Position numbers and translations under genes: made by a program. The notes beneath the pieces are model-generated. The model did not search any database. It saw only the letters and a list, made by a program, of their open reading frames with translations, and was not told the DNA's origin. Shown here piece by piece: positions 1 through 64,000 of a stretch of DNA of 64,000 nucleotides. This stretch comes from Kineosporiaceae bacterium (GTDB lineage: Bacteria > Actinomycetota > Actinomycetes > Actinomycetales > Kineosporiaceae). The stretch lies in the NCBI GenBank assembly GCA_016794595.1, contig JAEUJN010000019.1:1-64000 (forward strand). Reading direction: 5' to 3'. The first letter of the stretch is position 1. The number at the start of each line of letters is the position of its first letter.

Positions 1-249
1 CACCCGCTTGGCCACCCGGACGCCCAGGAGTTCGTAGAGCCGTCCGCGCTGCTCGATCGCCCGCAGCCGGACCACCGACTCCGGCAGGCGCAGCCCGAGC
101 AGTTGGGCGACCACCGTGAACCACCCGGTGGGAAACCAGACCACGCAGAACGCGAAGGCCACGCTGCGCGGGCCGAAGACGATCAGCGACCCGGCGAGCA
201 ACCCGCCCATCCCGATGCTGACCCCGGCAAGGCCGAGTGCCGTGCGCAT
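1..249 (-). CDS. Partial membrane protein (N-terminal 83 residues)
   Basis: The gene reads leftwards and runs off the left edge, so only its start is visible. The ATG at 249-247 is preceded by a GAGG-type ribosome binding site about 5 bases upstream. The first ~20 residues are a hydrophobic segment rich in Gly, Leu and Val. A second hydrophobic stretch follows at about residues 28-48 (VAFAFCVVWFPTGW). Near the cut comes a charged part ending RLYELLGVRVAKRV. Two membrane helices followed by a '-RLYELLGVR-K-' pattern recall small acyltransferase-like membrane proteins of the glycosyl-4,4'-diaponeurosporenoate acyltransferase type. That is only a guess from a short fragment. It is divergent from the GH13 gene. 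Confidence 0.55.
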   Translation of the reverse strand, partial: MRTALGLAGVSIGMGGLLAGSLIVFGPRSVAFAFCVVWFPTGWFTVVAQLLGLRLPESVVRLRAIEQRGRLYELLGVRVAKRV

Positions 250-325
250 GCCCTCATGGTGGCCACGAACCACTCCCCACGGCGTGGGACCCTCGGTCCG
301 GGACGGAGATCCGCGCCCATGGCAC

Positions 326-346
326 GGTATCCCCACGGGGTGTACC
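326..346. promoter_or_regulatory. Short dyad in divergent intergenic region, possible operator
   Basis: GGTA-t-CCCC-ac-GGGG-tg-TACC is a near-perfect palindrome in the 207-base gap between the truncated membrane gene and the GH13 gene. A second small dyad (CCCAC-ggc-GTGGG) lies about 45 bases to its left. Either could bind a dimeric regulator of the glycosidase, but no regulator gene is adjacent, so the role is inferred. Confidence 0.25.
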
Positions 347-456
347 AGGATCTGGCCTCGTGAACGAGCCCGGACCAGAGGCCGGGACGACGCGTCGGGA
401 CGACGGCCGGGGAGCAGCCCCGGCATCAGTGGCGGTCGGACGAGGGGGGACGACAC

Positions 457-2355
457 ATGGTGTTCATGGCCAATCGATGCGGGGCCTGGCAGGTCGGTGA
501 CGACATCGACGGGGGACCGGTCGAGTTCCGCATCCTGTTCCCTCACGGAGCCGACCCGCAGGTCACGGCGATCCGGGTGGCGGGTGACTTCCAGCACCAT
601 CTCGGAGGGCAGGACTGGGACTTCGCCGGCGGGCCGGTACTGACGGTCGAACAGCGAACCGGCGACCAGCCGGGCACCTTCTGGTCGGTGAGAACCGGCG
701 ACCTCCCGGCCGGCTTCCACCAGTACAAGTACCTGGTCGAGTTCGACGACGGCGCGGGTGGCCGGTTCACCCGGATCGTCACCGACCCCTGTGCGCGATA
801 CGGCGGTGGGGAGCACGCCAACTCGGGGGTGGTGGTCGGCGGCAGCCGGCCGGCCGACAACGTGGTGCGCCCCCTGGTCGGCGGGCGCCGCCCGCTGGAG
901 GAGCTCACCGTCTACGAGCTGATGATCGACGACTTCACGTCCGAGTACCGCCGCGGTCGGGCACCCCTGGACGCCGTGGTCGACCGGCTGGACGACCTGC
1001 GCGGCGCCGGGTTCACCGCGATCGAGTTCATGCCCTGGACGGCGTGGAAGACCGCGGAGTTCGACTGGGGATACGAGCCGTACCAGTACTTCTCGGTCGA
1101 GACCCGGTACGCCGATGACGTCCTCGGCCCGGCCGAGAAGCTGTCCCGGCTGAAGCGGCTGATCAGCGAGTGCCACGACCGGGGAATCCACGTGATCATG
1201 GACGGGGTGTTCAATCACGTCAGCGTCGAGTTCCCCTACCGCCACCTCTACCGGAACCCGGACGACTGCCCGTTCACCCGCCGGACCTTCGTCAAGGCGT
1301 TCCCCGGCCTGCAGGACCTGGACTTCGCCGAACCGATCACCGGGGAGCTGGTCCGTGACGTGTGCCGGTACTGGATCGAGGTCTTCGGCATCGATGGCAT
1401 CCGGTTCGACAACACGGTGAACTTCTACGCCCCGGGCGACCTGCGCGGGCTGCCCGAGATCCTCGCCTCGGTGCGCGATCTGATCCACGATCGGGGGGAG
1501 GACAACTTCTCCCTCACCCTGGAGCACCTCGACGTCTCGGCCGTCACGGTCACCAACACCACAGCGGCGACCAGCTACTGGGACGACTCGCTGCACCAGC
1601 GCACCTGGGACGCCCTGTGGTCCGGTGGGATCGACAGTTCGTTCCTGAACGCGTTGAACACCAGGCGGTTTCTCGCCGACGGCAAGGTGCCCACGCTCTA
1701 CCTGAGCAATCACGACCATTCCCACGTGGCCTGGCGCGCGGCACGGCGCGAGGGCGACGCCGGACGCCGCGACGCCGGTGCGTTCTCGGGCTGGTGGCGG
1801 GTGCAGCCGTTCCTGATCGCCCTGTTCACCTCGACCGCGGTGCCGCTGGTGCCCAACGGTCAGGAGTTCGGTGAGGAGCACCGCCTGCCCGAGGACGACC
1901 AGGGCAGCGGGCGGCGGGTCAGTGCCCGGCCGCTGCACTGGAAGCAGCGCACCGACCGGATCGGCGCGCCGACCCTGGCCCTGCACACCCGACTCGCCCG
2001 GTTGCGCGAGCAGCATCCGGCGATGCGCTCGGCGCTGATGTACCCGCACGAGTGGCAGCCCTGGCAGACGCGGTTCAACCCGGTGGGGGTCGGGGTGGAC
2101 GTCGAGCGCCAGCTGGTGATCCACCATCGCTGGGCGCCGGTGGCCGGTGGGGTGGAGAACCTGGTCGTCGTGCTGAACTTCTCCGAGGCCGACCAGCAGG
2201 TCGAGGTCCCGTTCCCGACGTCCGGCCGGTGGGACGATCTGCTGGCCGGCTTCGACGGCGGGCCGGGGTACTCGGTGGGGGTGGCCGGCCCCCGGGCGAT
2301 GGTCGACGTCGGGTCGCACTGGGGGCGGATCCTGCATCGGGTGAACCCGGCCTGA
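457..2355 (+). CDS. GH13 alpha-amylase-family glycoside hydrolase with N-terminal CBM48-like domain
   Basis: This 632-residue protein probably acts on alpha-glucans (hydrolysis, branching or trehalose-forming release). An N-terminal beta-sandwich of about 110 residues resembles CBM48/E-set domains. The (beta/alpha)8 barrel carries the four classical GH13 regions: DGVFNHV (region I), GIRFDN with the nucleophile Asp (region II), LTLEHLD with the acid Glu (region III) and LSNHDHS with the third Asp (region IV). There is no signal peptide, so it is cytoplasmic. The ATG at 457 has a GAGGGGGGA ribosome binding site; an in-frame ATG at 469 is the alternative. Overall shape is closest to branching enzyme or maltooligosyltrehalose trehalohydrolase, but substrate specificity cannot be fixed. 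No treY, treS or glg gene is adjacent, which is unusual for those enzymes. Confidence 0.92.
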   Translation: MVFMANRCGAWQVGDDIDGGPVEFRILFPHGADPQVTAIRVAGDFQHHLGGQDWDFAGGPVLTVEQRTGDQPGTFWSVRTGDLPAGFHQYKYLVEFDDGAGGRFTRIVTDPCARYGGGEHANSGVVVGGSRPADNVVRPLVGGRRPLEELTVYELMIDDFTSEYRRGRAPLDAVVDRLDDLRGAGFTAIEFMPWTAWKTAEFDWGYEPYQYFSVETRYADDVLGPAEKLSRLKRLISECHDRGIHVIMDGVFNHVSVEFPYRHLYRNPDDCPFTRRTFVKAFPGLQDLDFAEPITGELVRDVCRYWIEVFGIDGIRFDNTVNFYAPGDLRGLPEILASVRDLIHDRGEDNFSLTLEHLDVSAVTVTNTTAATSYWDDSLHQRTWDALWSGGIDSSFLNALNTRRFLADGKVPTLYLSNHDHSHVAWRAARREGDAGRRDAGAFSGWWRVQPFLIALFTSTAVPLVPNGQEFGEEHRLPEDDQGSGRRVSARPLHWKQRTDRIGAPTLALHTRLARLREQHPAMRSALMYPHEWQPWQTRFNPVGVGVDVERQLVIHHRWAPVAGGVENLVVVLNFSEADQQVEVPFPTSGRWDDLLAGFDGGPGYSVGVAGPRAMVDVGSHWGRILHRVNPA

Positions 2356-2384
2356 CCTCGCCGGGTGGCCGTGGCGAACCGGCC

Positions 2385-2393
2385 TGTGGACAA
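2385..2393 (-). other. Single DnaA-box-like nonamer
   Basis: The minus strand reads TTGTCCACA, the preferred actinobacterial DnaA box, in the 107-base convergent gap between the GH13 and RDD genes. One isolated box may be chance. Confidence 0.25.
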
Positions 2394-2462
2394 CCCCGAT
2401 CCCCCATCCGGGCGCGTCATCATGCCGAGCACGAGTGTCGAGACCTCCGGTGGCCCCTCGGC

Positions 2463-3359
2463 TCAGCGGGGCTCGCCGGAGTCCCGGGAGGTCACCAGCC
2501 GGCCCGATCCGGGCGACAGCACGTCCGCACTGGCCCGTCGATCGGTGCGTTCGGCCCGGCGCTGCTCGAGCACCCTCAGCTGGGCCAGCGCCCGCCGGTG
2601 CCGTTCGGCCAGCACGGCGGCCAGGAAATCCTCGGGGTGGACGGCGCCCGGCGGGGCCGGCGCGACCGATCCGGCCATCTGTCCGGCCAACTCGCGACCG
2701 AGACGCTGGCGCGAGGCGGGGTTGAGCAGGTGGCGGCGTCCGAGGAACTGCCGCGCGGCCAGGGCCAGGGAATCCGGTAGCCGGGCGATGTCGGCGGTAC
2801 TGACCCAGCTCACCAGGTGGGCAGGTACCGGGGGCAACGGTGGGGGCGGGCCGGGAGCCCGGTCGCGCACCACGTAGGTTCCGGCCAGCAGGTCACCCAC
2901 CCGCTTGCCCCGCGGGTTGGCCAGCGAACAGATCAAGGCTGCCCCACCACTGGTCAGGTAGATCTCCGGGACGGCGACCAGCCAGCGCACCAGGGCCTGT
3001 CGCCACCGCACCGGTCCGCCGTCGTCCCGCACCACCCGCAGCCCGGCGGCGAACTTGCCGGGGGAGCGCCCTCGGGACAGCGTCTCCCAGGTCGCCGGGA
3101 CCAACACCATGATCGTCACCGTGGTGGTGATCGCGATCGCGCCCAGGGCGGCGAAGTCCAGGTTCGGGGCGAGCAGGATCACCGCCAGCCAGAGCAGGCT
3201 GCCGATCACGAACAACACCAGCACGTCGAGCAGGTAGGCCAGCGCCCGAGAGGCGAAGGAGGCCGGTCGCAGGTCGAGTACCACCGCCTCGCCGGTGACC
3301 AGGGCCTCCGGCAGCAGCAGCTCCTCGGCGCCGTCCGGGTCGTGGCGAGGCTCGGACAT
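2463..3359 (-). CDS. RDD family membrane protein
   Basis: This is a 298-residue protein with an RDD domain in its first ~160 residues. Helices lie near residues 38-68 and 75-95, and the Arg-Asp pattern characteristic of the family is present (SFASRALAYLLD at the start of the first helix). A long basic cytoplasmic tail of ~130 residues follows. The family is poorly characterised; some members act as ion exchangers or envelope-stress proteins. The gene is divergent from the spoIIM-like gene with only 23 bases between start codons, so they probably share a control region. The same RDD/SpoIIM/DUF58/MoxR grouping occurs in mycobacteria. ATG start; no strong ribosome binding site is visible. Confidence 0.9.
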   Translation of the reverse strand: MSEPRHDPDGAEELLLPEALVTGEAVVLDLRPASFASRALAYLLDVLVLFVIGSLLWLAVILLAPNLDFAALGAIAITTTVTIMVLVPATWETLSRGRSPGKFAAGLRVVRDDGGPVRWRQALVRWLVAVPEIYLTSGGAALICSLANPRGKRVGDLLAGTYVVRDRAPGPPPPLPPVPAHLVSWVSTADIARLPDSLALAARQFLGRRHLLNPASRQRLGRELAGQMAGSVAPAPPGAVHPEDFLAAVLAERHRRALAQLRVLEQRRAERTDRRASADVLSPGSGRLVTSRDSGEPR

Positions 3360-3382
3360 GCCGTCGAGGTTAACCTGCCGGG

Positions 3383-4378
3383 GTGGATGTCGATGCGTTC
3401 GCTGCGGTGCACGCCGCGCAGTGGGACCGGCTGGAGGCGCTCGGTCGCCGGCGCCGGCTCACCGGCGCCGAGGTCGACGAGCTGGTCGAGCTCTATCAGC
3501 GTGCCGCCACCCACCTGAGCGCGGTGCGCTCGGCCGGCGCCGACCCGGTGGTCATCGGTCGGCTCTCGCGGATCGTCGCCACCGGACGCACCGCCCTGAC
3601 CGGGGGGCACGAGCCGCTCACCCGTGAGGTGGCCAGGCTGGCGACCGTGTCGTTCCCGGCGGCGGTCTGGCGCAGCCGGTGGTGGACGGCGGGTGCGGCG
3701 GCCTTCACGGCGATCATCGCCGTCCTGGTGGGCTACTGGGTGGCCGGCAACGCGCGGGTGCAGGCGGCGCTGGGGACGGACGAGGAGATCCGCCGGCTGG
3801 TCGAGGTGGACTTCGAGCGCTACTACAGCGAGCACCCGGCGACCAGCTTCGCGGCCCGGGTGTGGACGAACAACGCCTGGGTGGCCGCGTTGTGCGTCGC
3901 CTTCGGCATCACCGGGGTGCTCGTGGTGTGGGTGTTGTTCCAGAACGCGCTCAACGTCGGGATCGTCGGGGGTCTGATGGCCGCCAACGACCGCCTGGAT
4001 GTGTTCTTCGCCCTGATCACCCCGCACGGCCTGCTCGAACTGACCGCGGTGTTCGTGGCCGCCGGTGCCGGGCTGCGACTGTTCTGGGCCTGGGTCGATC
4101 CCGGCCCGATGCCCCGGGGATGTGCCCTGGCGCGCGAGGGGCGCGCGATGGTCACCGTCGCGATGGGACTGGTGGTGGTGCTGGCGATCTCGGGGGTGCT
4201 CGAGGCCTTCGTGACGCCGTCCCCGTTGCCCACCTGGGCGCGGATCGCGATCGGCGCTGTCACCTGGCTGGCCTTCCTGGCCTACGTCGCCCACTTCGGA
4301 CGCCGCGCCGCCCTCGCCGGCGAGACCGGCGACCTGCGCGCCGACCTGGTGGAGGCTGCCCGCCCCACCGCCGCCTGA
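3383..4378 (+). CDS. Stage II sporulation protein M (SpoIIM/DUF95) family membrane protein
   Basis: This 331-residue protein has a soluble helical N-terminus of ~95 residues. About six membrane segments follow, around residues 105-125, 165-190, 195-220, 225-245, 255-280 and 285-305. The pattern TSFAARVWTNNAWVAALCVAFGI-type (loop into helix) is typical of SpoIIM/DUF95 proteins. In Bacillus SpoIIM takes part in engulfment, but in non-sporulating actinobacteria the role is unknown. The GTG start lacks a clear ribosome binding site at normal distance, so translation may be leaderless. It is divergent from the RDD gene and ends 12 bases from the convergent DUF58 gene. Confidence 0.9.
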   Translation: MDVDAFAAVHAAQWDRLEALGRRRRLTGAEVDELVELYQRAATHLSAVRSAGADPVVIGRLSRIVATGRTALTGGHEPLTREVARLATVSFPAAVWRSRWWTAGAAAFTAIIAVLVGYWVAGNARVQAALGTDEEIRRLVEVDFERYYSEHPATSFAARVWTNNAWVAALCVAFGITGVLVVWVLFQNALNVGIVGGLMAANDRLDVFFALITPHGLLELTAVFVAAGAGLRLFWAWVDPGPMPRGCALAREGRAMVTVAMGLVVVLAISGVLEAFVTPSPLPTWARIAIGAVTWLAFLAYVAHFGRRAALAGETGDLRADLVEAARPTAA

Positions 4379-4390
4379 CCCGCGAATGGG

Positions 4391-5683
4391 TCAGAGGCGG
4401 CCTGCGGCCTTGAGGGCGAGATATCGGTCGGCCAGGCGGGGCGGCAGGTGCTCGGGTTCGCCGGTGACCACCTCGACCCCGAGCCGGCGCAGTTCGGCGG
4501 TCAGGCCATCGCGTTCCATCAGCGTGCGGGTGGCGGACGCCGCGGCATAGACCTGGTAGACGTCCTCGCGCCCGGCGGCCATGGCGGCCAGCGCCGGATC
4601 GCTCACCGAGGCCAGGAGCACCAGGTGGTGGCTGGTCAGCTGTCCGAGCACCGGCAGCAGACCCTCCTCGATCGCCGCGGCGTCCAGCGAGGTCAGCAGC
4701 ACGACCAGTGCCCGCTGGCTGAGTCGCGAGCGCACCGCGGCCACGATGGTCGTCCAGTCGGCCTCGACCAGGTCGGCGTCCAGGGGGGCCATCGCGTCCA
4801 CCATGGCGGGCAGCAGCTCGGTGCGGGATGCCCCCTCGACCCGCGCCCTCACCCGCCGGTCGACGGCCAGCAGGTCCACCCGGTCACCGGCCCGGGCGGC
4901 CAGCGCCGCGAGCAGCAGCGCGGCGTCCATGGCGGCGTCCAGGCGAGGCTCGTCCCCGATCCGGGCGGCGGACGTCCGTGAGGTGTCCAGCACGATCAGC
5001 ACCCGCCGGTCGCGCTCGGGACGCCAGGTGCGCACGACCACCTGCTGGCGCCGGGCCGTGGCGCGCCAGTCGATCGCGCGCACGTCATCGCCCACCACGT
5101 AGTCGCGCAGCGAGTCGAACTCGGTGCCCTGCCCGCGCACCCGCAGGGCGGTCCGCCCGTCGAGTTCGCGCAACCGGGCGAGCTTGCTGGGCAGGTGCTT
5201 GCGTGAGGTGAACGGCGGCAGGACCCGTAGCCGCCCGGGCACGGCGATCATGCGCTGGCGCGCCGCGAGACCCAGCGGGCCGACACTGCGCACCGCCAGC
5301 CCGGTGGCCAACCGATCCCCGCGCCGCAGCGGGCGCAGGCCGGTCACCACCCGGCGCCGCTCACCGGCCGGCACCACCAGGTGGTGGCGCGACTGCACCG
5401 CCCCGGCCGAGGGCTGCCAGGCATCGCGGACGACGCCGCGTACCGCGCGCCGTCCGGTGTTGGTCACCATCACCGCGGACGCCGTCGGCTCGCCCAGGCG
5501 GACCGAGGGGATCGGTTCGCGGGTCACCACCAGGGCGTCGAGCCGACCGGCGAGGCCGATGTCGGTCCCCACCGCGATCACCACCAGCAGGGCCCAGCCG
5601 AGCAGCGTGCCCCACCCCGGGGCGAGGGCCACCGGCAGCGCACCGAGCAGCATCAGCAGTGCGCTGCGGCCGGTGATCGCCAT
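4391..5683 (-). CDS. DUF58 domain protein (vWA-like), partner of MoxR ATPase
   Basis: This 430-residue protein has two N-terminal membrane helices (residues ~5-45), a beta-rich middle, then the DUF58 core (YVVGDDVRAIDWRATARR) and a vWA-like fold beginning at VLIVLDTSRTS. A partial MIDAS motif (DTSRT) is present. DUF58 proteins are encoded beside MoxR AAA+ ATPases, which are thought to act as chaperones that load metal cofactors or remodel vWA partners. The ATG start has a GAGGGA ribosome binding site 8 bases upstream. It is the last gene of the operon and is separated from moxR by 135 bases of repetitive sequence. Confidence 0.94.
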   Translation of the reverse strand: MAITGRSALLMLLGALPVALAPGWGTLLGWALLVVIAVGTDIGLAGRLDALVVTREPIPSVRLGEPTASAVMVTNTGRRAVRGVVRDAWQPSAGAVQSRHHLVVPAGERRRVVTGLRPLRRGDRLATGLAVRSVGPLGLAARQRMIAVPGRLRVLPPFTSRKHLPSKLARLRELDGRTALRVRGQGTEFDSLRDYVVGDDVRAIDWRATARRQQVVVRTWRPERDRRVLIVLDTSRTSAARIGDEPRLDAAMDAALLLAALAARAGDRVDLLAVDRRVRARVEGASRTELLPAMVDAMAPLDADLVEADWTTIVAAVRSRLSQRALVVLLTSLDAAAIEEGLLPVLGQLTSHHLVLLASVSDPALAAMAAGREDVYQVYAAASATRTLMERDGLTAELRRLGVEVVTGEPEHLPPRLADRYLALKAAGRL

Positions 5684-5699
5684 CGTGAGTTCCCTCGAT

Positions 5700-5790
5700 C
5701 GGGTCGGACTTGGTCGGGCCGGACTGGCTGGTCGGACTGTCTGGACGGACTGTCTGTCTGGTCGGACTGGACTGGTCTGGTCGGTCGGTG
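5700..5790. repeat. Low-complexity degenerate tandem repeats (GGTCGGACTG-like)
   Basis: Between moxR and the DUF58 gene the plus strand contains many imperfect copies of GGTCGGACTG and CTGTCTGGAC, spaced about 10-15 bases apart. No gene is encoded here. A shorter cousin (GACGGACTGGAC, two copies) lies at about 22525-22575 upstream of another minus-strand gene. Confidence 0.55.
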
Positions 5791-5818
5791 GCGAGCGGGT
5801 CGGGTCGGGCCGGGACGC

Positions 5819-6790
5819 TCAGCGCGGCACGGGCACGGTGGCGAGCACGCTGTCCAGCACGGCGTCCACCGTCGTGCCCTCGAGCTCGGCCTCGGGTCGC
5901 AACTGCACCCGGTGGCGCAGCGTCGGCCGGGCGAGAGCCTTGACGTCGTCCGGGGTCACGTAGGTGCGCCCGCTCAGCCAGGCCCAGGCCCGCGCCGTGG
6001 CCAGCAGCGCGGTCGCGCCGCGGGGCGAGACCCCCAGTGACAGGGACGGCGCCGCCCGGGTCGCCCGGACCAGGTCGACGATGTACCCCATCACCTCGGT
6101 GGTGACGTCGACCGCGCTCACCGCCGCGTGCGCGGCGGCCAGCTGGCTCGGGCCGGCCACCGGGCGGACGCCGGCCGCGGCCAGGTCGCGCGGGTCGAAA
6201 CCGGCCGCGTGCCGTCCGAGCACCTCGAGCTCGACGTCCCGAGGGGGCAGCGGCATGGTCAGCTTGAGCAGGAACCGGTCGAGCTGGGCCTCCGGCAGGG
6301 GGTAGGTGCCCTCGTACTCGACCGGGTTCTGGGTGGCGGCGACCAGGAACGGAACCGGCAACGGACGCGGGGTCCCGTCGACGCTGACCTGGCGCTCCTC
6401 CATGGCCTCGAGCAAGGAGGCCTGGGTCTTGGGTGGCGTCCGGTTGATCTCGTCGGCGAGCAGCAGGTTGGTGAACACCGGCCCCTCGCGGAAGGAGAAC
6501 TCGGCGGTGCGTGCGTCGTAGACCAGCGAGCCGGTGACGTCGCCGGGCATCAGGTCGGGGGTGAACTGCACCCGGGTGGTCCGCAGCTCCAGCGCGGTGG
6601 CGAACGCCCGCACGAGCAGCGTCTTGGCCACCCCGGGCACACCCTCCAGCAGCACGTGGCCGCGGCAGAGCAGGGCGATCATCAGACCCGAGACCGCGGC
6701 GTCCTGGCCGACGACGGCCTTGGCCACCTCGGCGCGGACCCTGTTCAGGGCCTCGTGGGCGGTGGTGGCGTCCATCGAGTCGTAGCTCAT
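5819..6790 (-). CDS. MoxR-family AAA+ ATPase
   Basis: This 323-residue protein is a MoxR AAA+ ATPase. Visible elements are Walker A (GVPGVAKT), Walker B with its acidic pair (LLADEINR), and the sensor region (ATQNPVEYEGTYPLPEAQ) with an arginine finger (AQLDRF). A C-terminal lid follows. It probably remodels a vWA partner, here DUF58. The ATG at 6790 overlaps the stop of the upstream DUF4350 gene by four bases (ATGA), which sets the start and implies translational coupling. An internal ATG at 6775 is the alternative. Confidence 0.96.
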   Translation of the reverse strand: MSYDSMDATTAHEALNRVRAEVAKAVVGQDAAVSGLMIALLCRGHVLLEGVPGVAKTLLVRAFATALELRTTRVQFTPDLMPGDVTGSLVYDARTAEFSFREGPVFTNLLLADEINRTPPKTQASLLEAMEERQVSVDGTPRPLPVPFLVAATQNPVEYEGTYPLPEAQLDRFLLKLTMPLPPRDVELEVLGRHAAGFDPRDLAAAGVRPVAGPSQLAAAHAAVSAVDVTTEVMGYIVDLVRATRAAPSLSLGVSPRGATALLATARAWAWLSGRTYVTPDDVKALARPTLRHRVQLRPEAELEGTTVDAVLDSVLATVPVPR

Positions 6791-8097
6791 CGTCCGTCCC
6801 CGGGGATGGTCGGTGTGGCCGGGCTGGTCGAGGGGTCCGAGCTGGTCCACGGGTCCTCCGGCGCGGGTGGGTGGGCGGGGGTGCCGGTGACATCCTGCTC
6901 GATCGCGTCGATCTCCCGCGCCAGGCGCACCAACGCCGCATCGTCGCGGGGGGCGGTGCCCAGCAGCGTCGCCTCCACCGCGGGGACCGGGCGTCCGGTG
7001 GCCTCGGCGACACGTGCCGCCAGCAGTTCCGGGGTGGACGCCGAGGCCTCGAACCGGCGTGCCAGCCGGCGCAGGGCGGCCGTCCGCAGGATGGCCGCCG
7101 CCCGGTCGCGGGCGTGGGCCTGGCGGTACAACCGGGCGCGGCCCTCCTGGGTCTCGGCAGCCCGGACCACCACCGGCAACGGTTCGCCGACCAGTCGCCC
7201 CAGCCGGCGCCCCCGCCAGAGGATCACCATCAGCACGCTCAGCCCTGCCACAGCGGGCATCCACAGCACCCAGCGCGGGGCGAGCTCGCGCAGGGTCGGT
7301 GCCGCCTCCGGCGACAGCTCCGCCGGGTCGGGGATGTACCACTGGAGAACCGGGTTGCCGCCCAGCACCCGCAGGGCCAGGGCGGCGTTGCCGTCCAAGG
7401 CCAGGAACTCGTTGCGCAGCACGTCGGCCTGACCGAGCACGGTCAGCCGCCGGTCGTCCCGGTCGAGGACGGCGAGCATGCCGTTGCCTGCGCCGTCCCG
7501 CTCGGGGTAGCAGAGTCGGGGGAGTGCCGCCGGCTCGTCCCCGGCCGCGGGTTCGTCCGGTCGGTAGAGCCAGCCGCCCCCGCGCACCGTCCCGGCCGCC
7601 CCGGCCTCGGGATCCGTGCAGTCCGGCGGGACCGAACGGGCCGAGATCCGGCCATCGGGGAACACCGGGAGGTCGAGCAGTTGCAGGGCGATCGCGTTGG
7701 GCCCCAGCAGCACCAGGTCGGCATCGGAGGCCGCCAGCTCGCGCAGCACGTCGTCCGGCACCAGCTGGGGATCGCTGACGAACACGGTCACGCCGGTCCC
7801 GGGCGCCAGGTCGGCCGACCGCCGTGCCACGTCGACCCGGACGCCGTTCGCGGCCAGGATGCGCGCCACCGCGCGGGCGCCGTCCGGTGCGGGTGACTCG
7901 GGGTCGAGGTCGTCGCGCGCGGTGGGGGTCAGCAGGGCGCCGAGGACGACGACGGCCAGGACGGCCAGCGCGATCACGCCGGGCACCCGCCATCGCCGCA
8001 GGGCGCGTGCGGCCCCGGACGGCGCGGTGACCGTCACGTGAGCGGCCGCGTCCACCGCGGTGTCAGCCGCCGGGTCTGCTGTCACAGGGCCCGTCAC
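6787..8097 (-). CDS. DUF4350 domain membrane protein
   Basis: This 436-residue protein has a transmembrane helix at about residues 38-60 (VIALAVLAVVVLGALL). A large extracytoplasmic domain of the DUF4350/GATase-like type follows (residues ~70-250). A second helix lies near 275-295 (WVLWMPAVAGLSVLMVILW), and the C-terminus is a ~140-residue helical cytoplasmic tail. The function is unknown. Genes of this family sit with DUF4129, MoxR and DUF58 in actinobacteria and may serve the cell envelope. The GTG start overlaps the preceding stop (GTGA), and its own stop overlaps the moxR start. Confidence 0.87.
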   Translation of the reverse strand: MTGPVTADPAADTAVDAAAHVTVTAPSGAARALRRWRVPGVIALAVLAVVVLGALLTPTARDDLDPESPAPDGARAVARILAANGVRVDVARRSADLAPGTGVTVFVSDPQLVPDDVLRELAASDADLVLLGPNAIALQLLDLPVFPDGRISARSVPPDCTDPEAGAAGTVRGGGWLYRPDEPAAGDEPAALPRLCYPERDGAGNGMLAVLDRDDRRLTVLGQADVLRNEFLALDGNAALALRVLGGNPVLQWYIPDPAELSPEAAPTLRELAPRWVLWMPAVAGLSVLMVILWRGRRLGRLVGEPLPVVVRAAETQEGRARLYRQAHARDRAAAILRTAALRRLARRFEASASTPELLAARVAEATGRPVPAVEATLLGTAPRDDAALVRLAREIDAIEQDVTGTPAHPPAPEDPWTSSDPSTSPATPTIPGDGR

Positions 8098-8786
8098 GCG
8101 AGCACTGCCCGGGCGCCGCGCACCAACTCGTCGGCCGCCCGCAGCTGCTCGGCCGACTCCCGGCTGGCCGCCCGGCCGCCGTACCGGACGGCGTCGAAGA
8201 TCATGGCCGCCCGCTGGACCGCATCGTGAGCCGAGGGCAGCGTGGTGGCGATCTCACCGGCCACCTCACCGGCGGTCCGCCCCGGCCGGGCCGGGAGCAG
8301 GGTGCGCTCCTCGAGCTGACGCACCACGGCCCGGAAGCGCTCGATCACCGCGGTCTCCCAGTCACCGGCGGCCTCGGCACGCTCCGCGGACTGGCGGTGC
8401 TGCTCGGCGGTCAGCTCGGCCTCGGCGCCGAAGATGCCCTCCCCTCCGGCCCCCGTGCGCACGCTCCCCACGCCACCGGCCCGCCAGATCGCGTAGCCGA
8501 CCACGAGCAGGACCGCTGCCGCGAGCACGCCGACCACCAGGGCCCAGGGGGCCTCGCCGGCCGGAGCCTGTGAGAGCAACTCGGTCACGCTGTCCCACAG
8601 CCAGTTCAGGGCCCGCTCCAGCAGCCCCGGCCGCGCCTGCTGGTACTCGCGGCGGGCGAGTTCCTCGGCCGCCCAGCGGCGGGCCTCCTCCCGGTCGGGA
8701 TCGAGCCCGGCGATCGGTCCGGCGAGTGTTCCTGTCAGTGGGCTCGTCAGGGGGCCCGTCAAGCAGCTCGTCAGGGGTCCGCTCAC
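8094..8786 (-). CDS. DUF4129 domain membrane protein
   Basis: This 230-residue protein has a repetitive N-terminus (GPLTS/GPLTG repeats over ~25 residues) and one central membrane helix (WALVVGVLAAAVLLVVGYAIW). The cytoplasmic C-terminal DUF4129 domain contains RFRAVVRQLEERTLLPARPG and a TAGEVA segment, typical of the family. Function is unknown, but it is fixed in this MoxR neighbourhood. Four-base overlaps at both ends (GTGA) show operon membership. Confidence 0.87.
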   Translation of the reverse strand: MSGPLTSCLTGPLTSPLTGTLAGPIAGLDPDREEARRWAAEELARREYQQARPGLLERALNWLWDSVTELLSQAPAGEAPWALVVGVLAAAVLLVVGYAIWRAGGVGSVRTGAGGEGIFGAEAELTAEQHRQSAERAEAAGDWETAVIERFRAVVRQLEERTLLPARPGRTAGEVAGEIATTLPSAHDAVQRAAMIFDAVRYGGRAASRESAEQLRAADELVRGARAVLA

Positions 8787-10000
8787 TCGGGGACGCCCGC
8801 TGCGCGAACCAGTTCGACGTCCAGGCCCTCGGCCCGCATCCGTCGATCGACGTACAGCAGTGCGGTCACCGCGGCCGAGAACGGCGTGAGCACCGTACCG
8901 GTGATCATCTCGGCCAGGCCGGACAGCCCTGCCGCGGTCACCAGGCTGCCCGCGCTGCCCTCACCGGCCGCAGCGATGACGCCACCGATCTGGGTCAGCG
9001 GCACCGCGAGCACCGAGCTGGCCGTCCCGACGATGATCGAGGTCAGCAGCAGGATGCCGAACAAGCGCCACCACGAGCGCTGGACCAGCACGCCCGAACG
9101 GCGCAGAGCGGCCACCGGCCCGATGTTCTCGAGCAGCAACGCGGGGGCGGCGAGCGAGAGCCGCACCCAGAGGTAGACCGTGGCGAGCACGGCGACGATC
9201 AGGCCGAGGGGCAGGGAGATCGCGACGCTGACCCCGGCGGAGGCCCCGACCGCCGACAGGGCGAACCCGAGGCCGGTGAACAGTGCCCCGATCAGCGCCA
9301 ACGCCACCAGGGGCGCCAGCCCGGCCAGCAGGCTGACCCCGATCACCGCCCAGATGCGCGGGCGCACCTTGTGCCAGAGCGCGCCCGGTGGCAGCCGCCG
9401 TCCGAGCACCGCCTCGCTGACCGCGAGCACCAGCAGCGCGCTGAGCACCGTGGTGGCCAGGGCCTTGACGATGGTGCTCAGGATCAGCCCGCCGAAGCCG
9501 GAGGCGATCGGGGCGAACACCGCGGCATCGAACTCTCCCGCGGCCTCTGCCTCCTGGGCGACCTGGTCGAAGGCCACGGTCTGGGCCAGGAAGTAGTACT
9601 GCGGGGCCAGGCCGATCAGGGCGACGGCGACCATCACGATGGCCGAGACCCCCAGCATGGTCCGCGGATTGGTCCGGATCGCCTGGAAGGCCCCGTCGAA
9701 GATCTCACCCAGACCGAGGGGCCGCAGCGGGACGATGCCCGGCTTGGGACGCCAGGGCCGACCGGGTGCGGGCGGCCCGTACCCGGGCGGCCCGTACCCC
9801 GAGCCGTACCCGGGCGGGGGGCCGTACCCGGGCGGGGGGCTGTACCCGGGAGGCGTTCCATACCCCGGGGGGGCACCGTATCCCGGCGGCGGGCTGTACC
9901 CCGGGGGCGGGCCGTCCCCGGGTGGCGTTCCCTGCCCCGGTGGTGGGCCCCCCCACTGCGGGGTGGCGCCCCATTCGCCCGGTCCGGGCTGTTGCGTCAC
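8783..10000 (-). CDS. Multi-pass membrane protein with Pro/Gly/Tyr-rich N-terminal repeats
   Basis: This 405-residue protein begins with ~85 residues of low-complexity PPGYG/PPGYS repeats. About six membrane helices follow between residues 130 and 390, and the layout resembles the membrane domain of glycerophosphoryl-diester-phosphodiesterase-like proteins. No enzyme motif is visible. The GTG at 10000 is chosen because AAGGGGG lies 7 bases upstream; open frame continues far upstream without support. It is the first gene of the DUF4129-DUF4350-MoxR-DUF58 operon and is divergent from mtrA 108 bases away. Confidence 0.85.
   Translation of the reverse strand: MTQQPGPGEWGATPQWGGPPPGQGTPPGDGPPPGYSPPPGYGAPPGYGTPPGYSPPPGYGPPPGYGSGYGPPGYGPPAPGRPWRPKPGIVPLRPLGLGEIFDGAFQAIRTNPRTMLGVSAIVMVAVALIGLAPQYYFLAQTVAFDQVAQEAEAAGEFDAAVFAPIASGFGGLILSTIVKALATTVLSALLVLAVSEAVLGRRLPPGALWHKVRPRIWAVIGVSLLAGLAPLVALALIGALFTGLGFALSAVGASAGVSVAISLPLGLIVAVLATVYLWVRLSLAAPALLLENIGPVAALRRSGVLVQRSWWRLFGILLLTSIIVGTASSVLAVPLTQIGGVIAAAGEGSAGSLVTAAGLSGLAEMITGTVLTPFSAAVTALLYVDRRMRAEGLDVELVRAAGVPE
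9772..9949. repeat. Tandem 15-base repeats encoding the PPGYG region
   Basis: About a dozen degenerate copies of CCGTACCCGGGCGGG (minus-strand coding CCGCCCGGGTACGG) code for the Pro-Pro-Gly-Tyr-Gly repeats of the overlapping membrane protein gene. Copy number is likely to vary between strains. Confidence 0.75.
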
Positions 10001-10108
10001 GTGCGCCCCCTTGGCTCGGTTGATCTCGCGCCCTCGATTCTGCCCACAAACGGTGGCCATACGCTCCACCAGAGCGTCCCGGTGCGTCCGCGGTGCCACG
10101 ATGGGCGC

Positions 10109-10786
10109 ATGAGAGGACGCGTGCTGGTGGTCGACGACGACACTGCGCTGGCCGAGATGCTCGGCATCGTGCTGCGTGGTGAGGGATACGAGCCGTTGTT
10201 CTGCGCCGACGGGTCGGGGGCACTCGAGGTGTTCCGGGCGACCCGGCCCGACCTGGTGTTGCTGGACGTCATGCTGCCCGGCCGGGACGGCATCGAGGTC
10301 TGCCGGCAGATCCGATCGGAGTCCGGGGTCCCGATCGTCATGCTCACCGCCAAGACCGACACCGTGGACGTCGTGCTGGGCCTCGAGTCCGGCGCGGACG
10401 ACTACGTGGTCAAGCCGTTCAAGCCCAAGGAGCTCGTGGCCCGGGTGCGGGCGCGGCTGCGCCGCAGCGACGAACCGGCCCCGGAGCTGCTCGAGCTGGG
10501 CGACCTGACCATCGACGTGGCCGGGCACGCCGTCCGCCGCGACCACGAGCCGATCGCGCTCACCCCGTTGGAGTTCGACCTGCTGGTGGCCCTGGCCCGC
10601 AAGCCCTGGCAGGTGTTCACCCGTGAGGTGCTGCTCGAACAGGTGTGGGGCTACCGGCACGCCGCGGACACCCGCCTGGTCAACGTGCACGTCCAGCGGC
10701 TCCGTTCCAAGATCGAACGCGATCCGGAACGGCCCGAGATCGTGGTGACCGTGCGCGGCGTCGGGTACAAGGCCGGACCGGCCTGA
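10109..10786 (+). CDS. mtrA: MtrA-type two-component response regulator
   Basis: This is a 225-residue OmpR/PhoB-family regulator. The receiver domain has the acidic pair D9-D10, phospho-acceptor D53 (LVLLDVMLPG) and K102 (VVKPFKP). The C-terminal winged helix ends RLRSKIERD...VRGVGYKAG, typical of MtrA. MtrA is an essential actinobacterial regulator of cell division, cell-wall hydrolases and replication-linked genes. It is followed by mtrB and lpqB, the invariant order in this phylum. ATG 10109 gives the usual length. No ribosome binding site precedes it, which fits a leaderless mRNA. Confidence 0.97.
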   Translation: MRGRVLVVDDDTALAEMLGIVLRGEGYEPLFCADGSGALEVFRATRPDLVLLDVMLPGRDGIEVCRQIRSESGVPIVMLTAKTDTVDVVLGLESGADDYVVKPFKPKELVARVRARLRRSDEPAPELLELGDLTIDVAGHAVRRDHEPIALTPLEFDLLVALARKPWQVFTREVLLEQVWGYRHAADTRLVNVHVQRLRSKIERDPERPEIVVTVRGVGYKAGPA

Positions 10787-10814
10787 CCCGGGTGGACCCC
10801 GCCGAGCGCCGTCC

Positions 10815-12452
10815 GTGAACGCCGTCGCCGCCGTGCGCCGCGCGCTGCGACCCCACATCCGTCGGGCGCGCAGCCGGTGGCGGCGGTCCCTGCTGCTGCG
10901 GGTGATCGCGGCGACCGTCGCCCTGGGGGTGCTGGTCCTGCTGGTCGTCGGGCAGTTGCTGTTGCAGGCGATCAGCGACAGCCTGGTCGACTCCGCGCGG
11001 GACGCCGGGCAGAACGATGCCGCCCAGCAGGTGAAGAACACCCTGGCCAGCCGCCAGGACCAGAACTTCGACGGCGAGCAGGAGTTCCGCACCTGGATCC
11101 GGGACACCCTCAACGCGATGCACGGTCCCTCGGACGACCCGCTGCGCTACGTCGCGCTGCGCAAGCAGCTCGACACCTCACCCGGTCCGATCAGCGACCA
11201 GAGCCTGGGGGTGGACGCCAGCGCGATCCCCGTCGACCTGCGCCGCGAGGTGGCCGGCAACCCCGACCGGCTGGTCACCGCTGTGCTCACCCTGCCCGTG
11301 GGCGAGGTCGGGGAGGCAGTGGACAAGCGGGTGGTCGCCGTCGGCAACCTGGTCGACCTGGGCACGATCGCTGCCGGCTCCGACCAACCCGTCGGTGGCG
11401 CCTACGAGCTCTACTTCGTCTACCCCCTCGATCGCGAGATCGACATCCTGGCCGACGTCCAGCGGACCTTCCTGGTCGGTGCGGTGGCGTTGCTGGTCCT
11501 GATCGCCCTGGTCGCCTGGGTGGTGACCCGACAGGTGGTCGATCCGGTCCGCCAGGCTGCGCGGGCCGCCGAACAGCTCGCCTCGGGCAGGTTCGACCGG
11601 CGGATGCCGGTGCGTGGCGAGGACGAGCTGGCCCGGCTCGGGCGGGCGTTCAACGAGATGGCCGCCAGCCTCGAGCGTCAGATCCACCAGCTGGAGGAGC
11701 TCTCGCGGGTGCAGCGGCGGTTCGTCTCGGACGTCTCCCACGAACTGCGCACCCCCCTGACCACGGTCCGGATGGCGGCCGAGGTGATCCACGAGGCGCG
11801 CTCCGACCTGGAGCCGACCCTGGCCCGCAGCTCCGAGCTGCTGGTCACCCAGCTCGACCGGTTCGAGTCGCTGCTGTCGGACCTGCTGGAGGTCAGCCGG
11901 TTCGATGCCGGCGCTGCGGTGCTGGAGGTCGACCCGATCGACGTCCGCAAGATCGTGCACCGGGTGGTCGACCACCTGCGGCCGTTGGCCGACCGCAAGG
12001 GGAGCCGGTTACTGGTGCACGAGCCGCGGGGGACCGTGATCGTCGACGTCGACGCGCGGCGGGTGGAACGGATCCTGCGCAACCTGGTCGGCAACGCGAT
12101 CGAACACGGTGAGGGCCGCCCGGTCGACATCCGGGTGGCGATGGACGACGTGGCGGTGGCGGTCGGCGTCCGCGACCACGGGGTGGGCCTGAGCCAGGCC
12201 GACGTCCGGATGGTCTTCGACCGGTTCTGGCGCGCCGATCCGGCGCGGGCCCGCACCACCGGCGGCACCGGGCTGGGACTGGCGATCGCCCTGGAGGACG
12301 CGCACCTGCACGGAGGGTGGTTGCAGGCATGGGGCGAGCCGGGGGCAGGGGCGCACTTCCGGCTGACGCTGCCCCGGTCGAGCGGGCAGGTGCTGTCGGG
12401 GTCGCCGCTGCCGCTGGTGCCCGCCGACGCCTTGGTGGCGGAGCGATCGTGA
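10815..12452 (+). CDS. mtrB: MtrB-type sensor histidine kinase
   Basis: This 545-residue membrane sensor kinase pairs with MtrA. A first helix lies near residues 28-55 and an extracytoplasmic domain to ~215. A second helix follows (AVALLVLIALVAWVVTRQVVDP), then HAMP, and HisKA with the phospho-acceptor His in DVSHELRTPLTTV. The ATPase domain has the N box (LRNLVGNAIEHG) and G boxes (DHGVGL, GGTGLGLAI). MtrB is associated with the division septum in mycobacteria. The GTG start lies 28 bases after mtrA, and the stop overlaps the lpqB start (GTGA). Confidence 0.97.
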   Translation: MNAVAAVRRALRPHIRRARSRWRRSLLLRVIAATVALGVLVLLVVGQLLLQAISDSLVDSARDAGQNDAAQQVKNTLASRQDQNFDGEQEFRTWIRDTLNAMHGPSDDPLRYVALRKQLDTSPGPISDQSLGVDASAIPVDLRREVAGNPDRLVTAVLTLPVGEVGEAVDKRVVAVGNLVDLGTIAAGSDQPVGGAYELYFVYPLDREIDILADVQRTFLVGAVALLVLIALVAWVVTRQVVDPVRQAARAAEQLASGRFDRRMPVRGEDELARLGRAFNEMAASLERQIHQLEELSRVQRRFVSDVSHELRTPLTTVRMAAEVIHEARSDLEPTLARSSELLVTQLDRFESLLSDLLEVSRFDAGAAVLEVDPIDVRKIVHRVVDHLRPLADRKGSRLLVHEPRGTVIVDVDARRVERILRNLVGNAIEHGEGRPVDIRVAMDDVAVAVGVRDHGVGLSQADVRMVFDRFWRADPARARTTGGTGLGLAIALEDAHLHGGWLQAWGEPGAGAHFRLTLPRSSGQVLSGSPLPLVPADALVAERS

Positions 12453-14284
12453 GCCGGGCGGCGACCTTGGCGGCCACCGGGGCCGGCACCGCGCCGGTCC
12501 GGCGCACCGGGGTGGCAGCGGTGCTCCTGGTCGCGGTCGTCGGACTGCTGTCGGGGTGCGTGAGCATCCCGGACGACGGCCCGATCGTGCAGGGTCGCGC
12601 CTTGATCGATGCCCAACGCCCGCCGCGGGTGAAGTTCTACGAGAGCTACCCGATCACGGGGGCCGACCCGGCCCGGATCGTGCAGGGTTTCATCCGGGCC
12701 GCCAAGGACTTCTCCGGCGACCATGAGGTGGCGCGCAGCTACCTCACCCCGGACCAGCGCACCCGGTGGCGGCCGAACGAGGCGGTGGTGGTCTATCGGG
12801 GGGAGGCGACGGTCACCGAGCTCGATCCGAGCGGGACCGCGGCGTCCCCGACGGTCCCGTCGCCGAGTGCGACTCCGTCGCCGACCCCGAGTGCGTCGCC
12901 GCCGGCGCCCGGGGCCAGGACCACCGTGCGGGTCGAGGTGTCGGTGGCCGCCCGCGTGGACGGCACCGGGATCTACCGCCCGTCCGAGGCCGGCGACGTG
13001 GCCCGGATGACGCTCACCCTCGCCGCCGTCGACGGGCAGTGGCGCATCCAGGACGCCGTCGACGGCGTCCTCATCTCCGAGGACGACTTCCTGGCCACGT
13101 TCGCCGACGTCCCGCTGTACTTCCCCGAGGCCACCGGGCGCTGGCTGATCCCGGACGTGCGCTGGTTCCCGGTCACCGCCCTGCCCAGTGTGGTGATCTC
13201 GGCCCTGCTCGAGGGGCCCTCGCCGTGGCTCACCCCGGCGGTGAGCACCGGCGCTCCGCCGGGCACCGCGCTGACCGCCGCGGGCGTCCGGATCGGCAGC
13301 GGCACGCTCTCGGTCGACCTCAATCGCCAGGCGTTGCTGGCGACCGCCGCCCAGCGTCAGTTGCTCTCGGCGCAGGTGCAGACCACGCTCACCGAGGCTG
13401 CCCGGGTGCTCGGGTTCCCGTCGGGCCAGTTGGTGCTGACCGTCGACCGGGTGCGGTTCGAGGTGCCGCAACTGGCGGCCCCGGTGCCCCAGCCGGCGGA
13501 CGCCGTTCCCTTCGACGGCCGACCGGTGGTCCTGGATGCCCAGCACCGGCTGGCCCGGATGGAGGGAACCCGGGTCGTGCCGGTTCCGGGGCTGGCGACC
13601 CTCGGTGAGGATGCGACCAGGCCCGCGGTGAACGCGGACGGTACCGCGTACGCGGTGCTCACGACCGGCGGGACCCGGCTGGTCACGGTGCAGTCGGACG
13701 GCGGCGCGCGCAGTGTGCTGTCGAACGCCGTCGGGCTGACCGCCCCGTCGTTCGACACCTACGGCTGGGTGTGGACCTCACCGGTGGTCTCGGCCGGGAC
13801 CGTGACCGCCGTGCGAGGCGGAGTCGTGGTCGAGGTGGCTGTGCCCTGGCTGAGCGGCTACGCGGTGTCGACCCTCAAGATCAGCCGGGAGGGCACCCGG
13901 GCGCTGATCGTGGCGCACCGCGGTCGGCGGTCGTCGGTGCTGGTGGTCTCCCTGGTCCGGTCCGCGGACGGCGCCCCGCGCCGAATGGCCACCGCTCCGC
14001 TGCGACTGGCCTCGGATCTGCCCGTGGTGCGGGATGCCTCCTGGCTGGACGGGCGCCGGGTGATGCTGCTGGCGATCGGCCCCGGCAGCCAGGTCGAGCG
14101 CCTCCACCTCGCAGAGATCGGCGGGCGGACCCTGGCCGGGGCGAGCGTGGTGGGGGCCCTGAGTCTGACCGTCGGCGTCGCACCGGCCGACGCCTGGGTG
14201 CAGACCGCCAAGGGAGCCGCCTACTACTCCGGGGTGGGATTGCGTCAGGTCGCCGGGGCGCGCTGGCCGGCGATGCCGGGCTGA
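12449..14284 (+). CDS. lpqB: LpqB-type lipoprotein
   Basis: This 611-residue exported lipoprotein has a signal peptide ending at the lipobox LLSGC (Cys at about residue 34). The GerMN-like domain occupies the first half and the LpqB beta-propeller domain the second. It modulates MtrAB signalling by interacting with the MtrB sensor domain. A Ser/Pro/Thr-rich linker lies near residues 130-152. The GTG at 12449 overlaps the mtrB stop by four bases and has a GGAG site about 8 bases upstream. Confidence 0.96.
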   Translation: MSRAATLAATGAGTAPVRRTGVAAVLLVAVVGLLSGCVSIPDDGPIVQGRALIDAQRPPRVKFYESYPITGADPARIVQGFIRAAKDFSGDHEVARSYLTPDQRTRWRPNEAVVVYRGEATVTELDPSGTAASPTVPSPSATPSPTPSASPPAPGARTTVRVEVSVAARVDGTGIYRPSEAGDVARMTLTLAAVDGQWRIQDAVDGVLISEDDFLATFADVPLYFPEATGRWLIPDVRWFPVTALPSVVISALLEGPSPWLTPAVSTGAPPGTALTAAGVRIGSGTLSVDLNRQALLATAAQRQLLSAQVQTTLTEAARVLGFPSGQLVLTVDRVRFEVPQLAAPVPQPADAVPFDGRPVVLDAQHRLARMEGTRVVPVPGLATLGEDATRPAVNADGTAYAVLTTGGTRLVTVQSDGGARSVLSNAVGLTAPSFDTYGWVWTSPVVSAGTVTAVRGGVVVEVAVPWLSGYAVSTLKISREGTRALIVAHRGRRSSVLVVSLVRSADGAPRRMATAPLRLASDLPVVRDASWLDGRRVMLLAIGPGSQVERLHLAEIGGRTLAGASVVGALSLTVGVAPADAWVQTAKGAAYYSGVGLRQVAGARWPAMPG

Positions 14285-14424
14285 GCCAGGTCGAGCGGTC
14301 GAGGTCGTGCGGTGCTCGGCACGAGGGCGTCGTGACGTCCCCATCCCGGGTGCGGTGTCCCGCCGTCCACACCGGGGGCGGGCGTGGCCCCCGGCGGCCA
14401 CCAGCCGGGCGCAGGCTGCCGCCC

Positions 14425-15324
14425 ATGTGGCCGAATCTGCCGACCCTGCCGACCCTGGCGAACCTGCCGTCGCTGTCGTCGGTCAGGGCGTCGGTGAGGT
14501 CGTCGGTCGACCTGACCGCCCTGGTCGAGCTCGCCCTGCCGGTTGACTGCGCGGGCTGCGGCGCCGGAGATGTCCGGCTGTGCCCGGGATGCCGTGACCT
14601 GCTGGACGTCGAACCCGGTCCGCCGCCGCAGTCCCCGGCCCGCAGGGCCCTGCTCACCGGGGTGCCGGTGGCCACCTGCGGCCGGTTCGAGGGCCGGGTG
14701 GCGCGGATGGTCCATGCCTGGAAGGACGGTGGCCGGCACGACCTGACATCGGTGCTGGCCGAGGTTCTGGCCCGAGCCGTGCGATCACTGGAGCCGGCGG
14801 CCGGTACGGTGCTGGTGCCCGTGCCCTCCTCGCCGGGCGCCGTCCGCCGTCGCGGTGGCGATGTCGTGGCCGACCTCGCCCGCGCCGCCGCCGTCCGCGC
14901 CGGATTGCCCGCTCGCGGTGGCCCCCGCCTTCGTCAGGTGCGGCGCACGCGCGACCAGGCGTCCCTGGGCGTGGGGGAGCGGGCCTCCAACGTGGACCAG
15001 GCCTTCGGGCCGTCCCGGTGGATGGTGCCGCGGCCCGGTGGGCGAGGATGCATCGTGGTGGACGACGTGCTCACCACCGGTGCCAGCGCGGCCGAGGCAG
15101 TGCGAGCGGTGCGATCCCTGGGGTGGTCGGTGGCCGGGGTTGCGACCGTCTGTGCCACGCCGCGCCGCCTCGACACCGGCCCCGATCGCGCGTCGCGTCC
15201 CGGGGCGACGCCCGACGCGCCGATCCGCCCGATGCCCGCTGTCGAGCAGGACGAGACTGGACTAGCGTGGGGCTCGGAACGACTCCCCCTTCGAGACGCA
15301 GGAGGCTTTCCGTGGAGATCGTGA
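14425..15324 (+). CDS. ComF family phosphoribosyltransferase-like protein
   Basis: This 299-residue protein has an N-terminal zinc-ribbon-like cluster (C42, C45, C53, C56 in CAGCGAGDVRLCPGC). A type I phosphoribosyltransferase fold follows, with the PRPP-binding signature CIVVDDVLTTGASAAEA. ComF proteins assist natural transformation in some bacteria; in actinobacteria the gene sits between lpqB and hpf with an unproved role. The start is uncertain. ATG 14425 is chosen because the zinc domain begins soon after. The last 13 bases overlap hpf. The C-terminal ~50 residues lie outside the conserved fold. Confidence 0.85.
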   Translation: MWPNLPTLPTLANLPSLSSVRASVRSSVDLTALVELALPVDCAGCGAGDVRLCPGCRDLLDVEPGPPPQSPARRALLTGVPVATCGRFEGRVARMVHAWKDGGRHDLTSVLAEVLARAVRSLEPAAGTVLVPVPSSPGAVRRRGGDVVADLARAAAVRAGLPARGGPRLRQVRRTRDQASLGVGERASNVDQAFGPSRWMVPRPGGRGCIVVDDVLTTGASAAEAVRAVRSLGWSVAGVATVCATPRRLDTGPDRASRPGATPDAPIRPMPAVEQDETGLAWGSERLPLRDAGGFPWRS

Positions 15325-15971
15325 TCACCGGTCGGCACATCGAGGTGCCGGACCGTTTCCGTCGCCTGGCCGAGGAGAAACTGGTCAAGGTCGGCCAGTT
15401 GGCACCCAAGGCTCATCGCGCCGACGTGGAGCTGTCGCACGAGCGCAACCCCCGACAGACCTCGACGGCCGAGAAGGTCGAGATCACGCTGCGCGGCAAG
15501 GGACCCGTGATCCGTGCCGAGGCGCGGGCGGACGACCCGGGCGCAGCTCTCGACCTGGCCCTGGGCAAGCTGCTCGAGCGGCTGCGTCGCAGCGGTGACC
15601 GGCGCAAGGTCCACCACGGTCGCCAGCGTCCGGCCACGGTCCGGGCGCCGGGCGCGATCGTCGACTCCTCCGCCACCTCCCCCGCGGGGGACGACCTCGA
15701 GGACCCGTACGCCGATGAGGGCTCGGACAGCCCGGTCGTGATCCGCACCAAGGACCACTCCGCCCCGCCGATGACCGTCGAGCAGGCGCTCTACGAGATG
15801 GAGATGGTCCAGCACGACTTCTTCCTCTTCCAGGACGTCGAGTGCGGGCTGCCGAGCGTGGTCTACCGCCGGCACGGGTGGAACTACGGCGTGATCCGTC
15901 TGACCGTCCCCCCGGTGTCGGCGGACGCCGAGCAGAACCACGTCCCCGAGCCCGCGGAGGCGGCCGGCTGA
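15312..15971 (+). CDS. hpf: Long-form ribosome hibernation promoting factor
   Basis: This 219-residue protein has an N-terminal ribosome-binding domain (residues 1-100). After a linker comes the C-terminal dimerisation domain (VEQALYEMEMVQHDFFLFQD ... VVYRRHGWNYGVIRL). Long-form HPF joins two 70S ribosomes into inactive 100S particles in stationary phase or starvation. The GTG start has a near-perfect AGGAGG 8 bases upstream, which fixes the start inside the comF 3' end. Location between comF and secA is typical of actinobacteria. Confidence 0.95.
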   Translation: MEIVITGRHIEVPDRFRRLAEEKLVKVGQLAPKAHRADVELSHERNPRQTSTAEKVEITLRGKGPVIRAEARADDPGAALDLALGKLLERLRRSGDRRKVHHGRQRPATVRAPGAIVDSSATSPAGDDLEDPYADEGSDSPVVIRTKDHSAPPMTVEQALYEMEMVQHDFFLFQDVECGLPSVVYRRHGWNYGVIRLTVPPVSADAEQNHVPEPAEAAG

Positions 15972-17245
15972 CCGAGATCCTGAGTGCGGCCCAGGCCCGC
16001 CGCACCGCCGTGGCGGCGCAGGGCCTGGGCCGCTCTGCCGTCCGGGGACAGGTGCGCCAGCACCACCTCGACCGGGTGCTGGAGGCTGTCGCGGTACTCC
16101 AGATCGACTCGGTCAACGTGCTGGTGCGCAGTCACTACCTGCCGGTCTTCTCCCGGCTGGGCCCCTACCCCCGCCACCTGCTCGACCGCGCGGCCGGCCG
16201 CCACCCTCGCCGGTTGGTGGAGTACTGGGCCCATCAGGCGTCCTACACCGACCCCCGCACGCATGCCCTGTTGACCTTTCGGATGGCCAGGGCCCGCCAG
16301 GAGGCCTGGGCCGGCCTGCGTCGCACGGCCTCCGAGCTGCCCCACCTGCTCGAGGACGTCCGCGCGGTGGTGGCCGGGCAGGGTCCGCTCACGTCGGCGG
16401 CGATCGAGCAGACGCTGGGCCAGACGCTGCCGGCCCCGCGCGCCGAGTGGGGGTGGAACTGGTCGCACGTCAAGATGGCGATCGAGTTCCTGTTCCGCGC
16501 CGGGGAGCTGGCCAGCGCCGGCCGAACCACCCGCTTCGAGCGGCTCTACGACCTGCCCGAACGGGTGCTGCCACCCCTGCCGGCCGGTGCAGGGGAGCCG
16601 GCGAGCGAGGCCGACGCCTGCCGGGAACTGGTGGCGATCGCCGCCCGGGCGCACGGGGTGGGCACCGAGGCCTGCCTGCGGGACTACTTCCGGATGACCG
16701 CAGTCCAGTCACGCCGGGCGGTGGCCGAACTGGTCGAGGACGGCCGGCTGCTCGAGGTCCGCGTCCAGGGATGGCGGAGGCCGGCCTACCTGGACCCGCA
16801 GGCCCGCATGCCGGAGCGGATCGGCGGTTCGGCGCTGCTCAGCCCGTTCGACTCCCTGGTGTGGTTCCGGCCGCGCACCGAGGCGCTGTTCGCCTTCCGC
16901 TACCGGATCGGCATCTACACCCCGGCCGCCGAGCGGACGCACGGCTACTACGTGCTGCCCTACCTGCTCGGCGATCGGCTCGTGGCCCGGGTGGACGTGC
17001 AGGCCGATCGGGCAGCCCGGGTGCTCGGCGTGCCGGCGGCCTGGCTCGAGTCCCCGGAGGCGCGTGGGCGTTCACAGCCGGACCGGATCGCCCGGTCGCT
17101 GGCCGCTGACCTGCTCTCGCTGGCCGGCTGGCTGGGCCTGGACGACGTGCGGGTGGCCCCCCGGGGCGATCTCGCCGAGGACCTGGGTCGCGCCCTGGTC
17201 ACCGCTCGCCGAGTCGGCACCGTCGATCGGGTGACGAGCGCGTAA
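15968..17245 (+). CDS. YcaQ-like winged-helix DNA-binding protein (AlkX/AlkZ class); apparent CTG start
   Basis: This ~425-residue member of the winged-helix family PF06224 has homologues that are DNA glycosylases acting on interstrand crosslinks and bulky alkylated bases. The conserved N-terminus (ILSAAQARRTAVAAQGLG) requires a start upstream of residue 5. The catalytic QxD-type motif (VAVLQIDSVNV) is present near residue 38, and later regions include YWAHQASY and LLSPFDSLVWFR. The only candidate near the correct place is CTG at 15968. It has GGAGG 7 bases upstream and overlaps the hpf stop by four bases (CTGA). A GTG at 16010 would cut off the conserved N-terminus. Translation is probably coupled to hpf. 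Confidence 0.88.
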   Translation: MTEILSAAQARRTAVAAQGLGRSAVRGQVRQHHLDRVLEAVAVLQIDSVNVLVRSHYLPVFSRLGPYPRHLLDRAAGRHPRRLVEYWAHQASYTDPRTHALLTFRMARARQEAWAGLRRTASELPHLLEDVRAVVAGQGPLTSAAIEQTLGQTLPAPRAEWGWNWSHVKMAIEFLFRAGELASAGRTTRFERLYDLPERVLPPLPAGAGEPASEADACRELVAIAARAHGVGTEACLRDYFRMTAVQSRRAVAELVEDGRLLEVRVQGWRRPAYLDPQARMPERIGGSALLSPFDSLVWFRPRTEALFAFRYRIGIYTPAAERTHGYYVLPYLLGDRLVARVDVQADRAARVLGVPAAWLESPEARGRSQPDRIARSLAADLLSLAGWLGLDDVRVAPRGDLAEDLGRALVTARRVGTVDRVTSA

Positions 17246-17301
17246 GATGCACCCGCGGGGCAGCCGGCGGGGCTCCTCGATCTGCTTCAGGAGTCCACTC
17301 G

Positions 17302-17949
17302 ATGCGTTCTCTCGCAACGGTTTTTGCCGCTCTGGCCACGTCGACCGTCCTCGTCCTGACCTCTCCGGCGGCTCCGGTGTCCGCCGCGGGGGTCGCCGGG
17401 TCGGGGGTGGCCCCCGCTGCCGCGCGGGCGACGTCCATCGGCACGTTGCAGGCCACCGCCGCCCGCACCGACGTCGTGGTGCGCGGTGTGCGCCGAGCCG
17501 CGCAGTCGCAGTGGGTCGACCACGTCGTGGACTCGTCCCTGGTCTCCCTCGACGGGTGCGTGGCAGCCGTGGGTGAGCCGGTGGTCAGGGGCGGGGTCTA
17601 CCGCACCAGCGTGACCACGCTGTGCCCTGGTGGACTCGCGCGTGCCCGCGCCGCCGCCCGTGCCCTCGTGCGCAGCCGTCCCTGGTACCAGGTCAGCGTT
17701 CGCCCCGTGACGGTGGCCGCATTCACCTTCACCACCCCGGTCGAGGTCGGGCGTGGCACCCCGGTCGAGGCCGCACTGGCCCACTTGCCGCTGACCGCCT
17801 CCACCTATGTCGAGGGGGACGACACCTCGCTGGTCTTCGTCGGAGCCGGGGTGAGCCAGCGGCAGCTCGACCTGGCCCGGGCGGCCTTCGCGCGTGAACT
17901 CGGAATCGGATCCGCCCGGGTTCGGGTCAGCCCGCTGCGCCTGGGCTGA
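17302..17949 (+). CDS. Secreted protein of unknown function
   Basis: This 215-residue protein starts with a clear signal peptide (MRSLATVFAALATSTVLVL, cleavage near VSAAG). The mature part has no motif I recognise; it has two Cys residues and an alpha/beta-like composition. The ATG is preceded by CAGGAG. A TAAGAT -10-like hexamer overlaps the stop of the upstream gene (17243-17248), which suggests its own promoter. The gene ends 6 bases from the convergent GNAT gene. Confidence 0.75.
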   Translation: MRSLATVFAALATSTVLVLTSPAAPVSAAGVAGSGVAPAAARATSIGTLQATAARTDVVVRGVRRAAQSQWVDHVVDSSLVSLDGCVAAVGEPVVRGGVYRTSVTTLCPGGLARARAAARALVRSRPWYQVSVRPVTVAAFTFTTPVEVGRGTPVEAALAHLPLTASTYVEGDDTSLVFVGAGVSQRQLDLARAAFARELGIGSARVRVSPLRLG

Positions 17950-17955
17950 GGGCGC

Positions 17956-19065
17956 TCACGGGCACTCCTCGGCCAGCAGGTCGAAGCGCAGCATGTCGAG
18001 CACCGTGCCGTCGCGCAGGAGCTCGCCGTCCCGGTCGGTTCCGGTGTGCCGGAACCCGACCCGCCGTGCGATGGACTGCGAGCCGAGGTTGCCCTCGGCG
18101 GCCCGCAGCATCACCCGGCTCAGCCCCAGCCCGCCGTCCGCCTCGGGCAGCAGGGCATGCCGTGCGACCAGCCGGACGGCGGCGGTGGTCAGGCCGCGAC
18201 GACGCCCGACGGGGTGGGTCCAGTACCCGACCTCGGCCTCGTGCCGACGCACCTGCAGCCCGATCTCACCGAGCATGCGGCCGTCACCCCCGGCCGCCGT
18301 CACCGCCCAGTACAGGGCCCGACCCCCGGCCTGGTCCTCGGCGATCCCCAGCAGGTGATCGCGCGCATCGGCGAGCGTGTATGGCGCCGGGAGCAGGGGC
18401 AGCCAGTACTGGGTCTCGACGTCCGAGCAGGCCTCGGCCATCGGCTCGGCGTCGTGCCCGTCGACCGGGCGCACCATCACCGGGCCGCCAGTGATGGCAG
18501 GGGGTCGGTACCAGTCCCGATCCGGCCGCAGCGGCCGGCCGCGGCGCAGGGAGCCGATCCACCCGTCCAGCAGCCGGCCGCGTTGGCTGATCAGGCCGCT
18601 CACCCGCGACTCGATGCCGAAGCCCAGCCGCCAGGCGAGCCGGCGGCTCGGCCAGTTGCCGACGGCCGCCTGCCAGTGGATCACCTGGAGGTCCAGCGCC
18701 TCGAACGCCCAGGGCAGCAACAGGCGCAGGGCGGCCTCGCCGGTCCCTCGTCCCCGCGCCTGTGGCATCAGGATGTAGGACACCTCGGCCGCGCCGTCCC
18801 GGGTGGGTCTCAGGTCCAGAGTGCCCAGGAACCGGCCTCCGGCCTCGACCGCTAACGACAGGTGACGTCCGCTCTCCCACTGGGCTCGGCGGCTGGCGAC
18901 GAAGTCCGCAGCGTGCGCGGTGGTGTACGGCACGGGCACCGTCGTCCAGCGCTGGGTTGCCTCGTCCCGGCACTGGTCCACCAGGTCCGGGACGTCCTCG
19001 GGGCGGTGCGCGCGCAGCACGATGCGGCCGTCGGTCAGGACCGGTGCCCAGGGTGGCGGCAACAT
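17956..19065 (-). CDS. Tandem-GNAT (RimJ/RimL-like) N-acetyltransferase
   Basis: This 369-residue protein contains two GNAT domains of the RimJ/RimL type. The first (residues ~12-175) has the acetyl-CoA pyrophosphate loop PQARGRGTGEAA. The second (residues ~195-360) has the divergent loop PVGRRRGLTTAA. Such proteins acetylate N-termini or small amines using acetyl-CoA; the substrate cannot be told. Fusion of two domains suggests an internal duplication with one domain possibly structural. ATG start. Divergent from secA across 150 bases. Confidence 0.92.
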   Translation of the reverse strand: MLPPPWAPVLTDGRIVLRAHRPEDVPDLVDQCRDEATQRWTTVPVPYTTAHAADFVASRRAQWESGRHLSLAVEAGGRFLGTLDLRPTRDGAAEVSYILMPQARGRGTGEAALRLLLPWAFEALDLQVIHWQAAVGNWPSRRLAWRLGFGIESRVSGLISQRGRLLDGWIGSLRRGRPLRPDRDWYRPPAITGGPVMVRPVDGHDAEPMAEACSDVETQYWLPLLPAPYTLADARDHLLGIAEDQAGGRALYWAVTAAGGDGRMLGEIGLQVRRHEAEVGYWTHPVGRRRGLTTAAVRLVARHALLPEADGGLGLSRVMLRAAEGNLGSQSIARRVGFRHTGTDRDGELLRDGTVLDMLRFDLLAEECP

Positions 19066-19215
19066 CCACCCAGCCTGACACGAGGACCGGACTGGCTGTC
19101 ACGACGTCTACGATGGCGAGCGGGCACCCGTCAGGCGCCCCGATCGTCGTGCCCACAGAGGTAGCGCCCGAGCGCTCGCCGTTCGGTGGAGCCGGTCCAG
19201 CAGGGGAGAGTCGTC

Positions 19216-21939
<2,724 letters not shown>

Positions 21940-21961
21940 CCCACCGACCGCCGGCACGGGC

Positions 21962-22588
21962 TCACCCGGTCTCGAGGGCGGTCACCCGCCAGCGGCCGCC
22001 GCGCACCTCGAGCCGAACGGCCACCGCGCGTGCCCGCCGTCCGTCGTCCACCACCGCCGTGGACTCGACCACCCCGGCCCGGGGGCTGTCGGCCAGCACG
22101 GCCCGCACCCGCAGCGGGCGGCGGGCCCCCGTGGGTCGGGCCAGCCGGTGACGGCGACCGAGGAGCTCGAAGACCTCGGTGCTGGTCCAGCGGACCACCT
22201 GGCCGGGTGGGCGGAACCCGGCCGCCACCTCCAGGGCCACCTGGACGAACTGCGCCGTCCAGGCACGAGGCTCGGGCAGGCCCGGCCGAGGCGGTGGGGT
22301 GGGCCGGGTCGTCCCCGACTGACCGTCCGGCCGCGGCGTCACAGAGGCCGCCGCCCGCCCGCTCAGGTGAAGCTCCTGCTGGCCCGGCACGATCGGGTCG
22401 GGATCGCGCACCAGGCGTAGCGCGGGTCTCGGTTCGGCCGTCGGGATCGGCCGGCACCGCACCGTGCCCGCCGCGGGCAGGTGGTCGGGTGCGCGCCGGC
22501 CCGGCTCGACGCACCGCAGGGGCTCGACGGACTGGACTGTCCCGGGGCAGGGGACGGTCTCGACGGACTGGACGGTCAGGGCGGTCAC
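21962..22588 (-). CDS. Rv3235-family protein
   Basis: This 208-residue protein of unknown function matches the pattern of mycobacterial Rv3235, which is also convergent with secA1. The C-terminal domain is the conserved part (FVQVALEVAAGFRPPGQVVRW ... VVDDGRRARAVAVRLEVR). The N-terminal ~100 residues are Pro/Arg-rich and poorly conserved. The GTG start has GGGAGAGA upstream. The first codons contain a duplicated TVQSVE unit, from two copies of a GACGGACTGGAC repeat in the DNA. Only 22 bases separate it from the end of secA. Confidence 0.78.
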   Translation of the reverse strand: MTALTVQSVETVPCPGTVQSVEPLRCVEPGRRAPDHLPAAGTVRCRPIPTAEPRPALRLVRDPDPIVPGQQELHLSGRAAASVTPRPDGQSGTTRPTPPPRPGLPEPRAWTAQFVQVALEVAAGFRPPGQVVRWTSTEVFELLGRRHRLARPTGARRPLRVRAVLADSPRAGVVESTAVVDDGRRARAVAVRLEVRGGRWRVTALETG

Positions 22589-22654
22589 GGTCTCTCCCGG
22601 CTGGTCGGTCTCTGCTGCCTGTCAAGGTCCGCGCCACCCCGCCGCTGTGACACC

Positions 22655-23296
22655 GTGATTCCCGTGAATCCCGACCTGCAGGCCCTGGTCCTCGACTGGG
22701 GCGGGGTGCTCACCCCGGCGCTGGACCACGCCATGGGCCGGTGGGCGCAGGAGGAGGGAGTCGACTTCGACCACTTCCGCGAGGTCATGCGGGGCTGGCT
22801 GGAGAGCGGCGACTCGCCCACTCACCACCTGGAGCGGGGAACCCTGGCGGAGGCGGAGTTCGAACGGCTGCTGGCGCACGAGCTGACCGTGCGAGGCAGC
22901 GCGGTGGACGCCGACGGCCTGCTCACCCGGCTGCTGGCCGGGCTGGCCCACCTCGACCCGAGGATGCTCCAGGCGATCCGGGCCGCCCGGCTCGCGGGGG
23001 TGCGCACGGCGCTGCTGTCCAACAGCTGGGGGGAGAACTACCCGGACGCCTTGTGGGAGGACCTGTTCGACGTCGTGGTGATCTCGGGTCGGGTCGGGAT
23101 GCGCAAGCCGGATCCGGAGATCTTCACGCACACCGCGGCCATCCTCGGCGTCCCACCCCGGGGGTGCGTGATGGTGGACGACATCGAGCGCAACGTCGAG
23201 GGTGCCCGGGCCTGCGGCATGGTGGCCGTGCACCACCGGACGGTCGAGGAGACCCTGGCCGTGCTGGAAGAGCTGCTCGGGATCTCCCTGAGCTGA
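22655..23296 (+). CDS. HAD-superfamily hydrolase
   Basis: This 213-residue protein is a haloacid-dehalogenase-type phosphatase of subfamily IA. Motif I is LVLDWGGVL: the nucleophile Asp is present, but the second Asp of DxD is Gly, as in YihX or soluble-epoxide-hydrolase-like members. Motif II is ALLSNSW, the motif III Lys is in RKPDPEIF, and motif IV is VMVDDIERN. Substrate unknown. Two GTG starts (22655 and 22664) are possible, neither with a strong ribosome binding site; the first is used here. Confidence 0.85.
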   Translation: MIPVNPDLQALVLDWGGVLTPALDHAMGRWAQEEGVDFDHFREVMRGWLESGDSPTHHLERGTLAEAEFERLLAHELTVRGSAVDADGLLTRLLAGLAHLDPRMLQAIRAARLAGVRTALLSNSWGENYPDALWEDLFDVVVISGRVGMRKPDPEIFTHTAAILGVPPRGCVMVDDIERNVEGARACGMVAVHHRTVEETLAVLEELLGISLS

Positions 23297-23461
23297 CCCT
23301 CCGCCGACCCTGCGGGAAGGGCACCACCCCGGCGGCGAGCGCAGCGAGCTGAAACCGGCAGCCCGGCACCGTATGCTCGCCCCCGGCGACCTGCTCGGCG
23401 GATCGGCCCGGCCCGCGATCAGGGCACCCAGTCAGAGTGACGGTCTCGGAGGGAACAGGAC

Positions 23462-24898
23462 GTGACGGACCGCCTCACCCCGCTCGACGTCTCGTTCCTC
23501 TACCTGGAGGATCAGCGGTCGGCGATGCATGTCGGATCCGTGATGATCTTCGATCCCGGACCGGCCGGACTGGACTACGAGGACCTGGTCCGCCACGTGG
23601 AGGCCAGGATCGCCTTCGTCCCCCGGTACCGCCAGCGGGTCCGGACCGTCCCCGGCCACCTGGCCAACCCCGTCTGGGCCGACTACGAGGCCTTCGACAT
23701 CGCCGATCACGTCCGCCTGGTCACCCTCGCGGCCCCCGGTGACCCCGAGCAGCTCGAGGACCTGGTGGCCCGGATCCAGTCCCGTCGGCTGGACCGCCGG
23801 CGCCCGCTGTGGGAGCTGGCCGTCGTCGAGGGACTGGCCGACGGCCGGTTCGCGGTGATCACCAAGGCCCACCAGGCGCTGGTCGACGGCCGGCACGCGC
23901 TCGACCTCGGCCACGTCGTGCTGGACGAGGACCCGCACGTCCGCGAGCACCCACCCCAGACCTGGCACCCTGCTCGCGAACCGTCGATCGGCGAACTCGT
24001 GGTCGGGGCGATCGCCGAGTCGGTCACCCGGCCCACCCGGATCGTGGAGACCCTGCGGGCGGGGCTGGGCGACGTCCGGCGGACGGCGTCCAAGGCGACC
24101 GAGGCGGTGGGCGGGCTGGCCGTGGCCGCCCGGATCGCCGCCAACCCCCCACCGCGCAGCCCGCTCAACGTCGAGAGCGGCGTCGAGCGGCGGTTCCACC
24201 TGGTCGACACCGACCTCGACGACTACCGGGCCATCCGGTCGAGCCTGGTGGCCAAGGCCACCGGCGAGGGCCCGGTGACCTCGGTCAACGATGTGGTCCT
24301 GGCCGTGGTCGCCGGCGCCCTGCGCTCGTGGTTGCTGGCCCGCGGCGAACCCGTGCCTCCGACCAGCATGGTGCGCGCCCTGGTCCCGTTCAGCGTCAAG
24401 CCCTCCGGCCACGAGACGGACGCCGCCGCGGCGCCCGCACTGGGTGGCCGGGTGTCCTCGCTGCTGGTCGACCTGCCGACCGGTGAGGGCAACCCGCTGA
24501 TCCGGGTCTACCAGGTCAGTTACCAGACCCTCGCCCATCGCGAGGCCGGCCAGGCGGTCGATGCCCGCACCATCGCCGGCATCGCCGGCTTCGCGCCGCC
24601 CACCCTGCACTCCCTCGGTGCCCGGGTGGCCAACGAACTGTCCCGGCACATGTTCAACCTGGTGGTGACCAACGTGCCCGGCCCGCAGGAACCGCTGTAC
24701 CTGCACGGGTCCCGGATGGAGTCCACCTACCCGGTGATCCCGTTGGCCCGCGGGCAGGCGCTGAGCATCGGGTTGACGTCCTATCGCGGGCGGATGCACT
24801 TCGGGCTCTACGGTGACCGCGAGGCGATGTCCGACCTCGACGTCCTGGGTCAGTGCCTGATCGACTCCCTCGCCGAGACCCTGGAGGCTGCTCGATGA
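23462..24898 (+). CDS. Wax ester synthase/diacylglycerol acyltransferase (WS/DGAT) family protein with altered active-site motif
   Basis: This 478-residue protein has the WS/DGAT N-terminus (LTPLDVSFLYLED) and C-terminal conserved blocks (NLVVTNVPGPQEPLYLHG, SYRGRMHFGLYGD). The family transfers acyl groups from acyl-CoA to diacylglycerol or alcohols to make storage lipids. The catalytic HHxxxDG motif reads HQALVDG here (residues 137-143): the first His is kept and the second is Gln. I recall such forms among actinobacterial paralogues, but their activity is uncertain. The GTG start has GGAGGGAACA upstream. A -10-like TATGCT lies near 23371. The stop overlaps the DUF6912 start (ATGA). Confidence 0.92.
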   Translation: MTDRLTPLDVSFLYLEDQRSAMHVGSVMIFDPGPAGLDYEDLVRHVEARIAFVPRYRQRVRTVPGHLANPVWADYEAFDIADHVRLVTLAAPGDPEQLEDLVARIQSRRLDRRRPLWELAVVEGLADGRFAVITKAHQALVDGRHALDLGHVVLDEDPHVREHPPQTWHPAREPSIGELVVGAIAESVTRPTRIVETLRAGLGDVRRTASKATEAVGGLAVAARIAANPPPRSPLNVESGVERRFHLVDTDLDDYRAIRSSLVAKATGEGPVTSVNDVVLAVVAGALRSWLLARGEPVPPTSMVRALVPFSVKPSGHETDAAAAPALGGRVSSLLVDLPTGEGNPLIRVYQVSYQTLAHREAGQAVDARTIAGIAGFAPPTLHSLGARVANELSRHMFNLVVTNVPGPQEPLYLHGSRMESTYPVIPLARGQALSIGLTSYRGRMHFGLYGDREAMSDLDVLGQCLIDSLAETLEAAR

Positions 24899-25482
24899 GC
24901 GCCCAGCACGACCCCGCCCCCCGGTCCACCCGGGTGTACCTGCCGGCCACCCTCGGCACCCTGGCCGAGGCCTACGTCTCGGGCGGGTTCAGTGCCGGGT
25001 ACGCGGCCCACGCGGTGACCGGCGCTGTGCGCGAGTGGTACGTCGAGGGCGATCTGGAGGAGCTCGAGTACGCCGCGATGTCGGAGGCCGCCGACGCCTC
25101 GCTGCGCCTGCTGGCCGGTGAGTTGGCCGCTCTGGCCCGCTACGAGTACCGGCGGGTGGTGGTGGCCGCCGACCTGCCCGCCGATTGCGTGCAGCCGGTG
25201 GGAGCCGCCCCGGACGGCGCCCCCGCGGGCAGGGGCGGGGGCGGGCCGACGGCACAGCCGGCGCGCTCCGCCGTCCGGCTGGCCTGCCGGGTGCCGCTGT
25301 CGGCGGTGGTCAGCGTGCACGTCGACGAGGACGCCACCGCGGTGCGCAGGGCCGTGAGCGCGGCGATCGCGGCCCTCCCGGCCGCAGACTCGGGCGACGA
25401 CGACGCGGCGTTCACCCTCGACGAGGCTCGGGCTCACGAGCTGCTCTGGTACGACATCAGCGAACTGCCCGATCTCATCTGA
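24895..25482 (+). CDS. DUF6912 family protein
   Basis: This 195-residue protein of unknown function matches DUF6912: an N-terminal RVYLPATLGTLA strand-helix, then REWYVEGDLEELEYAAM, and a C-terminal AHELLWYDISELPDLI. A Gly/Pro-rich linker lies near residues 105-120. The ATG overlaps the acyltransferase stop (ATGA) and has GGAGG 9 bases upstream, so the two are co-translated. The proteins are soluble and actinobacteria-specific as far as I know. Confidence 0.84.
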   Translation: MSAQHDPAPRSTRVYLPATLGTLAEAYVSGGFSAGYAAHAVTGAVREWYVEGDLEELEYAAMSEAADASLRLLAGELAALARYEYRRVVVAADLPADCVQPVGAAPDGAPAGRGGGGPTAQPARSAVRLACRVPLSAVVSVHVDEDATAVRRAVSAAIAALPAADSGDDDAAFTLDEARAHELLWYDISELPDLI

Positions 25483-25496
25483 GCCGTGATCGCGGG

Positions 25497-26270
25497 TCAG
25501 GCGGGTGGGCTGACCCCCGCCTCGACCGCGTTCCGGGCCATCCCCATGGCGATCAGGGTCTGCCGGATCGTGTAGTCGAAGAACAGCCGCCCGGTCTCCC
25601 CGCCGGCCAGCGGTTCGGGTTTGTGGCCGAAGACCTCTGAGGACAGCGCGCCCAACAGCACCATCCAGAACTGGACGGCCAACGCGACGGCGCTGATCGG
25701 CAACTCGGCCCGCGGATCGAGAAGCAGCTCACGCAGGCTCGGGTGCAGCTCCGCGGGGACCGTGTCATCGTCCGGCGGCACGAGCAGGCCGGAGTCGACC
25801 GCTCGTACCAGCTCGCCGAACATGGCAGCCCCGGTGCGCATCGCCGCCGAGAGGGACTCGGTGCGCGGGGCCTCGTAGCCCGGCACCGGCGTGCCGTAGA
25901 TCAGGCCGAACTCGTGCGGGTGCTCGACCGCCCACCGGCGGAAGGCGTGCACCCCGGCCAGGATCCGGGTGGAGCTGGCGTCGAGCGGGGCGGCGGCGAT
26001 GGCCTGCTCGACGGTCTCGCCGACCTGGTCGTAGGCCTCGATGATCAGTGCGGTGAGGATCGCGTCCCGGCTGGCGTAGTAGCGGTAGAGCGCGGACGGC
26101 GTCATCCCCATCTCGCGGGCGACCGCTCGCAGGTTCAGCGACGAGGTTCCGTCCCGGGCCATCAGTTCGCGGGCGACCTGGCGGATCTCCTCGGCGGTGG
26201 CCTCGTGGCGCCGCTGACGCCGGCTCGACGTCCGGCCGGGCGTCGTCCCGGCAGAGGCTGTCCCGACCAC
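25497..26270 (-). CDS. TetR/AcrR-family repressor, probable regulator of the divergent MMPL gene
   Basis: This 257-residue protein has a helix-turn-helix at about residues 25-72 (NLRAVAREMGMTPSALYRYY). The WHG-type C-terminal ligand domain contains VHAFRRWAVEHPHEFGLIYG. The GTG start is 94 bases from the divergent transporter start. The gap holds two copies of a GAGAACA-N-TGTTCTC-like dyad, so it probably represses both itself and the transporter until a lipid-like ligand binds. That target is inferred from position. Confidence 0.93.
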   Translation of the reverse strand: MVGTASAGTTPGRTSSRRQRRHEATAEEIRQVARELMARDGTSSLNLRAVAREMGMTPSALYRYYASRDAILTALIIEAYDQVGETVEQAIAAAPLDASSTRILAGVHAFRRWAVEHPHEFGLIYGTPVPGYEAPRTESLSAAMRTGAAMFGELVRAVDSGLLVPPDDDTVPAELHPSLRELLLDPRAELPISAVALAVQFWMVLLGALSSEVFGHKPEPLAGGETGRLFFDYTIRQTLIAMGMARNAVEAGVSPPA

Positions 26271-26297
26271 GGCCTCACTGTAGTCATGGGATCAATC

Positions 26298-26312
26298 GAG
26301 AACAACGTTCAC
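26298..26312. promoter_or_regulatory. Candidate TetR operator O1 (imperfect copy)
   Basis: GAGAACAACGTTCAC matches operator O2 at 12 of 15 positions. It lies nearer to the repressor gene and would serve autoregulation. Its centre is 50 bases from that of O2, close to five helical turns. Confidence 0.55.
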
Positions 26313-26329
26313 TTTGATGAACAATAGTC

Positions 26330-26358
26330 TTGACAGGCGCTGCAGAAGAGAACACTGT
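26330..26358 (+). promoter_or_regulatory. Candidate promoter of the MMPL gene
   Basis: A perfect -35 hexamer TTGACA (26330-26335) is followed after 17 bases by a weak -10 (CACTGT, 26353-26358). The -10 lies inside operator O2, which would allow repression by steric block. Confidence 0.5.
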
Positions 26359-26363
26359 TCTCT
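26347..26363. promoter_or_regulatory. Candidate TetR operator O2 (perfect 17-base palindrome)
   Basis: AGAGAACA-C-TGTTCTCT is a perfect dyad immediately upstream of the transporter ATG. A further half-site (GTTCTC) lies within the start of the coding region at 26376-26381. Confidence 0.7.
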
Positions 26364-26364
26364 C

Positions 26365-28548
26365 ATGACTACATCGTTCTCAGAATCGTGGGTGGTGCGG
26401 ATCGTGGTCCGCCGGGCGCGCCTGGTTCTGGCGGCCTCGGCGATCGCCGTGCTGGTGGCCGCCGTCGCCGGGGCCGGGGCGATCGGCAAGCTGAAGGGCG
26501 GGGGCTTCGAGGACCCCTCGGCGGAGTCCGTGCGGGCCGGTGCGGTGCTGGAGGAGGCCTTCGGTCAACAGGTCGCCAACCTCGTGCTGTTGGTCAGCGC
26601 GCCGCCGGGCAGCAGTGTGGACGCCGCGCCGGTGGCAGCAGCCGGCCAGGACGCCGTCCGTCGCCTGGCGGCCACCGAGGGGATCGAGGTGCTGGGGGCC
26701 TACTGGGGAGCGCCGCCTCAGGTGGCGGCCGGGCTGCGCAGCACGGACGGCACCCGCGCACTGGTGGTGGCGCACGTCGCCGGCGACGAGGACGAGGTTC
26801 TCGGGCGCTCGGCGGAACTGGAGCAGGCCTTCACCGAGGAGGTCGCCTCCGCCGGGGGCACGGTCCGGATCGAGACCGGGGGAATGGTGCAGGCGACGGG
26901 CGACATCACCGATCAGGTCGGGACCGACCTGGCTCGGGCGGAGGCCATCGCGATCCCGCTCACCCTGGTACTCCTGGTGATCGTGTTCGGGTCGGTCGTC
27001 TCCGGCCTGCTCCCCTTGCTGGTCGGCGGGATCGCGATCGCGGCCACCTTCGCCGTGCTGTCGGGGCTGGCCGAACTGACCTCCGTGAGCATCTTCGCGC
27101 TCAACCTGACCACGGCGCTCGGCCTGGGCCTGGGGATCGACTACTCGTTGCTCGTGGTGAGCCGGTTCCGGGAGGAACTGGCTGCGGGACGGCCGGTCCC
27201 GCAGGCCGTCGCGGTGACCCTGTCAACTGCCGGACGCACCGTGGTCTTCTCCGCGGCCACCATCGCGATCGCCCTGGCAGCCCTGATGGTCTTCCCGCTG
27301 TACTTCCTGCGCTCCTTCGCCTACGCCGGGATGGCCGTGGTGATCATCGCGGCGTTGGCGGCCGTGGTCACCCTGCCGGCGCTGCTCGCCGTCCTGGGCC
27401 CTCGGGTCGACGCGCTGCGCATCGGACGCCGCGGGCGCGATCTCGCCCACGGGGGCCAGGCATTCTGGGATCGGCTGGCCCGGCTGGTGATGCGCCGTCC
27501 GGTGCGTGCCGCGCTGCCGGTGCTCGCCGTCCTGCTCACCCTCGGGGCGCCGTTCCTCGCGGTCTCGTTCTCGGTGCCGGACGACCGGGCGATCCCGGCC
27601 GAGGTCTCCCAGGCGCGCCGGGTCGGCGACGTGCTGCGCACCGAGTTCGCCGGGCAGAACTCCGATGCCGTGCTCGCCGTGCTGCCGGGCGCCACCCCGG
27701 CCGAGCTGTCCCGGTTCGCCGAGCAGGTCCGTGAGGTCCCCGGAGTGGCGCGAGTGATCACCGAGCCGGGCATCGTCCGGGCGCCGTTGAGTGTCGACCC
27801 GTTCGGCGGGCAGGCGGAGCAGGTGGTCCGGGACGTGCGCGCCGTGGCTGACCGGGCCGGGGGCCCGGAGGTGCTCGTGGGCGGCCCGACGGCGACCTTG
27901 GTGGACACCAAGGCGGCGATCGGTGATCGGCTGCCCCTGGCGGCGCTGCTGATCGGGCTGAGCACCTTCGTGCTGCTGTTCGCCTTCACCGGCTCGGTGG
28001 TGCTGCCGTTGAAGGCCTTGGTGGTCAACGCGTTCACCATCGTGGCCGTGCTCGGATCGATGGTCTGGGTGTTCCAGCAGGGGCACGGCTCCCAGCTGCT
28101 CGGCTTCACCCCGCTGCCCCTGACCATCACCATGCCACTGCTGATGTTCTGCGTCGCCTTCGGACTGTCGATGGACTACGAGGTCTTCCTGCTGGGCCGG
28201 ATCAAGGAGTTGCACGACGCCGGGATGGACACCACCGCGGCCGTGGCCACCGGCCTGGCCCGGACCGGTCGCATCATCACCACCGCGGCGGCACTGCTGT
28301 CGATCACCATGTTCGCCTTCGTCTCCAGCCGGGTCTCCTTCATCCAGATGTTCGGCCTGGGAACGGGTTTGGCGATCGTGCTGGACGCCACGCTGGTCCG
28401 CGCGGTGCTGGTACCGGCGATGATGCGGCTGATGGGCTCGGCCAACTGGTGGGCACCCGCGCCGCTGCGCCGACTGCACTCCCGGTTCGGCCTGCGCGAG
28501 GGCGGCACCCCCGTTCGGCCCGAACGTCAACTGGCGGAAATCCACTGA
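26365..28548 (+). CDS. MMPL (RND-type) family transporter
   Basis: This 727-residue transporter belongs to the MMPL subfamily of RND permeases. There are 12 predicted helices: one at residues ~23-45 before the first extracytoplasmic loop, a block of five at ~190-360, one at ~395-415 before the second loop, and a last block at ~545-710. Conserved transmembrane motifs include LGLGIDYSLLVVSRF and FGLSMDYEVFLLGRIKE. Family members export lipids, lipid-linked molecules or drugs using the proton gradient. The ATG at 26365 directly follows the TetR operator. The C-terminal tail is short, unlike the long-tailed mycobacterial MmpL proteins. Confidence 0.95.
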   Translation: MTTSFSESWVVRIVVRRARLVLAASAIAVLVAAVAGAGAIGKLKGGGFEDPSAESVRAGAVLEEAFGQQVANLVLLVSAPPGSSVDAAPVAAAGQDAVRRLAATEGIEVLGAYWGAPPQVAAGLRSTDGTRALVVAHVAGDEDEVLGRSAELEQAFTEEVASAGGTVRIETGGMVQATGDITDQVGTDLARAEAIAIPLTLVLLVIVFGSVVSGLLPLLVGGIAIAATFAVLSGLAELTSVSIFALNLTTALGLGLGIDYSLLVVSRFREELAAGRPVPQAVAVTLSTAGRTVVFSAATIAIALAALMVFPLYFLRSFAYAGMAVVIIAALAAVVTLPALLAVLGPRVDALRIGRRGRDLAHGGQAFWDRLARLVMRRPVRAALPVLAVLLTLGAPFLAVSFSVPDDRAIPAEVSQARRVGDVLRTEFAGQNSDAVLAVLPGATPAELSRFAEQVREVPGVARVITEPGIVRAPLSVDPFGGQAEQVVRDVRAVADRAGGPEVLVGGPTATLVDTKAAIGDRLPLAALLIGLSTFVLLFAFTGSVVLPLKALVVNAFTIVAVLGSMVWVFQQGHGSQLLGFTPLPLTITMPLLMFCVAFGLSMDYEVFLLGRIKELHDAGMDTTAAVATGLARTGRIITTAAALLSITMFAFVSSRVSFIQMFGLGTGLAIVLDATLVRAVLVPAMMRLMGSANWWAPAPLRRLHSRFGLREGGTPVRPERQLAEIH

Positions 28549-28574
28549 CGTCCCGAGACCGGAGCTGTCACCGT

Positions 28575-28859
28575 GTGGTCATGTCACCGGGGCGCCACTG
28601 GCTCCTGCTCGGCCGGGATCGGCACGACCCGCCCGAGCAGGAGTCGGTGTCTTCCGGACTCGGCGTGGCCCTCGAGATCGGGCCGGCCGTCGACACGGCT
28701 GTCGGTCGGGACGTCGCGGTGCGTGCCACGGCTGCCAGACGGCTGCTCGCCATGACCGCCGATCCGGTCGGTTCGGAGCCGGATTGGACCGAGATCAAGG
28801 CGCTGCTCGAGGACCAGGTCAGTCGCTCCCGATCAGAGGGCGCCACCGGGCCACGATGA
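28575..28859 (+). CDS. Small hypothetical protein
   Basis: An open frame of 94 codons has codon usage like its neighbours (mostly G or C at third positions). The GTG at 28575 has GGAG about 10 bases upstream; ATG 28581 is the alternative. The product has no membrane segment. It contains ALEIGPAVDTAVGRDVAVRA and a C-terminal acidic/basic helix. I recognise no family. The antisense frame over the same interval looks less gene-like. Confidence 0.5.
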   Translation: MVMSPGRHWLLLGRDRHDPPEQESVSSGLGVALEIGPAVDTAVGRDVAVRATAARRLLAMTADPVGSEPDWTEIKALLEDQVSRSRSEGATGPR

Positions 28860-28952
28860 CACCTGGGCCGATGCTCGCGCGACGGTCCCGAGGTGGCGGA
28901 TAGTCTCGGCTCAGCCCCGGCACCGCCCCACCGCGCATCTGGAGGATCCGTC

Positions 28953-30581
28953 ATGGACGCCGTGACCCGAGTCCCAGTCCCGGTCAACGAGCCGGTGCTC
29001 ACCTACGCGCCCGGCACCCCCGAGCGGGCCGCGGTCGAGGCGTCGCTGAAGGACCTGACCGCGACCCGGATCGACCTGCCGATGGCGATCGGCGGCCGCG
29101 AGGTGATGGGCTCGGGCCGCACGGTGGACGTCGTCCAGCCACACGCCCGTCGGCACGTGCTCGGCACGATGAAGATGGCCTCCCAGGCCGACGCCCGGGC
29201 CGCGATCGAGGCTGCCCGGGCCGCCGCGCCGCTCTGGCGGGCGCTCTCCTACGACGACCGGGCCGCGGTGTTCCTCAAGGCCGCAGAGCTGCTCTCCGGT
29301 CCGTGGCGGCAGATCCTCAACGGCGCCACCATGCTCGGGCAGAGCAAGACCGTGCAGCAGGCCGAGATCGACGCCGCCTGCGAGCTGATCGACTTCTGGC
29401 GGTTCAACGTCCACTTCGGGCGCGAGGTGATCGCCGAGCAGCCGATCGCCAACTCCAAGGGGGTCTGGAACCGCACCGACGCCCGCCCGCTGGAGGGCTT
29501 CGTCTACGCGATCACCCCGTTCAACTTCACCGCGATCGGCGGCAACCTGCCGACCGCCCCCGCGCTGATGGGCAACACCGTGCTCTGGAAGCCGGCCCAC
29601 ACCCAGATGTTCGCCGCGCACTTCACGATGAAGCTGCTCGAGGCGGCGGGCCTGCCGCCCGGGGTGATCAATCTGGTGACCGGTGACGGACGTGCGGTCT
29701 CGGAGGTGGCGCTGTCGCATCCCGATCTGGCCGGGATCCACTTCACCGGCTCCACCCCGACCTTCCGCCTGCTCTGGCGCACCGTTGCCGAGAACCTCGA
29801 CCGGTACCGCACCTACCCGCGCCTGGTGGGGGAGACGGGCGGCAAGGACTTCGTGGTCGCGCACCCCTCGGCCGACGTCGAGGTGCTGCGGACGGCGCTG
29901 GTGCGCGGCGCGTTCGAGTACCAGGGTCAGAAGTGCTCGGCCGCCTCGCGGGCCTACGTGCCGCGCTCGATCTGGAAGCAGCTGCGCGACGATCTCGCCT
30001 CGACCGTGGACGGCCTGACCATGGGTCCGGTCACCGACCTGGGCAACTTCATGGCCGCGGTGATCGACGACAAGGCGTTCGCCGAGCATGCCAAGGCGAT
30101 CGACCGGGCGAACGCCACTGCCGGCATCACGGTCATCGCCGGTGGCACCTACGACGACTCCGAGGGATGGTTCGTGCGCCCGACGGTGGCCGAGGTGAGC
30201 GACCCGACGGACGAGATGCTCACCACCGAGTACTTCGGCCCGATCCTCGCCGTCCACGTCTACCCCGACCGGGCCTACGACCGGATGCTGGCCCAGATGG
30301 AATCGGTGGCCGACTACGCGCTGACCGGTGCGGTCATCGCCCAGGACCGGACGGCGATCGCCCAGGCCACCGAGGCACTGCGGTTCGCTGCAGGTAACTT
30401 CTACGTCAACGACAAGCCCACCGGGGCGGTGGTCGGGCAGCAGCCCTTCGGCGGCGCGCGCGCCTCGGGCACCAACGACAAGGCCGGTGCCGCGCAGAAC
30501 CTGCTGCGCTGGACCTCGACCCGCTCGATCAAGGAGACCTTCGACCCGCCACGCAGTCACACCTACCCGCACATGGACTGA
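28953..30581 (+). CDS. pruA: L-glutamate gamma-semialdehyde dehydrogenase (1-pyrroline-5-carboxylate dehydrogenase)
   Basis: This 542-residue aldehyde dehydrogenase oxidises glutamate semialdehyde to glutamate with NAD+, the second step of proline breakdown. The catalytic Cys is residue 328 (YQGQKCSAASRAYVP) and the general-base Glu is residue 294 (LVGETGGKDF). The C-terminal NDKPTGAVVGQQPFGGARASG block is typical of the P5C subgroup. The ATG at 28953 has GGAGGA 6 bases upstream. No proline dehydrogenase gene adjoins it; a large glutamate dehydrogenase lies 2 kb downstream. Confidence 0.95.
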   Translation: MDAVTRVPVPVNEPVLTYAPGTPERAAVEASLKDLTATRIDLPMAIGGREVMGSGRTVDVVQPHARRHVLGTMKMASQADARAAIEAARAAAPLWRALSYDDRAAVFLKAAELLSGPWRQILNGATMLGQSKTVQQAEIDAACELIDFWRFNVHFGREVIAEQPIANSKGVWNRTDARPLEGFVYAITPFNFTAIGGNLPTAPALMGNTVLWKPAHTQMFAAHFTMKLLEAAGLPPGVINLVTGDGRAVSEVALSHPDLAGIHFTGSTPTFRLLWRTVAENLDRYRTYPRLVGETGGKDFVVAHPSADVEVLRTALVRGAFEYQGQKCSAASRAYVPRSIWKQLRDDLASTVDGLTMGPVTDLGNFMAAVIDDKAFAEHAKAIDRANATAGITVIAGGTYDDSEGWFVRPTVAEVSDPTDEMLTTEYFGPILAVHVYPDRAYDRMLAQMESVADYALTGAVIAQDRTAIAQATEALRFAAGNFYVNDKPTGAVVGQQPFGGARASGTNDKAGAAQNLLRWTSTRSIKETFDPPRSHTYPHMD

Positions 30582-30593
30582 CCACCCTGCCCC

Positions 30594-30609
30594 GACCGGG
30601 AGACCGGTC
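30594..30609 (+). terminator. Hairpin after pruA
   Basis: GACCGG-gaga-CCGGTC forms a perfect 6-base-pair stem with a GAGA tetraloop 12 bases after the stop. There is no T-run, so it may be a transcript end-stabiliser rather than a classical terminator. Confidence 0.35.
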
Positions 30610-30731
30610 CGCCGGCCCGAGAACACCGGCTCGCCGCCCGAGGACGTTGGTCGTCGCGCGGCCACCGGGGTGCGGGCCAGGGTGGGAGTGGTGGAGGCGT
30701 ACGAGCGGTGCGCCCGCCGCGGAGGTGTGTC

Positions 30732-31235
30732 ATGTCCGAGGTGACGAGCCTGCCCACACAGCAGCAGGGTGTCCAGCGGCGAGAACTCGCCGAGCAGCCG
30801 ACCGCAGTGCGGTGCGGGCGGGTCGAGGTGGCCGACATCGCGGGCTGGATCGGTCCGGCCTTCGGCCAGGTGATGGCGGCGATGAGCGCCGAGGGGCTGT
30901 TGCCGGCCGGGCCGCCGTTCGCCCGCTACACCCGGGTGGAGGGGCTGCCCACGACCTTCGACATCGAAGCGGGCTTCCCGTGTGCACAGCCGATCACCGA
31001 GCACGCAGGGGCAGCGGTGCAGCCCTCCTCGCTGCCGGGTGGGGCGGCGGCCGTGGTCGTGCACGTGGGCCCTTATGACGCCATGACGTCGACGTACCAG
31101 GACCTCGAACGGTGGGTGGCCGAGCACGACCTGGTGGCCGACGGCGCACCGTGGGAGAGCTACCTCACCGAGCCGACGGGGAATCCGGCCGGGTGGCGGA
31201 CGGAGATCGTCCAGCCCTGCCGACCTGCCGATTGA
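30732..31235 (+). CDS. GyrI-like effector-binding domain protein, paralogue 1
   Basis: This 167-residue single-domain protein is of the GyrI-like/AraC effector-binding (SOUL/Rob) fold. The conserved GPPFARYTRV loop and a C-terminal WRTEIVQPC strand are present. Such domains bind small hydrophobic or cationic molecules; free-standing ones can hydrolyse or sequester toxic compounds. It has no DNA-binding domain. The ATG has GGAGGT 5-6 bases upstream. A related gene follows 146 bases later with shared motifs, indicating tandem duplication. Confidence 0.85.
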   Translation: MSEVTSLPTQQQGVQRRELAEQPTAVRCGRVEVADIAGWIGPAFGQVMAAMSAEGLLPAGPPFARYTRVEGLPTTFDIEAGFPCAQPITEHAGAAVQPSSLPGGAAAVVVHVGPYDAMTSTYQDLERWVAEHDLVADGAPWESYLTEPTGNPAGWRTEIVQPCRPAD

Positions 31236-31260
31236 GACGCGCTGCCGGGCGGGCCCGACC

Positions 31261-31322
31261 CCACCGGAGGATTCGGTGGCACGGACCGAGGCTTGGTGAT
31301 GATCGCGGGTGCGGACTACCGT
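31261..31322 (+). promoter_or_regulatory. Hairpin followed by candidate promoter of the second GyrI-like gene
   Basis: CCACCG-gaggatt-CGGTGG (31261-31279) may end transcription of paralogue 1. TTGGTG (31293-31298), an 18-base spacer, then TACCGT (31317-31322) is a moderate promoter match about 60 bases before the second gene. Confidence 0.3.
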
Positions 31323-31381
31323 CGTCGTGACGGTCCGCCGACGCTGAATCCGGGCGGCCGTCCCCGTCGGAGGGGGAGTGC

Positions 31382-31867
31382 ATGCCGACAGCAGCTGGGT
31401 ACCACGTGGCCGAACGACGGCTGGTGGGGCAGACCACCGCGGTGATCCACGGCTGCCTGCCGGCGTCCGACATCGTCGACTGGCTCGGCCCGGCGTTCGA
31501 GCAGGTGCTGGCCACGGTGCGGGCCGAGGGACTGCGACCGACCGGTCCGCCCTTCGCGCGGTACACCGCCGTCCCCACCCCTGCGGGCTCCTTCGACGTC
31601 GAGGCCGGCATCCCGGTGGACCGTCGCCTGCCATCGCGGCAGGGGACCACCGTCCAGCCCTCGCGCCTGCCCGCCGGCCGGGCTGCGGTCACCGTGCACG
31701 TCGGGGACTACTCGGGCCTCGTGGCGGCCTACGAGGCGATCGAGTCCTGGCTCGCCGAACGCAGCTGGCGACCGTCCGGGGCCCCGTGGGAGGGCTACCT
31801 CAGCGAGCCCGACGACCAGCCCGAGGACTGGCGCACCGAGATCGTCCAGCCGTTCAGGACCACCTGA
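31382..31867 (+). CDS. GyrI-like effector-binding domain protein, paralogue 2
   Basis: This 161-residue single-domain protein resembles the preceding one along its length. Shared motifs include GPPFARYTAV, GTTVQPSRLPAG, GAPWEGYLSEP and WRTEIVQPF. The same fold and roles apply. The ATG is preceded by GGAGGGGG. Divergence between the two copies is considerable, so the duplication is old. It is convergent with the DUF2505 gene. Confidence 0.85.
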   Translation: MPTAAGYHVAERRLVGQTTAVIHGCLPASDIVDWLGPAFEQVLATVRAEGLRPTGPPFARYTAVPTPAGSFDVEAGIPVDRRLPSRQGTTVQPSRLPAGRAAVTVHVGDYSGLVAAYEAIESWLAERSWRPSGAPWEGYLSEPDDQPEDWRTEIVQPFRTT

Positions 31868-31903
31868 CCCGGCCGATCGGCTCAGAGGGTCCGCTCGGGC
31901 GGA

Positions 31904-32407
31904 TCAGGAGTTCTCGGCCAGCCACTGCAGGCCGACCCGCTGCTCCACCCGGATCGCGGCCTCGATCGCCGGCTCGGCCGACCTCTCGATCGTGCCGCCG
32001 ATCAGCGGCACCGAGGCCTTCAGGTCACCGTCCACCCGGACGACGACCCCGCCGGCCTCGACGTCCAGCGCCAGGGTGCCGGTGAGCCGGACCGGGGCAC
32101 CCATGATCTCGACCACGATCTCCCCGCGACGGCGGCCCTCGGCGTCAGCGGGTTGCCAGTCGTCGTGCCGGGCCACCCGCACCGTTCCGCCCACGAACCG
32201 CCGGACGAACTCGGGGACCGAGTCCGTGGGCAGGGTGCGCTCGGTGCTGATCCGGGCCCCGCCGTCGGCGTAGGTGGCCACGTCGACCTCGTAGACCAGC
32301 GACCCGGTCGCCGCACAGGTGCGCTCCTGGAAGGTGCGCTCGGTCATCATGGCGAACACACTCTGCGGGCTGGCGTCCGGGTAACGGAGCTCGGCGGTCA
32401 GGCGCAT
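31904..32407 (-). CDS. DUF2505 family protein
   Basis: This 167-residue protein matches DUF2505, a START/SRPBCC-like family: the N-terminus MRLTAELRYPDASPQSVFAM and the core RVDGDLKASVPLIGGTIE are characteristic. Members may bind hydrophobic ligands in a central cavity; function is unknown. The ATG at 32407 is chosen because the fold begins there. It is divergent from the large glutamate dehydrogenase, 112 bases away. Confidence 0.87.
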   Translation of the reverse strand: MRLTAELRYPDASPQSVFAMMTERTFQERTCAATGSLVYEVDVATYADGGARISTERTLPTDSVPEFVRRFVGGTVRVARHDDWQPADAEGRRRGEIVVEIMGAPVRLTGTLALDVEAGGVVVRVDGDLKASVPLIGGTIERSAEPAIEAAIRVEQRVGLQWLAENS

Positions 32408-32519
32408 GAGCGCGACTCTATCCCCGCAGCTCACGGTCGATCGGTCGCATGCCGAGGAGGGATCGATAGAGTCGGCATCGGCGCGGGCAATGGTGCCCGG
32501 TACCCCTGGAGGCGGACGC

Positions 32520-35500
32520 ATGACGGCCCACGCAGTGGCCCTGCAGGAGAACGAACGGGCGTCGATCATCGACCGGGCGGTCGAGGCCGCCGATCGTCAG
32601 GGCGCCCGGGACGGCGTCCCCGACCTGCACACCTACCTGACCCGGTACTTCCGGTTCATGCCGGTCGAGGCGATGCGCGCGCGCGAGCCGGTCGACCTGG
32701 CCGGCGCCGCCCTGTCCCACCGGATGGCGGCTGCCGCCCGGGCTCAGGGCACCGCCATCGTGCGGTCCTTCACCCCGACCGTCGAGCAGCACGGCTGGTC
32801 GACCGGGCACACCGTCATCGAGATCATCACCGATGACATGCCGTTCCTGGTCGACTCGGTGATCAGCGAGCTCAACCGGCTCGAGTGCGGGATCCACCTG
32901 ATCGTGCACCCGCAGCTCGTCGTCAGGCGCACCGTGACCGGCGAGCTGGTCGAGGTGCTGGACTCGGGTCCCAGTGAGTGGCACTCCGGCGACAGCCCGC
33001 ACGACAGCCTGGTCGAGTCGTGGATGCACGTCGAGATCGACCGGCAGACCCACCCCGCCCGGCTGGAGGAGATCAGCCACGAGCTGCGCCGGGTGCTCGA
33101 GGACGTCCGGGTCGCGGTCGAGGACTGGCCGCTGATGATGGCCCGGGTCACCGAGATCATGACCGAGCTGACCACCGCCCCACCGGTCGGGATCGACCCG
33201 CGCGAGGTGGCCGAGGCGCGCACCCTGCTCGGCTGGCTCGCCGAGGGCAACTTCACCTTCCTCGGGTACCGGGAGTACCACCTGTCCTCGGCGACCGGCC
33301 CGGCCGACGATGGCCAGGGCGCCGACGGCCAGGCTGCCGACGGGAACGACGGGGCCGCCGAGGGGCAGGGCACCGAGGGACACGACGCGGACGTGCTGGT
33401 CGCCGAGACCGGCACCGGTCTGGGCATCCTGCGCCACGACTCCACCACCAGCTCGGGCTACGACCGGCTCAACGCCGACGCCCGGGCCCGGGCGCGGGAG
33501 AAGACCCTGCTGGTGGTCACCAAGGCCAACTCGCGGGCCACGGTGCACCGCTCGGTCTACCTGGACTACATCGGGATCAAGACCTTCGACGCCAGCGGTG
33601 AGGTCAGCGGGGAGCGTCGCTTCCTCGGACTGTTCGCCTCCAGCGCCTACACCGACAGCGTGCGTCGGATCCCCCTGGTCAACCGCAAGGTGTCCGAGGT
33701 GCTCGCCCGGGCCGGGTTCGGGGAGGAGACCCACTCCGGCAAGGACCTGCTCCAGATCCTCGAGACCTACCCGCGCGATGAGCTGTTCGACATCTCGGTC
33801 GACGACCTGACCACCATCTCGCGGTCCGTGATGGACATGCAGCAGCGGCGCCGGACCCGGTTGTTCCTGCGCAAGGACGCGTACGGCCGCTACATCTCCA
33901 GCCTGGTCTACCTGCCGCGGGACCGGTACACCACCAAGGTCAGATTGAAGATCGCCGACGTGCTGCGGACGGCGTTCGACGCGACGTCCATCGACTTCAC
34001 CGCCCGGGTGAGCGAGTCGGCCCTGGCCCGGCTGCACTTCGTGGTGCGCGTCTCCCCGGGCAGCAAGCTGCCGGACGTCGATGCGGTCGACCTCGAGGCG
34101 AAACTGGTCGAGGCCACCCGCGCCTGGGACGAGGACCTGTCCGACGCGCTGCGGTCCGAGACCGGCGAGGAGGAGTCCGCTCGCCTCTACCGCACCTGGG
34201 GCCGGGCCTTCCCGGAGGCCTATAAGGAGGACTTCGACGCCCGGGTCGCGGTCGCCGACCTGCGCCGGCTGGAACAGCTGGCCGCTGGGGTCGGGGCCGA
34301 GGACGGCGCCGAGCGGGCGCTGTCGATGAACCTCTACCAGCCGGTGGGGTGCGCCTCGGACGAGCGCCGGTTCAAGCTGTACCGGCTGGCCCCGCTGTCG
34401 CTGACCGAGGTGTTGCCGTTCCTGTCCAACCTCGGGGTCGAGGTCGTCGACGAGCGTCCGTACGTCCTGGAACTGGGCGATGGCACGAGCATCGGCACCA
34501 CGGGCAAGGGCGCCGACAGCACCAACGGCACCAACGGCACCAGTGGCACTCTCACCGGGGTGCGGCGGGGCTACATCTACGACTTCGGGCTGCGCTACGG
34601 CGGCCCGGTGCCGGACCCGTCGATCTCGCGGGACCTGTTCTGCGAGGCATTCGCGGCCGCCTGGGCAGGGCGCGCCGAGAGCGACGGGTTCGACCGGCTG
34701 GTGTTGCTGGCCGGGTTGAGCTGGCGGGCAGTGGTGGTGCTGCGGGCCTACGCCAAGTACCTGCGCCAGACCGGGACGACGTTCAGCCAAGACTACATCG
34801 AGCGGTGCCTGCGGGCGAACGTGCCGATCACCGCGACGTTGCTGGAGCTGTTCCGCGCTCGCTTCGATCCCGAGGCGTTCGCCGACGACGAGGCCGGCCG
34901 CTCCGCGCGGGACGCGGAGTGTGACCGGCTGGCGGCCGACCTGCGGAACCGGCTGGACGGCGTGGCAAGCCTGGACCACGACCGGATCCTGCGCTCGATG
35001 CTGGCCCTGATCCGGGCCACGTTGCGCACCAACGCCTATCAGCGCGACCCGGGGGACGCCTTCGGCGACGGGCACAAGGACTACGTCTCCTTCAAGTTCG
35101 ACCCGAGCGCGATCCCGGACCTGCCGGCGCCGCGCCCGGCGTTCGAGATCTTCGTGTACTCCCCGAAGGTCGAGGGGGTCCACCTGCGCTTCGGCAAGGT
35201 CGCCCGGGGAGGCCTGCGCTGGAGTGACCGGCCCGAGGACTTCCGCACCGAGATCCTCGGCCTGGTCAAGGCGCAGACGGTCAAGAACGCGGTGATCGTG
35301 CCCACCGGCGCCAAGGGTGGGTTCGTCGGCAAGCACCTGCCGGACCCGGGCGTGGACCGCGAGGCCTGGCTGAGCGCCGGGATCGCCTGTTACAAGCTCT
35401 TCATCAGCGGCCTGCTCGACCTGACGGACAACCTCGTCGGCGGGGACGTCGTGCCCCCGCCACGCGTCGTCCGGCACGACGGCGACGACACCTACCTGGT

Positions 35501-37619
35501 GGTCGCCGCCGACAAGGGCACCGCCACGTTCTCCGACATCGCGAACGGGCTCGCGGTCGAGTACGGCTTCTGGCTCGGCGACGCCTTCGCCTCGGGCGGC
35601 TCGGTCGGCTACGACCACAAGGCGATGGGCATCACCGCCAAGGGCGCCTGGGAGAGCGTCAAGCGACACTTCCGCGAGATGGGCCGTGACGTCCAGACCG
35701 AGGAGTTCACCGTCGTCGGCATCGGCGACATGAGCGGCGACGTGTTCGGCAACGGCATGCTGCTCTCCCCGTGCATCCGGCTGGTGGCCGCCTTCGACCA
35801 CCGGCACGTGTTCCTCGACCCCACCCCGGACGCCGCGGCCTCCTTCGCCGAGCGTTCGCGGATGTTCGCGCTGCCGCGCTCGTCCTGGGCCGATTACGAC
35901 ACCTCGCTGATCTCGCCCGGGGGCGGGGTGCACCCACGGAGCGCGAAGTCGATCACGATCACCCCGGAGGTCGCCGGCTGCCTCGGGCTGGCGGACGGCG
36001 TGGAGTCGATGACCCCGGCGGAGCTGATCCACGCCATCCTGCAGGCGCCCGTCGACCTGCTCTGGAACGGCGGGATCGGGACCTACGTCAAGGCCGCCGA
36101 CCAGTCGCACGCCGAGGTCGGGGACAAGACCAACGACAGCATCCGGATCAACGGCAACCAGCTGCGCTGCCGGGTCGTCGGGGAGGGCGGCAACCTCGGC
36201 CTGACCCAGCTCGGTCGGGTGGAGGCGGCGCAGAACGGCGTGCGGGTCAACACCGACGCGATCGACAACTCCGCCGGCGTCGACTGCTCCGACCACGAGG
36301 TCAACATCAAGATCCTGCTGGACCGGATCGTGGCCGCCGGGGACCTGACCGGCAAACAGCGCAACCAGTTGCTGGCCGAGATGACCGAGGACGTCGGCCG
36401 GATGGTGTTGCGGGACAACTACGAGCAGAACGTGTTGCTGGGCAACGCCCGCAAGCAGTCCCACGGCATGCTCGTCGTCCACCAGCGCTTCATGCGCTCG
36501 CTCGAGGCCCGCGGTCTGCTCAACCGCGAGCTCGAGTTCCTGCCGGACGACGCGGCACTGGCCTTGCGGGCCGAGCAGGGCCGGGGGCTGACCTCGCCGG
36601 AGTTCTCCGTCCTGGTGGCCTATTCGAAGATCACGTTGACCGAGGACCTGATGGCCTCGGACCTGCCTGCCGACCCCTGGTTCGGCCGCACGCTGCGGGA
36701 CTACTTCCCGCCGCAGCTGGTCACCCGGTACGGGGACAACCTGGCCGAGCACCCGCTGCGCCACGAGCTGATCACGACCTGCCTGGTCAACGAGATGGTC
36801 AACCGGGGCGGGATCACGTTCGCCTTCCGGGCCGAGGAGGAGACCGGGGCAAGCCCGCAGCAGGTGGCGCGGGCCTACACCGTCTGTCGCGAGATCTTCG
36901 AGTTGCGCTCGTTCGTCGCCGACGTCGAGGCGCTGGACAACCAGGTGTCCACCGAGGCCCAGACCGCGCTGTACCTGGCCTTCCGCCGGTTGCTCGACCG
37001 ATCGGTGCGCTGGTTCCTGCAGACCCGGCCGGGCACCATCGACGTGGGCGCCGAGATCGAGCGCTTCGGCCCGGTGGTGACCGAACTCGGGCCGCGGATG
37101 ACGGATCTGGCCGTCGGGGGCGAGCGGCGCCAACTGCGCGAGGACGCCGCGGAGTTCGTCCGTATGGGCATCCCGGAGCCGATGGCGGTGCGGGGTGCGG
37201 GGCTGCTGAACGAGTTCCAGCTGCTGGACATCACCGAGATCTCCACTCAGGTGGATGCCTCGCCGGCCGAGGTGGCGCCGGTCTACACGGCCTTGTCCGA
37301 GCGGTACTGCGTCGATGCCATGCTGACCCGGATCAGCCAGTTGCCCCGGGCGGACCGGTGGCAGTCGCTGGCCCGGGCGGCGCTGAGGTACGACCTCTAC
37401 GCGGCGCTGGAGTCCCTGACCATCGCGGTGCTCACCGCCTCGCCGAACGCGCCCATGCCACCTGAGGAGCGGATCAACTCCTGGGAGCGGGCCAACACCG
37501 CGGCGGTTGCCCGGGCGACCCACACCCTGGAGGAGGTCCGCCGTCTGGAGAAGGGTGACCTGGCCTCGTTGTCGGTGGCGCTGCGCACCCTGCGCGGCGT
37601 CGTCCGGAGTACCGGGTGA
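32520..37619 (+). CDS. gdh: Large NAD-specific glutamate dehydrogenase (GDH-180 class)
   Basis: This 1699-residue enzyme converts glutamate to 2-oxoglutarate and ammonia with NAD+. The N-terminal ~700 residues are ACT-like regulatory domains. The catalytic core contains GGLRWSDRPEDFRTE and the Lys-bearing NAVIVPTGAKGGFVGK. The NAD-binding region includes GIGDMSGDVFGNGML and VGEGGNLGLTQLGR, and a long helical C-terminus follows. Two low-complexity inserts stand out: an Asp/Gly/Ala-rich stretch at about residues 258-298 and a Gly/Thr/Asn-rich one at about 658-678. The ATG has GGAGG 7 bases upstream. The stop overlaps the next start (GTGA), coupling it to a sensor kinase. Confidence 0.96.
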   Translation: MTAHAVALQENERASIIDRAVEAADRQGARDGVPDLHTYLTRYFRFMPVEAMRAREPVDLAGAALSHRMAAAARAQGTAIVRSFTPTVEQHGWSTGHTVIEIITDDMPFLVDSVISELNRLECGIHLIVHPQLVVRRTVTGELVEVLDSGPSEWHSGDSPHDSLVESWMHVEIDRQTHPARLEEISHELRRVLEDVRVAVEDWPLMMARVTEIMTELTTAPPVGIDPREVAEARTLLGWLAEGNFTFLGYREYHLSSATGPADDGQGADGQAADGNDGAAEGQGTEGHDADVLVAETGTGLGILRHDSTTSSGYDRLNADARARAREKTLLVVTKANSRATVHRSVYLDYIGIKTFDASGEVSGERRFLGLFASSAYTDSVRRIPLVNRKVSEVLARAGFGEETHSGKDLLQILETYPRDELFDISVDDLTTISRSVMDMQQRRRTRLFLRKDAYGRYISSLVYLPRDRYTTKVRLKIADVLRTAFDATSIDFTARVSESALARLHFVVRVSPGSKLPDVDAVDLEAKLVEATRAWDEDLSDALRSETGEEESARLYRTWGRAFPEAYKEDFDARVAVADLRRLEQLAAGVGAEDGAERALSMNLYQPVGCASDERRFKLYRLAPLSLTEVLPFLSNLGVEVVDERPYVLELGDGTSIGTTGKGADSTNGTNGTSGTLTGVRRGYIYDFGLRYGGPVPDPSISRDLFCEAFAAAWAGRAESDGFDRLVLLAGLSWRAVVVLRAYAKYLRQTGTTFSQDYIERCLRANVPITATLLELFRARFDPEAFADDEAGRSARDAECDRLAADLRNRLDGVASLDHDRILRSMLALIRATLRTNAYQRDPGDAFGDGHKDYVSFKFDPSAIPDLPAPRPAFEIFVYSPKVEGVHLRFGKVARGGLRWSDRPEDFRTEILGLVKAQTVKNAVIVPTGAKGGFVGKHLPDPGVDREAWLSAGIACYKLFISGLLDLTDNLVGGDVVPPPRVVRHDGDDTYLVVAADKGTATFSDIANGLAVEYGFWLGDAFASGGSVGYDHKAMGITAKGAWESVKRHFREMGRDVQTEEFTVVGIGDMSGDVFGNGMLLSPCIRLVAAFDHRHVFLDPTPDAAASFAERSRMFALPRSSWADYDTSLISPGGGVHPRSAKSITITPEVAGCLGLADGVESMTPAELIHAILQAPVDLLWNGGIGTYVKAADQSHAEVGDKTNDSIRINGNQLRCRVVGEGGNLGLTQLGRVEAAQNGVRVNTDAIDNSAGVDCSDHEVNIKILLDRIVAAGDLTGKQRNQLLAEMTEDVGRMVLRDNYEQNVLLGNARKQSHGMLVVHQRFMRSLEARGLLNRELEFLPDDAALALRAEQGRGLTSPEFSVLVAYSKITLTEDLMASDLPADPWFGRTLRDYFPPQLVTRYGDNLAEHPLRHELITTCLVNEMVNRGGITFAFRAEEETGASPQQVARAYTVCREIFELRSFVADVEALDNQVSTEAQTALYLAFRRLLDRSVRWFLQTRPGTIDVGAEIERFGPVVTELGPRMTDLAVGGERRQLREDAAEFVRMGIPEPMAVRGAGLLNEFQLLDITEISTQVDASPAEVAPVYTALSERYCVDAMLTRISQLPRADRWQSLARAALRYDLYAALESLTIAVLTASPNAPMPPEERINSWERANTAAVARATHTLEEVRRLEKGDLASLSVALRTLRGVVRSTG

Positions 37620-39136
37620 GCATCACCTTCGCTGAACTGCTCCGTACCACAGGGGATCTGGCCCCACCGGACGCCGACTGGCTGCACCTGCTGGTGGGCG
37701 ACTGGCAGTTGCTGTCCGACCTGTCCTTCGCCGACCTCGTGCTGTGGGTGCCGGTGAGCAAGGGCCCGGACGCCGGCAGCTGGCTGTCGGTGGCCCAGTG
37801 CCGCCCGAGCACCGGTCCCACCTCGTTCCACGACGACCGGGTGGGGCGGCTGGTGCCCCGCAGCGGCGCGACCCTGGTCGAGACCGCCTGGCAGACAGGG
37901 CGTCCCGCCCGCGAGCGCGACCCGCAGTGGCTGGACGAGGTCCCGGTCCGCCAGGAGGCGGTCCCGGTGGTCGCCCGGGGTCGCCGGTTGGGGGTGCTGT
38001 CCCGGCACACCAATCTCGGCGCCTCGCGGACCCCGAGCCGGCTCGAGCTGACCTATCTGCAGTGCGCCGACGACCTGGTGCGGATGATCTCGACCGGCGA
38101 CTTTCCCTCGATGGGTGCCCCCACCGGTCCGCGGCGCGGTGCCCCCCGGGTCGGGGACGGCCTGATCCGGCTGGACTCCGAGGGCCGGGTGGCCTACGCC
38201 AGCCCGAACGCGGTCTCGGCGTTGCACCGGCTCGGCTACGCCGGCGTCCTGGTGGATCGCTCTCTGGCCGAGGTCGTCACGCCGCTGCTGGACTCGAGCG
38301 GTCCGGTGGACGAGTCGCTTCCCCTGGTGCTGTCCGGGCGGGCGCCGTGGCGCAGCGACATCGAGAACCACCGGGCGGCGCTGTCCATGCGGGCGATCCC
38401 GTTGACCCTGGCCGGCACCCGGACCGCGGCCCTGGTGCTGCTGCGCGACGTCTCCGAACTGCGCCGGCGCGAACGCGAACTGGTGAGCAAGGACGCCACC
38501 ATCCGCGAGGTGCACCACCGGGTGAAGAACAACCTGCAGACGGTGGCGGCCCTGCTGCGGCTGCAGGCCCGCCGGCTGGACTCCCCCGAGGGCAAGACAG
38601 CACTGACCGAGGCCATGCGCCGGGTGAGCACGATCGCGATGGTGCACGAGACGCTCTCCACCGGGCTCGGCGAGGCGGTCGACTTCGACCAGGTGGTCGA
38701 TCGCACGGTGGCCCTCGCCGTGGAGTTGGCGGGGACCAGCGGCGGGGTGTCCGTGCGCCGGTCGGGCGAGTTCGGTGAGCTGGACGCCGCGAACGCCACC
38801 CCGCTGGCGCTGGTGCTGACCGAGTTGGTGACCAATGCCGTCGAGCACGGTCTGGCGCCCCGGGGTGGGGGCACGGTCAGCCTGACCGCGTTGCGCGAGG
38901 GAACCGCGGTGCGGGTGGTGGTGCGCGACGACGGGTGCGGCCTGCCCGAGGGGTTCCGCCCGGGTCAGGACGGCCTGGGGACCCAGATCGTCCAGGCGCT
39001 GGTCGGGGGTGAGATGCGCGGGACGATCACCTGGAACAGCCCGTCGACCGGGGGGACCGAGGTGGTCGTCGACGTCACGGTGCCCAGCGCGCGCCCCTCG
39101 ACCAGGACAGCGAATCGCCCCGGGTCCCGGCCCTGA
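37616..39136 (+). CDS. pdtaS: PdtaS-type cytosolic sensor histidine kinase
   Basis: This 506-residue soluble kinase has a GAF domain (residues ~20-160), a PAS domain (~175-285), a HisKA_2 domain and an ATPase domain. The phospho-acceptor His is in the box REVHHRVKNNLQTVAALLRL. The ATPase domain shows ELVTNAVEHGL and DDGCGLPEGF. In mycobacteria PdtaS phosphorylates the RNA-binding antiterminator PdtaR and responds to copper, NO or ligands. Rv3220c (pdtaS) is likewise beside whiB1 in M. tuberculosis, supporting the name. No pdtaR is in the window. The GTG overlaps the gdh stop by four bases. Confidence 0.92.
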   Translation: MSITFAELLRTTGDLAPPDADWLHLLVGDWQLLSDLSFADLVLWVPVSKGPDAGSWLSVAQCRPSTGPTSFHDDRVGRLVPRSGATLVETAWQTGRPARERDPQWLDEVPVRQEAVPVVARGRRLGVLSRHTNLGASRTPSRLELTYLQCADDLVRMISTGDFPSMGAPTGPRRGAPRVGDGLIRLDSEGRVAYASPNAVSALHRLGYAGVLVDRSLAEVVTPLLDSSGPVDESLPLVLSGRAPWRSDIENHRAALSMRAIPLTLAGTRTAALVLLRDVSELRRRERELVSKDATIREVHHRVKNNLQTVAALLRLQARRLDSPEGKTALTEAMRRVSTIAMVHETLSTGLGEAVDFDQVVDRTVALAVELAGTSGGVSVRRSGEFGELDAANATPLALVLTELVTNAVEHGLAPRGGGTVSLTALREGTAVRVVVRDDGCGLPEGFRPGQDGLGTQIVQALVGGEMRGTITWNSPSTGGTEVVVDVTVPSARPSTRTANRPGSRP

Positions 39137-39190
39137 GGCCGAGTCCGGGGCGATCCGGTGGTGTCGTGGTGGGGGGTGGTGTCCGGCTGT

Positions 39191-39439
39191 TCACCCTGCG
39201 CGGCGTGCCCGGGCGTTGCGTCGCTTGAGAGCGCGGCGCTCGTCCTCGGACAGCCCGCCCCACACCCCGGCGTCCTGGCCTGTGTCCAGGGCCCAGCGCA
39301 GGCAGGTGTCGAGCACGTCACAGCGTCGGCACACCGCCTTCGCCTCGTCGATCTGCAGCAGTGCCGGACCCGTGTTCCCGATCGGGAAGAACAGCTCGGG
39401 GTCCTCATCGAGGCATGCTGCGCGATGCCGCCAGTCCAT
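39191..39439 (-). CDS. whiB1: WhiB1-type iron-sulphur regulator
   Basis: This 82-residue protein carries the four cluster-binding Cys residues at 9, 37, 40 and 46, the same positions as in M. tuberculosis WhiB1. The turn GVWGGLSEDERRALKRRNARA, shared with WhiB1, binds the principal sigma factor and DNA. Its [4Fe-4S] cluster reacts with nitric oxide. ATG 39439 matches the known N-terminus (MDWRH) and has AAGGAGAG 9 bases upstream. A Crp-like palindrome lies about 180 bases upstream. Confidence 0.95.
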   Translation of the reverse strand: MDWRHRAACLDEDPELFFPIGNTGPALLQIDEAKAVCRRCDVLDTCLRWALDTGQDAGVWGGLSEDERRALKRRNARARRAG

Positions 39440-39921
39440 GAGGTGGTTCTCTCCTTCGCCCGGTGGGGGCAGTTGTAGTCGTGTCGGCAACCCGGGTAAT
39501 CCGGACGGAACGTCATCATCCGTGCCGCTGTGCTGTGTGTGAGGTCATCGATGATTCCAGAGAGCGATGGTTGTCGCTCCCGCTTTCGCCAACGCTCAGC
39601 CTCACACGCTTGTGCCCGGCTTCACAAGGTTTATCCGTGTCAACAGACCCCTACGAAACCGTTATCTGTTACCCAAGGTCACCTGTGATCAGGTCCCTAC
39701 AAACAGTAATAGTCGCTGGTGAGCACACCATCAGCCATTCGGCCCATTCGGTTTGGCGACCAACAGTGACGTTCGCCTCACGTCAAGTGTCACCCAGGGT
39801 GATGGCCCGCGCCGAGGCCGTCGACGGCTGCTCGCACAGTGTCGCGCGGGCCGATCGAGGGCGCCCGCTGAGCCGTCCGTGGGCACCGGTGAGTGTCCGT
39901 GGACGGGTGCGCCCGGGTGAG
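39440..39921. other. 482-base intergenic control region of whiB1
   Basis: No gene is supported here. Base composition between about 39540 and 39780 is clearly less GC-rich than elsewhere. The region holds the Crp-like site at 39609-39628 and a dyad ACCTG-tgat-CAGGT at about 39681-39694. It also has AACAGA/TCTGTT arms around 39641-39670. Open frame reads through from the next gene but without a ribosome binding site or protein-like composition. A small RNA cannot be excluded. Confidence 0.6.
39609..39628. promoter_or_regulatory. Crp-like binding site upstream of whiB1
   Basis: CTTGTGCCCGGCTTCACAAG is a 20-base palindrome with 6-base arms. It contains TGTGC-N6-TCACA, one mismatch from the Crp consensus TGTGA-N6-TCACA. 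M. tuberculosis whiB1 is known to be controlled by the cAMP receptor protein, which supports function. Confidence 0.6.
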
Positions 39922-40284
39922 ATGCTGACCCTCATGCTCGCCCGCGTCGTCGCCGTCGCCGTCTCGATCGAAGCCCTCCTGGTGGCCGGGTACGGCCTGT
40001 ACCTCGGGGTGTCCACCGTGACCGGGGAGGCGCTCGAGCCGCTGGCGGCGATCGTCATGGCGCTCACCTTCCTGGCCCTGGCGGCAGGGTTGGTCGTCCT
40101 GGCCCGGGGAGTGCTCGCCCGGCGCCGGTGGGCAGCGGCCCCGGTGATCGTCTGGCAGATCCTGCAGGCAGCGGTGGCGGTGCAGATGTTGTCCCTCTAC
40201 CCGCCGATCGAGATCGCCCTGCTGGCGCTGTGTCTGATCGCCGGAGTGGGAGTGCTCGTCCTGGCCCGTGAGCTGACCGCCTAG
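39922..40284 (+). CDS. Small four-helix membrane protein
   Basis: This 120-residue protein has about four membrane helices (residues ~5-28, 38-62, 68-90 and 93-115) and no family motif I recognise. Similar short proteins are common in actinobacteria. ATG 39922 and ATG 39934 are both possible; GGGTGAG precedes the first. The stop overlaps the sigF stop from the opposite strand in the shared tetramer CTAG. Confidence 0.7.
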   Translation: MLTLMLARVVAVAVSIEALLVAGYGLYLGVSTVTGEALEPLAAIVMALTFLALAAGLVVLARGVLARRRWAAAPVIVWQILQAAVAVQMLSLYPPIEIALLALCLIAGVGVLVLARELTA

Positions 40285-41072
40285 CCGCCCAGATCGCCCT
40301 CGTCCAGACCCCGGCGCATCGCGGCCAGGCTGCGGGCGATCAGGCGTGAGACATGCATCTGGGAGATGCCCACCTCGGCCGCGATCTGGGCCTGGGACAG
40401 GTTGCGCACGAAGCGCAGCACCAGGATTCGGCGCTCCCGCGGGGGCAAGCCGGCCAGCAGCGGCTGCAGGGTGGCGCGCATCTCGACCGTGTCGTAGTCC
40501 GCCTCGACGAAGGGCAGGTCGATCTCGACCCCCTCGGCCGAGGTGGGCATCGGCACCGTGGCGTACATGCCCGCCCCCTCCAGTGCCTCCAGCACCAGGT
40601 CGGGCTCGGTGTCCAGGTGGGCGGCCAGTTCGGGAATCGTCGGGGAGCGGCCCAGCTGGTGGGTGAGCTGTTCGCGGGCCTCGCTCACCCGCCGCGCCAG
40701 ATCCTGGAGGCGGCGGGGCACGCGAAGCGCCCACCCGCGGTCGCGGAAGTGCCGTCGGATCTCGCCCAAGATGGTCGGTACGGCGAAGGCGGTGAAGCTG
40801 CCGCGCTCCGGATCGAAGCGATCGACGGCGTTCAGCAGCCCGATCGTGCCGACCTGCACCAGGTCGTCGTACGGCTCGCCGCGACCGGTGAACCGCCGGG
40901 CCAGGTGGTGGACCAGGGCAAGGTTGGCCTCGACCGCCGCATGCCGCAGGGCCGGGCGATCGGGGTGGTCGGCGGGCAGGGCGGCCAACCGGACGAGTGG
41001 GTCCTCGGCCGGGAGGCCCTGCCCCCCAGCCGTGGGCGCGGGGCGGTCCAGGCGGCTGGTGCGGCCCGTCAC
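40281..41072 (-). CDS. sigF: SigB/SigF/SigG-family RNA polymerase sigma factor
   Basis: This 263-residue stress- or development-type sigma factor has region 2 (YDDLVQVGTIGLLNAVDRFDP, FTAFAVPTILGEIRRHFRDR). Region 3 includes the RRLQDLARRVSEAREQL helix. Region 4 has the recognition helix SQAQIAAEVGISQMHVSRL. It directs core RNA polymerase to general-stress promoters and is held inactive by the anti-sigma protein encoded just upstream. The GTG at 41072 shares one base with the rsbW-like stop (TAGTG) and has GGAGGG upstream, so the two are translationally coupled. Confidence 0.9.
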   Translation of the reverse strand: MTGRTSRLDRPAPTAGGQGLPAEDPLVRLAALPADHPDRPALRHAAVEANLALVHHLARRFTGRGEPYDDLVQVGTIGLLNAVDRFDPERGSFTAFAVPTILGEIRRHFRDRGWALRVPRRLQDLARRVSEAREQLTHQLGRSPTIPELAAHLDTEPDLVLEALEGAGMYATVPMPTSAEGVEIDLPFVEADYDTVEMRATLQPLLAGLPPRERRILVLRFVRNLSQAQIAAEVGISQMHVSRLIARSLAAMRRGLDEGDLGG

Positions 41073-41479
41073 TACGCCCTCCGACCTCCGATGTGCGTCA
41101 GACGGATCCAACTGCCCGCCCCGGTGTAGCCGGTCTCCACTCGCCCGACCAGCGCCTCGAGCACCGACCAGGCGAAGTTACCGCCCTCCGGCAGGACGCG
41201 CGCGGGGCCGCTGACCTGAACGTCCAGCGAGCGCGGCGACACCGTGAAGGTCGCGTGCAGCTCGGTGCCCGGTTCCACCCGGTCGGCCAGCAGCAGGACG
41301 CAGGCCTCGTCGACGGCGATCCGCATGTCCTCGATCTCGTCCAGGGTCAGGTCGAGGCGGGCGGCCAGTCCGGCGGTGGCAGTGCGGATCACAGCCAGGT
41401 ACGCCGGATCGGCCGGTACCCGTAGATCAACTGTGTCGGCCAATACCGTGGTCCCGCCCTGAGTGGCCATCATCGTCAT
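41072..41479 (-). CDS. RsbW/UsfX-type anti-sigma factor (ATPase-fold)
   Basis: This 135-residue protein of the GHKL fold has the MRIAVDEACVLLL segment in place of the N box and GGNFAWSVLEALV in place of a G box. The Mg-binding Asn of SpoIIAB-type kinases is replaced by Leu, as in UsfX-like members from memory. It may therefore bind the sigma factor without a normal kinase activity. ATG 41479 has GGAAGG 8 bases upstream; the open frame extends further but is not supported. No anti-anti-sigma gene is adjacent. Confidence 0.85.
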   Translation of the reverse strand: MTMMATQGGTTVLADTVDLRVPADPAYLAVIRTATAGLAARLDLTLDEIEDMRIAVDEACVLLLADRVEPGTELHATFTVSPRSLDVQVSGPARVLPEGGNFAWSVLEALVGRVETGYTGAGSWIRLTHIGGRRA

Positions 41480-41572
41480 CGAGCAGCCTTCCCCGTTCGT
41501 ACGCGCGCATCGTCGTCCGATCGGATGATCGCAGTACGGACACGAGACGTTACACCGAGTTGCCATCCTTAC

Positions 41573-44500
41573 TCATCCGAGCGCTGTCGATCCACTACTC
41601 GGCGTGGCCACCTGCACCGTTGTCCGGCTCGTGCCTACCACCAGCATGCCTCGCCCGGCAGGGGCTGCGGAACACCCGCGGACCACCGATCCCAGCGCCG
41701 CGCCGTCACCGGGCGAGCGCCGCCCGAGCAGGAGGCCGCAGCGCAGCGCCCGCAGCTGCGACACCAGCCCGCGCAGGGCCATCGCGGCCTCCGGGGCCTC
41801 GCCGGCCGCCACCACGCGCAGCCCACCCCAGCCCGCCCCCGGCGACACCTCACCCCCCAGATGCCGGCACGCCAGCTCCTCCACCCCTGCCAGTCCTGCC
41901 CAGCCGGTGTCCAGCAGCAGGGTGGCCTCGGGGTGACGGGTGAGAGCCGTCCGCAGTGCCTCGGCGGCGCCGTCCCGGCCGGCGATCACCACGACCCCCT
42001 CGCCGCCGGGCCAGGGCAGTGGCGTGGGAGCCAGCAGGACCACCGGTCTGCCGAGCTCGGGCAGCACGCAGGCCAGGGTCGCCAGCGCCGTGGAGCGGCC
42101 GGAACCCGGTGGGCCGCAGATCAGCGCCCCTGGTACCTGGCGCGGCAGGCCCACCGGCAGGGCGTGGTCACCGCCGATCCCCAGCGGCACCATCGCCGGG
42201 GGCCAGCCGGGGCGATCCCGCATCAACTCGGACAGGTCGTGCCGATCCGGCAGCTCCCGCAGGCGCATCGGTGGCGAGCCCGGCCCGGGCAGTGACGGGT
42301 CAAGAGGACCAGGAGGGCTGGGGTGGTCGGGAGGGCCGGGGTGGTGGGGTGGGCCGGGCGGCGTCCGGCGGGGCAGTGCCACCTGAACCTCGACCATTCT
42401 TCCCTGGCGCACCAGCAGGCCCCGTCCGGGGACCGCGGGTCGGGCGGGCGCGGCAGGCAGCCCGGCCAGCAGAGCGATCGTCGGGTCGGTCGCCGCGAGC
42501 ACCAGGTGCTCACCGATCAGGGCGCTCATCGGTCCCGACATCAGGGCGCGCCCTCCGGTCACCACCAGCCGGACGCCGTCCGCCGACGCGTACCGGGCCA
42601 GGTGCAGCACGTCCTCCAGCACGGCGGGGTCCTCCCGGGACCAGTTCTGCCACAGCTCGTCCCAGCCGTCGATCAGCAGCAGTGCGCCCCGGCCGTCGCG
42701 GGTCAGCAGTTCCACCAGCCGGGCGGCACGGTCGGGGTCGCGGGAGGTGAGCACGGTTCCCACCCGCGGCAGGTGCTGCAGCGCGGCGAGCCGTCCGGAG
42801 GGGTCGATCACGTGCACCGACCGGTCGGGGCCGGCGGCCGCGGCCAGGGTGCGCAGCACGGTGCTGCGTCCCGACCCGGGCCCGCCCACGACCGCCAGGT
42901 GCCCGTGGGTGCCGTCCCAGCTCACGACCTCCCGGCGCTGCTCGTCCGGCAGGTCGGCCAGCGCGAAGGGAATGGCCCCCTCGCCCGCCCCCTCGGCCGC
43001 CCTCAGGTCCTCACCCGCCAGGCGGTGGGGGAGCTCGGGCAGCCAGGGGGGCGGCGCGGGACGGCTGCCGACCAGGGTGGCCGCCGCCCGGATCGCGGTC
43101 AGCGCCACCCGGCGGTCGCCGTCCGGCAGGTGGGCGATCTGGACCTGGCGCAGGTCCTCGCCGCCGCGGCGGACCAGGGCCCGGCCGGGACGATCGGGGT
43201 GCAGGGCCGCCGCGTCCGGGGACTCGATCACGTCCTCGGAGTCACTGCGTTCGCGAAGCCGCAACGCCACCCGCAGGGCGGTGTTGGCCCGGATCTCCCC
43301 GGAGACCACCCCGGCCGGTCGCTGGGTGGCCAGCACCAGGTGGACGCCGAGCCCCCGGCCGACCGTGGCCACCCGGACCAGGGCGGCCAGCAGGTCCGGG
43401 TGCTGCTCGGCCAGCACCCGGAACTCGTCCACCACGATCACCAGCCGTGGTGGGGGAAGGGAGCCCTGGACCTGGTCGAGGATGGGCTCGTCGAGGGTGG
43501 ACGCGCAGGCCGCCTCGGCGGCCAGGCGCTCGCGGCGGCGCAGTTCGGCGAACAGTGAGCTGATCGCCCGGCGGGAGCCCGCGGCGTCCAGGTCGGTCAC
43601 CACCCCGACCACGTGCGGCAGGTCACGCACCGGCCCGAAGGCCGTGCCCCCCTTGAAGTCCACCAGCAGGAACGCCAGCCGCTCGGGCGGGTGTCTCGTG
43701 GCCAGTGAGGCCACGAGGGAGATCAGGAACTCGGACTTGCCGGCTCCGGTCGTCCCCGCGACCAAGGCGTGCGGGCCCTCGCCGACCAGATCGGGGCACC
43801 ACACGCCGTCGCGGGTGCGGCCGAGCGGGGCCGAGAGCCGCTCGGCCCAAGGCTCGCCGGTCGAGGTGGCGAGTTCGGGGCTGCCCGGCCCGTGCAGCTG
43901 TGCGAGCCAGTCGGCGGCGATCCGGGCCGGGTCGGTCGAGACCAGGTCGAGCAACCGGACGGTGCTCGCGATCCCCTGGCGGGCAGCCGCATCGGCGTCC
44001 GCGTCGTGCAGCCCGGTCAGCCCGTCCGCCAGGGCCTCGGCCCAGACCGCGGGGGGCAGATCGGGGCGGAACCGGCGTGGTGGGCGGTCGTGTTCGTCCA
44101 CCACCGCCTGCTCCTCGGGAGAGGTGGGCAGCTCGATCACCGCTCGGCAGGCGCGGGGCAGGTCCTGGCGGCGCTCGGCCAGCACGACGAGGTGGTCGCC
44201 CGGTTGGGGTGGGATGCCGTCCCCCTCGGCCAGTCGCACGCTCACCCTGGTGCCGGCCCCGTGTCCTTCCCCTTCCCCCTTCGCGTCCCCGGCCCGGCCC
44301 CCGGTCGGCGCGGGGTCCGTGGCGAGCGCGGCGTGCGGAAGCCTCCCGAGCCAACCCCAGGGACCGGCCGGCGGCCCGGTCAGCCGCACCTCGGCCGGTG
44401 AGCACAGGGTCGCCAGTTGCCCGAACAGGCTGCGCGCCAGGGCTTGGCGCCTCTGGGCAGGACCGCAGATGCCGAGCACCCGCACCCGCGCGAGATCCAG

Positions 44501-45403
44501 GGTGATCGGGACGTCGATCAGGTGCGACTCGGTGGCCGCTGAGGCAGGGTCGGCGGCGTCCGCGCCCGTCCGGGAACGGCGCACGGTGATCCGGGACGGC
44601 GCCTCGCCCAGCCCCAGCCGCAGGTGCAACTGGTCGAGGTCGCCGGCCGAGCGCTCCCAGAGCCGAGCCCCGGGGTCCTGTCCCGCGATGCCGACCAGGT
44701 CGTGGGCCAGCTGTACCGGGTCGGGATGGCGTGCGCGGGCGCTGGCCGCCTCCACCTCCCTGGCGGCCACGACCCGGTCCTCGACCGTCCGGCAGAGCCC
44801 GGCATGGCGATCCAGTGCCCGCCGGTGCTCACGCCGGCGTGCCCGGCGGTCGAGCAGGTGTTGGGCGAGCAGGGCCAGCGGCCCGACCACGGCCATCACC
44901 AGGAACAGCGGTTGGCGTGCCAGGACGGCCAGCGGCACCATCGCCAGGGCGGTGATCGTGGCGGCCACCCAGGGCAGTCGGGCGGCCGGGGGCTCGGCGG
45001 GAGGGGCGGGCTGGTCCAGGACGAGGGACTCGACCGGGCTGCTCAGCCGAGGTGCCCGGTGCACCAGCCGTCGTCCGCGGTCGTCGGTGCTCACCCGGGC
45101 CCGCGGGGAGTCCGGGTGGTCGCGCAGCACGATCCGGGTGGAGCCGACGGTGAGCACGGCGCCGTCCGCCCAGGGTTCGGGACTCGCCCCGAGCGACCGA
45201 CCGTGCAACTCGGACCCGTTGGCGGAGAACAGGTCACGGACGGCCACGACCGGGGCCACCAGGACCTCGGCGTGCCGCCAGGAGACCTCGGGATCGTCCA
45301 GGGCGATCTCGCAGCCGGGGGAGCGGCCGATGGTCAGCCGGGTCGTCCCCACCGGCACCCGGGTGCCGGCCCCCGGGCCGCAGACAACGTGGAGCTCTCG
45401 CAC
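41573..45403 (-). CDS. FHA-containing FtsK/SpoIIIE ATPase, EssC/EccC-like (orphan)
   Basis: This 1276-residue protein has an N-terminal FHA domain (residues ~1-95; RSPGCEIAL, SWRHAEV, NGSELHG). Two membrane helices follow at about residues 148-190. Three P-loop ATPase units come next: the first has Walker A GTTGAGKSE and DFKGGT, the second GGPGSGRST, the third GPPGSGRST. The first unit also has the conserved LATQRPAGVVSGEIRAN block. The layout is that of EssC, the coupling ATPase of type VII secretion in Firmicutes and of actinobacterial relatives. No WXG100, eccB, eccD or mycosin gene lies in this window. A Pro-rich linker of ~35 residues sits near residue 1020. The GTG start is inferred from the FHA boundary. 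Confidence 0.92.
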   Translation of the reverse strand: MRELHVVCGPGAGTRVPVGTTRLTIGRSPGCEIALDDPEVSWRHAEVLVAPVVAVRDLFSANGSELHGRSLGASPEPWADGAVLTVGSTRIVLRDHPDSPRARVSTDDRGRRLVHRAPRLSSPVESLVLDQPAPPAEPPAARLPWVAATITALAMVPLAVLARQPLFLVMAVVGPLALLAQHLLDRRARRREHRRALDRHAGLCRTVEDRVVAAREVEAASARARHPDPVQLAHDLVGIAGQDPGARLWERSAGDLDQLHLRLGLGEAPSRITVRRSRTGADAADPASAATESHLIDVPITLDLARVRVLGICGPAQRRQALARSLFGQLATLCSPAEVRLTGPPAGPWGWLGRLPHAALATDPAPTGGRAGDAKGEGEGHGAGTRVSVRLAEGDGIPPQPGDHLVVLAERRQDLPRACRAVIELPTSPEEQAVVDEHDRPPRRFRPDLPPAVWAEALADGLTGLHDADADAAARQGIASTVRLLDLVSTDPARIAADWLAQLHGPGSPELATSTGEPWAERLSAPLGRTRDGVWCPDLVGEGPHALVAGTTGAGKSEFLISLVASLATRHPPERLAFLLVDFKGGTAFGPVRDLPHVVGVVTDLDAAGSRRAISSLFAELRRRERLAAEAACASTLDEPILDQVQGSLPPPRLVIVVDEFRVLAEQHPDLLAALVRVATVGRGLGVHLVLATQRPAGVVSGEIRANTALRVALRLRERSDSEDVIESPDAAALHPDRPGRALVRRGGEDLRQVQIAHLPDGDRRVALTAIRAAATLVGSRPAPPPWLPELPHRLAGEDLRAAEGAGEGAIPFALADLPDEQRREVVSWDGTHGHLAVVGGPGSGRSTVLRTLAAAAGPDRSVHVIDPSGRLAALQHLPRVGTVLTSRDPDRAARLVELLTRDGRGALLLIDGWDELWQNWSREDPAVLEDVLHLARYASADGVRLVVTGGRALMSGPMSALIGEHLVLAATDPTIALLAGLPAAPARPAVPGRGLLVRQGRMVEVQVALPRRTPPGPPHHPGPPDHPSPPGPLDPSLPGPGSPPMRLRELPDRHDLSELMRDRPGWPPAMVPLGIGGDHALPVGLPRQVPGALICGPPGSGRSTALATLACVLPELGRPVVLLAPTPLPWPGGEGVVVIAGRDGAAEALRTALTRHPEATLLLDTGWAGLAGVEELACRHLGGEVSPGAGWGGLRVVAAGEAPEAAMALRGLVSQLRALRCGLLLGRRSPGDGAALGSVVRGCSAAPAGRGMLVVGTSRTTVQVATPSSGSTALG

Positions 45404-45445
45404 CCGGGCAGTGTCCGTCGGCCGTCCCCCGGCTCGGACCCGGCC

Positions 45446-45486
45446 TGTGGACACAGCGGGGTCGCTGTGGACAACTCTGTGGACAC
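45446..45486 (-). promoter_or_regulatory. Cluster of three DnaA boxes in a divergent promoter
   Basis: Reading on the minus strand, GTGTCCACA (45446-45454), TTGTCCACA (45466-45474, perfect) and GTGTCCACA (45478-45486) lie in the same orientation. They fall within the 88-base gap between the FHA-FtsK ATPase gene and the helicase gene. They could let DnaA regulate one or both genes, or titrate DnaA. Confidence 0.5.
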
Positions 45487-45491
45487 GCCCG

Positions 45492-48116
45492 ATGCGGCAC
45501 GATGAGCCGGTGCCCGCCTCGCTCCTGCCCGACCTGCCCAGCCGGCTCGCCGGTATCGATGCGACGTCCCCGGACGCTGTGTTCGAGACCTTCGCCGCCT
45601 GGGTGGGCGGGACCGGGCTCACCCTCTACCCCGCTCAGGAGGAGGCGCTGATCGAGCTGGTGAGCGGGTCGAACGTGATCCTGGCGACGCCCACCGGCTC
45701 GGGGAAGTCGCTGGTGGCGCTCGGAGCGCACGCGGCCGCCCTGGCCGCCGGCCGCCGGTCGGTCTACACCGCCCCGATCAAGGCCCTGGTCTCGGAGAAG
45801 TTCTTCGCCCTGTGCGAGGTGTTCGGGGCCGAGCGGGTGGGCATGCTCACCGGGGATGCCGCCGTGAACCCGCAGGCGCCGGTCATCTGCTGCACCGCCG
45901 AGGTGCTGGCCAATCAGGCGCTGCGCGAGGGGGCCGAGCTCGACGTCGGCGTGGTCGTCATGGACGAGTTCCACTTCTACTCCGACCCCGACCGTGGCTG
46001 GGCCTGGCAGGTGCCGATCATCGAGCTGCCCAGGGCGCAGTTCCTGCTGATGTCGGCCACCCTGGGCGACGTCAGCGACCTGAGTGAGGACCTCACCCGG
46101 CGTACCGGGCGTGCGACCGCGGTGGTCGACTCGGGGGAGCGGCCGGTCCCGTTGAGCTTCCACTACGCCGTGACCCCGGTGCACGAGACGATCGAGGAGT
46201 TGCTGGTCACCGACCGTGCCCCGGTCTATGTCGTCCACTTCACCCAGGCGGCGGCCCTCGAGCGGGCCCAGGCGTTGACGAGCGTGGCCGTGGCCAGCCG
46301 CGCCGTCCGGGACCAGATCGGTGCCCGGATCGCCGGGTTCCGGTTCTCGGCCGGATTCGGGCACACGCTGAACCGGCTGGTGCGCCACGGGATCGGCGTC
46401 CACCACGCGGGCATGCTGCCGCGCTACCGCCGGCTGGTCGAGCACCTCGCCCAGGCGGGCCTGCTGCGGGTGATCTGCGGCACCGACACCCTCGGGGTGG
46501 GGATCAACGTGCCGATCCGCACCGTGCTGCTGACCGGGCTGGTGAAGTTCGACGGCCGCCGGATGCGCCAGCTGTCGGCGCGTGAGTTCCACCAGATCGC
46601 GGGCCGGGCCGGGCGGGCCGGTTTCGACACCGCCGGCACGGTGGTGGTCCAGGCACCCGACCACGAGGTGGAGAACGAACGCCTGCTGGCCCGGGCCGCC
46701 GGCGACGAGCGCAAGAAGAAGCGCATCGTGCGCAAGAAGCCCCCACCGGGCCAGGTCTCGTGGACCCGGGCGACGTTCGAGCGGCTCGAGCAGGCACGCC
46801 CGGAGCGGCTCACCTCCTCGTTCGCGGTGACCCATGCCATGGTGTTGAACCTGTTGGCGCGCAACGGGAACCCGGCGGACGCCGTCCGGCACCTGTTGGA
46901 GGACAACCACGAGCCCCGGCCCGCGCAGGTGCGGCACGTGCTGACCGCGATCGGGATCTACCGGGCGCTGGTCACCGCCGGGGTGGTCGAGCGCCTCGAC
47001 CCGGCTGCCGGAGCGGGCGGCGCGGACGGGCGGACCGGACCGCAGGATCGGGGCTGCCGGGTACGGCTGACCGTCGACCTGCAGGAGAACTTCGCGCTCA
47101 ACCAGCCGCTGTCGCCGTTCGCCCTGGCCGCGCTCGACGTCCTGGACCCCGCGTCGCCGACCTTTGCACTCGACGTGGTCTCGGTGATCGAGTCGACGTT
47201 GGAGAACCCCCGGCAGGTGCTGCTGGCCCAACGTCACCTCGCCCGCGGCGAGGCGGTGGCCCGGATGAAGGCCGACGGCATCGAGTACGACGAGCGGATG
47301 GAGTTGCTCGAGTCGGTCACCTACCCCGAGCCGCTGGCCGAACTGCTGGGCGCGACCTACGAGATCTACCGCGGTGGGCACCCCTGGGTGGCCGATCACG
47401 AGCTGGCGCCCAAGTCCGTCGTCCGGGACATGTACGAGCGGGCGATGACCTTCAGCGAGTACATCCGGTTCCACTCCCTGGCCCGGGCCGAGGGATCGGT
47501 GCTGCGCTATCTCGCCGACGCCTACAAGGCCCTGCGCCAGACGGTGCCCGAAGCCCTGCGAACCGAGGAGCTGACCGATCTGATCGAGTGGCTCGGTGAG
47601 CTGGTGCGCCAGACCGACTCGAGCCTGCTGGAGGAGTGGCAGGCCCTGGTGGACGGCACCGACGCCGTGTCCTCGGCCGGGCAGCGCCGCCCGGGGCGGG
47701 GCGACGAGCCGCCGCCGCTGTCGGCCAACCCCCGGGCGCTGCGCGTGCTCGTGCGCAACGCACTGTTCCGCCGGGTGGAACTGGCCGCCCGCGGCCGGTG
47801 GGACGAACTGGCCGACCTGGACGCCGAGGCCGGGTGGGATGCGCAGGCCTGGGCGGAGGCGATCGCCGACTACGAGGACATCCACGGGCAGGTGAGCACC
47901 GGAGCGGATGCCCGTGGGCCGCACCTGCTCGTCGTCCGGGACGACGCCTCGACCGGGGAGGCCCCCGGCCGGGTCTGGCGCGTGCGCCAGATCCTCGACG
48001 ATCCGGACGGCGACCACGACTGGGGGATCTCGGCCGAGGTCGACCTGGACGCCAGCGATGCCGCGGGCGCTCTCGTGCTCACGGTGACCGGGGTGGGGGA
48101 GCTGGAGCTGCTGTGA
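45492..48116 (+). CDS. DEAD/DEAH-box helicase with DUF3516 C-terminus
   Basis: This 874-residue superfamily 2 helicase resembles Ski2/HelY-type RNA helicases. Motif I is ATPTGSGKS, motif II is DEFH (VVVMDEFHFYSD), motif III is LMSATLGD, and motif VI is QIAGRAGRAGFD. The C-terminal ~400 residues match DUF3516 (helical, with RWDELADLDAEAGWDA). Such proteins are ATP-dependent nucleic-acid unwinding enzymes, probably acting in RNA processing. ATG 45492 or GTG 45510 may be the start. Three DnaA boxes lie directly upstream. Confidence 0.93.
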   Translation: MRHDEPVPASLLPDLPSRLAGIDATSPDAVFETFAAWVGGTGLTLYPAQEEALIELVSGSNVILATPTGSGKSLVALGAHAAALAAGRRSVYTAPIKALVSEKFFALCEVFGAERVGMLTGDAAVNPQAPVICCTAEVLANQALREGAELDVGVVVMDEFHFYSDPDRGWAWQVPIIELPRAQFLLMSATLGDVSDLSEDLTRRTGRATAVVDSGERPVPLSFHYAVTPVHETIEELLVTDRAPVYVVHFTQAAALERAQALTSVAVASRAVRDQIGARIAGFRFSAGFGHTLNRLVRHGIGVHHAGMLPRYRRLVEHLAQAGLLRVICGTDTLGVGINVPIRTVLLTGLVKFDGRRMRQLSAREFHQIAGRAGRAGFDTAGTVVVQAPDHEVENERLLARAAGDERKKKRIVRKKPPPGQVSWTRATFERLEQARPERLTSSFAVTHAMVLNLLARNGNPADAVRHLLEDNHEPRPAQVRHVLTAIGIYRALVTAGVVERLDPAAGAGGADGRTGPQDRGCRVRLTVDLQENFALNQPLSPFALAALDVLDPASPTFALDVVSVIESTLENPRQVLLAQRHLARGEAVARMKADGIEYDERMELLESVTYPEPLAELLGATYEIYRGGHPWVADHELAPKSVVRDMYERAMTFSEYIRFHSLARAEGSVLRYLADAYKALRQTVPEALRTEELTDLIEWLGELVRQTDSSLLEEWQALVDGTDAVSSAGQRRPGRGDEPPPLSANPRALRVLVRNALFRRVELAARGRWDELADLDAEAGWDAQAWAEAIADYEDIHGQVSTGADARGPHLLVVRDDASTGEAPGRVWRVRQILDDPDGDHDWGISAEVDLDASDAAGALVLTVTGVGELELL

Positions 48117-48119
48117 GCC

Positions 48120-48836
48120 TCAGTGGTGCCGGGAGTGCCAGCTGAGCACCTCACGGTCGAGCCGGTCCCGGTCGGCGTCGGCGATCTCGATGAAGTGCAG
48201 GGCGACCTCGCCGCGGTCGGCGTCGACCCGGACGACCTCCGAGCGCAGCCACAGGCTCTCGCCGCTGCTGTCGGTGACCACCGTTTGCAGCCGGTCGCCC
48301 GGTTCGAGCACCTGGTCCTCGGGCAGCCGTACCCGGCATCCGGTGGCCGACAGATCCAGCGTCTGGGTGCCGCGGGCGGCCACGCCGTCGCGGACCAGCA
48401 GGATCGGCCGGACCAGCCGGGCGCGCACCGCCTGCCGGCGGGACTCCACCGCCAGCCCGCTGACCCCGGTCAGCTCGATCTCGTCCGGGCGTCCGGCGAC
48501 GGGGTGGGCCACAGCCCGGAGGACGACCAGCGCCTGCGGGGTGCGCAGGCGTACCCAGACCCGTTCGCCGGCCAGCTGACCGACGGCTCCCACCCCGACG
48601 CGGACCCGGCTGGTGACCACGATGCCCCCGCCCGGGGACCACAGGGTGACCTCGCCGGCGACCGGCTCGAGGCCGTCCACGGGGACGATCACCGCCGGCG
48701 CCCCCAGGTCGGGGACGGGGATTGCCCCCGGGCCGATCTCGGCGCCGGTCTCGGGGCCGGCCCCGGGGGCCGGCTGGGGGATCGGCTGGGTCGACTCGTC
48801 GGTGGACTCGAGGTCTCGGCTGGCCAGGGGTGCCAC
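48120..48836 (-). CDS. PilZ-domain protein (c-di-GMP receptor candidate)
   Basis: This 238-residue protein has a YcgR-like N-terminal barrel and a C-terminal PilZ domain (residues ~135-230). The RxxxR part is RQAVRARLVRP and the second motif is DLSATGCRVRL, a D-x-S-x-x-G form of the (D/N)xSxxG motif, so c-di-GMP binding is plausible. The N-terminal ~35 residues are Pro/Gly-rich. GTG 48836 is preferred because GGGAGG is 6 bases upstream. An in-frame GTG at 48866 would add ten residues with rare codons. Confidence 0.9.
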   Translation of the reverse strand: MAPLASRDLESTDESTQPIPQPAPGAGPETGAEIGPGAIPVPDLGAPAVIVPVDGLEPVAGEVTLWSPGGGIVVTSRVRVGVGAVGQLAGERVWVRLRTPQALVVLRAVAHPVAGRPDEIELTGVSGLAVESRRQAVRARLVRPILLVRDGVAARGTQTLDLSATGCRVRLPEDQVLEPGDRLQTVVTDSSGESLWLRSEVVRVDADRGEVALHFIEIADADRDRLDREVLSWHSRHH

Positions 48837-48930
48837 GGGCGTCCTCCCGGGAGGCAATAGGTTCACTTAAAGTACACGATCACTCTCATTCTGTAGTCAA
48901 GGGGAGAGGCGACGGAGGGTCGGCGGATCT

Positions 48931-48981
48931 GCGGTCGCCTCCGAGCACTTGACAGCCTTGTCGCTGCTCGGAGGTGACCGC
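48931..48981 (+). promoter_or_regulatory. 17-base-pair hairpin/dyad overlapping a ribosome binding site
   Basis: GCGGTCGCCTCCGAGCA (48931-48947) pairs with TGCTCGGAGGTGACCGC (48965-48981) at every position except one G-T pair. The 17-base loop contains an inner GACA/TGTC stem and a TTGACA hexamer. The right arm contains GGAGGT, the ribosome binding site of the small frame at 48982. It could act as an RNA switch or as a DNA operator. Confidence 0.5.
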
Positions 48982-49119
48982 ATGGGCGCCGAGGTGACCG
49001 CGCGAACGCCAGCCGAGGCGGGGCCCCGGGAATCCGCCGAACGACCGAGTCTCGGGATCCCCTGGTCGGAGGTGCCGGTCGCGGAATACGGCCGATATTC
49101 GGGAGAGATCTGCGAATAA
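48982..49119 (+). CDS. Candidate 45-residue small protein or leader peptide
   Basis: ATG 48982 is preceded by GGAGGT with a 6-base spacer, the best ribosome binding site in this 382-base gap, and ends at TAA 49117-49119. The product is mostly charged and polar (starts MGAEVTARTPAEAG, ends YSGEIC-E), with no membrane segment. Third-position GC is lower than in neighbouring genes, so coding is doubtful. Its ribosome site lies inside the hairpin at 48931-48981. It sits 99 bases before the sulfotransferase gene. The rest of the gap, 48837-48930, holds the PilZ upstream region with AT-rich sequence. Confidence 0.25.
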   Translation: MGAEVTARTPAEAGPRESAERPSLGIPWSEVPVAEYGRYSGEICE

Positions 49120-49218
49120 CCGGACGAACCACTCGGGGGGCCGCCGGATTCGCACTATCATCCGTGACTTCTGAACTCCAGTAAGCGATGGCGTTTCGCG
49201 CCGACGACGGGATCGACG

Positions 49219-50193
49219 ATGACCCCTGTAGTGCCCGCAGCACGACGTGCACCCCTCGCCCGCGACCGGATGCCCCACCCCGTCCCGGCGCCCTCGATGA
49301 CCACGGTGGGCCACCTGCTGCCCAACCTCCTGCTCGCGGGGGTCACCCATGCCGGTGCCACGGCGCTGGCCTCGGCCCTGGCGCGTCACCCCGAGGTGAA
49401 GCTGCCCGCCGTCCGCCGGGTGGATCACTACAGCCCGATGCGATTCGGCCATCCCGTGCAGGCCACGCTCGCCGACTACGACCGCCATTTCGCCACCTGG
49501 CGGGGGCAGCGGTACCGGCTCGAGCGCTCGCCGGTGTACTTCGACGGGGGTCGTGAGCTGATCGAGCGCGTGGCCCGCGACCTGCCCGGCGTCCGGGTGC
49601 TGATCGTGTTGCGTGACCCCGCCGAACGGATGTGGGTCAGCTATCAGGACAAGGTGAGCCGCGGCCGCTTGCCTCGGGCGATGTCCTACGAGACCTATGT
49701 CGAGCACTGCCTGACGTTACGGGGCAATGACGCCGACCGGTTCGAGGGCAACCGCTACTTCCGCACGCTGTCCTCGGGCGTGTACCTCGATCACCTCGAG
49801 GGCTGGCTGGAGGCGTTCGGCGAGCGGGTGCGGGTGGTCTTCGCCGAGAACCTGGACCTGCCCGGCTCGTCCACCGTCGACGAGGTGCACACCTGGCTCG
49901 GCCTGGATCCGAACGCCCGCGCCCCCCGGGGTGGCAGTGCGGTCACCTCCGACGCGCCCGAGCCGGCCTGGCTCGAGACGTTCGAATCGGACGGCGGTCG
50001 CCGGCTGTGGTCCTCGCTCGCGGGCTCGGTCGAGTTGGTGCGCCGCGTGGCCCGGATCCGGCTGCCCCGGCAGTCCGACCGGCTGCGGGGACGGCTGGAA
50101 CGGTTCTATGCCGGCCCCAACCAGCGGCTCGCCGTCCGGTTGCGCGAGGCCGGTTACCGCGACCTGCCGGCCTGGCTGGACGCCGCCGCGTGA
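49219..50193 (+). CDS. Sulfotransferase-domain protein
   Basis: This 324-residue protein has a sulfotransferase fold. A PAPS 5'-phosphosulfate loop variant ([18 protein letters not shown]) lies near residue 38, and a 3'-phosphate-binding segment ([20 protein letters not shown]) near residue 130. It probably transfers sulfate from PAPS to a carbohydrate, lipid or amine; the acceptor is unknown. The canonical Lys/Ser loop PKSGTT is degenerate here (THAGAT), which lowers confidence in activity. ATG 49219 is used. ATG 49297 just before the conserved strand is an alternative. A -10-like TATCAT is at about 49155. Confidence 0.85.
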
Positions 50194-50236
50194 TCCCCGG
50201 CTCACTCGAGGCCGCGCCGACAGCTACCGTTGCGCT

Positions 50237-51346
50237 GTGGCCGTCGACTTTCCCTCCGAACTGCGTGAGCTCCGCCAGACCCTGACCTCGATCCTCGAGG
50301 TGAGCGATGTCGGGGGGCTGGAGAAGCAGGTGGCCGAGCTCTCGGAGCAGGCCTCGGCCCCCGATCTGTGGGAGGACCCCGAGCGCGCCCAGAAGGTGAC
50401 CAGCAAGCTGTCCCACGTGCAGGCCGAACTGGATCGCCTGCGCCGGATGTCGGCCCGGGTCGACGACCTCGAGGTTCTGGTCGAGATGGCCGAGGAGGAG
50501 GACGACGCCGACACCCTGGCCGAGGCCGAACGCGAGCTGGTCGCGGTGACCAAGGCGATCGGCGAGCTCGAGGTCCGCACCTTGCTGTCGGGGGAGTACG
50601 ACGAGCGCGAGGCGCTGATCACGATTCGCTCCGAGGCGGGCGGGGTGGACGCCGCGGACTTCGCCGAGATGCTGCTGCGGATGTACCTGCGCTGGGCGGA
50701 GCGGCACGGATACTCCACCGAGGTCTTCGACACCTCCTATGCGGAGGAGGCCGGCATCAAGTCGGCCACCTTCAAGGTGGCCGCTCCGTACGCCTACGGC
50801 ACGCTGTCGGTCGAGCAGGGAACCCACCGGCTGGTCCGGATCAGCCCGTTCGACAACCAGGGACGGCGCCAGACCTCGTTCGCCGGGGTCGAGGTGTTGC
50901 CCGTGGTGGCCGAGACCGACCACATCGAGATCCCGGAGAACGACGTCCGGGTGGATGTCTACCGGTCCTCCGGGCCGGGTGGGCAGAGCGTGAACACCAC
51001 CGACTCCGCCGTCCGGCTCACCCACCTGCCCACCGGCATCGTGGTGACCTGCCAGAACGAGAAGAGCCAGCTGCAGAACAAGGCGGCGGCGATGCGGGTG
51101 CTGCAGGCCAAGCTGCTCGAGCGGGCCCGGCAGGAGCGTCAGGCCGAGCTGGACGCACTCAAGGGGGACGGCGGGTCCAGCTGGGGCAACCAGATGCGCT
51201 CCTACGTGCTGCACCCCTACCAGATGGTCAAGGATCTGCGCACCGAGCACGAGGTGGGCAACCCCGCCGCGGTCTTCGACGGGGACATCGACGCCTTCCT
51301 GGAGTCCGGGATCCGTTGGCGGCGCACCACCGAACAAGGAGAATGA
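50237..51346 (+). CDS. prfB: Peptide chain release factor 2
   Basis: This 369-residue RF2 terminates translation at UGA and UAA. The stop-recognition tripeptide is SPF ([15 protein letters not shown]) and the peptidyl-tRNA hydrolysis motif is GGQ ([16 protein letters not shown]). The frame is continuous: the programmed +1 frameshift found in many bacteria is absent, as usual in actinobacteria. The GTG start lies 44 bases after the sulfotransferase gene. In related genomes ftsE follows directly, but here an 8 kb insert separates them. Confidence 0.97.
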
Positions 51347-51347
51347 C

Positions 51348-52052
51348 ATGCGCAGCGAGATGTTCAGCCAGGCCAATGTCGAGGTCCAGAGCTCCGAGCG
51401 ATGGGTGCGACAGAGCGACCGCATGCTCAAGGTCACCCTCGGCGCCGACGTCCTGGCCGCCAAGGGCGCCATGGTGGCCTACCAGGGACAGGTGACCTTT
51501 CAGCACGAGGGCGCCGGCAGCATGGGCAAGCTGCTCAAGAAGGTGCTGACCAGCGAGGACAACCCGCTCATGCGGGTCGCGGGTCAGGGGGAGGTGTTCT
51601 TCGCCCGGCTGTCCGAGCACATCTTCCTGATCCAGCTCGAGGGCGACGGGATCAGCATCAACGGTTCCAGCCTGTTGGTCTTCGACGCCACCTTGACCTG
51701 GGACATCCACCGGGTCCAGGGCGCCGGGATGATGACCGGCGGGGTGTTCAACACGGTGGTGTCGGGTCAGGGGACGGTGGCGATCACCTCCGACGGTCCG
51801 CCGATGATCCTCGATTGCTCCCAGCAGCCGACCTTCGTCGACATCCAGGCCACGGTGGCCTGGTCGGCCAACCTCAGGCCGCAGGTGGTCAGCAGCATGA
51901 ACATGCGCTCGATGCTGCGCGGCGGGTCGGGGGAGGCGTTCCAGTACGCCTTCCACGGGCCCGGCTTCGTCGTCGTCCAGCCGAGCGAGGGCTACCCCAC
52001 GCCGACGCAATCCTCCAGTGGCGGTGGGTTGGGCGGCCTCCTCGGCAACTGA
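51348..52052 (+). CDS. AIM24 family protein
   Basis: This 234-residue beta-rich protein belongs to the AIM24 family, named after a yeast mitochondrial protein and also found in bacteria. Conserved blocks are MVAYQGQVTFQHEGAGS, GQGEVFFARLSEHIFLIQL and GSGEAFQYAFHGPGFVVVQP. The biochemical role is unknown. It starts one base after the prfB stop, with AAGGAG upstream, so it is probably co-transcribed with prfB. Immediately after its stop begins a C-rich inverted-repeat unit. Confidence 0.9.
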   Translation: MRSEMFSQANVEVQSSERWVRQSDRMLKVTLGADVLAAKGAMVAYQGQVTFQHEGAGSMGKLLKKVLTSEDNPLMRVAGQGEVFFARLSEHIFLIQLEGDGISINGSSLLVFDATLTWDIHRVQGAGMMTGGVFNTVVSGQGTVAITSDGPPMILDCSQQPTFVDIQATVAWSANLRPQVVSSMNMRSMLRGGSGEAFQYAFHGPGFVVVQPSEGYPTPTQSSSGGGLGGLLGN

Positions 52053-52523
52053 TCCCACCCACCCCCCAACCTGCTCATGCTCCGCGGGTGGCCCGCCATG
52101 CTCCGGTGGCGCTGCCCGAACGGGGCAATTCATCGGACCTGCAGCTCGCCTGGGGAGTATGGCGCGCTGACGCTCGGGCCCGGGCACGTGGGGGGCTCGG
52201 TCTCCTGGAGGGGACGCGCCCTCGGCAGATCACCTCGCCGCCAGGGTTGCGAAGACCTCTACACGTTGTAGAATCATGCTGGCTCGGGCGAGAGTGCGGT
52301 CTCCGACCGGGTCATGGCGCGTCTCGTGGATTCAGTTGTGGTCGCCACCCAAGTCGATCCACGGGGCGCGCCCTCTCGCGTCCGCCCTCGACACCCCCCG
52401 CCCCAACCCGCTCATGCTCCGTGGGTGACGGCTCATGTCGGACAAATAGGTCCGAATGCGGTCGGCTGGGGAGTATGGCCCGTCGCCCGGGGAGCATGAG
52501 CAGGTTGGGGGGTGGGGGTGGGG
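52053..52523. repeat. Inverted-repeat field between convergent aim24 and RIO kinase genes
   Basis: A perfect 26-base inverted repeat lies at 52058-52083 and 52491-52516; its core reads CCCAACCTGCTCATGCTCC. The same unit therefore directly follows both stop codons. A third, partial copy (CCCAACCCGCTCATGCTCCG) is at 52402-52421. A second shared segment (CTGGGGAGTATGGC) is at 52150-52163 and 52466-52479. The block 52410-52502 can fold into a long imperfect hairpin. No protein-coding gene is supported. The field resembles repetitive extragenic palindromes or paired C-rich terminators. Confidence 0.75.
52257..52273. promoter_or_regulatory. Remote BlaI-like dyad
   Basis: CTCTAC-acgtt-GTAGAA matches the form of the two dyads upstream of blaI (TTCTAC-N5-GTAGAA and TTCGAC-N5-GTAGAA). 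It lies inside the repeat field about 2.8 kb from them, with no clear gene start next to it. Confidence 0.35.
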
Positions 52524-53519
52524 TCAGCGGAGGTTGGCGTCGGCGAGTAGCTCGGTGGTCAGGTGGTCAGGGTCGCAGAGGTCCTCGGGCAGGCCACGGG
52601 CGGTGAACCAGCGGGCCATGGTCGCCACGTCGCGGGCCAGGAAACTCGCTCCCTGCGGGTTGACCACGATGTCCACCACCTGCGGGAGATCGATCAGGAC
52701 CAGCCGGCCCTGGTGGACCAGGACGTTGAACGGCGACAGGTCCCCATGGGCGAGCCCCTCGGTGGCCAGAGTGCCCAGCGCCGTGAGGGCTTGGCCCCAC
52801 AGATCGACGAGTTCGGACGGCGCCGGGCGCAGCTGGGCGAGCCGCGGAGCCGCTGTCCCGTCGTCCTCGCCGATGAACTCCATCAGCAGTTCTCGTCCCG
52901 CCCACTGCACCGGGTAGGGCACCAGGCCGCGCACCGTGCCATCCCGGTCGGTTGACGCCGTGCACTGCCAGATGCGCGAGAGGGCCTCGAACTCCGCGCC
53001 GGCCCACTGCACCGAGATCAGGTCACGGCCGAACTGGGTCCGGCGAGCCATGGCGCGGGTCTCGCGCGAGCGACGGACCCGCCGTCCCTCCAGGTAGCCC
53101 GCGTCGCGGTGGAACAGCCGGTGCTCGCTGTCGCGGTATCGCTTGGCGGCCATCAGGATCCGGCGGCTCGTGCCGTCGGAGTCCAGGGATCGCTCCACCA
53201 GGTGGACGTCGGCCTCCTTGCCGGTCTTGAGCACCCCCCGGTCGAGGTCGATCGCCGCCGCGGCCGTGATCACCCAATCGGGGCGGGGGTTCGGGCCCGA
53301 TTGGGCATCGGCCCACTGTGGGACGTCGGTCGCCGCGTCGGCGCGCTCGGGCTCGGGATCGTCGGGGTGCGGCCCCTCGAGCTGGGCCCGCTGGTCGGCC
53401 AGAACCCGCGAGGGTCGACGTCGGCGCCCCCGATCGGTCAGGTCGCCGGGGTCGTCGAGGTCATCGGGGGCGGCGCGGCGCGGTGCGCGCGGCGGGTGGT
53501 GCAGGTCGTGCTCGGTCAC
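52524..53519 (-). CDS. RIO-family serine protein kinase
   Basis: This ~331-residue atypical protein kinase has a nucleotide loop with GKEADVHLV in place of a normal P-loop and an ATP-binding Lys in LMAAKRYR. The catalytic loop is GLAHGDLSPFNVLV (HGDxxxxN), and the metal-binding Asp is in VLIDLPQVVD. The N-terminal ~75 residues are charged and disordered. Bacterial RIO kinases are uncharacterised; archaeal and eukaryotic ones act in ribosome maturation. GTG 53519 is preferred because GGAG lies 7-8 bases upstream; GTG 53531 would add four residues. Confidence 0.9.
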   Translation of the reverse strand: MTEHDLHHPPRAPRRAAPDDLDDPGDLTDRGRRRRPSRVLADQRAQLEGPHPDDPEPERADAATDVPQWADAQSGPNPRPDWVITAAAAIDLDRGVLKTGKEADVHLVERSLDSDGTSRRILMAAKRYRDSEHRLFHRDAGYLEGRRVRRSRETRAMARRTQFGRDLISVQWAGAEFEALSRIWQCTASTDRDGTVRGLVPYPVQWAGRELLMEFIGEDDGTAAPRLAQLRPAPSELVDLWGQALTALGTLATEGLAHGDLSPFNVLVHQGRLVLIDLPQVVDIVVNPQGASFLARDVATMARWFTARGLPEDLCDPDHLTTELLADANLR

Positions 53520-53743
53520 GTCGTTCTCCACGAGGATGGCTGGGTCGGGTGGGCGAGAGGCCGCTCCGCAGGGTCATCTCCGCCTCATCTCCCGACCGTG
53601 GGCCGGTCGTCCTCGATGGTCTTCTCCGACGGTTCCCCACGGTGGCCCGGTCGCGGGCTACGGGCAAGTCAATTTCGACCGGCCCCGACCCGGCTCGGCC
53701 CGGCTCGACCTGCGTGGACCCGGCTCGGCCGCCTCCCGCGCGT

Positions 53744-54592
53744 TCAGCGGGATGCGGCCGCCATCAACCGGCGGGCTCGCTGGAGGGTGATGTGGTCCGG
53801 TGACCACGGCTCGTGCAGGGTGCGTCCCGCCGATCCGCAGCCCATGCGGTGGATGGCGGCCAGGGTGGTGGCCGGGCCGACCGAGCGCACCGCGGCGTCA
53901 TCGGCCACCATCTCGGTGAGCATGGTGACCATGCGCAGGCCGATGCCCGGGCCGAGCACGCCGGGGTAGCAGCGCCGCCAGGCCAGGAACCACTGGATCA
54001 GCAGGTCGTGCCGGCCACTGAGGTGAGCCCGCTCGTGGGCCATCACGGCGCGCAGTTCCTCCTCCTCGGTGATCCCCAGGGTCCCCCGGGTGAGCACCAG
54101 CCGATGATCGCCGAGGCCGGGCAGGTGGTAGGCGAGCGGGCGGGGGTCGTCCAGGACGACGGCGCCCAAGGCCGCGTCGTGGGTCCCCACCAGGTCCACC
54201 ACCGCCCGATGGGCTCGTCGGCGCCTTGCCCGCGCGAGCAGCCCCACTGCCAGGAAGGCGGTCTGCCAGGCCAGTAACGCCAGGCCCGCCCCGGTGCAGA
54301 TCCAGCCGGTGACGCCGAGGGGGTTGCGTCCGGCGGCCAGGTCCAGGCCGCAGACCCAGAGGTTGGCGACCAGGTGGCCGCCGCGCTCGGCTGTCCCCAG
54401 TGCCAACAGGGTTGCCGCCGTGGCCAGCCAGCCGAGTGTCCCGAGGGCGATCCACGCCGCGAGACCGCGACGTGGTGACCGCCGCGGCCACCCGGCCTGG
54501 GCCAGCAGGACCGGGACCGGCTCCGAGGCCAGTGCGGCCAAGGCGCCGAGCAGGGCGGCATCGGCGATCGCCGGCTGGACGCCCACGGTCAC
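53744..54592 (-). CDS. M56-family membrane metalloprotease (BlaR1/MecR1-like)
   Basis: This 282-residue protein has about three membrane helices (residues ~10-30, 43-66 and 95-120) and a zinc protease domain with HERAH at residues 186-190. A downstream TEMVADDAA supplies the third ligand. M56 proteases such as BlaR1 cleave or inactivate a BlaI-type repressor after sensing a signal. This one lacks a penicillin-binding sensor domain, so it senses something else. The GTG start overlaps the blaI stop by four bases (GTGA), the usual coupled arrangement. Confidence 0.92.
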   Translation of the reverse strand: MTVGVQPAIADAALLGALAALASEPVPVLLAQAGWPRRSPRRGLAAWIALGTLGWLATAATLLALGTAERGGHLVANLWVCGLDLAAGRNPLGVTGWICTGAGLALLAWQTAFLAVGLLARARRRRAHRAVVDLVGTHDAALGAVVLDDPRPLAYHLPGLGDHRLVLTRGTLGITEEEELRAVMAHERAHLSGRHDLLIQWFLAWRRCYPGVLGPGIGLRMVTMLTEMVADDAAVRSVGPATTLAAIHRMGCGSAGRTLHEPWSPDHITLQRARRLMAAASR

Positions 54593-54966
54593 CCTTCGCC
54601 GCGCCCCGGGTCCGGGCCGTGGACGGCGTCCAGCGCCCTGCGCAGGGCGGCGACGTCCTCGGCCGGGACGCCGTCCACGAAACGGGACAGCGCCAGGGCG
54701 TGATCGGTGCTGTCCGACAACGCCTCCAGCATGGTGCGGGCCACCAGCACCTCCCGGTTGACCGTTGCCCAGAACCTGTGCGAGCGCCCGATCCGCTCTC
54801 GCTGGACCAGCCCCTTGCGCCGCAGTCGATCGAGCACGGTCAGCACCGTGGTCTGGGCCAGTGGTCGCCCCGGCAACCTCTGGCAGATCTCGACGGCGGA
54901 CGCGCCGTCCGGTGCCTGCCACAACTCCTCGAGGACGGCGCGCTCGAGGTGCGCCTCGCGGGCCAC
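54589..54966 (-). CDS. BlaI/MecI/CopY-family repressor
   Basis: This 125-residue winged-helix repressor contains LERAVLEELWQAPDG, helix-turn-helix TTVLTVLDRLRRKGLVQRER and a C-terminal dimer helix. The family binds TACNNNTGTA-like dyads as a dimer and is removed by proteolysis by the partner M56 protein. GTG 54966 is chosen because GGAGG lies 6 bases upstream; ATG 54981 is an alternative giving five more residues. Two matching dyads lie between this gene and the divergent ABC permease gene, so it probably controls both. Confidence 0.93.
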   Translation of the reverse strand: MAREAHLERAVLEELWQAPDGASAVEICQRLPGRPLAQTTVLTVLDRLRRKGLVQRERIGRSHRFWATVNREVLVARTMLEALSDSTDHALALSRFVDGVPAEDVAALRRALDAVHGPDPGRGEG

Positions 54967-55037
54967 GGTCCACCTCCACATCGGGACGTGTCGACCACCC
55001 CGCGGCACCGGATCGCGGAGATCCGTTGCCGACGTAC

Positions 55038-55054
55038 TTCTACGTAATGTAGAA
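55038..55054. promoter_or_regulatory. BlaI-like operator 1
   Basis: TTCTAC-gtaat-GTAGAA is a perfect 6-5-6 dyad in the blaI/permease intergenic region, of the form bound by BlaI-family repressors. Confidence 0.65.
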
Positions 55055-55063
55055 AGCAGGATA

Positions 55064-55080
55064 TTCGACGTTGCGTAGAA
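55064..55080. promoter_or_regulatory. BlaI-like operator 2
   Basis: TTCGAC-gttgc-GTAGAA is a second 6-5-6 dyad with one mismatch. Its centre is 26 bases from operator 1, about two and a half helical turns. Confidence 0.6.
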
Positions 55081-55119
55081 GTCTTGCGTACCTCCCCCAG
55101 GAAGGAAAGGCCCCGCCAG

Positions 55120-56247
55120 ATGGAGTCGACCACCAGTCAGCGGGCGCCGGCGACCCCGGGACGGGGCGGCGAGGCCGGGCTCGCGCGCCGGGCCTCTCGG
55201 GCCCACCTGATCCCGCGACGGCTCTACCCGGTGTTCCTGGTGGTGCTCACCGCTGCCCTGGTGCTGACCGTGCTGGCCGCCATCTCGGTCGGCTCGGTGT
55301 CCCTGCCGCTCGGGACGGTCTGGGCCGTGATGCTCGACCGCTCGCTCGGGATCGACACCGGGGTGCAGATCGACCCCCGGGACTCGGCGATCATCTGGAA
55401 CTTCCGCGCTCCGCGTGCCCTGCTCGGGGTCGTCGTGGGGGCCGCGCTGGCCGTGGCCGGGGCTGCCCTGCAGGCTCTGGTGCGCAACCCACTGGCCGAC
55501 CCCTACGTGCTCGGAGTGGTGCAGGGCGGCTCGCTGGGCGCCGTCCTCGTGCTCGCTCTGGGGACGGCGGCGATCGGCAAGCTGGCGCTGTCCGGAGTGG
55601 CCTTTGTCGGGGCAACGCTCGCCCTGCTGCTGGTGCTGGTCTTCAGCCGGCGACGGGGGCGGGTGTCGCCGGCCCGCCTGATCCTGGCCGGCGTGGCCGT
55701 CGGGTACGTCTTCCAGGCGGCCACCAGCTTCATCCAGCTGCGCATGATCGACGGGCAGAGCATGGCCGGTGTCGTCTTCTGGCTGCTCGGCACCCTGGCT
55801 GCGGCCTCCTGGCGCGATCTCGGGGTCCCGACCGTGGTGATGCTCGCGTGCTCGGCCTGGCTGCTGGCGCAGTACCGCACGCTGAACGCCCTGCTGATGG
55901 GCGAGGACGCCGCCGTGGCGCTCGGGGTCAAGGTGAGCAGCTTCCGCCTCCAGCTGGCGGTCGTCGCCTCCGTGCTGACCGCCTCGGTGGTGGCGATCGC
56001 CGGCGGCATCGGCTTCGTCGGCCTGATGATCCCGCACACGGCACGGCTGCTGGTGGGTGCGGATCACCGCCGGCTGCTGCCGGTGACCGCGCTGGGTGGC
56101 GCCCTGTTCCTGGTTCTGGTCGACCTGGTCGGGCGCGTGGTCATGCGGCCACTGGAGATCCCGCTCAGCGTGATCACGGCCGCGATCGGCGGCCCGGTCT
56201 TCCTGTGGCTGATGAATCGCAGCGAACGCACGCCGGGGGTCTCCTGA
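55120..56247 (+). CDS. FecCD-family ABC transporter permease (iron-siderophore/cobalamin class)
   Basis: This 375-residue permease has about nine to ten membrane helices and the FecCD/BtuC landmarks: RAPRALLGVVVGAALAVAGA, LADPYVLGVVQGG and GFVGLMIPHTARLLVGADHR. It forms the membrane channel of an importer for a metal-chelate or cofactor such as ferric siderophore, haem or cobalamin. Actinobacterial 'F420-0' transporters share this shape. ATG 55120 is preceded by GGAAGGAAAGG. It is probably repressed by BlaI at two upstream dyads. The stop overlaps the start of the ATPase gene (TGATG). Confidence 0.92.
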   Translation: MESTTSQRAPATPGRGGEAGLARRASRAHLIPRRLYPVFLVVLTAALVLTVLAAISVGSVSLPLGTVWAVMLDRSLGIDTGVQIDPRDSAIIWNFRAPRALLGVVVGAALAVAGAALQALVRNPLADPYVLGVVQGGSLGAVLVLALGTAAIGKLALSGVAFVGATLALLLVLVFSRRRGRVSPARLILAGVAVGYVFQAATSFIQLRMIDGQSMAGVVFWLLGTLAAASWRDLGVPTVVMLACSAWLLAQYRTLNALLMGEDAAVALGVKVSSFRLQLAVVASVLTASVVAIAGGIGFVGLMIPHTARLLVGADHRRLLPVTALGGALFLVLVDLVGRVVMRPLEIPLSVITAAIGGPVFLWLMNRSERTPGVS

Positions 56248-57071
56248 TGCAGGTCCAGGTTCGGGGTGCCCGGATCGCCATCGACGGCACGGTGATCGTG
56301 GACGGCGCTGATCTGACTGCGGCCCCGGGGGAGATCGTCGGTCTGATCGGACCCAACGGCTCTGGCAAGTCGACCCTGCTGCGCGGCATGTACCGGGCCC
56401 TCAGGCCGGTCGCCGGCAGCATCCACCTCGGCGAGGAGGACATCTGGCAACTACCGGCCCGCCGCTCGGCGCTGCGGACGGCGGTGGTCGCCCAGGAGGC
56501 GCCGGCCGAGTTCGACTTCACCGTGCGCGAGGTGGTCGCGCTCGGCCGGACGCCGCACAAGCGGCTCTTCGACGTCGAGGACGACACCGACCGCGAGATC
56601 GTCGAGGAGTCCATGCGCCGCACCGGGGTGCAGGCCCTGGCCGAGCGGGTCTTCGCCACCCTCAGTGGTGGCGAGAAGCAGAAGGTGCTGCTGTCCAAGG
56701 CCCTTGCGTAGCGCACCAGTGTCCTGGTGCTGGACGAGCCGACCAATCACCTCGACATCCGGGCCCAGCTCGAGCTGCTCGAACTGGTGCGAGACCTGGG
56801 GGTCACCACGGTCGCCGCGCTGCACGAGCTGAACCTCGCGGCGGCCTATTGCCACCGGATCTACGTGCTCGAGGCCGGTCGCGTGGTCGCCGACGGCACC
56901 CCCGAGGACGTGCTCACCGAGGCATTGCTGGCCGAGGTGTTCGGGGTCGCCGTCCATCGCAGCATCCATCCGCGCACCGCACGGATGAGCCTGGCCTTCG
57001 CCCCGCTCGACCCTCTCGGCGACTCCACCCCGCAGAGCCCCAACGGGTCGAGCCCGCAGTTGTCCACCTGA
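56247..57071 (+). pseudogene. ABC transporter ATP-binding protein interrupted by an in-frame TAG
   Basis: The frame codes for a 274-residue FecE/BtuD-type ATPase: Walker A GPNGSGKST at residues 35-43, Q-loop AVVAQEAPAEFDF, signature LSGGEKQKVLLSKALA, Walker B VLVLDEPTNHLDI and H-loop AALHEL. Codon 155 (56709-56711) is TAG. Relatives have Gln at this place (ALAQRTS), so a single C-to-T change of CAG would explain it. Translation stopping there gives 154 residues without Walker B and no function. Coding quality continues unchanged after the stop. This could be a true mutation, a sequencing error, or readthrough. Confidence 0.85.
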
Positions 57072-57105
57072 CCGCACCACACCCTCCAGTGAGAGGAACA
57101 CCCCC

Positions 57106-58158
57106 GTGAAACGCACCCTCACAACCGGTCTCGGCCTGGTTGTCGTCCTGCTGGCCGCGGCCTGCGGCTCCGGTGAGGCCACCACGAGCGCCGGAGCAAG
57201 CTCGGCCGCCGGATCCTCCGCGGCGGCCTCCGCTCGTGGTCCGGTCACCCTGGACCAGTGCTCGGGGGAGAAGAAGGACCGCAAGGTCACCTATGACGCC
57301 GTGCCCCAGAAGGTGTTCGCCCTGGACCCGCAATCCGCGGAGTTCCTGATCGCGCTCGGTCTGGCCGACCGGATCGTCGGTACCTGGGGGATGTACTCCG
57401 AGGAGGAGCTCGCGAAACTGCCGCAGTATTCCGGCGAGTTGCGCAAGCTCAAGAACTTCGACGACAAGCAGACCTGGCCGCCACCGATCGAGACCATCGC
57501 CGCTGCCAAGGCGGACATCGTCGTCAGCGTCTACCGGCTCAACACGTCCGGCTACCTCGACGCGGCCCGCATGAAGAAGGACGTCGGCATCGACGCCTAC
57601 AGCTTCACGAGCTACTGCCACGGCGAGGCCATGCGCAGCTTCGACCCGCTCTTCGCCGACATCACCAACCTCGGGAAGATCTTCGATGTCGACTCGGCCG
57701 CCGAGCAGCTCGTCGCCACGATGCAGGGCCAGCTCGACGAGGCCGCGAAGATCACCGCCGGTCGTCCGCGAGTCAAGGTCTGGGAGTACGCCGGCGAGGA
57801 AGTCCCTGGTCCTGTGGGCGGCACGGGCATCCCCAACGCGATCATCCACCTGGCGGGCGGCGAGAACATCTTCGAGGACTTGAACACCGTCTACGGCGAG
57901 GTCTCCTGGGAACAGGTCGTGCAGCGCAACCCTGACGTCCTGTGGCTGATGACCGACGCCGGCGCCGGTGCGATCCAGACCGAGGCCGCGCTCAGGAAGG
58001 CCGTTCCGGCGCACACCGGGCTGGCCGGGGTGGCCGGCGTGGCGAAGAAACGGTTCGTCGTAGTCCCGTACACCACCGCCGGCGCGCTCAGTGTGCACAA
58101 CGCCTCAGCGGTCCTCGATTTCGCCGAGCAGCTCCGAGATATCACTGCGGCTTCCTGA
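57106..58158 (+). CDS. ABC transporter substrate-binding lipoprotein, copy 1 (intact)
   Basis: This 350-residue class III periplasmic-binding-type lipoprotein has a signal peptide ending at the lipobox LLAAAC. A Ser/Ala-rich linker follows, then two lobes joined by a long helix. It delivers the ligand to the FecCD permease. An unusual Lys-rich SGEKKDRKVTY and the aromatic TWPPPIETIA segment are shared with the next gene. GTG start with GAGAGGA upstream. Ligand unknown: ferric siderophore, cobalamin, haem or F420-0-like compounds are candidates. Confidence 0.92.
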   Translation: MKRTLTTGLGLVVVLLAAACGSGEATTSAGASSAAGSSAAASARGPVTLDQCSGEKKDRKVTYDAVPQKVFALDPQSAEFLIALGLADRIVGTWGMYSEEELAKLPQYSGELRKLKNFDDKQTWPPPIETIAAAKADIVVSVYRLNTSGYLDAARMKKDVGIDAYSFTSYCHGEAMRSFDPLFADITNLGKIFDVDSAAEQLVATMQGQLDEAAKITAGRPRVKVWEYAGEEVPGPVGGTGIPNAIIHLAGGENIFEDLNTVYGEVSWEQVVQRNPDVLWLMTDAGAGAIQTEAALRKAVPAHTGLAGVAGVAKKRFVVVPYTTAGALSVHNASAVLDFAEQLRDITAAS

Positions 58159-58228
58159 GGCCTCGCCCGCGGCTGCCACCCACTGATCCGGCCGGGCTCA
58201 GACCCGGTCACCGACGAGAGGACCCACC

Positions 58229-59277
58229 GTGAAGCGAACCGTCCTGATCAGCCTTGGGCTGGTCGCCGTCCTGGCCACCGCCGCGTGCGGCTCGACCACC
58301 ACCACCGATCCAAGCACTGCTGCCGGGACGGGATCTGCGGCAGCTTCCTCCGCTCGTGGCCCGGTCACCCTCGACCAGTGCACGGGGGAGAAGAAGGACC
58401 GCAAGGTCACCTACGACTCCGTGCCGCAGAAGGTGTTCACCCTCGACCCGCAGTCGGCGGAGTTCCTGATCGCCATGGGTCTGGGCGAGCGCATCGTCGG
58501 CACCTGGGGCATGTACAGCGACGACGACATGAAGCAGGTGCCGCAGTACGCCGAGCAGCTCAAGAAGATCAAGAAGTACGGCGACGACAAGACCTGGCCA
58601 CCCCCGATCGAGACCATCGCCTCGACCAAGCCGGACATCGTGGTGACCACCTACCGGCTCAACATCCCCAACTACCTGGACGCCACCCGGTTGGAGAAGG
58701 ACGCCGGCATCAAGGCCTACAGCTTCACCACCTACTGCACCGGTGCCACGTTGCGTGACTTCGAGCCGCTGTTCGCCGACATCACCGCCTGGGGCAGATT
58801 TTCGACGTGCCGGACGCCGCGTCGTCCCTGATCTCGACCATGAAGGGCACGCTGGACAAGGCGGCCGCTCTCACCGCGGGCAAGCCGCGGGCCAAGGTCT
58901 GGCAGTACGCGGGCGAAGAGGTGCCCTACCCGGTCGGCGGGACCGGCATCCCGAACGCGATCATGTACCTGGCCGGGGCCGACAACGTCTTCGAGGATGT
59001 GCCGGCGGTCTACGGCGAGGTCTCCTGGGAGCAGGTCGCCAAGCGCAACGCCTCGGTGCTCTGGTTGCAGACCTCGGCGGGGCCGGGCTTCATCGAGGCC
59101 GAGGACGCGCTGAGGAAGGCCACCGAGAAGAACCCCGGGATCGCGGCCGTCGAGGGAGTGGCGAAGAAGCGGTACGTCGTCGTGCCCTACACCACGGCCG
59201 GGACCCTGAGCGTGCACAACGCCGAGGCGGTGCTGGAGTTCGCCACCAAGCTGCAGCAGGTGACGGCGGCCGGCTGA
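58229..59277 (+). pseudogene. ABC transporter substrate-binding lipoprotein, copy 2 (frameshifted)
   Basis: This tandem duplicate of the preceding gene starts at GTG 58229 with lipobox ATAAC. It keeps high similarity to copy 1 (GPVTLDQC, KKDRKVTYDSVPQKVF, TWPPPIETIA). At about 58787-58790 one base is missing: ACC-GCC-TGG-GGC replaces what should read as ACC-GCC-CTG-GGG-CAG. The frame ends at 58831, while the remaining half continues in another frame to 59277 (KVWQYAGEEV ... YVVVPYTTAG). Restoring one C gives a full-length protein. Either recent decay or a sequencing error. Confidence 0.87.
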
Positions 59278-59345
59278 CCCGACCCGCCCCGCCCGCCCCG
59301 CCCCCGCCTGCCCCCGCCCGCCCTCACGGGTGAGTGCGGGGGAGG
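59278..59345 (+). terminator. C-rich tract and hairpin after the ABC operon
   Basis: A long C-rich, G-poor tract directly follows the stop. The hairpin CCCGC-c-CTCA-cggg-TGAG-t-GCGGG (59317-59340) comes next. There is no T-run. The combination fits a Rho-type (rut-like) termination region. Confidence 0.45.
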
Positions 59346-59480
59346 GTTGGGGTGGGTAGGGAGTGCAGGGGGCACCGGCGAGTCGGGCATCGTGCTTAGA
59401 CTCGCTGTGCGAGGGTGGGCGGCCGGGCGCCGTCACGCTGCGCTCGATTGCCGTCGAACCACCGAGGACGACCCACAGCC

Positions 59481-60242
59481 GTGATCCGTTTCGAGAACGT
59501 CACCAAGGTCTACGACAGCGCTGCGGCGCTGGCCGGCCGATCGAGGACGATCCGCGGCGGACGGCGCAGGGTGGGCACCGCCGGTTCGCCCCCGCAGCAG
59601 GCCGCTCTGGACAACGTCAGCGTCGAGATCGCCAAGGGCGAGTTCGTCTTCCTGGTCGGGTCCTCCGGATCGGGCAAGTCGACGTTCCTGCGGTTGGTGC
59701 TGCGGGAGGAGCGGGCCACCCGGGGGCTGGTGCACGTGGCCGGCAAGGACGTCGCCCGCCTGGCCAGCTGGAAGGTGCCGGCGCTGCGCCGCCAGATCGG
59801 CGTGGTGTTCCAGGACTTCCGCCTGCTGCCGAACAAGACCGTCTTCGAGAACGTGGCCTTCGCCCTGCAGGTGATCGGCAAGCCACGGCACGCGATCGCC
59901 CACACGGTGCCCGAGGTGCTCGACCTGGTCGGCCTGGGGGGCATGGAGCAGCGCTTCCCGCACGAGTTGTCCGGCGGCGAGCAGCAGCGCGTGGCGATCG
60001 CCCGGGCGTTCGTCAACCGGCCCTCGATCCTGTTGGCCGACGAGCCCACCGGCAACCTCGACCCGCAGACCAGCGTCGGGATCATGCGCCTGCTCGACCG
60101 GATCAACCGCACCGGGACCACGATCGTGATGGCCACCCACGACTTCGAGATCGTCGACCAGATGCGCAAGCGGGTGTGCGAGTTGGATGCCGGCAAGTTG
60201 ATCCGTGACCAGGACCGCGGCGTGTACGGGTACGCGCGATGA
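59481..60242 (+). CDS. ftsE: Cell division ATP-binding protein FtsE, with N-terminal insertion
   Basis: This 253-residue protein is the ATPase of the FtsEX complex, which activates septal peptidoglycan hydrolases. Walker A is GSSGSGKS (residues 60-67), signature [14 protein letters not shown], Walker [13 protein letters not shown]. Typical FtsE is about 229 residues. The extra length is an Arg/Gly/Ala-rich stretch at about residues 12-40 between VTKVYDS and ALDNVSVEI. The GTG at 59481 begins the conserved [10 protein letters not shown]. The stop overlaps ftsX (ATGA). Confidence 0.96.
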
Positions 60243-61156
60243 GGTTCCAGTTCATCCTCAGCGAGATCGGCATCGGACTGCGCCGCAACCTGACCATGAC
60301 CATCTCGCTCATCCTGGTGACCACCGTCTCGCTGCTGCTGTTCGGGGTCGGCGTCCTGACCCAGAAGCAGGTCGGCCTGATGAAGAGCTACTGGGACGAC
60401 CGGGTGCAGGTCTCGATCTTCCTGTGCACCGCGGACTCGGACAAGACCACCTGTGCCGCCGGTGAGGTCACCCAGGCCCAGCGGGACCAGATCCGCGCCG
60501 ATCTCGCCTCGCCCCAGCTCGCGCCGTATGTCGACCAGGTCTTCTACGAGTCCAAGCAGGAGGCCTACGTCCGGTTCAAGGAGCAGTTCAAGGACCTGGT
60601 GCTCTCGGACAACCTGACCCCCGACCAGTTGCCGGAGTCCTTCCGGGTCAAGCTGAAGGACCCCAAGAAGTACGCCGTGGTCTCGGAGATGTTCCGCGAT
60701 CGCCCGGGCGTGGACGACGTCGAGGACCAGAACCGGGTGATCGACAAACTGTTCGCCCTGTTCGGGGGGCTGAAGTGGTCGGCGTGGGCGGTGGCCGCGC
60801 TCACGTTGCTGTCCAGCGTGCTGCTGGTGGCCACCACCATCCGGTTGACCGCCTTCACCCGGCGACGCGAGACCGCGATCATGCGCCTGGTCGGGGCCTC
60901 GAACCTGGTGATCCAGTTGCCGTTCGTGCTGGAGAGTCTCATCGCCGCCATCGCCGGCGCCTTCGGGGCCTCACTGATCCTGGTGCTGTTCACCCAGCTG
61001 GCCATCCAGGGCTGGCTCAAGGACCAGGTGCGGTTCATCAGCAGCTGGGTCGACGTCAGTGATGCCCTGCTGGTCGCGCCGTGGATGTTCGGCATCGGAA
61101 TGCTGATCGCTGGCGTGTCGTCCTTCCTCTCCCTGCGTCGATACCTCAAGGTGTAA
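60239..61156 (+). CDS. ftsX: Cell division protein FtsX
   Basis: This 305-residue membrane partner of FtsE has an N-terminal helix (residues ~22-42) and an extracytoplasmic domain (to ~175) with a Cys pair ([15 protein letters not shown]). Three C-terminal helices follow, with the conserved [14 protein letters not shown] and [13 protein letters not shown]. The outer loop probably binds the M23 peptidase encoded next. The ATG overlaps the ftsE stop. Confidence 0.96.
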
Positions 61157-61158
61157 GT

Positions 61159-61187
61159 CACCTCGACCTCTAGTCGAGGTTGAGGTG
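61159..61187 (+). terminator. Hairpin between ftsX and the M23 peptidase gene
   Basis: CACCTCGACCTC (61159-61170) pairs with GAGGTTGAGGTG (61176-61187) over 12 positions, one a G-T pair, with a five-base loop. It starts three bases after the ftsX stop. It may be an attenuator or a processing site that separates expression of ftsEX from the peptidase. Confidence 0.45.
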
Positions 61188-61230
61188 CGCTCCCAGGGGG
61201 CGTTCCCGGTCGAGACGCGGGAGCAGGGCG

Positions 61231-62550
61231 ATGGCAGCAGTCAGCGGACGGCGCGCGCTCGCGGCGGCGTTCGCGGTGACCGCGCTGGTGGTGCCGGGCG
61301 TCGTGAGTGCGCTGCCGGCGTCCTCGGCCGTCGGTCGGTACGAGCTGACCGGGACAACCCGGGCCGTGGCCGACGACATCGACAAGCGCAAGAAGTCCGT
61401 CGACGCGGCGATCGAGGAGCTGAAGGAGAGCCTCGAGGGGGCCAACGCCGACTTCGTCGAGGCCGCCGTCGCGCTGAAGAAGTCCGAGCAGAACCTGGTT
61501 GTCGCCCGGGCCGACCTCGCCTCGGCCCAGGGCCGCCTCGCCGAGGCCGCTGCCCTGGACGCCAAGCTCGGCTCCCAGCTCCAGGTGGCGCGCGAGCAGG
61601 AGGCCAAGGCCGAACGCGACCTGGCCGCCGAGGTGGACGCCGAGGCCGACACCCGCGAGGCCCTGGGCGACCTCGCCCGCCACGCATACGTGGGCAACGA
61701 CATCAGCGGGCTGTCGATCCTGCTCGAGGCCCAGAGCCCGGAGCACCTGACCGAGCGCCTCGCCTACGCCGGGGCCGCCCTGCGGGTGCAGAACGGCGCC
61801 ATCGACCGGCTGGCCGTCCAGCGGGCCGAGATGCGCGCGCGCGAGAGCAAGCTGGCCGCCGTCCGGGCGCAGATCACCGAACTCAAGCGGCAGTCGGCGA
61901 TCGTGGTGGCCACCCGGCGCGAGGCCGAGCGGCAGGCGTCGGCGGCCGAGGCGCAGGTCTCGGCTCTGGTGGTGACCCAGCAGGGTGCGGTGACCACCAT
62001 CCAGGGCAAGATCGCCGATGAGAAGAAGCGCCTGGACGAGTTGGCCGCCGAGCAGGCCAAGCTGAGGGCGATCCTGGCCGAGCGCGCCCGCAAGGCCCGC
62101 GAGGCCGCGCGCAAGCGCAACCGCAACGGTGGCGGAGGGGGCGGGGTCCCGGCGTCCAACGGGTTCTTCGGCTACCCGAGCTCGGGGCCGGTCAGTTCCG
62201 GTTTCGGCATGCGCTACCACCCGATCCTGCACATCTCCCGGATGCACACCGGCACCGACTTCGCTGCCGGGTGCGGCACCCCGGTGTACGCGGCCGCGGA
62301 CGGTGAGGTGATCTCGGCGGGCTGGGCCGGCGGGTACGGCAACCGGGTGATCATCGACCACGGGATGGTGGGCGGGGTCTCGCTGGCCACCACGTACAAC
62401 CACCTGTCCCGGATCGCCCGTGGCGGCGGATCGGTGCGGCGCGCCCAGGTGGTCGGCTACGTGGGGACGACGGGCCTGTCCACCGGGTGCCACCTGCACT
62501 TCGAGGCGCTGGCGGACGGCGGGTACGTCAACCCGATGCGCTACCTGTGA
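61231..62550 (+). CDS. M23-family murein endopeptidase, EnvC-like FtsEX partner
   Basis: This 439-residue exported protein has a signal peptide (residues ~1-33), a long coiled coil (~45-300; many Glu/Lys/Ala heptads), a basic/Gly linker and a C-terminal LytM/M23 domain. Zinc-binding motifs are HTGTDFAAGCG and CHLHFE, both intact, so it may cut peptidoglycan itself. The layout matches EnvC-type proteins that are recruited and activated by FtsEX. ATG 61231 has GGAG about 8 bases upstream. Confidence 0.93.
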   Translation: MAAVSGRRALAAAFAVTALVVPGVVSALPASSAVGRYELTGTTRAVADDIDKRKKSVDAAIEELKESLEGANADFVEAAVALKKSEQNLVVARADLASAQGRLAEAAALDAKLGSQLQVAREQEAKAERDLAAEVDAEADTREALGDLARHAYVGNDISGLSILLEAQSPEHLTERLAYAGAALRVQNGAIDRLAVQRAEMRARESKLAAVRAQITELKRQSAIVVATRREAERQASAAEAQVSALVVTQQGAVTTIQGKIADEKKRLDELAAEQAKLRAILAERARKAREAARKRNRNGGGGGGVPASNGFFGYPSSGPVSSGFGMRYHPILHISRMHTGTDFAAGCGTPVYAAADGEVISAGWAGGYGNRVIIDHGMVGGVSLATTYNHLSRIARGGGSVRRAQVVGYVGTTGLSTGCHLHFEALADGGYVNPMRYL

Positions 62551-62579
62551 CCTGTCGAGACCACGCCTAGACTGGTTCG

Positions 62580-63050
62580 ATGCCTCGGGAAACCGGCCGC
62601 AAGGTCGTCGCCTCCAACCGCAAGGCCCGGCACGACTATCACATCGACGACACCTTCGAGGCCGGCCTGATGCTGACCGGCACCGAGGTCAAGGCGCTGC
62701 GCGCGGGGCGGGCCTCGCTGGTCGACGGGTTCGTCTCGATCACGGACGGCGAGGCCTGGCTCGAGGCGGTGCACATCCCCGAGTACTCCCAGGGCACCTG
62801 GACCAACCACGCCCCGCGGCGGCGCCGCAAGCTGCTCATGCACCGCCACGAGATCGCCGAGCTCGAGGCGGCGACCCGCGAGAAGGGGCACACGATCGTG
62901 CCGCTCCAGCTGTACTTCTCCGACGGGCGCGCGAAGGTCGAGATCGCCCTGGCCCGCGGCAAGAAGGAGTACGACAAGCGGCTTGCCCTGCGCGAGCGGC
63001 AGGACAAGCGCGAGACCGAGCGCGCCGTCCAGGCTCACAAGCACCGCTGA
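62580..63050 (+). CDS. smpB: SsrA-binding protein SmpB
   Basis: This 156-residue protein binds tmRNA for rescue of stalled ribosomes. Typical segments are [28 protein letters not shown] and [27 protein letters not shown], with the basic helical tail [21 protein letters not shown] at 62580. The tmRNA gene often follows smpB in bacteria, but it is not in this window. Confidence 0.97.
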
Positions 63051-63073
63051 CCTGACTCGATCCCGCCCGCCCT

Positions 63074-63113
63074 CGTGATCATGCACTTTCACCGTTGAAA
63101 GTGCATGATCACG
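63074..63113. terminator. Perfect 18-base inverted repeat between convergent smpB and GGDEF-EAL genes
   Basis: CGTGATCATGCACTTTCA (63074-63091) and its exact complement (63096-63113) enclose the tetraloop CCGT. It lies between two convergent genes and would form the same stem in both transcripts, so it may be a bidirectional terminator. A C-rich tract on the minus strand (63114-63145) precedes it in the EAL transcript. Confidence 0.65.
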
Positions 63114-63151
63114 GCGGGGGGGCGGGGGCGGGGTGGGTGGGTCAGGCCGGG

Positions 63152-64000
63152 TCAGAGGAACTCGGGCTTGCCGAAGTACCACCCCTGGCCCCGGTCGCAG
63201 CCCATGGCCGCGAGCCGCTCGGCCTGCTCGGCGGTCTCCACCCCCTCGGCGGTCACCGACATGCCGTGGGCGTGCGCCAGGGTGATGATCGCCGACACCA
63301 CGGCGTCCGCGCGCTCACCGGTGCCCAACTGGGAGACGAACGACCGGTCGATCTTGAGGAAGTCCAGGTCGAAGGCATCCAGGTAGGCCAGAGCGGAATA
63401 GCCGGTGCCGAAGTCGTCGATGCCGACGGTCAGGCCCTCGCGTTGGAGCTCGCGCAGCTGGGTCGCGCGCGGGCTGGCGGCGTCCAGCAGGCTGGACTCG
63501 GTCACCTCGATCAGCATCCGGTTCGCGTCGATCCGGTTGCGGCGCAAGGCCATTCGCAGCCGGGACCGGTACTCGGCGCTGTCCAGCGTGCGGGGTGAGA
63601 CATTGACCGCGATCCGCAGCAGCCGGGGGTCGCCGTCCGCGCGCGCGAGAGCCGTGATGGCCAGCTCGCAGATCCGGCTGTCGATCTCGGCCACCAGGCC
63701 GGTGTCCTCGGCGGCCGGGATGAACTCCTCCGGCGGCAGCAGCCCCAGCTCGGGGTGCTCCATCCGGGCCAGGGCCTCGCTGCCGACCACCTCACCGCTG
63801 GCCAGGTCGACCACCGGCTGCAGCACCATCCGGACGCCGTCGTGGGCGAGCGCGGCGCGCAGGTGGCGTTCGCTCTGGATTCGCCGGTCGGCCATCGAGC
63901 GCAGCTCGTCATCGAACAGGGCGACCGCGTTGCGTCCGGCCGCCTTGGCCTCGTAGAGCGCGAGATCGGCTTCGCGGTAGAGGTCCTGGACGGTGTTCTG
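63152..64000 (-). CDS. GGDEF-EAL c-di-GMP enzyme (C-terminal part)
   Basis: The gene is cut by the right edge. The visible 282 residues begin with the end of a GGDEF domain (READLALYEAKAAGRN) and continue into a complete EAL domain. EAL motifs are conserved: SEALARM, VNVSPR, EVTESSL, DDFGTGYSALAYL, LKIDRSFV and TAEGVET. It should therefore be able to hydrolyse c-di-GMP. Whether the diguanylate cyclase half is active cannot be seen. The PilZ protein at 48.1-48.8 kb is a possible receptor for the same messenger. Confidence 0.93.
   Translation of the reverse strand, partial: QNTVQDLYREADLALYEAKAAGRNAVALFDDELRSMADRRIQSERHLRAALAHDGVRMVLQPVVDLASGEVVGSEALARMEHPELGLLPPEEFIPAAEDTGLVAEIDSRICELAITALARADGDPRLLRIAVNVSPRTLDSAEYRSRLRMALRRNRIDANRMLIEVTESSLLDAASPRATQLRELQREGLTVGIDDFGTGYSALAYLDAFDLDFLKIDRSFVSQLGTGERADAVVSAIITLAHAHGMSVTAEGVETAEQAERLAAMGCDRGQGWYFGKPEFL

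Follow-up and report, generated by a model that had tools for sequence, protein, structure and literature searches.

Bacterial gene-end palindromes are mostly interpreted either as RNA hairpins or as the remains of mobile REP sequences. One composite form, the BIME of enterobacteria, is a mosaic of REPs to which gyrase or IHF binds. According to excerpts of PMC3733652 and PMC3116915, REPs and REPINs are inverted pairs of a conserved half-unit; they are extragenic and lie behind stop codons, mainly of convergent or co-directional genes. The half-unit is an imperfect palindrome, and in the CGTC families it has a stem of 8-9 bp and a loop of 4-5 nt (PMC3733652, in part). The DNA uptake sequences of Neisseria and Pasteurellaceae can form inverted pairs which have been proposed as terminators (PMC2346458, in part).

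As shown in Table 1, an aim24-family gene and a RIO-type kinase gene form a convergent pair, as judged from gene calls and Pfam matches, in the window analysed here, a stretch of 64,000 nucleotides from a Kineosporiaceae bacterium. The initial annotation described a perfect 26-base inverted repeat behind both stop codons, with a third partial copy inside. This observation was confirmed, and its interpretation was partly supported, as described below. Residues 52058-52083 are the exact reverse complement of 52491-52516 and sit within a 47-nt pair which is 87% complementary. The third copy (52395-52427) is 88% identical to 52058-52090. A division into two elements describes the three copies better: element A, whose right arm is decayed, and the intact element B. 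A sequence-only element model built from 41 copies matches element A at 52064-52161 (48.8 bits) and element B at 52401-52510 (79.2 bits). On an arm weight matrix, the left arm of element A scores 39.3 and its right arm has no scoring match, while the arms of element B score 42.2 and 40.7. When 52053-52523 was used as the query, 52125-52366 was reached by no genome match but the window itself, among the matches listed (40 of 136 candidates scored).

Table 1. Features of the aim24/RIO kinase junction and copies of the second palindrome (window positions unless a locus is named)
Feature	Position	Strand	Remark
aim24-family gene (PF01987)	51348-52052	+	Stop codon precedes element A
Element A, C-rich flank	52055-52067		Between aim24 stop codon and arm
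Element A	52068-52169		Left arm intact; right outer arm decayed
Element A, left outer box	52073-52083		Intact arm
Element A, inner box-like stretch	52094-52104		Left arm
Element A, right outer arm	52154-52164		Decayed; 81 bp from left box; by eye
Spacer between elements A and B	52170-52390		Mostly without other genome match
Element B	52405-52506		Intact; outer boxes 81 bp apart
Element B, outer left box	52410-52420	+	
Element B, inner left box, alternative type	52431-52441	+	GCTCATGTCGG then ACAAAT; 21 bp from outer box; by eye
Element B, inner right box	52470-52480	-	GGAGTATGGCC; 21 bp from outer right box; by eye
Element B, outer right box	52491-52501	-	
Element B, flank	52507-52523		C-rich on minus strand; between RIO kinase stop codon and arm
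RIO-type kinase gene (PF01163)	52524-53531	-	Ends at 52524; stop codon precedes element B on minus strand
Second palindrome, window copy	63076-63111		Between convergent genes (gap from 63051); TTTCA at inner end instead
Second palindrome, other copies	L033:1602-1639		
Second palindrome, other copies	L039:3854-3891		
Second palindrome, other copies	L244-L263		

Is this repeat common in the genome? The genome that was searched is a draft assembly of 4,954,352 bases in 123 contigs (99.4% complete, 72% G+C). The 471-bp block as the query had at least 85 matches in it. The element model gave at least 150 rows, corresponding to at least 75 places on both strands, including one mirror copy, on contig C54. 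The exact 11-mer GCTCATGCTCC was counted 116 times, as compared with 10 times for the pattern read backwards. Thus, the family is not a product of chance. A single occurrence, which the initial annotation held would speak against a repeat family, was not what was found, and its suggestion of a REP-like family stands: the repeat is dispersed over at least 75 places and usually lies behind stop codons.

I scanned 64 stretches around copies and the window (413,707 bases, A/T 28%) with the arm weight matrix. It gave 161 arm matches, as compared with 2 in the reversed sequence, and 69 paired elements, of which 68 are distinct after removal of the C54 mirror copy. The intact arm is 25 bp in length (AACCYGCTCATGCTCCsCnGsyGAC), and the right arm is the inverse of the left. 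In summary, an element consists of two inverted outer arms around a centre that is not conserved, and inner boxes often lie 21 bp inward of the arms. A recognisable inner box is present in 84 of the 136 arms, with the offset of 21 bp in 78 of the 84. In some elements, an alternative inner module of the ATGATCnGACAAAT type is seen by eye, as is a related one in element B. A fixed rule of two outer boxes and at least one inner box was rejected, as it showed a trend only (Fisher p 0.095).

The outer boxes are 80-83 bp apart in 58 of the 68 elements and 91-93 bp apart in 10, with none between, where C23:57302 is counted as 92 bp because its better-scoring 71-bp match fits an inner box. The two spacing classes differ by about one helical turn. 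The A/T content over the whole element has a period of 10.0-10.25 bp when compared with permuted positions (p 0.0025 for 81 bp, n = 37; 0.0045 for 82 bp, n = 19; 0.001 for 92 bp, n = 8). The repeated boxes account for part of this period. From one arm to the centre, it did not reach significance once the choice of the best among many periods was allowed for (p 0.11 and 0.09). The two classes may stem from one old indel. If so, the evidence for phasing is the absence of other lengths.

Which is conserved in these elements, the letters or the pairing? The 16-bp core is perfect in 86 of the 136 arms and in both arms of 31 of the 68 elements. For the centres of these 31 elements, the best match to any other centre has a median identity of 0.70 and a maximum of 0.78, as compared with 0.60 and 0.64 for shuffled centres. 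Since the centres of perfect-core elements are at most 0.78 identical, fresh copying does not account for their intact arms. The centres resemble one another more than shuffled centres do, and common descent shows across them, chiefly in the 92-bp group, where several elements share centre sequence. As for pairing, the left and right arms of 41 elements agree in 167 of 287 cells at 7 variable positions, as compared with 166.5 after shuffling, and in 197 cells with G-U allowed, where 195.3 are expected by shuffling. The exception is L040:1099, which has the same change in both arms at position 3 (p 0.019). Within the arm, none of the six pairs of ACCTGC/GCAGGT around a 9-nt loop is formed above shuffling. 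The lack of arm covariation and the diverged centres argue for a DNA site read by a putative protein over an RNA hairpin or a recent mobile element. All in all, it looks as if letters are maintained in place in the intact arms and length in the spacing, as would fit a protein reading double-stranded DNA.

Part of the family appears to be decaying: 24 of the 136 arms score below 30 bits (the median of the training arms is 41), and 9 strong arms belong to no paired element. Decayed copies are under-counted here, since the search for copies relied on the arms. On C23 near 45793 (L177), an element-free convergent junction reads CCCAACC-AGT-GAGCAGGTTGGG and looks like a deletion scar between two arms. 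Two elements on contig C39, at 21181 and 22545 (L200), are 1.36 kb apart with centres 0.87 identical. They are the sole local pair which looks rather recently duplicated, and the core is a variant with GATCGTGCTCC in three of the four outer arms.

Next to which genes do the elements lie? With genes called by a custom codon-usage caller, 70 elements were placed (the 69 pairs and element A of the window). Convergent genes flank 34 of them, tandem genes 29, and divergent genes 5, and 2 are at contig ends; two of the 5 divergent cases are one mirrored copy, and 4 remain if the mirror is not counted. None of the 70 lies inside a called gene. In the same stretches, the element-free gaps of at least 100 bp (n = 96) are convergent in 9, tandem in 54, and divergent in 33 cases. 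Stop codons are a median of 17 bp away from an element (n = 97) and start codons 95 bp (n = 39), and the stop codon is the nearer one in 23 of the 29 tandem cases. The spare intergenic sequence beside elements has a median of 43 bp (n = 33), the same as that of element-free convergent gaps (n = 37; p 0.78). These equal lengths look as if the elements once inserted into ready-made gaps, and they weigh against reading the elements solely as built-in gene ends. The location behind stop codons decides nothing alone, since REPs share the habit (PMC3733652, in part).

A C-rich, G-poor flank before the arm is typical of the family; in the 81-bp class, the 15 positions before the arm have a C frequency of 0.41-0.79 and a G frequency of 0.05-0.23. 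The initial annotation had proposed paired Rho-type terminators. The C-rich, G-poor flank does fit Rho loading, and the termination itself is presumed from the sequence. In several places, two elements flank a single called gene at a distance of only 0.7-1.4 kb from each other (C57:19884/20604, C23:57302/58293, C23:47309/48402, and C78:162598/163982). The idea that a gene between two close elements encodes the cognate factor was dropped; those examined read by eye as ordinary genes.

Are the same gene ends equipped with anything in related bacteria? The relatives compared for gene ends without the element belong to other genera. Behind ettA, strong folds were found in 11 of the 11 relatives read (z -3.2 to -9.5, mononucleotide shuffles), with a stem of at least 11 bp in 10 of them; the gene beyond differs from that of this genome, and a twelfth relative (G003) was left out because its gene is only partial. 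In the Kineosporiaceae genome, an element starts right behind the stop codon of ettA (z -8.9). Among plasmid records, the ettA protein of this genome is 76-79% identical to those of Streptomyces, Tsukamurella, and Nonomuraea, and 58% to the next one listed, from Sinorhizobium, as would suit an actinobacterium. Behind crp, a stem of at least 12 bp is present in 6 of 12 relatives and a z of -3 or lower in 5 of 12, and 8 of 12 share the convergent neighbour that crp has in this genome. The crp end of this genome itself gave a z of -1.5 in the 110-nt stretch folded, which truncates the element. The RIO kinase and aim24 genes are the same convergent pair in G004 and G007, with an ordinary hairpin between the stop codons. 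In G003, the gene beyond the RIO kinase gene reads by eye as prfB, and no hairpin was seen. At the ends of ettA, in part at those of crp, and at the RIO-aim24 junction, the element thus stands where relatives often have terminator hairpins.

The long hairpin described in the initial annotation is present as a predicted RNA fold of 52394-52523 (-90.5 kcal/mol, z -7.15, equalled by 0 of 200 shuffles), but the arms lack covariation, and the letters are not kept for pairing. In Rfam 15, there was no match above the gathering score for 51800-52800 of the window. Such a very stable fold, directly behind stop codons and in the slot of many relatives' ordinary hairpins, would suit a two-way intrinsic terminator, in which the long hairpin formed by either transcript releases RNA polymerase with no need of a DNA-bound protein. 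However, the letters are conserved far beyond the needs of pairing, and a hairpin loop presumably needs no fixed length. In addition, a run of 4 T within 14 nt was found at 0 of 140 ends (a run of 3 at 38 of 140), and this absence speaks against a plain intrinsic terminator. I regard this explanation as distinctly unlikely.

No other genome was found to carry the family in the searches described here. The exact 15-mer core was counted 92 times in this genome, and 5 of 57 relatives have a single occurrence each; the exact paired pattern was found in 1 of 396 genomes of the order, which is this genome. A scan of a collection of 84,980 species, which may leave out this genome, gave one stretch, in a Verrucomicrobia MAG. 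This stretch was set aside as chance; it lacks the AACC flanks and is surrounded by other repeats of the same letters. In the 15-mer scan of viral contigs, there was one match in each row among the matches listed. All these scans need exact letters and would miss a family with changed letters. The element model matched 12 other members of the family Kineosporiaceae only at E 0.013 or worse; its matches at E up to 1 exceed the nominal number, with 1 to 35 per genome (35 in G007). A plasmid or phage origin was rejected, as blastn with 52380-52530 of the window found no match in either the plasmid or the phage collection, which may omit the records of this genome.

Has the element been spread by transposition? 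The initial annotation considered a MITE, and neither this nor recent mobility was upheld: there is no target-site duplication, no near-identical relative of the perfect-core elements, and no gene for a Y1 (RAYT-type) transposase. A direct 4-mer or 5-mer is shared in at most 2 of 41 elements at any offset of 0-29 on either side. Whole-length homology, as in MITEs, was rejected on the best centre match (median 0.70 against 0.60 shuffled), which is closer only in the 92-bp group and in one local pair. An REP driven by a RAYT was likewise rejected, with PF01797 absent from the genome.

A broader explanation is an REP/REPIN-like selfish repeat, moved by a transposase in trans and tolerated behind stop codons without a host function. 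Inverted doublets with a fixed spacing, which are extragenic, near stop codons, and mostly between convergent or tandem genes, are what has been described for REPs and REPINs (PMC3733652 and PMC3116915, in part). The similarity of centres above the shuffled level and the subfamilies sharing centre sequence indicate that copies descend from one another, the residual gap lengths fit insertion, and lone and decayed arms exist. Nevertheless, a replicating population with intact ends should hold recent siblings, and near-identical pairs are absent except for C39:21181/22545 (0.87) and the C54 mirror copy. PF01797 (Y1 transposase) had 0 matches in the 99.4% complete assembly, while 5 of 14 named genomes had it in the control. 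Target-site duplication was not seen, and the arms neither form a stem of 8-9 bp with a loop of 4-5 nt, as CGTC REPs do, nor show within-arm covariation. This explanation seems rather unlikely.

The reading that I prefer, with nearly an even chance of being right, is that the element is a protein-bound, two-way barrier or terminator at gene ends; the protein, its multimeric binding, and the termination are all putative. A putative sequence-specific protein would dock on the double-stranded DNA of each element, which would serve as its symmetric binding site. Two outer half-sites, often with inner ones 21 bp (two helical turns) inside, would be shown on one face of the helix, with the halves of the element about 81/82 or 92 bp apart. 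With several half-sites on the same face of the helix, the bound protein would probably be a multimer. The complex over the roughly 100-bp element would sit right behind stop codons, often between convergent genes, and a polymerase from either gene would meet the block. The complex may stop the polymerase or help Rho do so, as C-rich RNA just behind the stop codon would be available to Rho. The symmetry of the element implies action in both directions, which would suit convergent genes.

The dyad symmetry and the A/T phasing of about 10 bp over roughly 100 bp are also as in wrapped DNA. Together with the preference for convergent genes, they could indicate a BIME-like site of chromosome organisation or topology, where gyrase, a nucleoid protein, or a condensin loader acts at the positive-supercoil build-up of convergent transcription and termination is incidental. 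Gyrase and IHF are among the proteins that bind BIMEs. The nearly invariant 16-bp core of the element is, however, much stricter than the sequence preference of gyrase, which is looser. That BIMEs and REPs bind several proteins (PMC2817692, in part) is in favour of such a site, which I nonetheless consider quite improbable.

Conserved letters and spacing without conserved pairing between the arms would point to a DNA-bound factor at gene ends, as the protein-bound barrier supposes. With about 75 natural copies, two spacings, and ordinary hairpins in relatives at some of these genes, termination by a protein roadblock or the formation of boundaries at convergent genes would be directly testable here.

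I found a second lineage-specific palindrome at gene ends, CGTGATCATGCACTTTCGA-n-TCGAAAGTGCATGATCACG, a short hairpin with nearly fixed stem letters and variable loops. The gap from 63051, which has this palindrome, is one of the convergent gaps of the window that are free of the long element. Its half, TGATCATGCACTTTC, has 123 exact occurrences in this genome and occurs once in 1 of 57 relatives. Twenty-nine rows were examined, and two of them were set aside (a chance match inside a gene and a missing neighbour); among the remaining 27, 18 are convergent, 7 tandem, and 2 divergent. The two palindromes are unrelated, and both are lineage-specific and letter-conserved, occupy the same niche, and have C-rich flanks. 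Six 14-16-mers of both palindromes, as exact strings, occur in none of 5.39 million papers. No description of the long element's family was seen among the papers listed on REP/REPIN and actinobacteria, convergent terminators, roadblocks, intergenic repeats, uptake sequences, and intrinsic termination.

A more speculative idea, which I find doubtful, is that two or more unrelated, lineage-specific palindromes serve the genome as standard punctuation of gene ends, and that each has its own putative protein, which would read it as DNA and block polymerases in both directions. If true, bacteria would here have an equivalent of protein-roadblock termination at convergent genes, replacing the hairpin terminators of relatives.

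As a separate observation, contig C54 (53,476 bases; L185 and L186) looks like its own mirror image, reflected about 26738, with the mirrored repeats 3284-3392/50085-50193 and 7500-7514/45963-45977. The reflection point holds a hairpin copy of the second family (26721-26756). The mirror is probably an assembly artefact hinged on the hairpin.

How does the long element compare with known systems? Like the intrinsic terminators of relatives in the same family, it lies behind ettA, in part behind crp, and behind the RIO kinase and aim24 genes; unlike them, it is long with conserved letters, while theirs are shorter with sequences that differ between genera (by eye). It shares with DNA uptake sequences a lineage-specific motif that can form inverted pairs. 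In contrast to these, it has about 75 places instead of hundreds to thousands, occurs as 68 pairs against 9 lone arms in stretches chosen around copies, and lies inside called genes in 0 of the 70 placed cases. The nearest known kinds are REP/REPIN and BIME. The 68 distinct inverted doublets at 80-83 or 91-93 bp are extragenic, like REPs and REPINs. REPs have a GTAG or CGTC tag at one end; the arm ends with GACg (CGTC on the other strand), with the last G present in only 42 of 82 arms. Unlike REP/REPIN systems, the genome has no Y1 transposase gene, the half-units are not REP-type stem-loops, inner boxes lie 21 bp inside the outer ones, the two spacings are about one helical turn apart, and the centres have diverged while many ends are intact. 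Like the BIME, whose traits are taken partly from excerpts of PMC2817692, the element is a composite palindromic feature of gene ends and a plausible protein-binding platform. It differs from the BIME in its unrelated sequence and in its fixed layout of boxes, as compared with the variable mosaic of the BIME.
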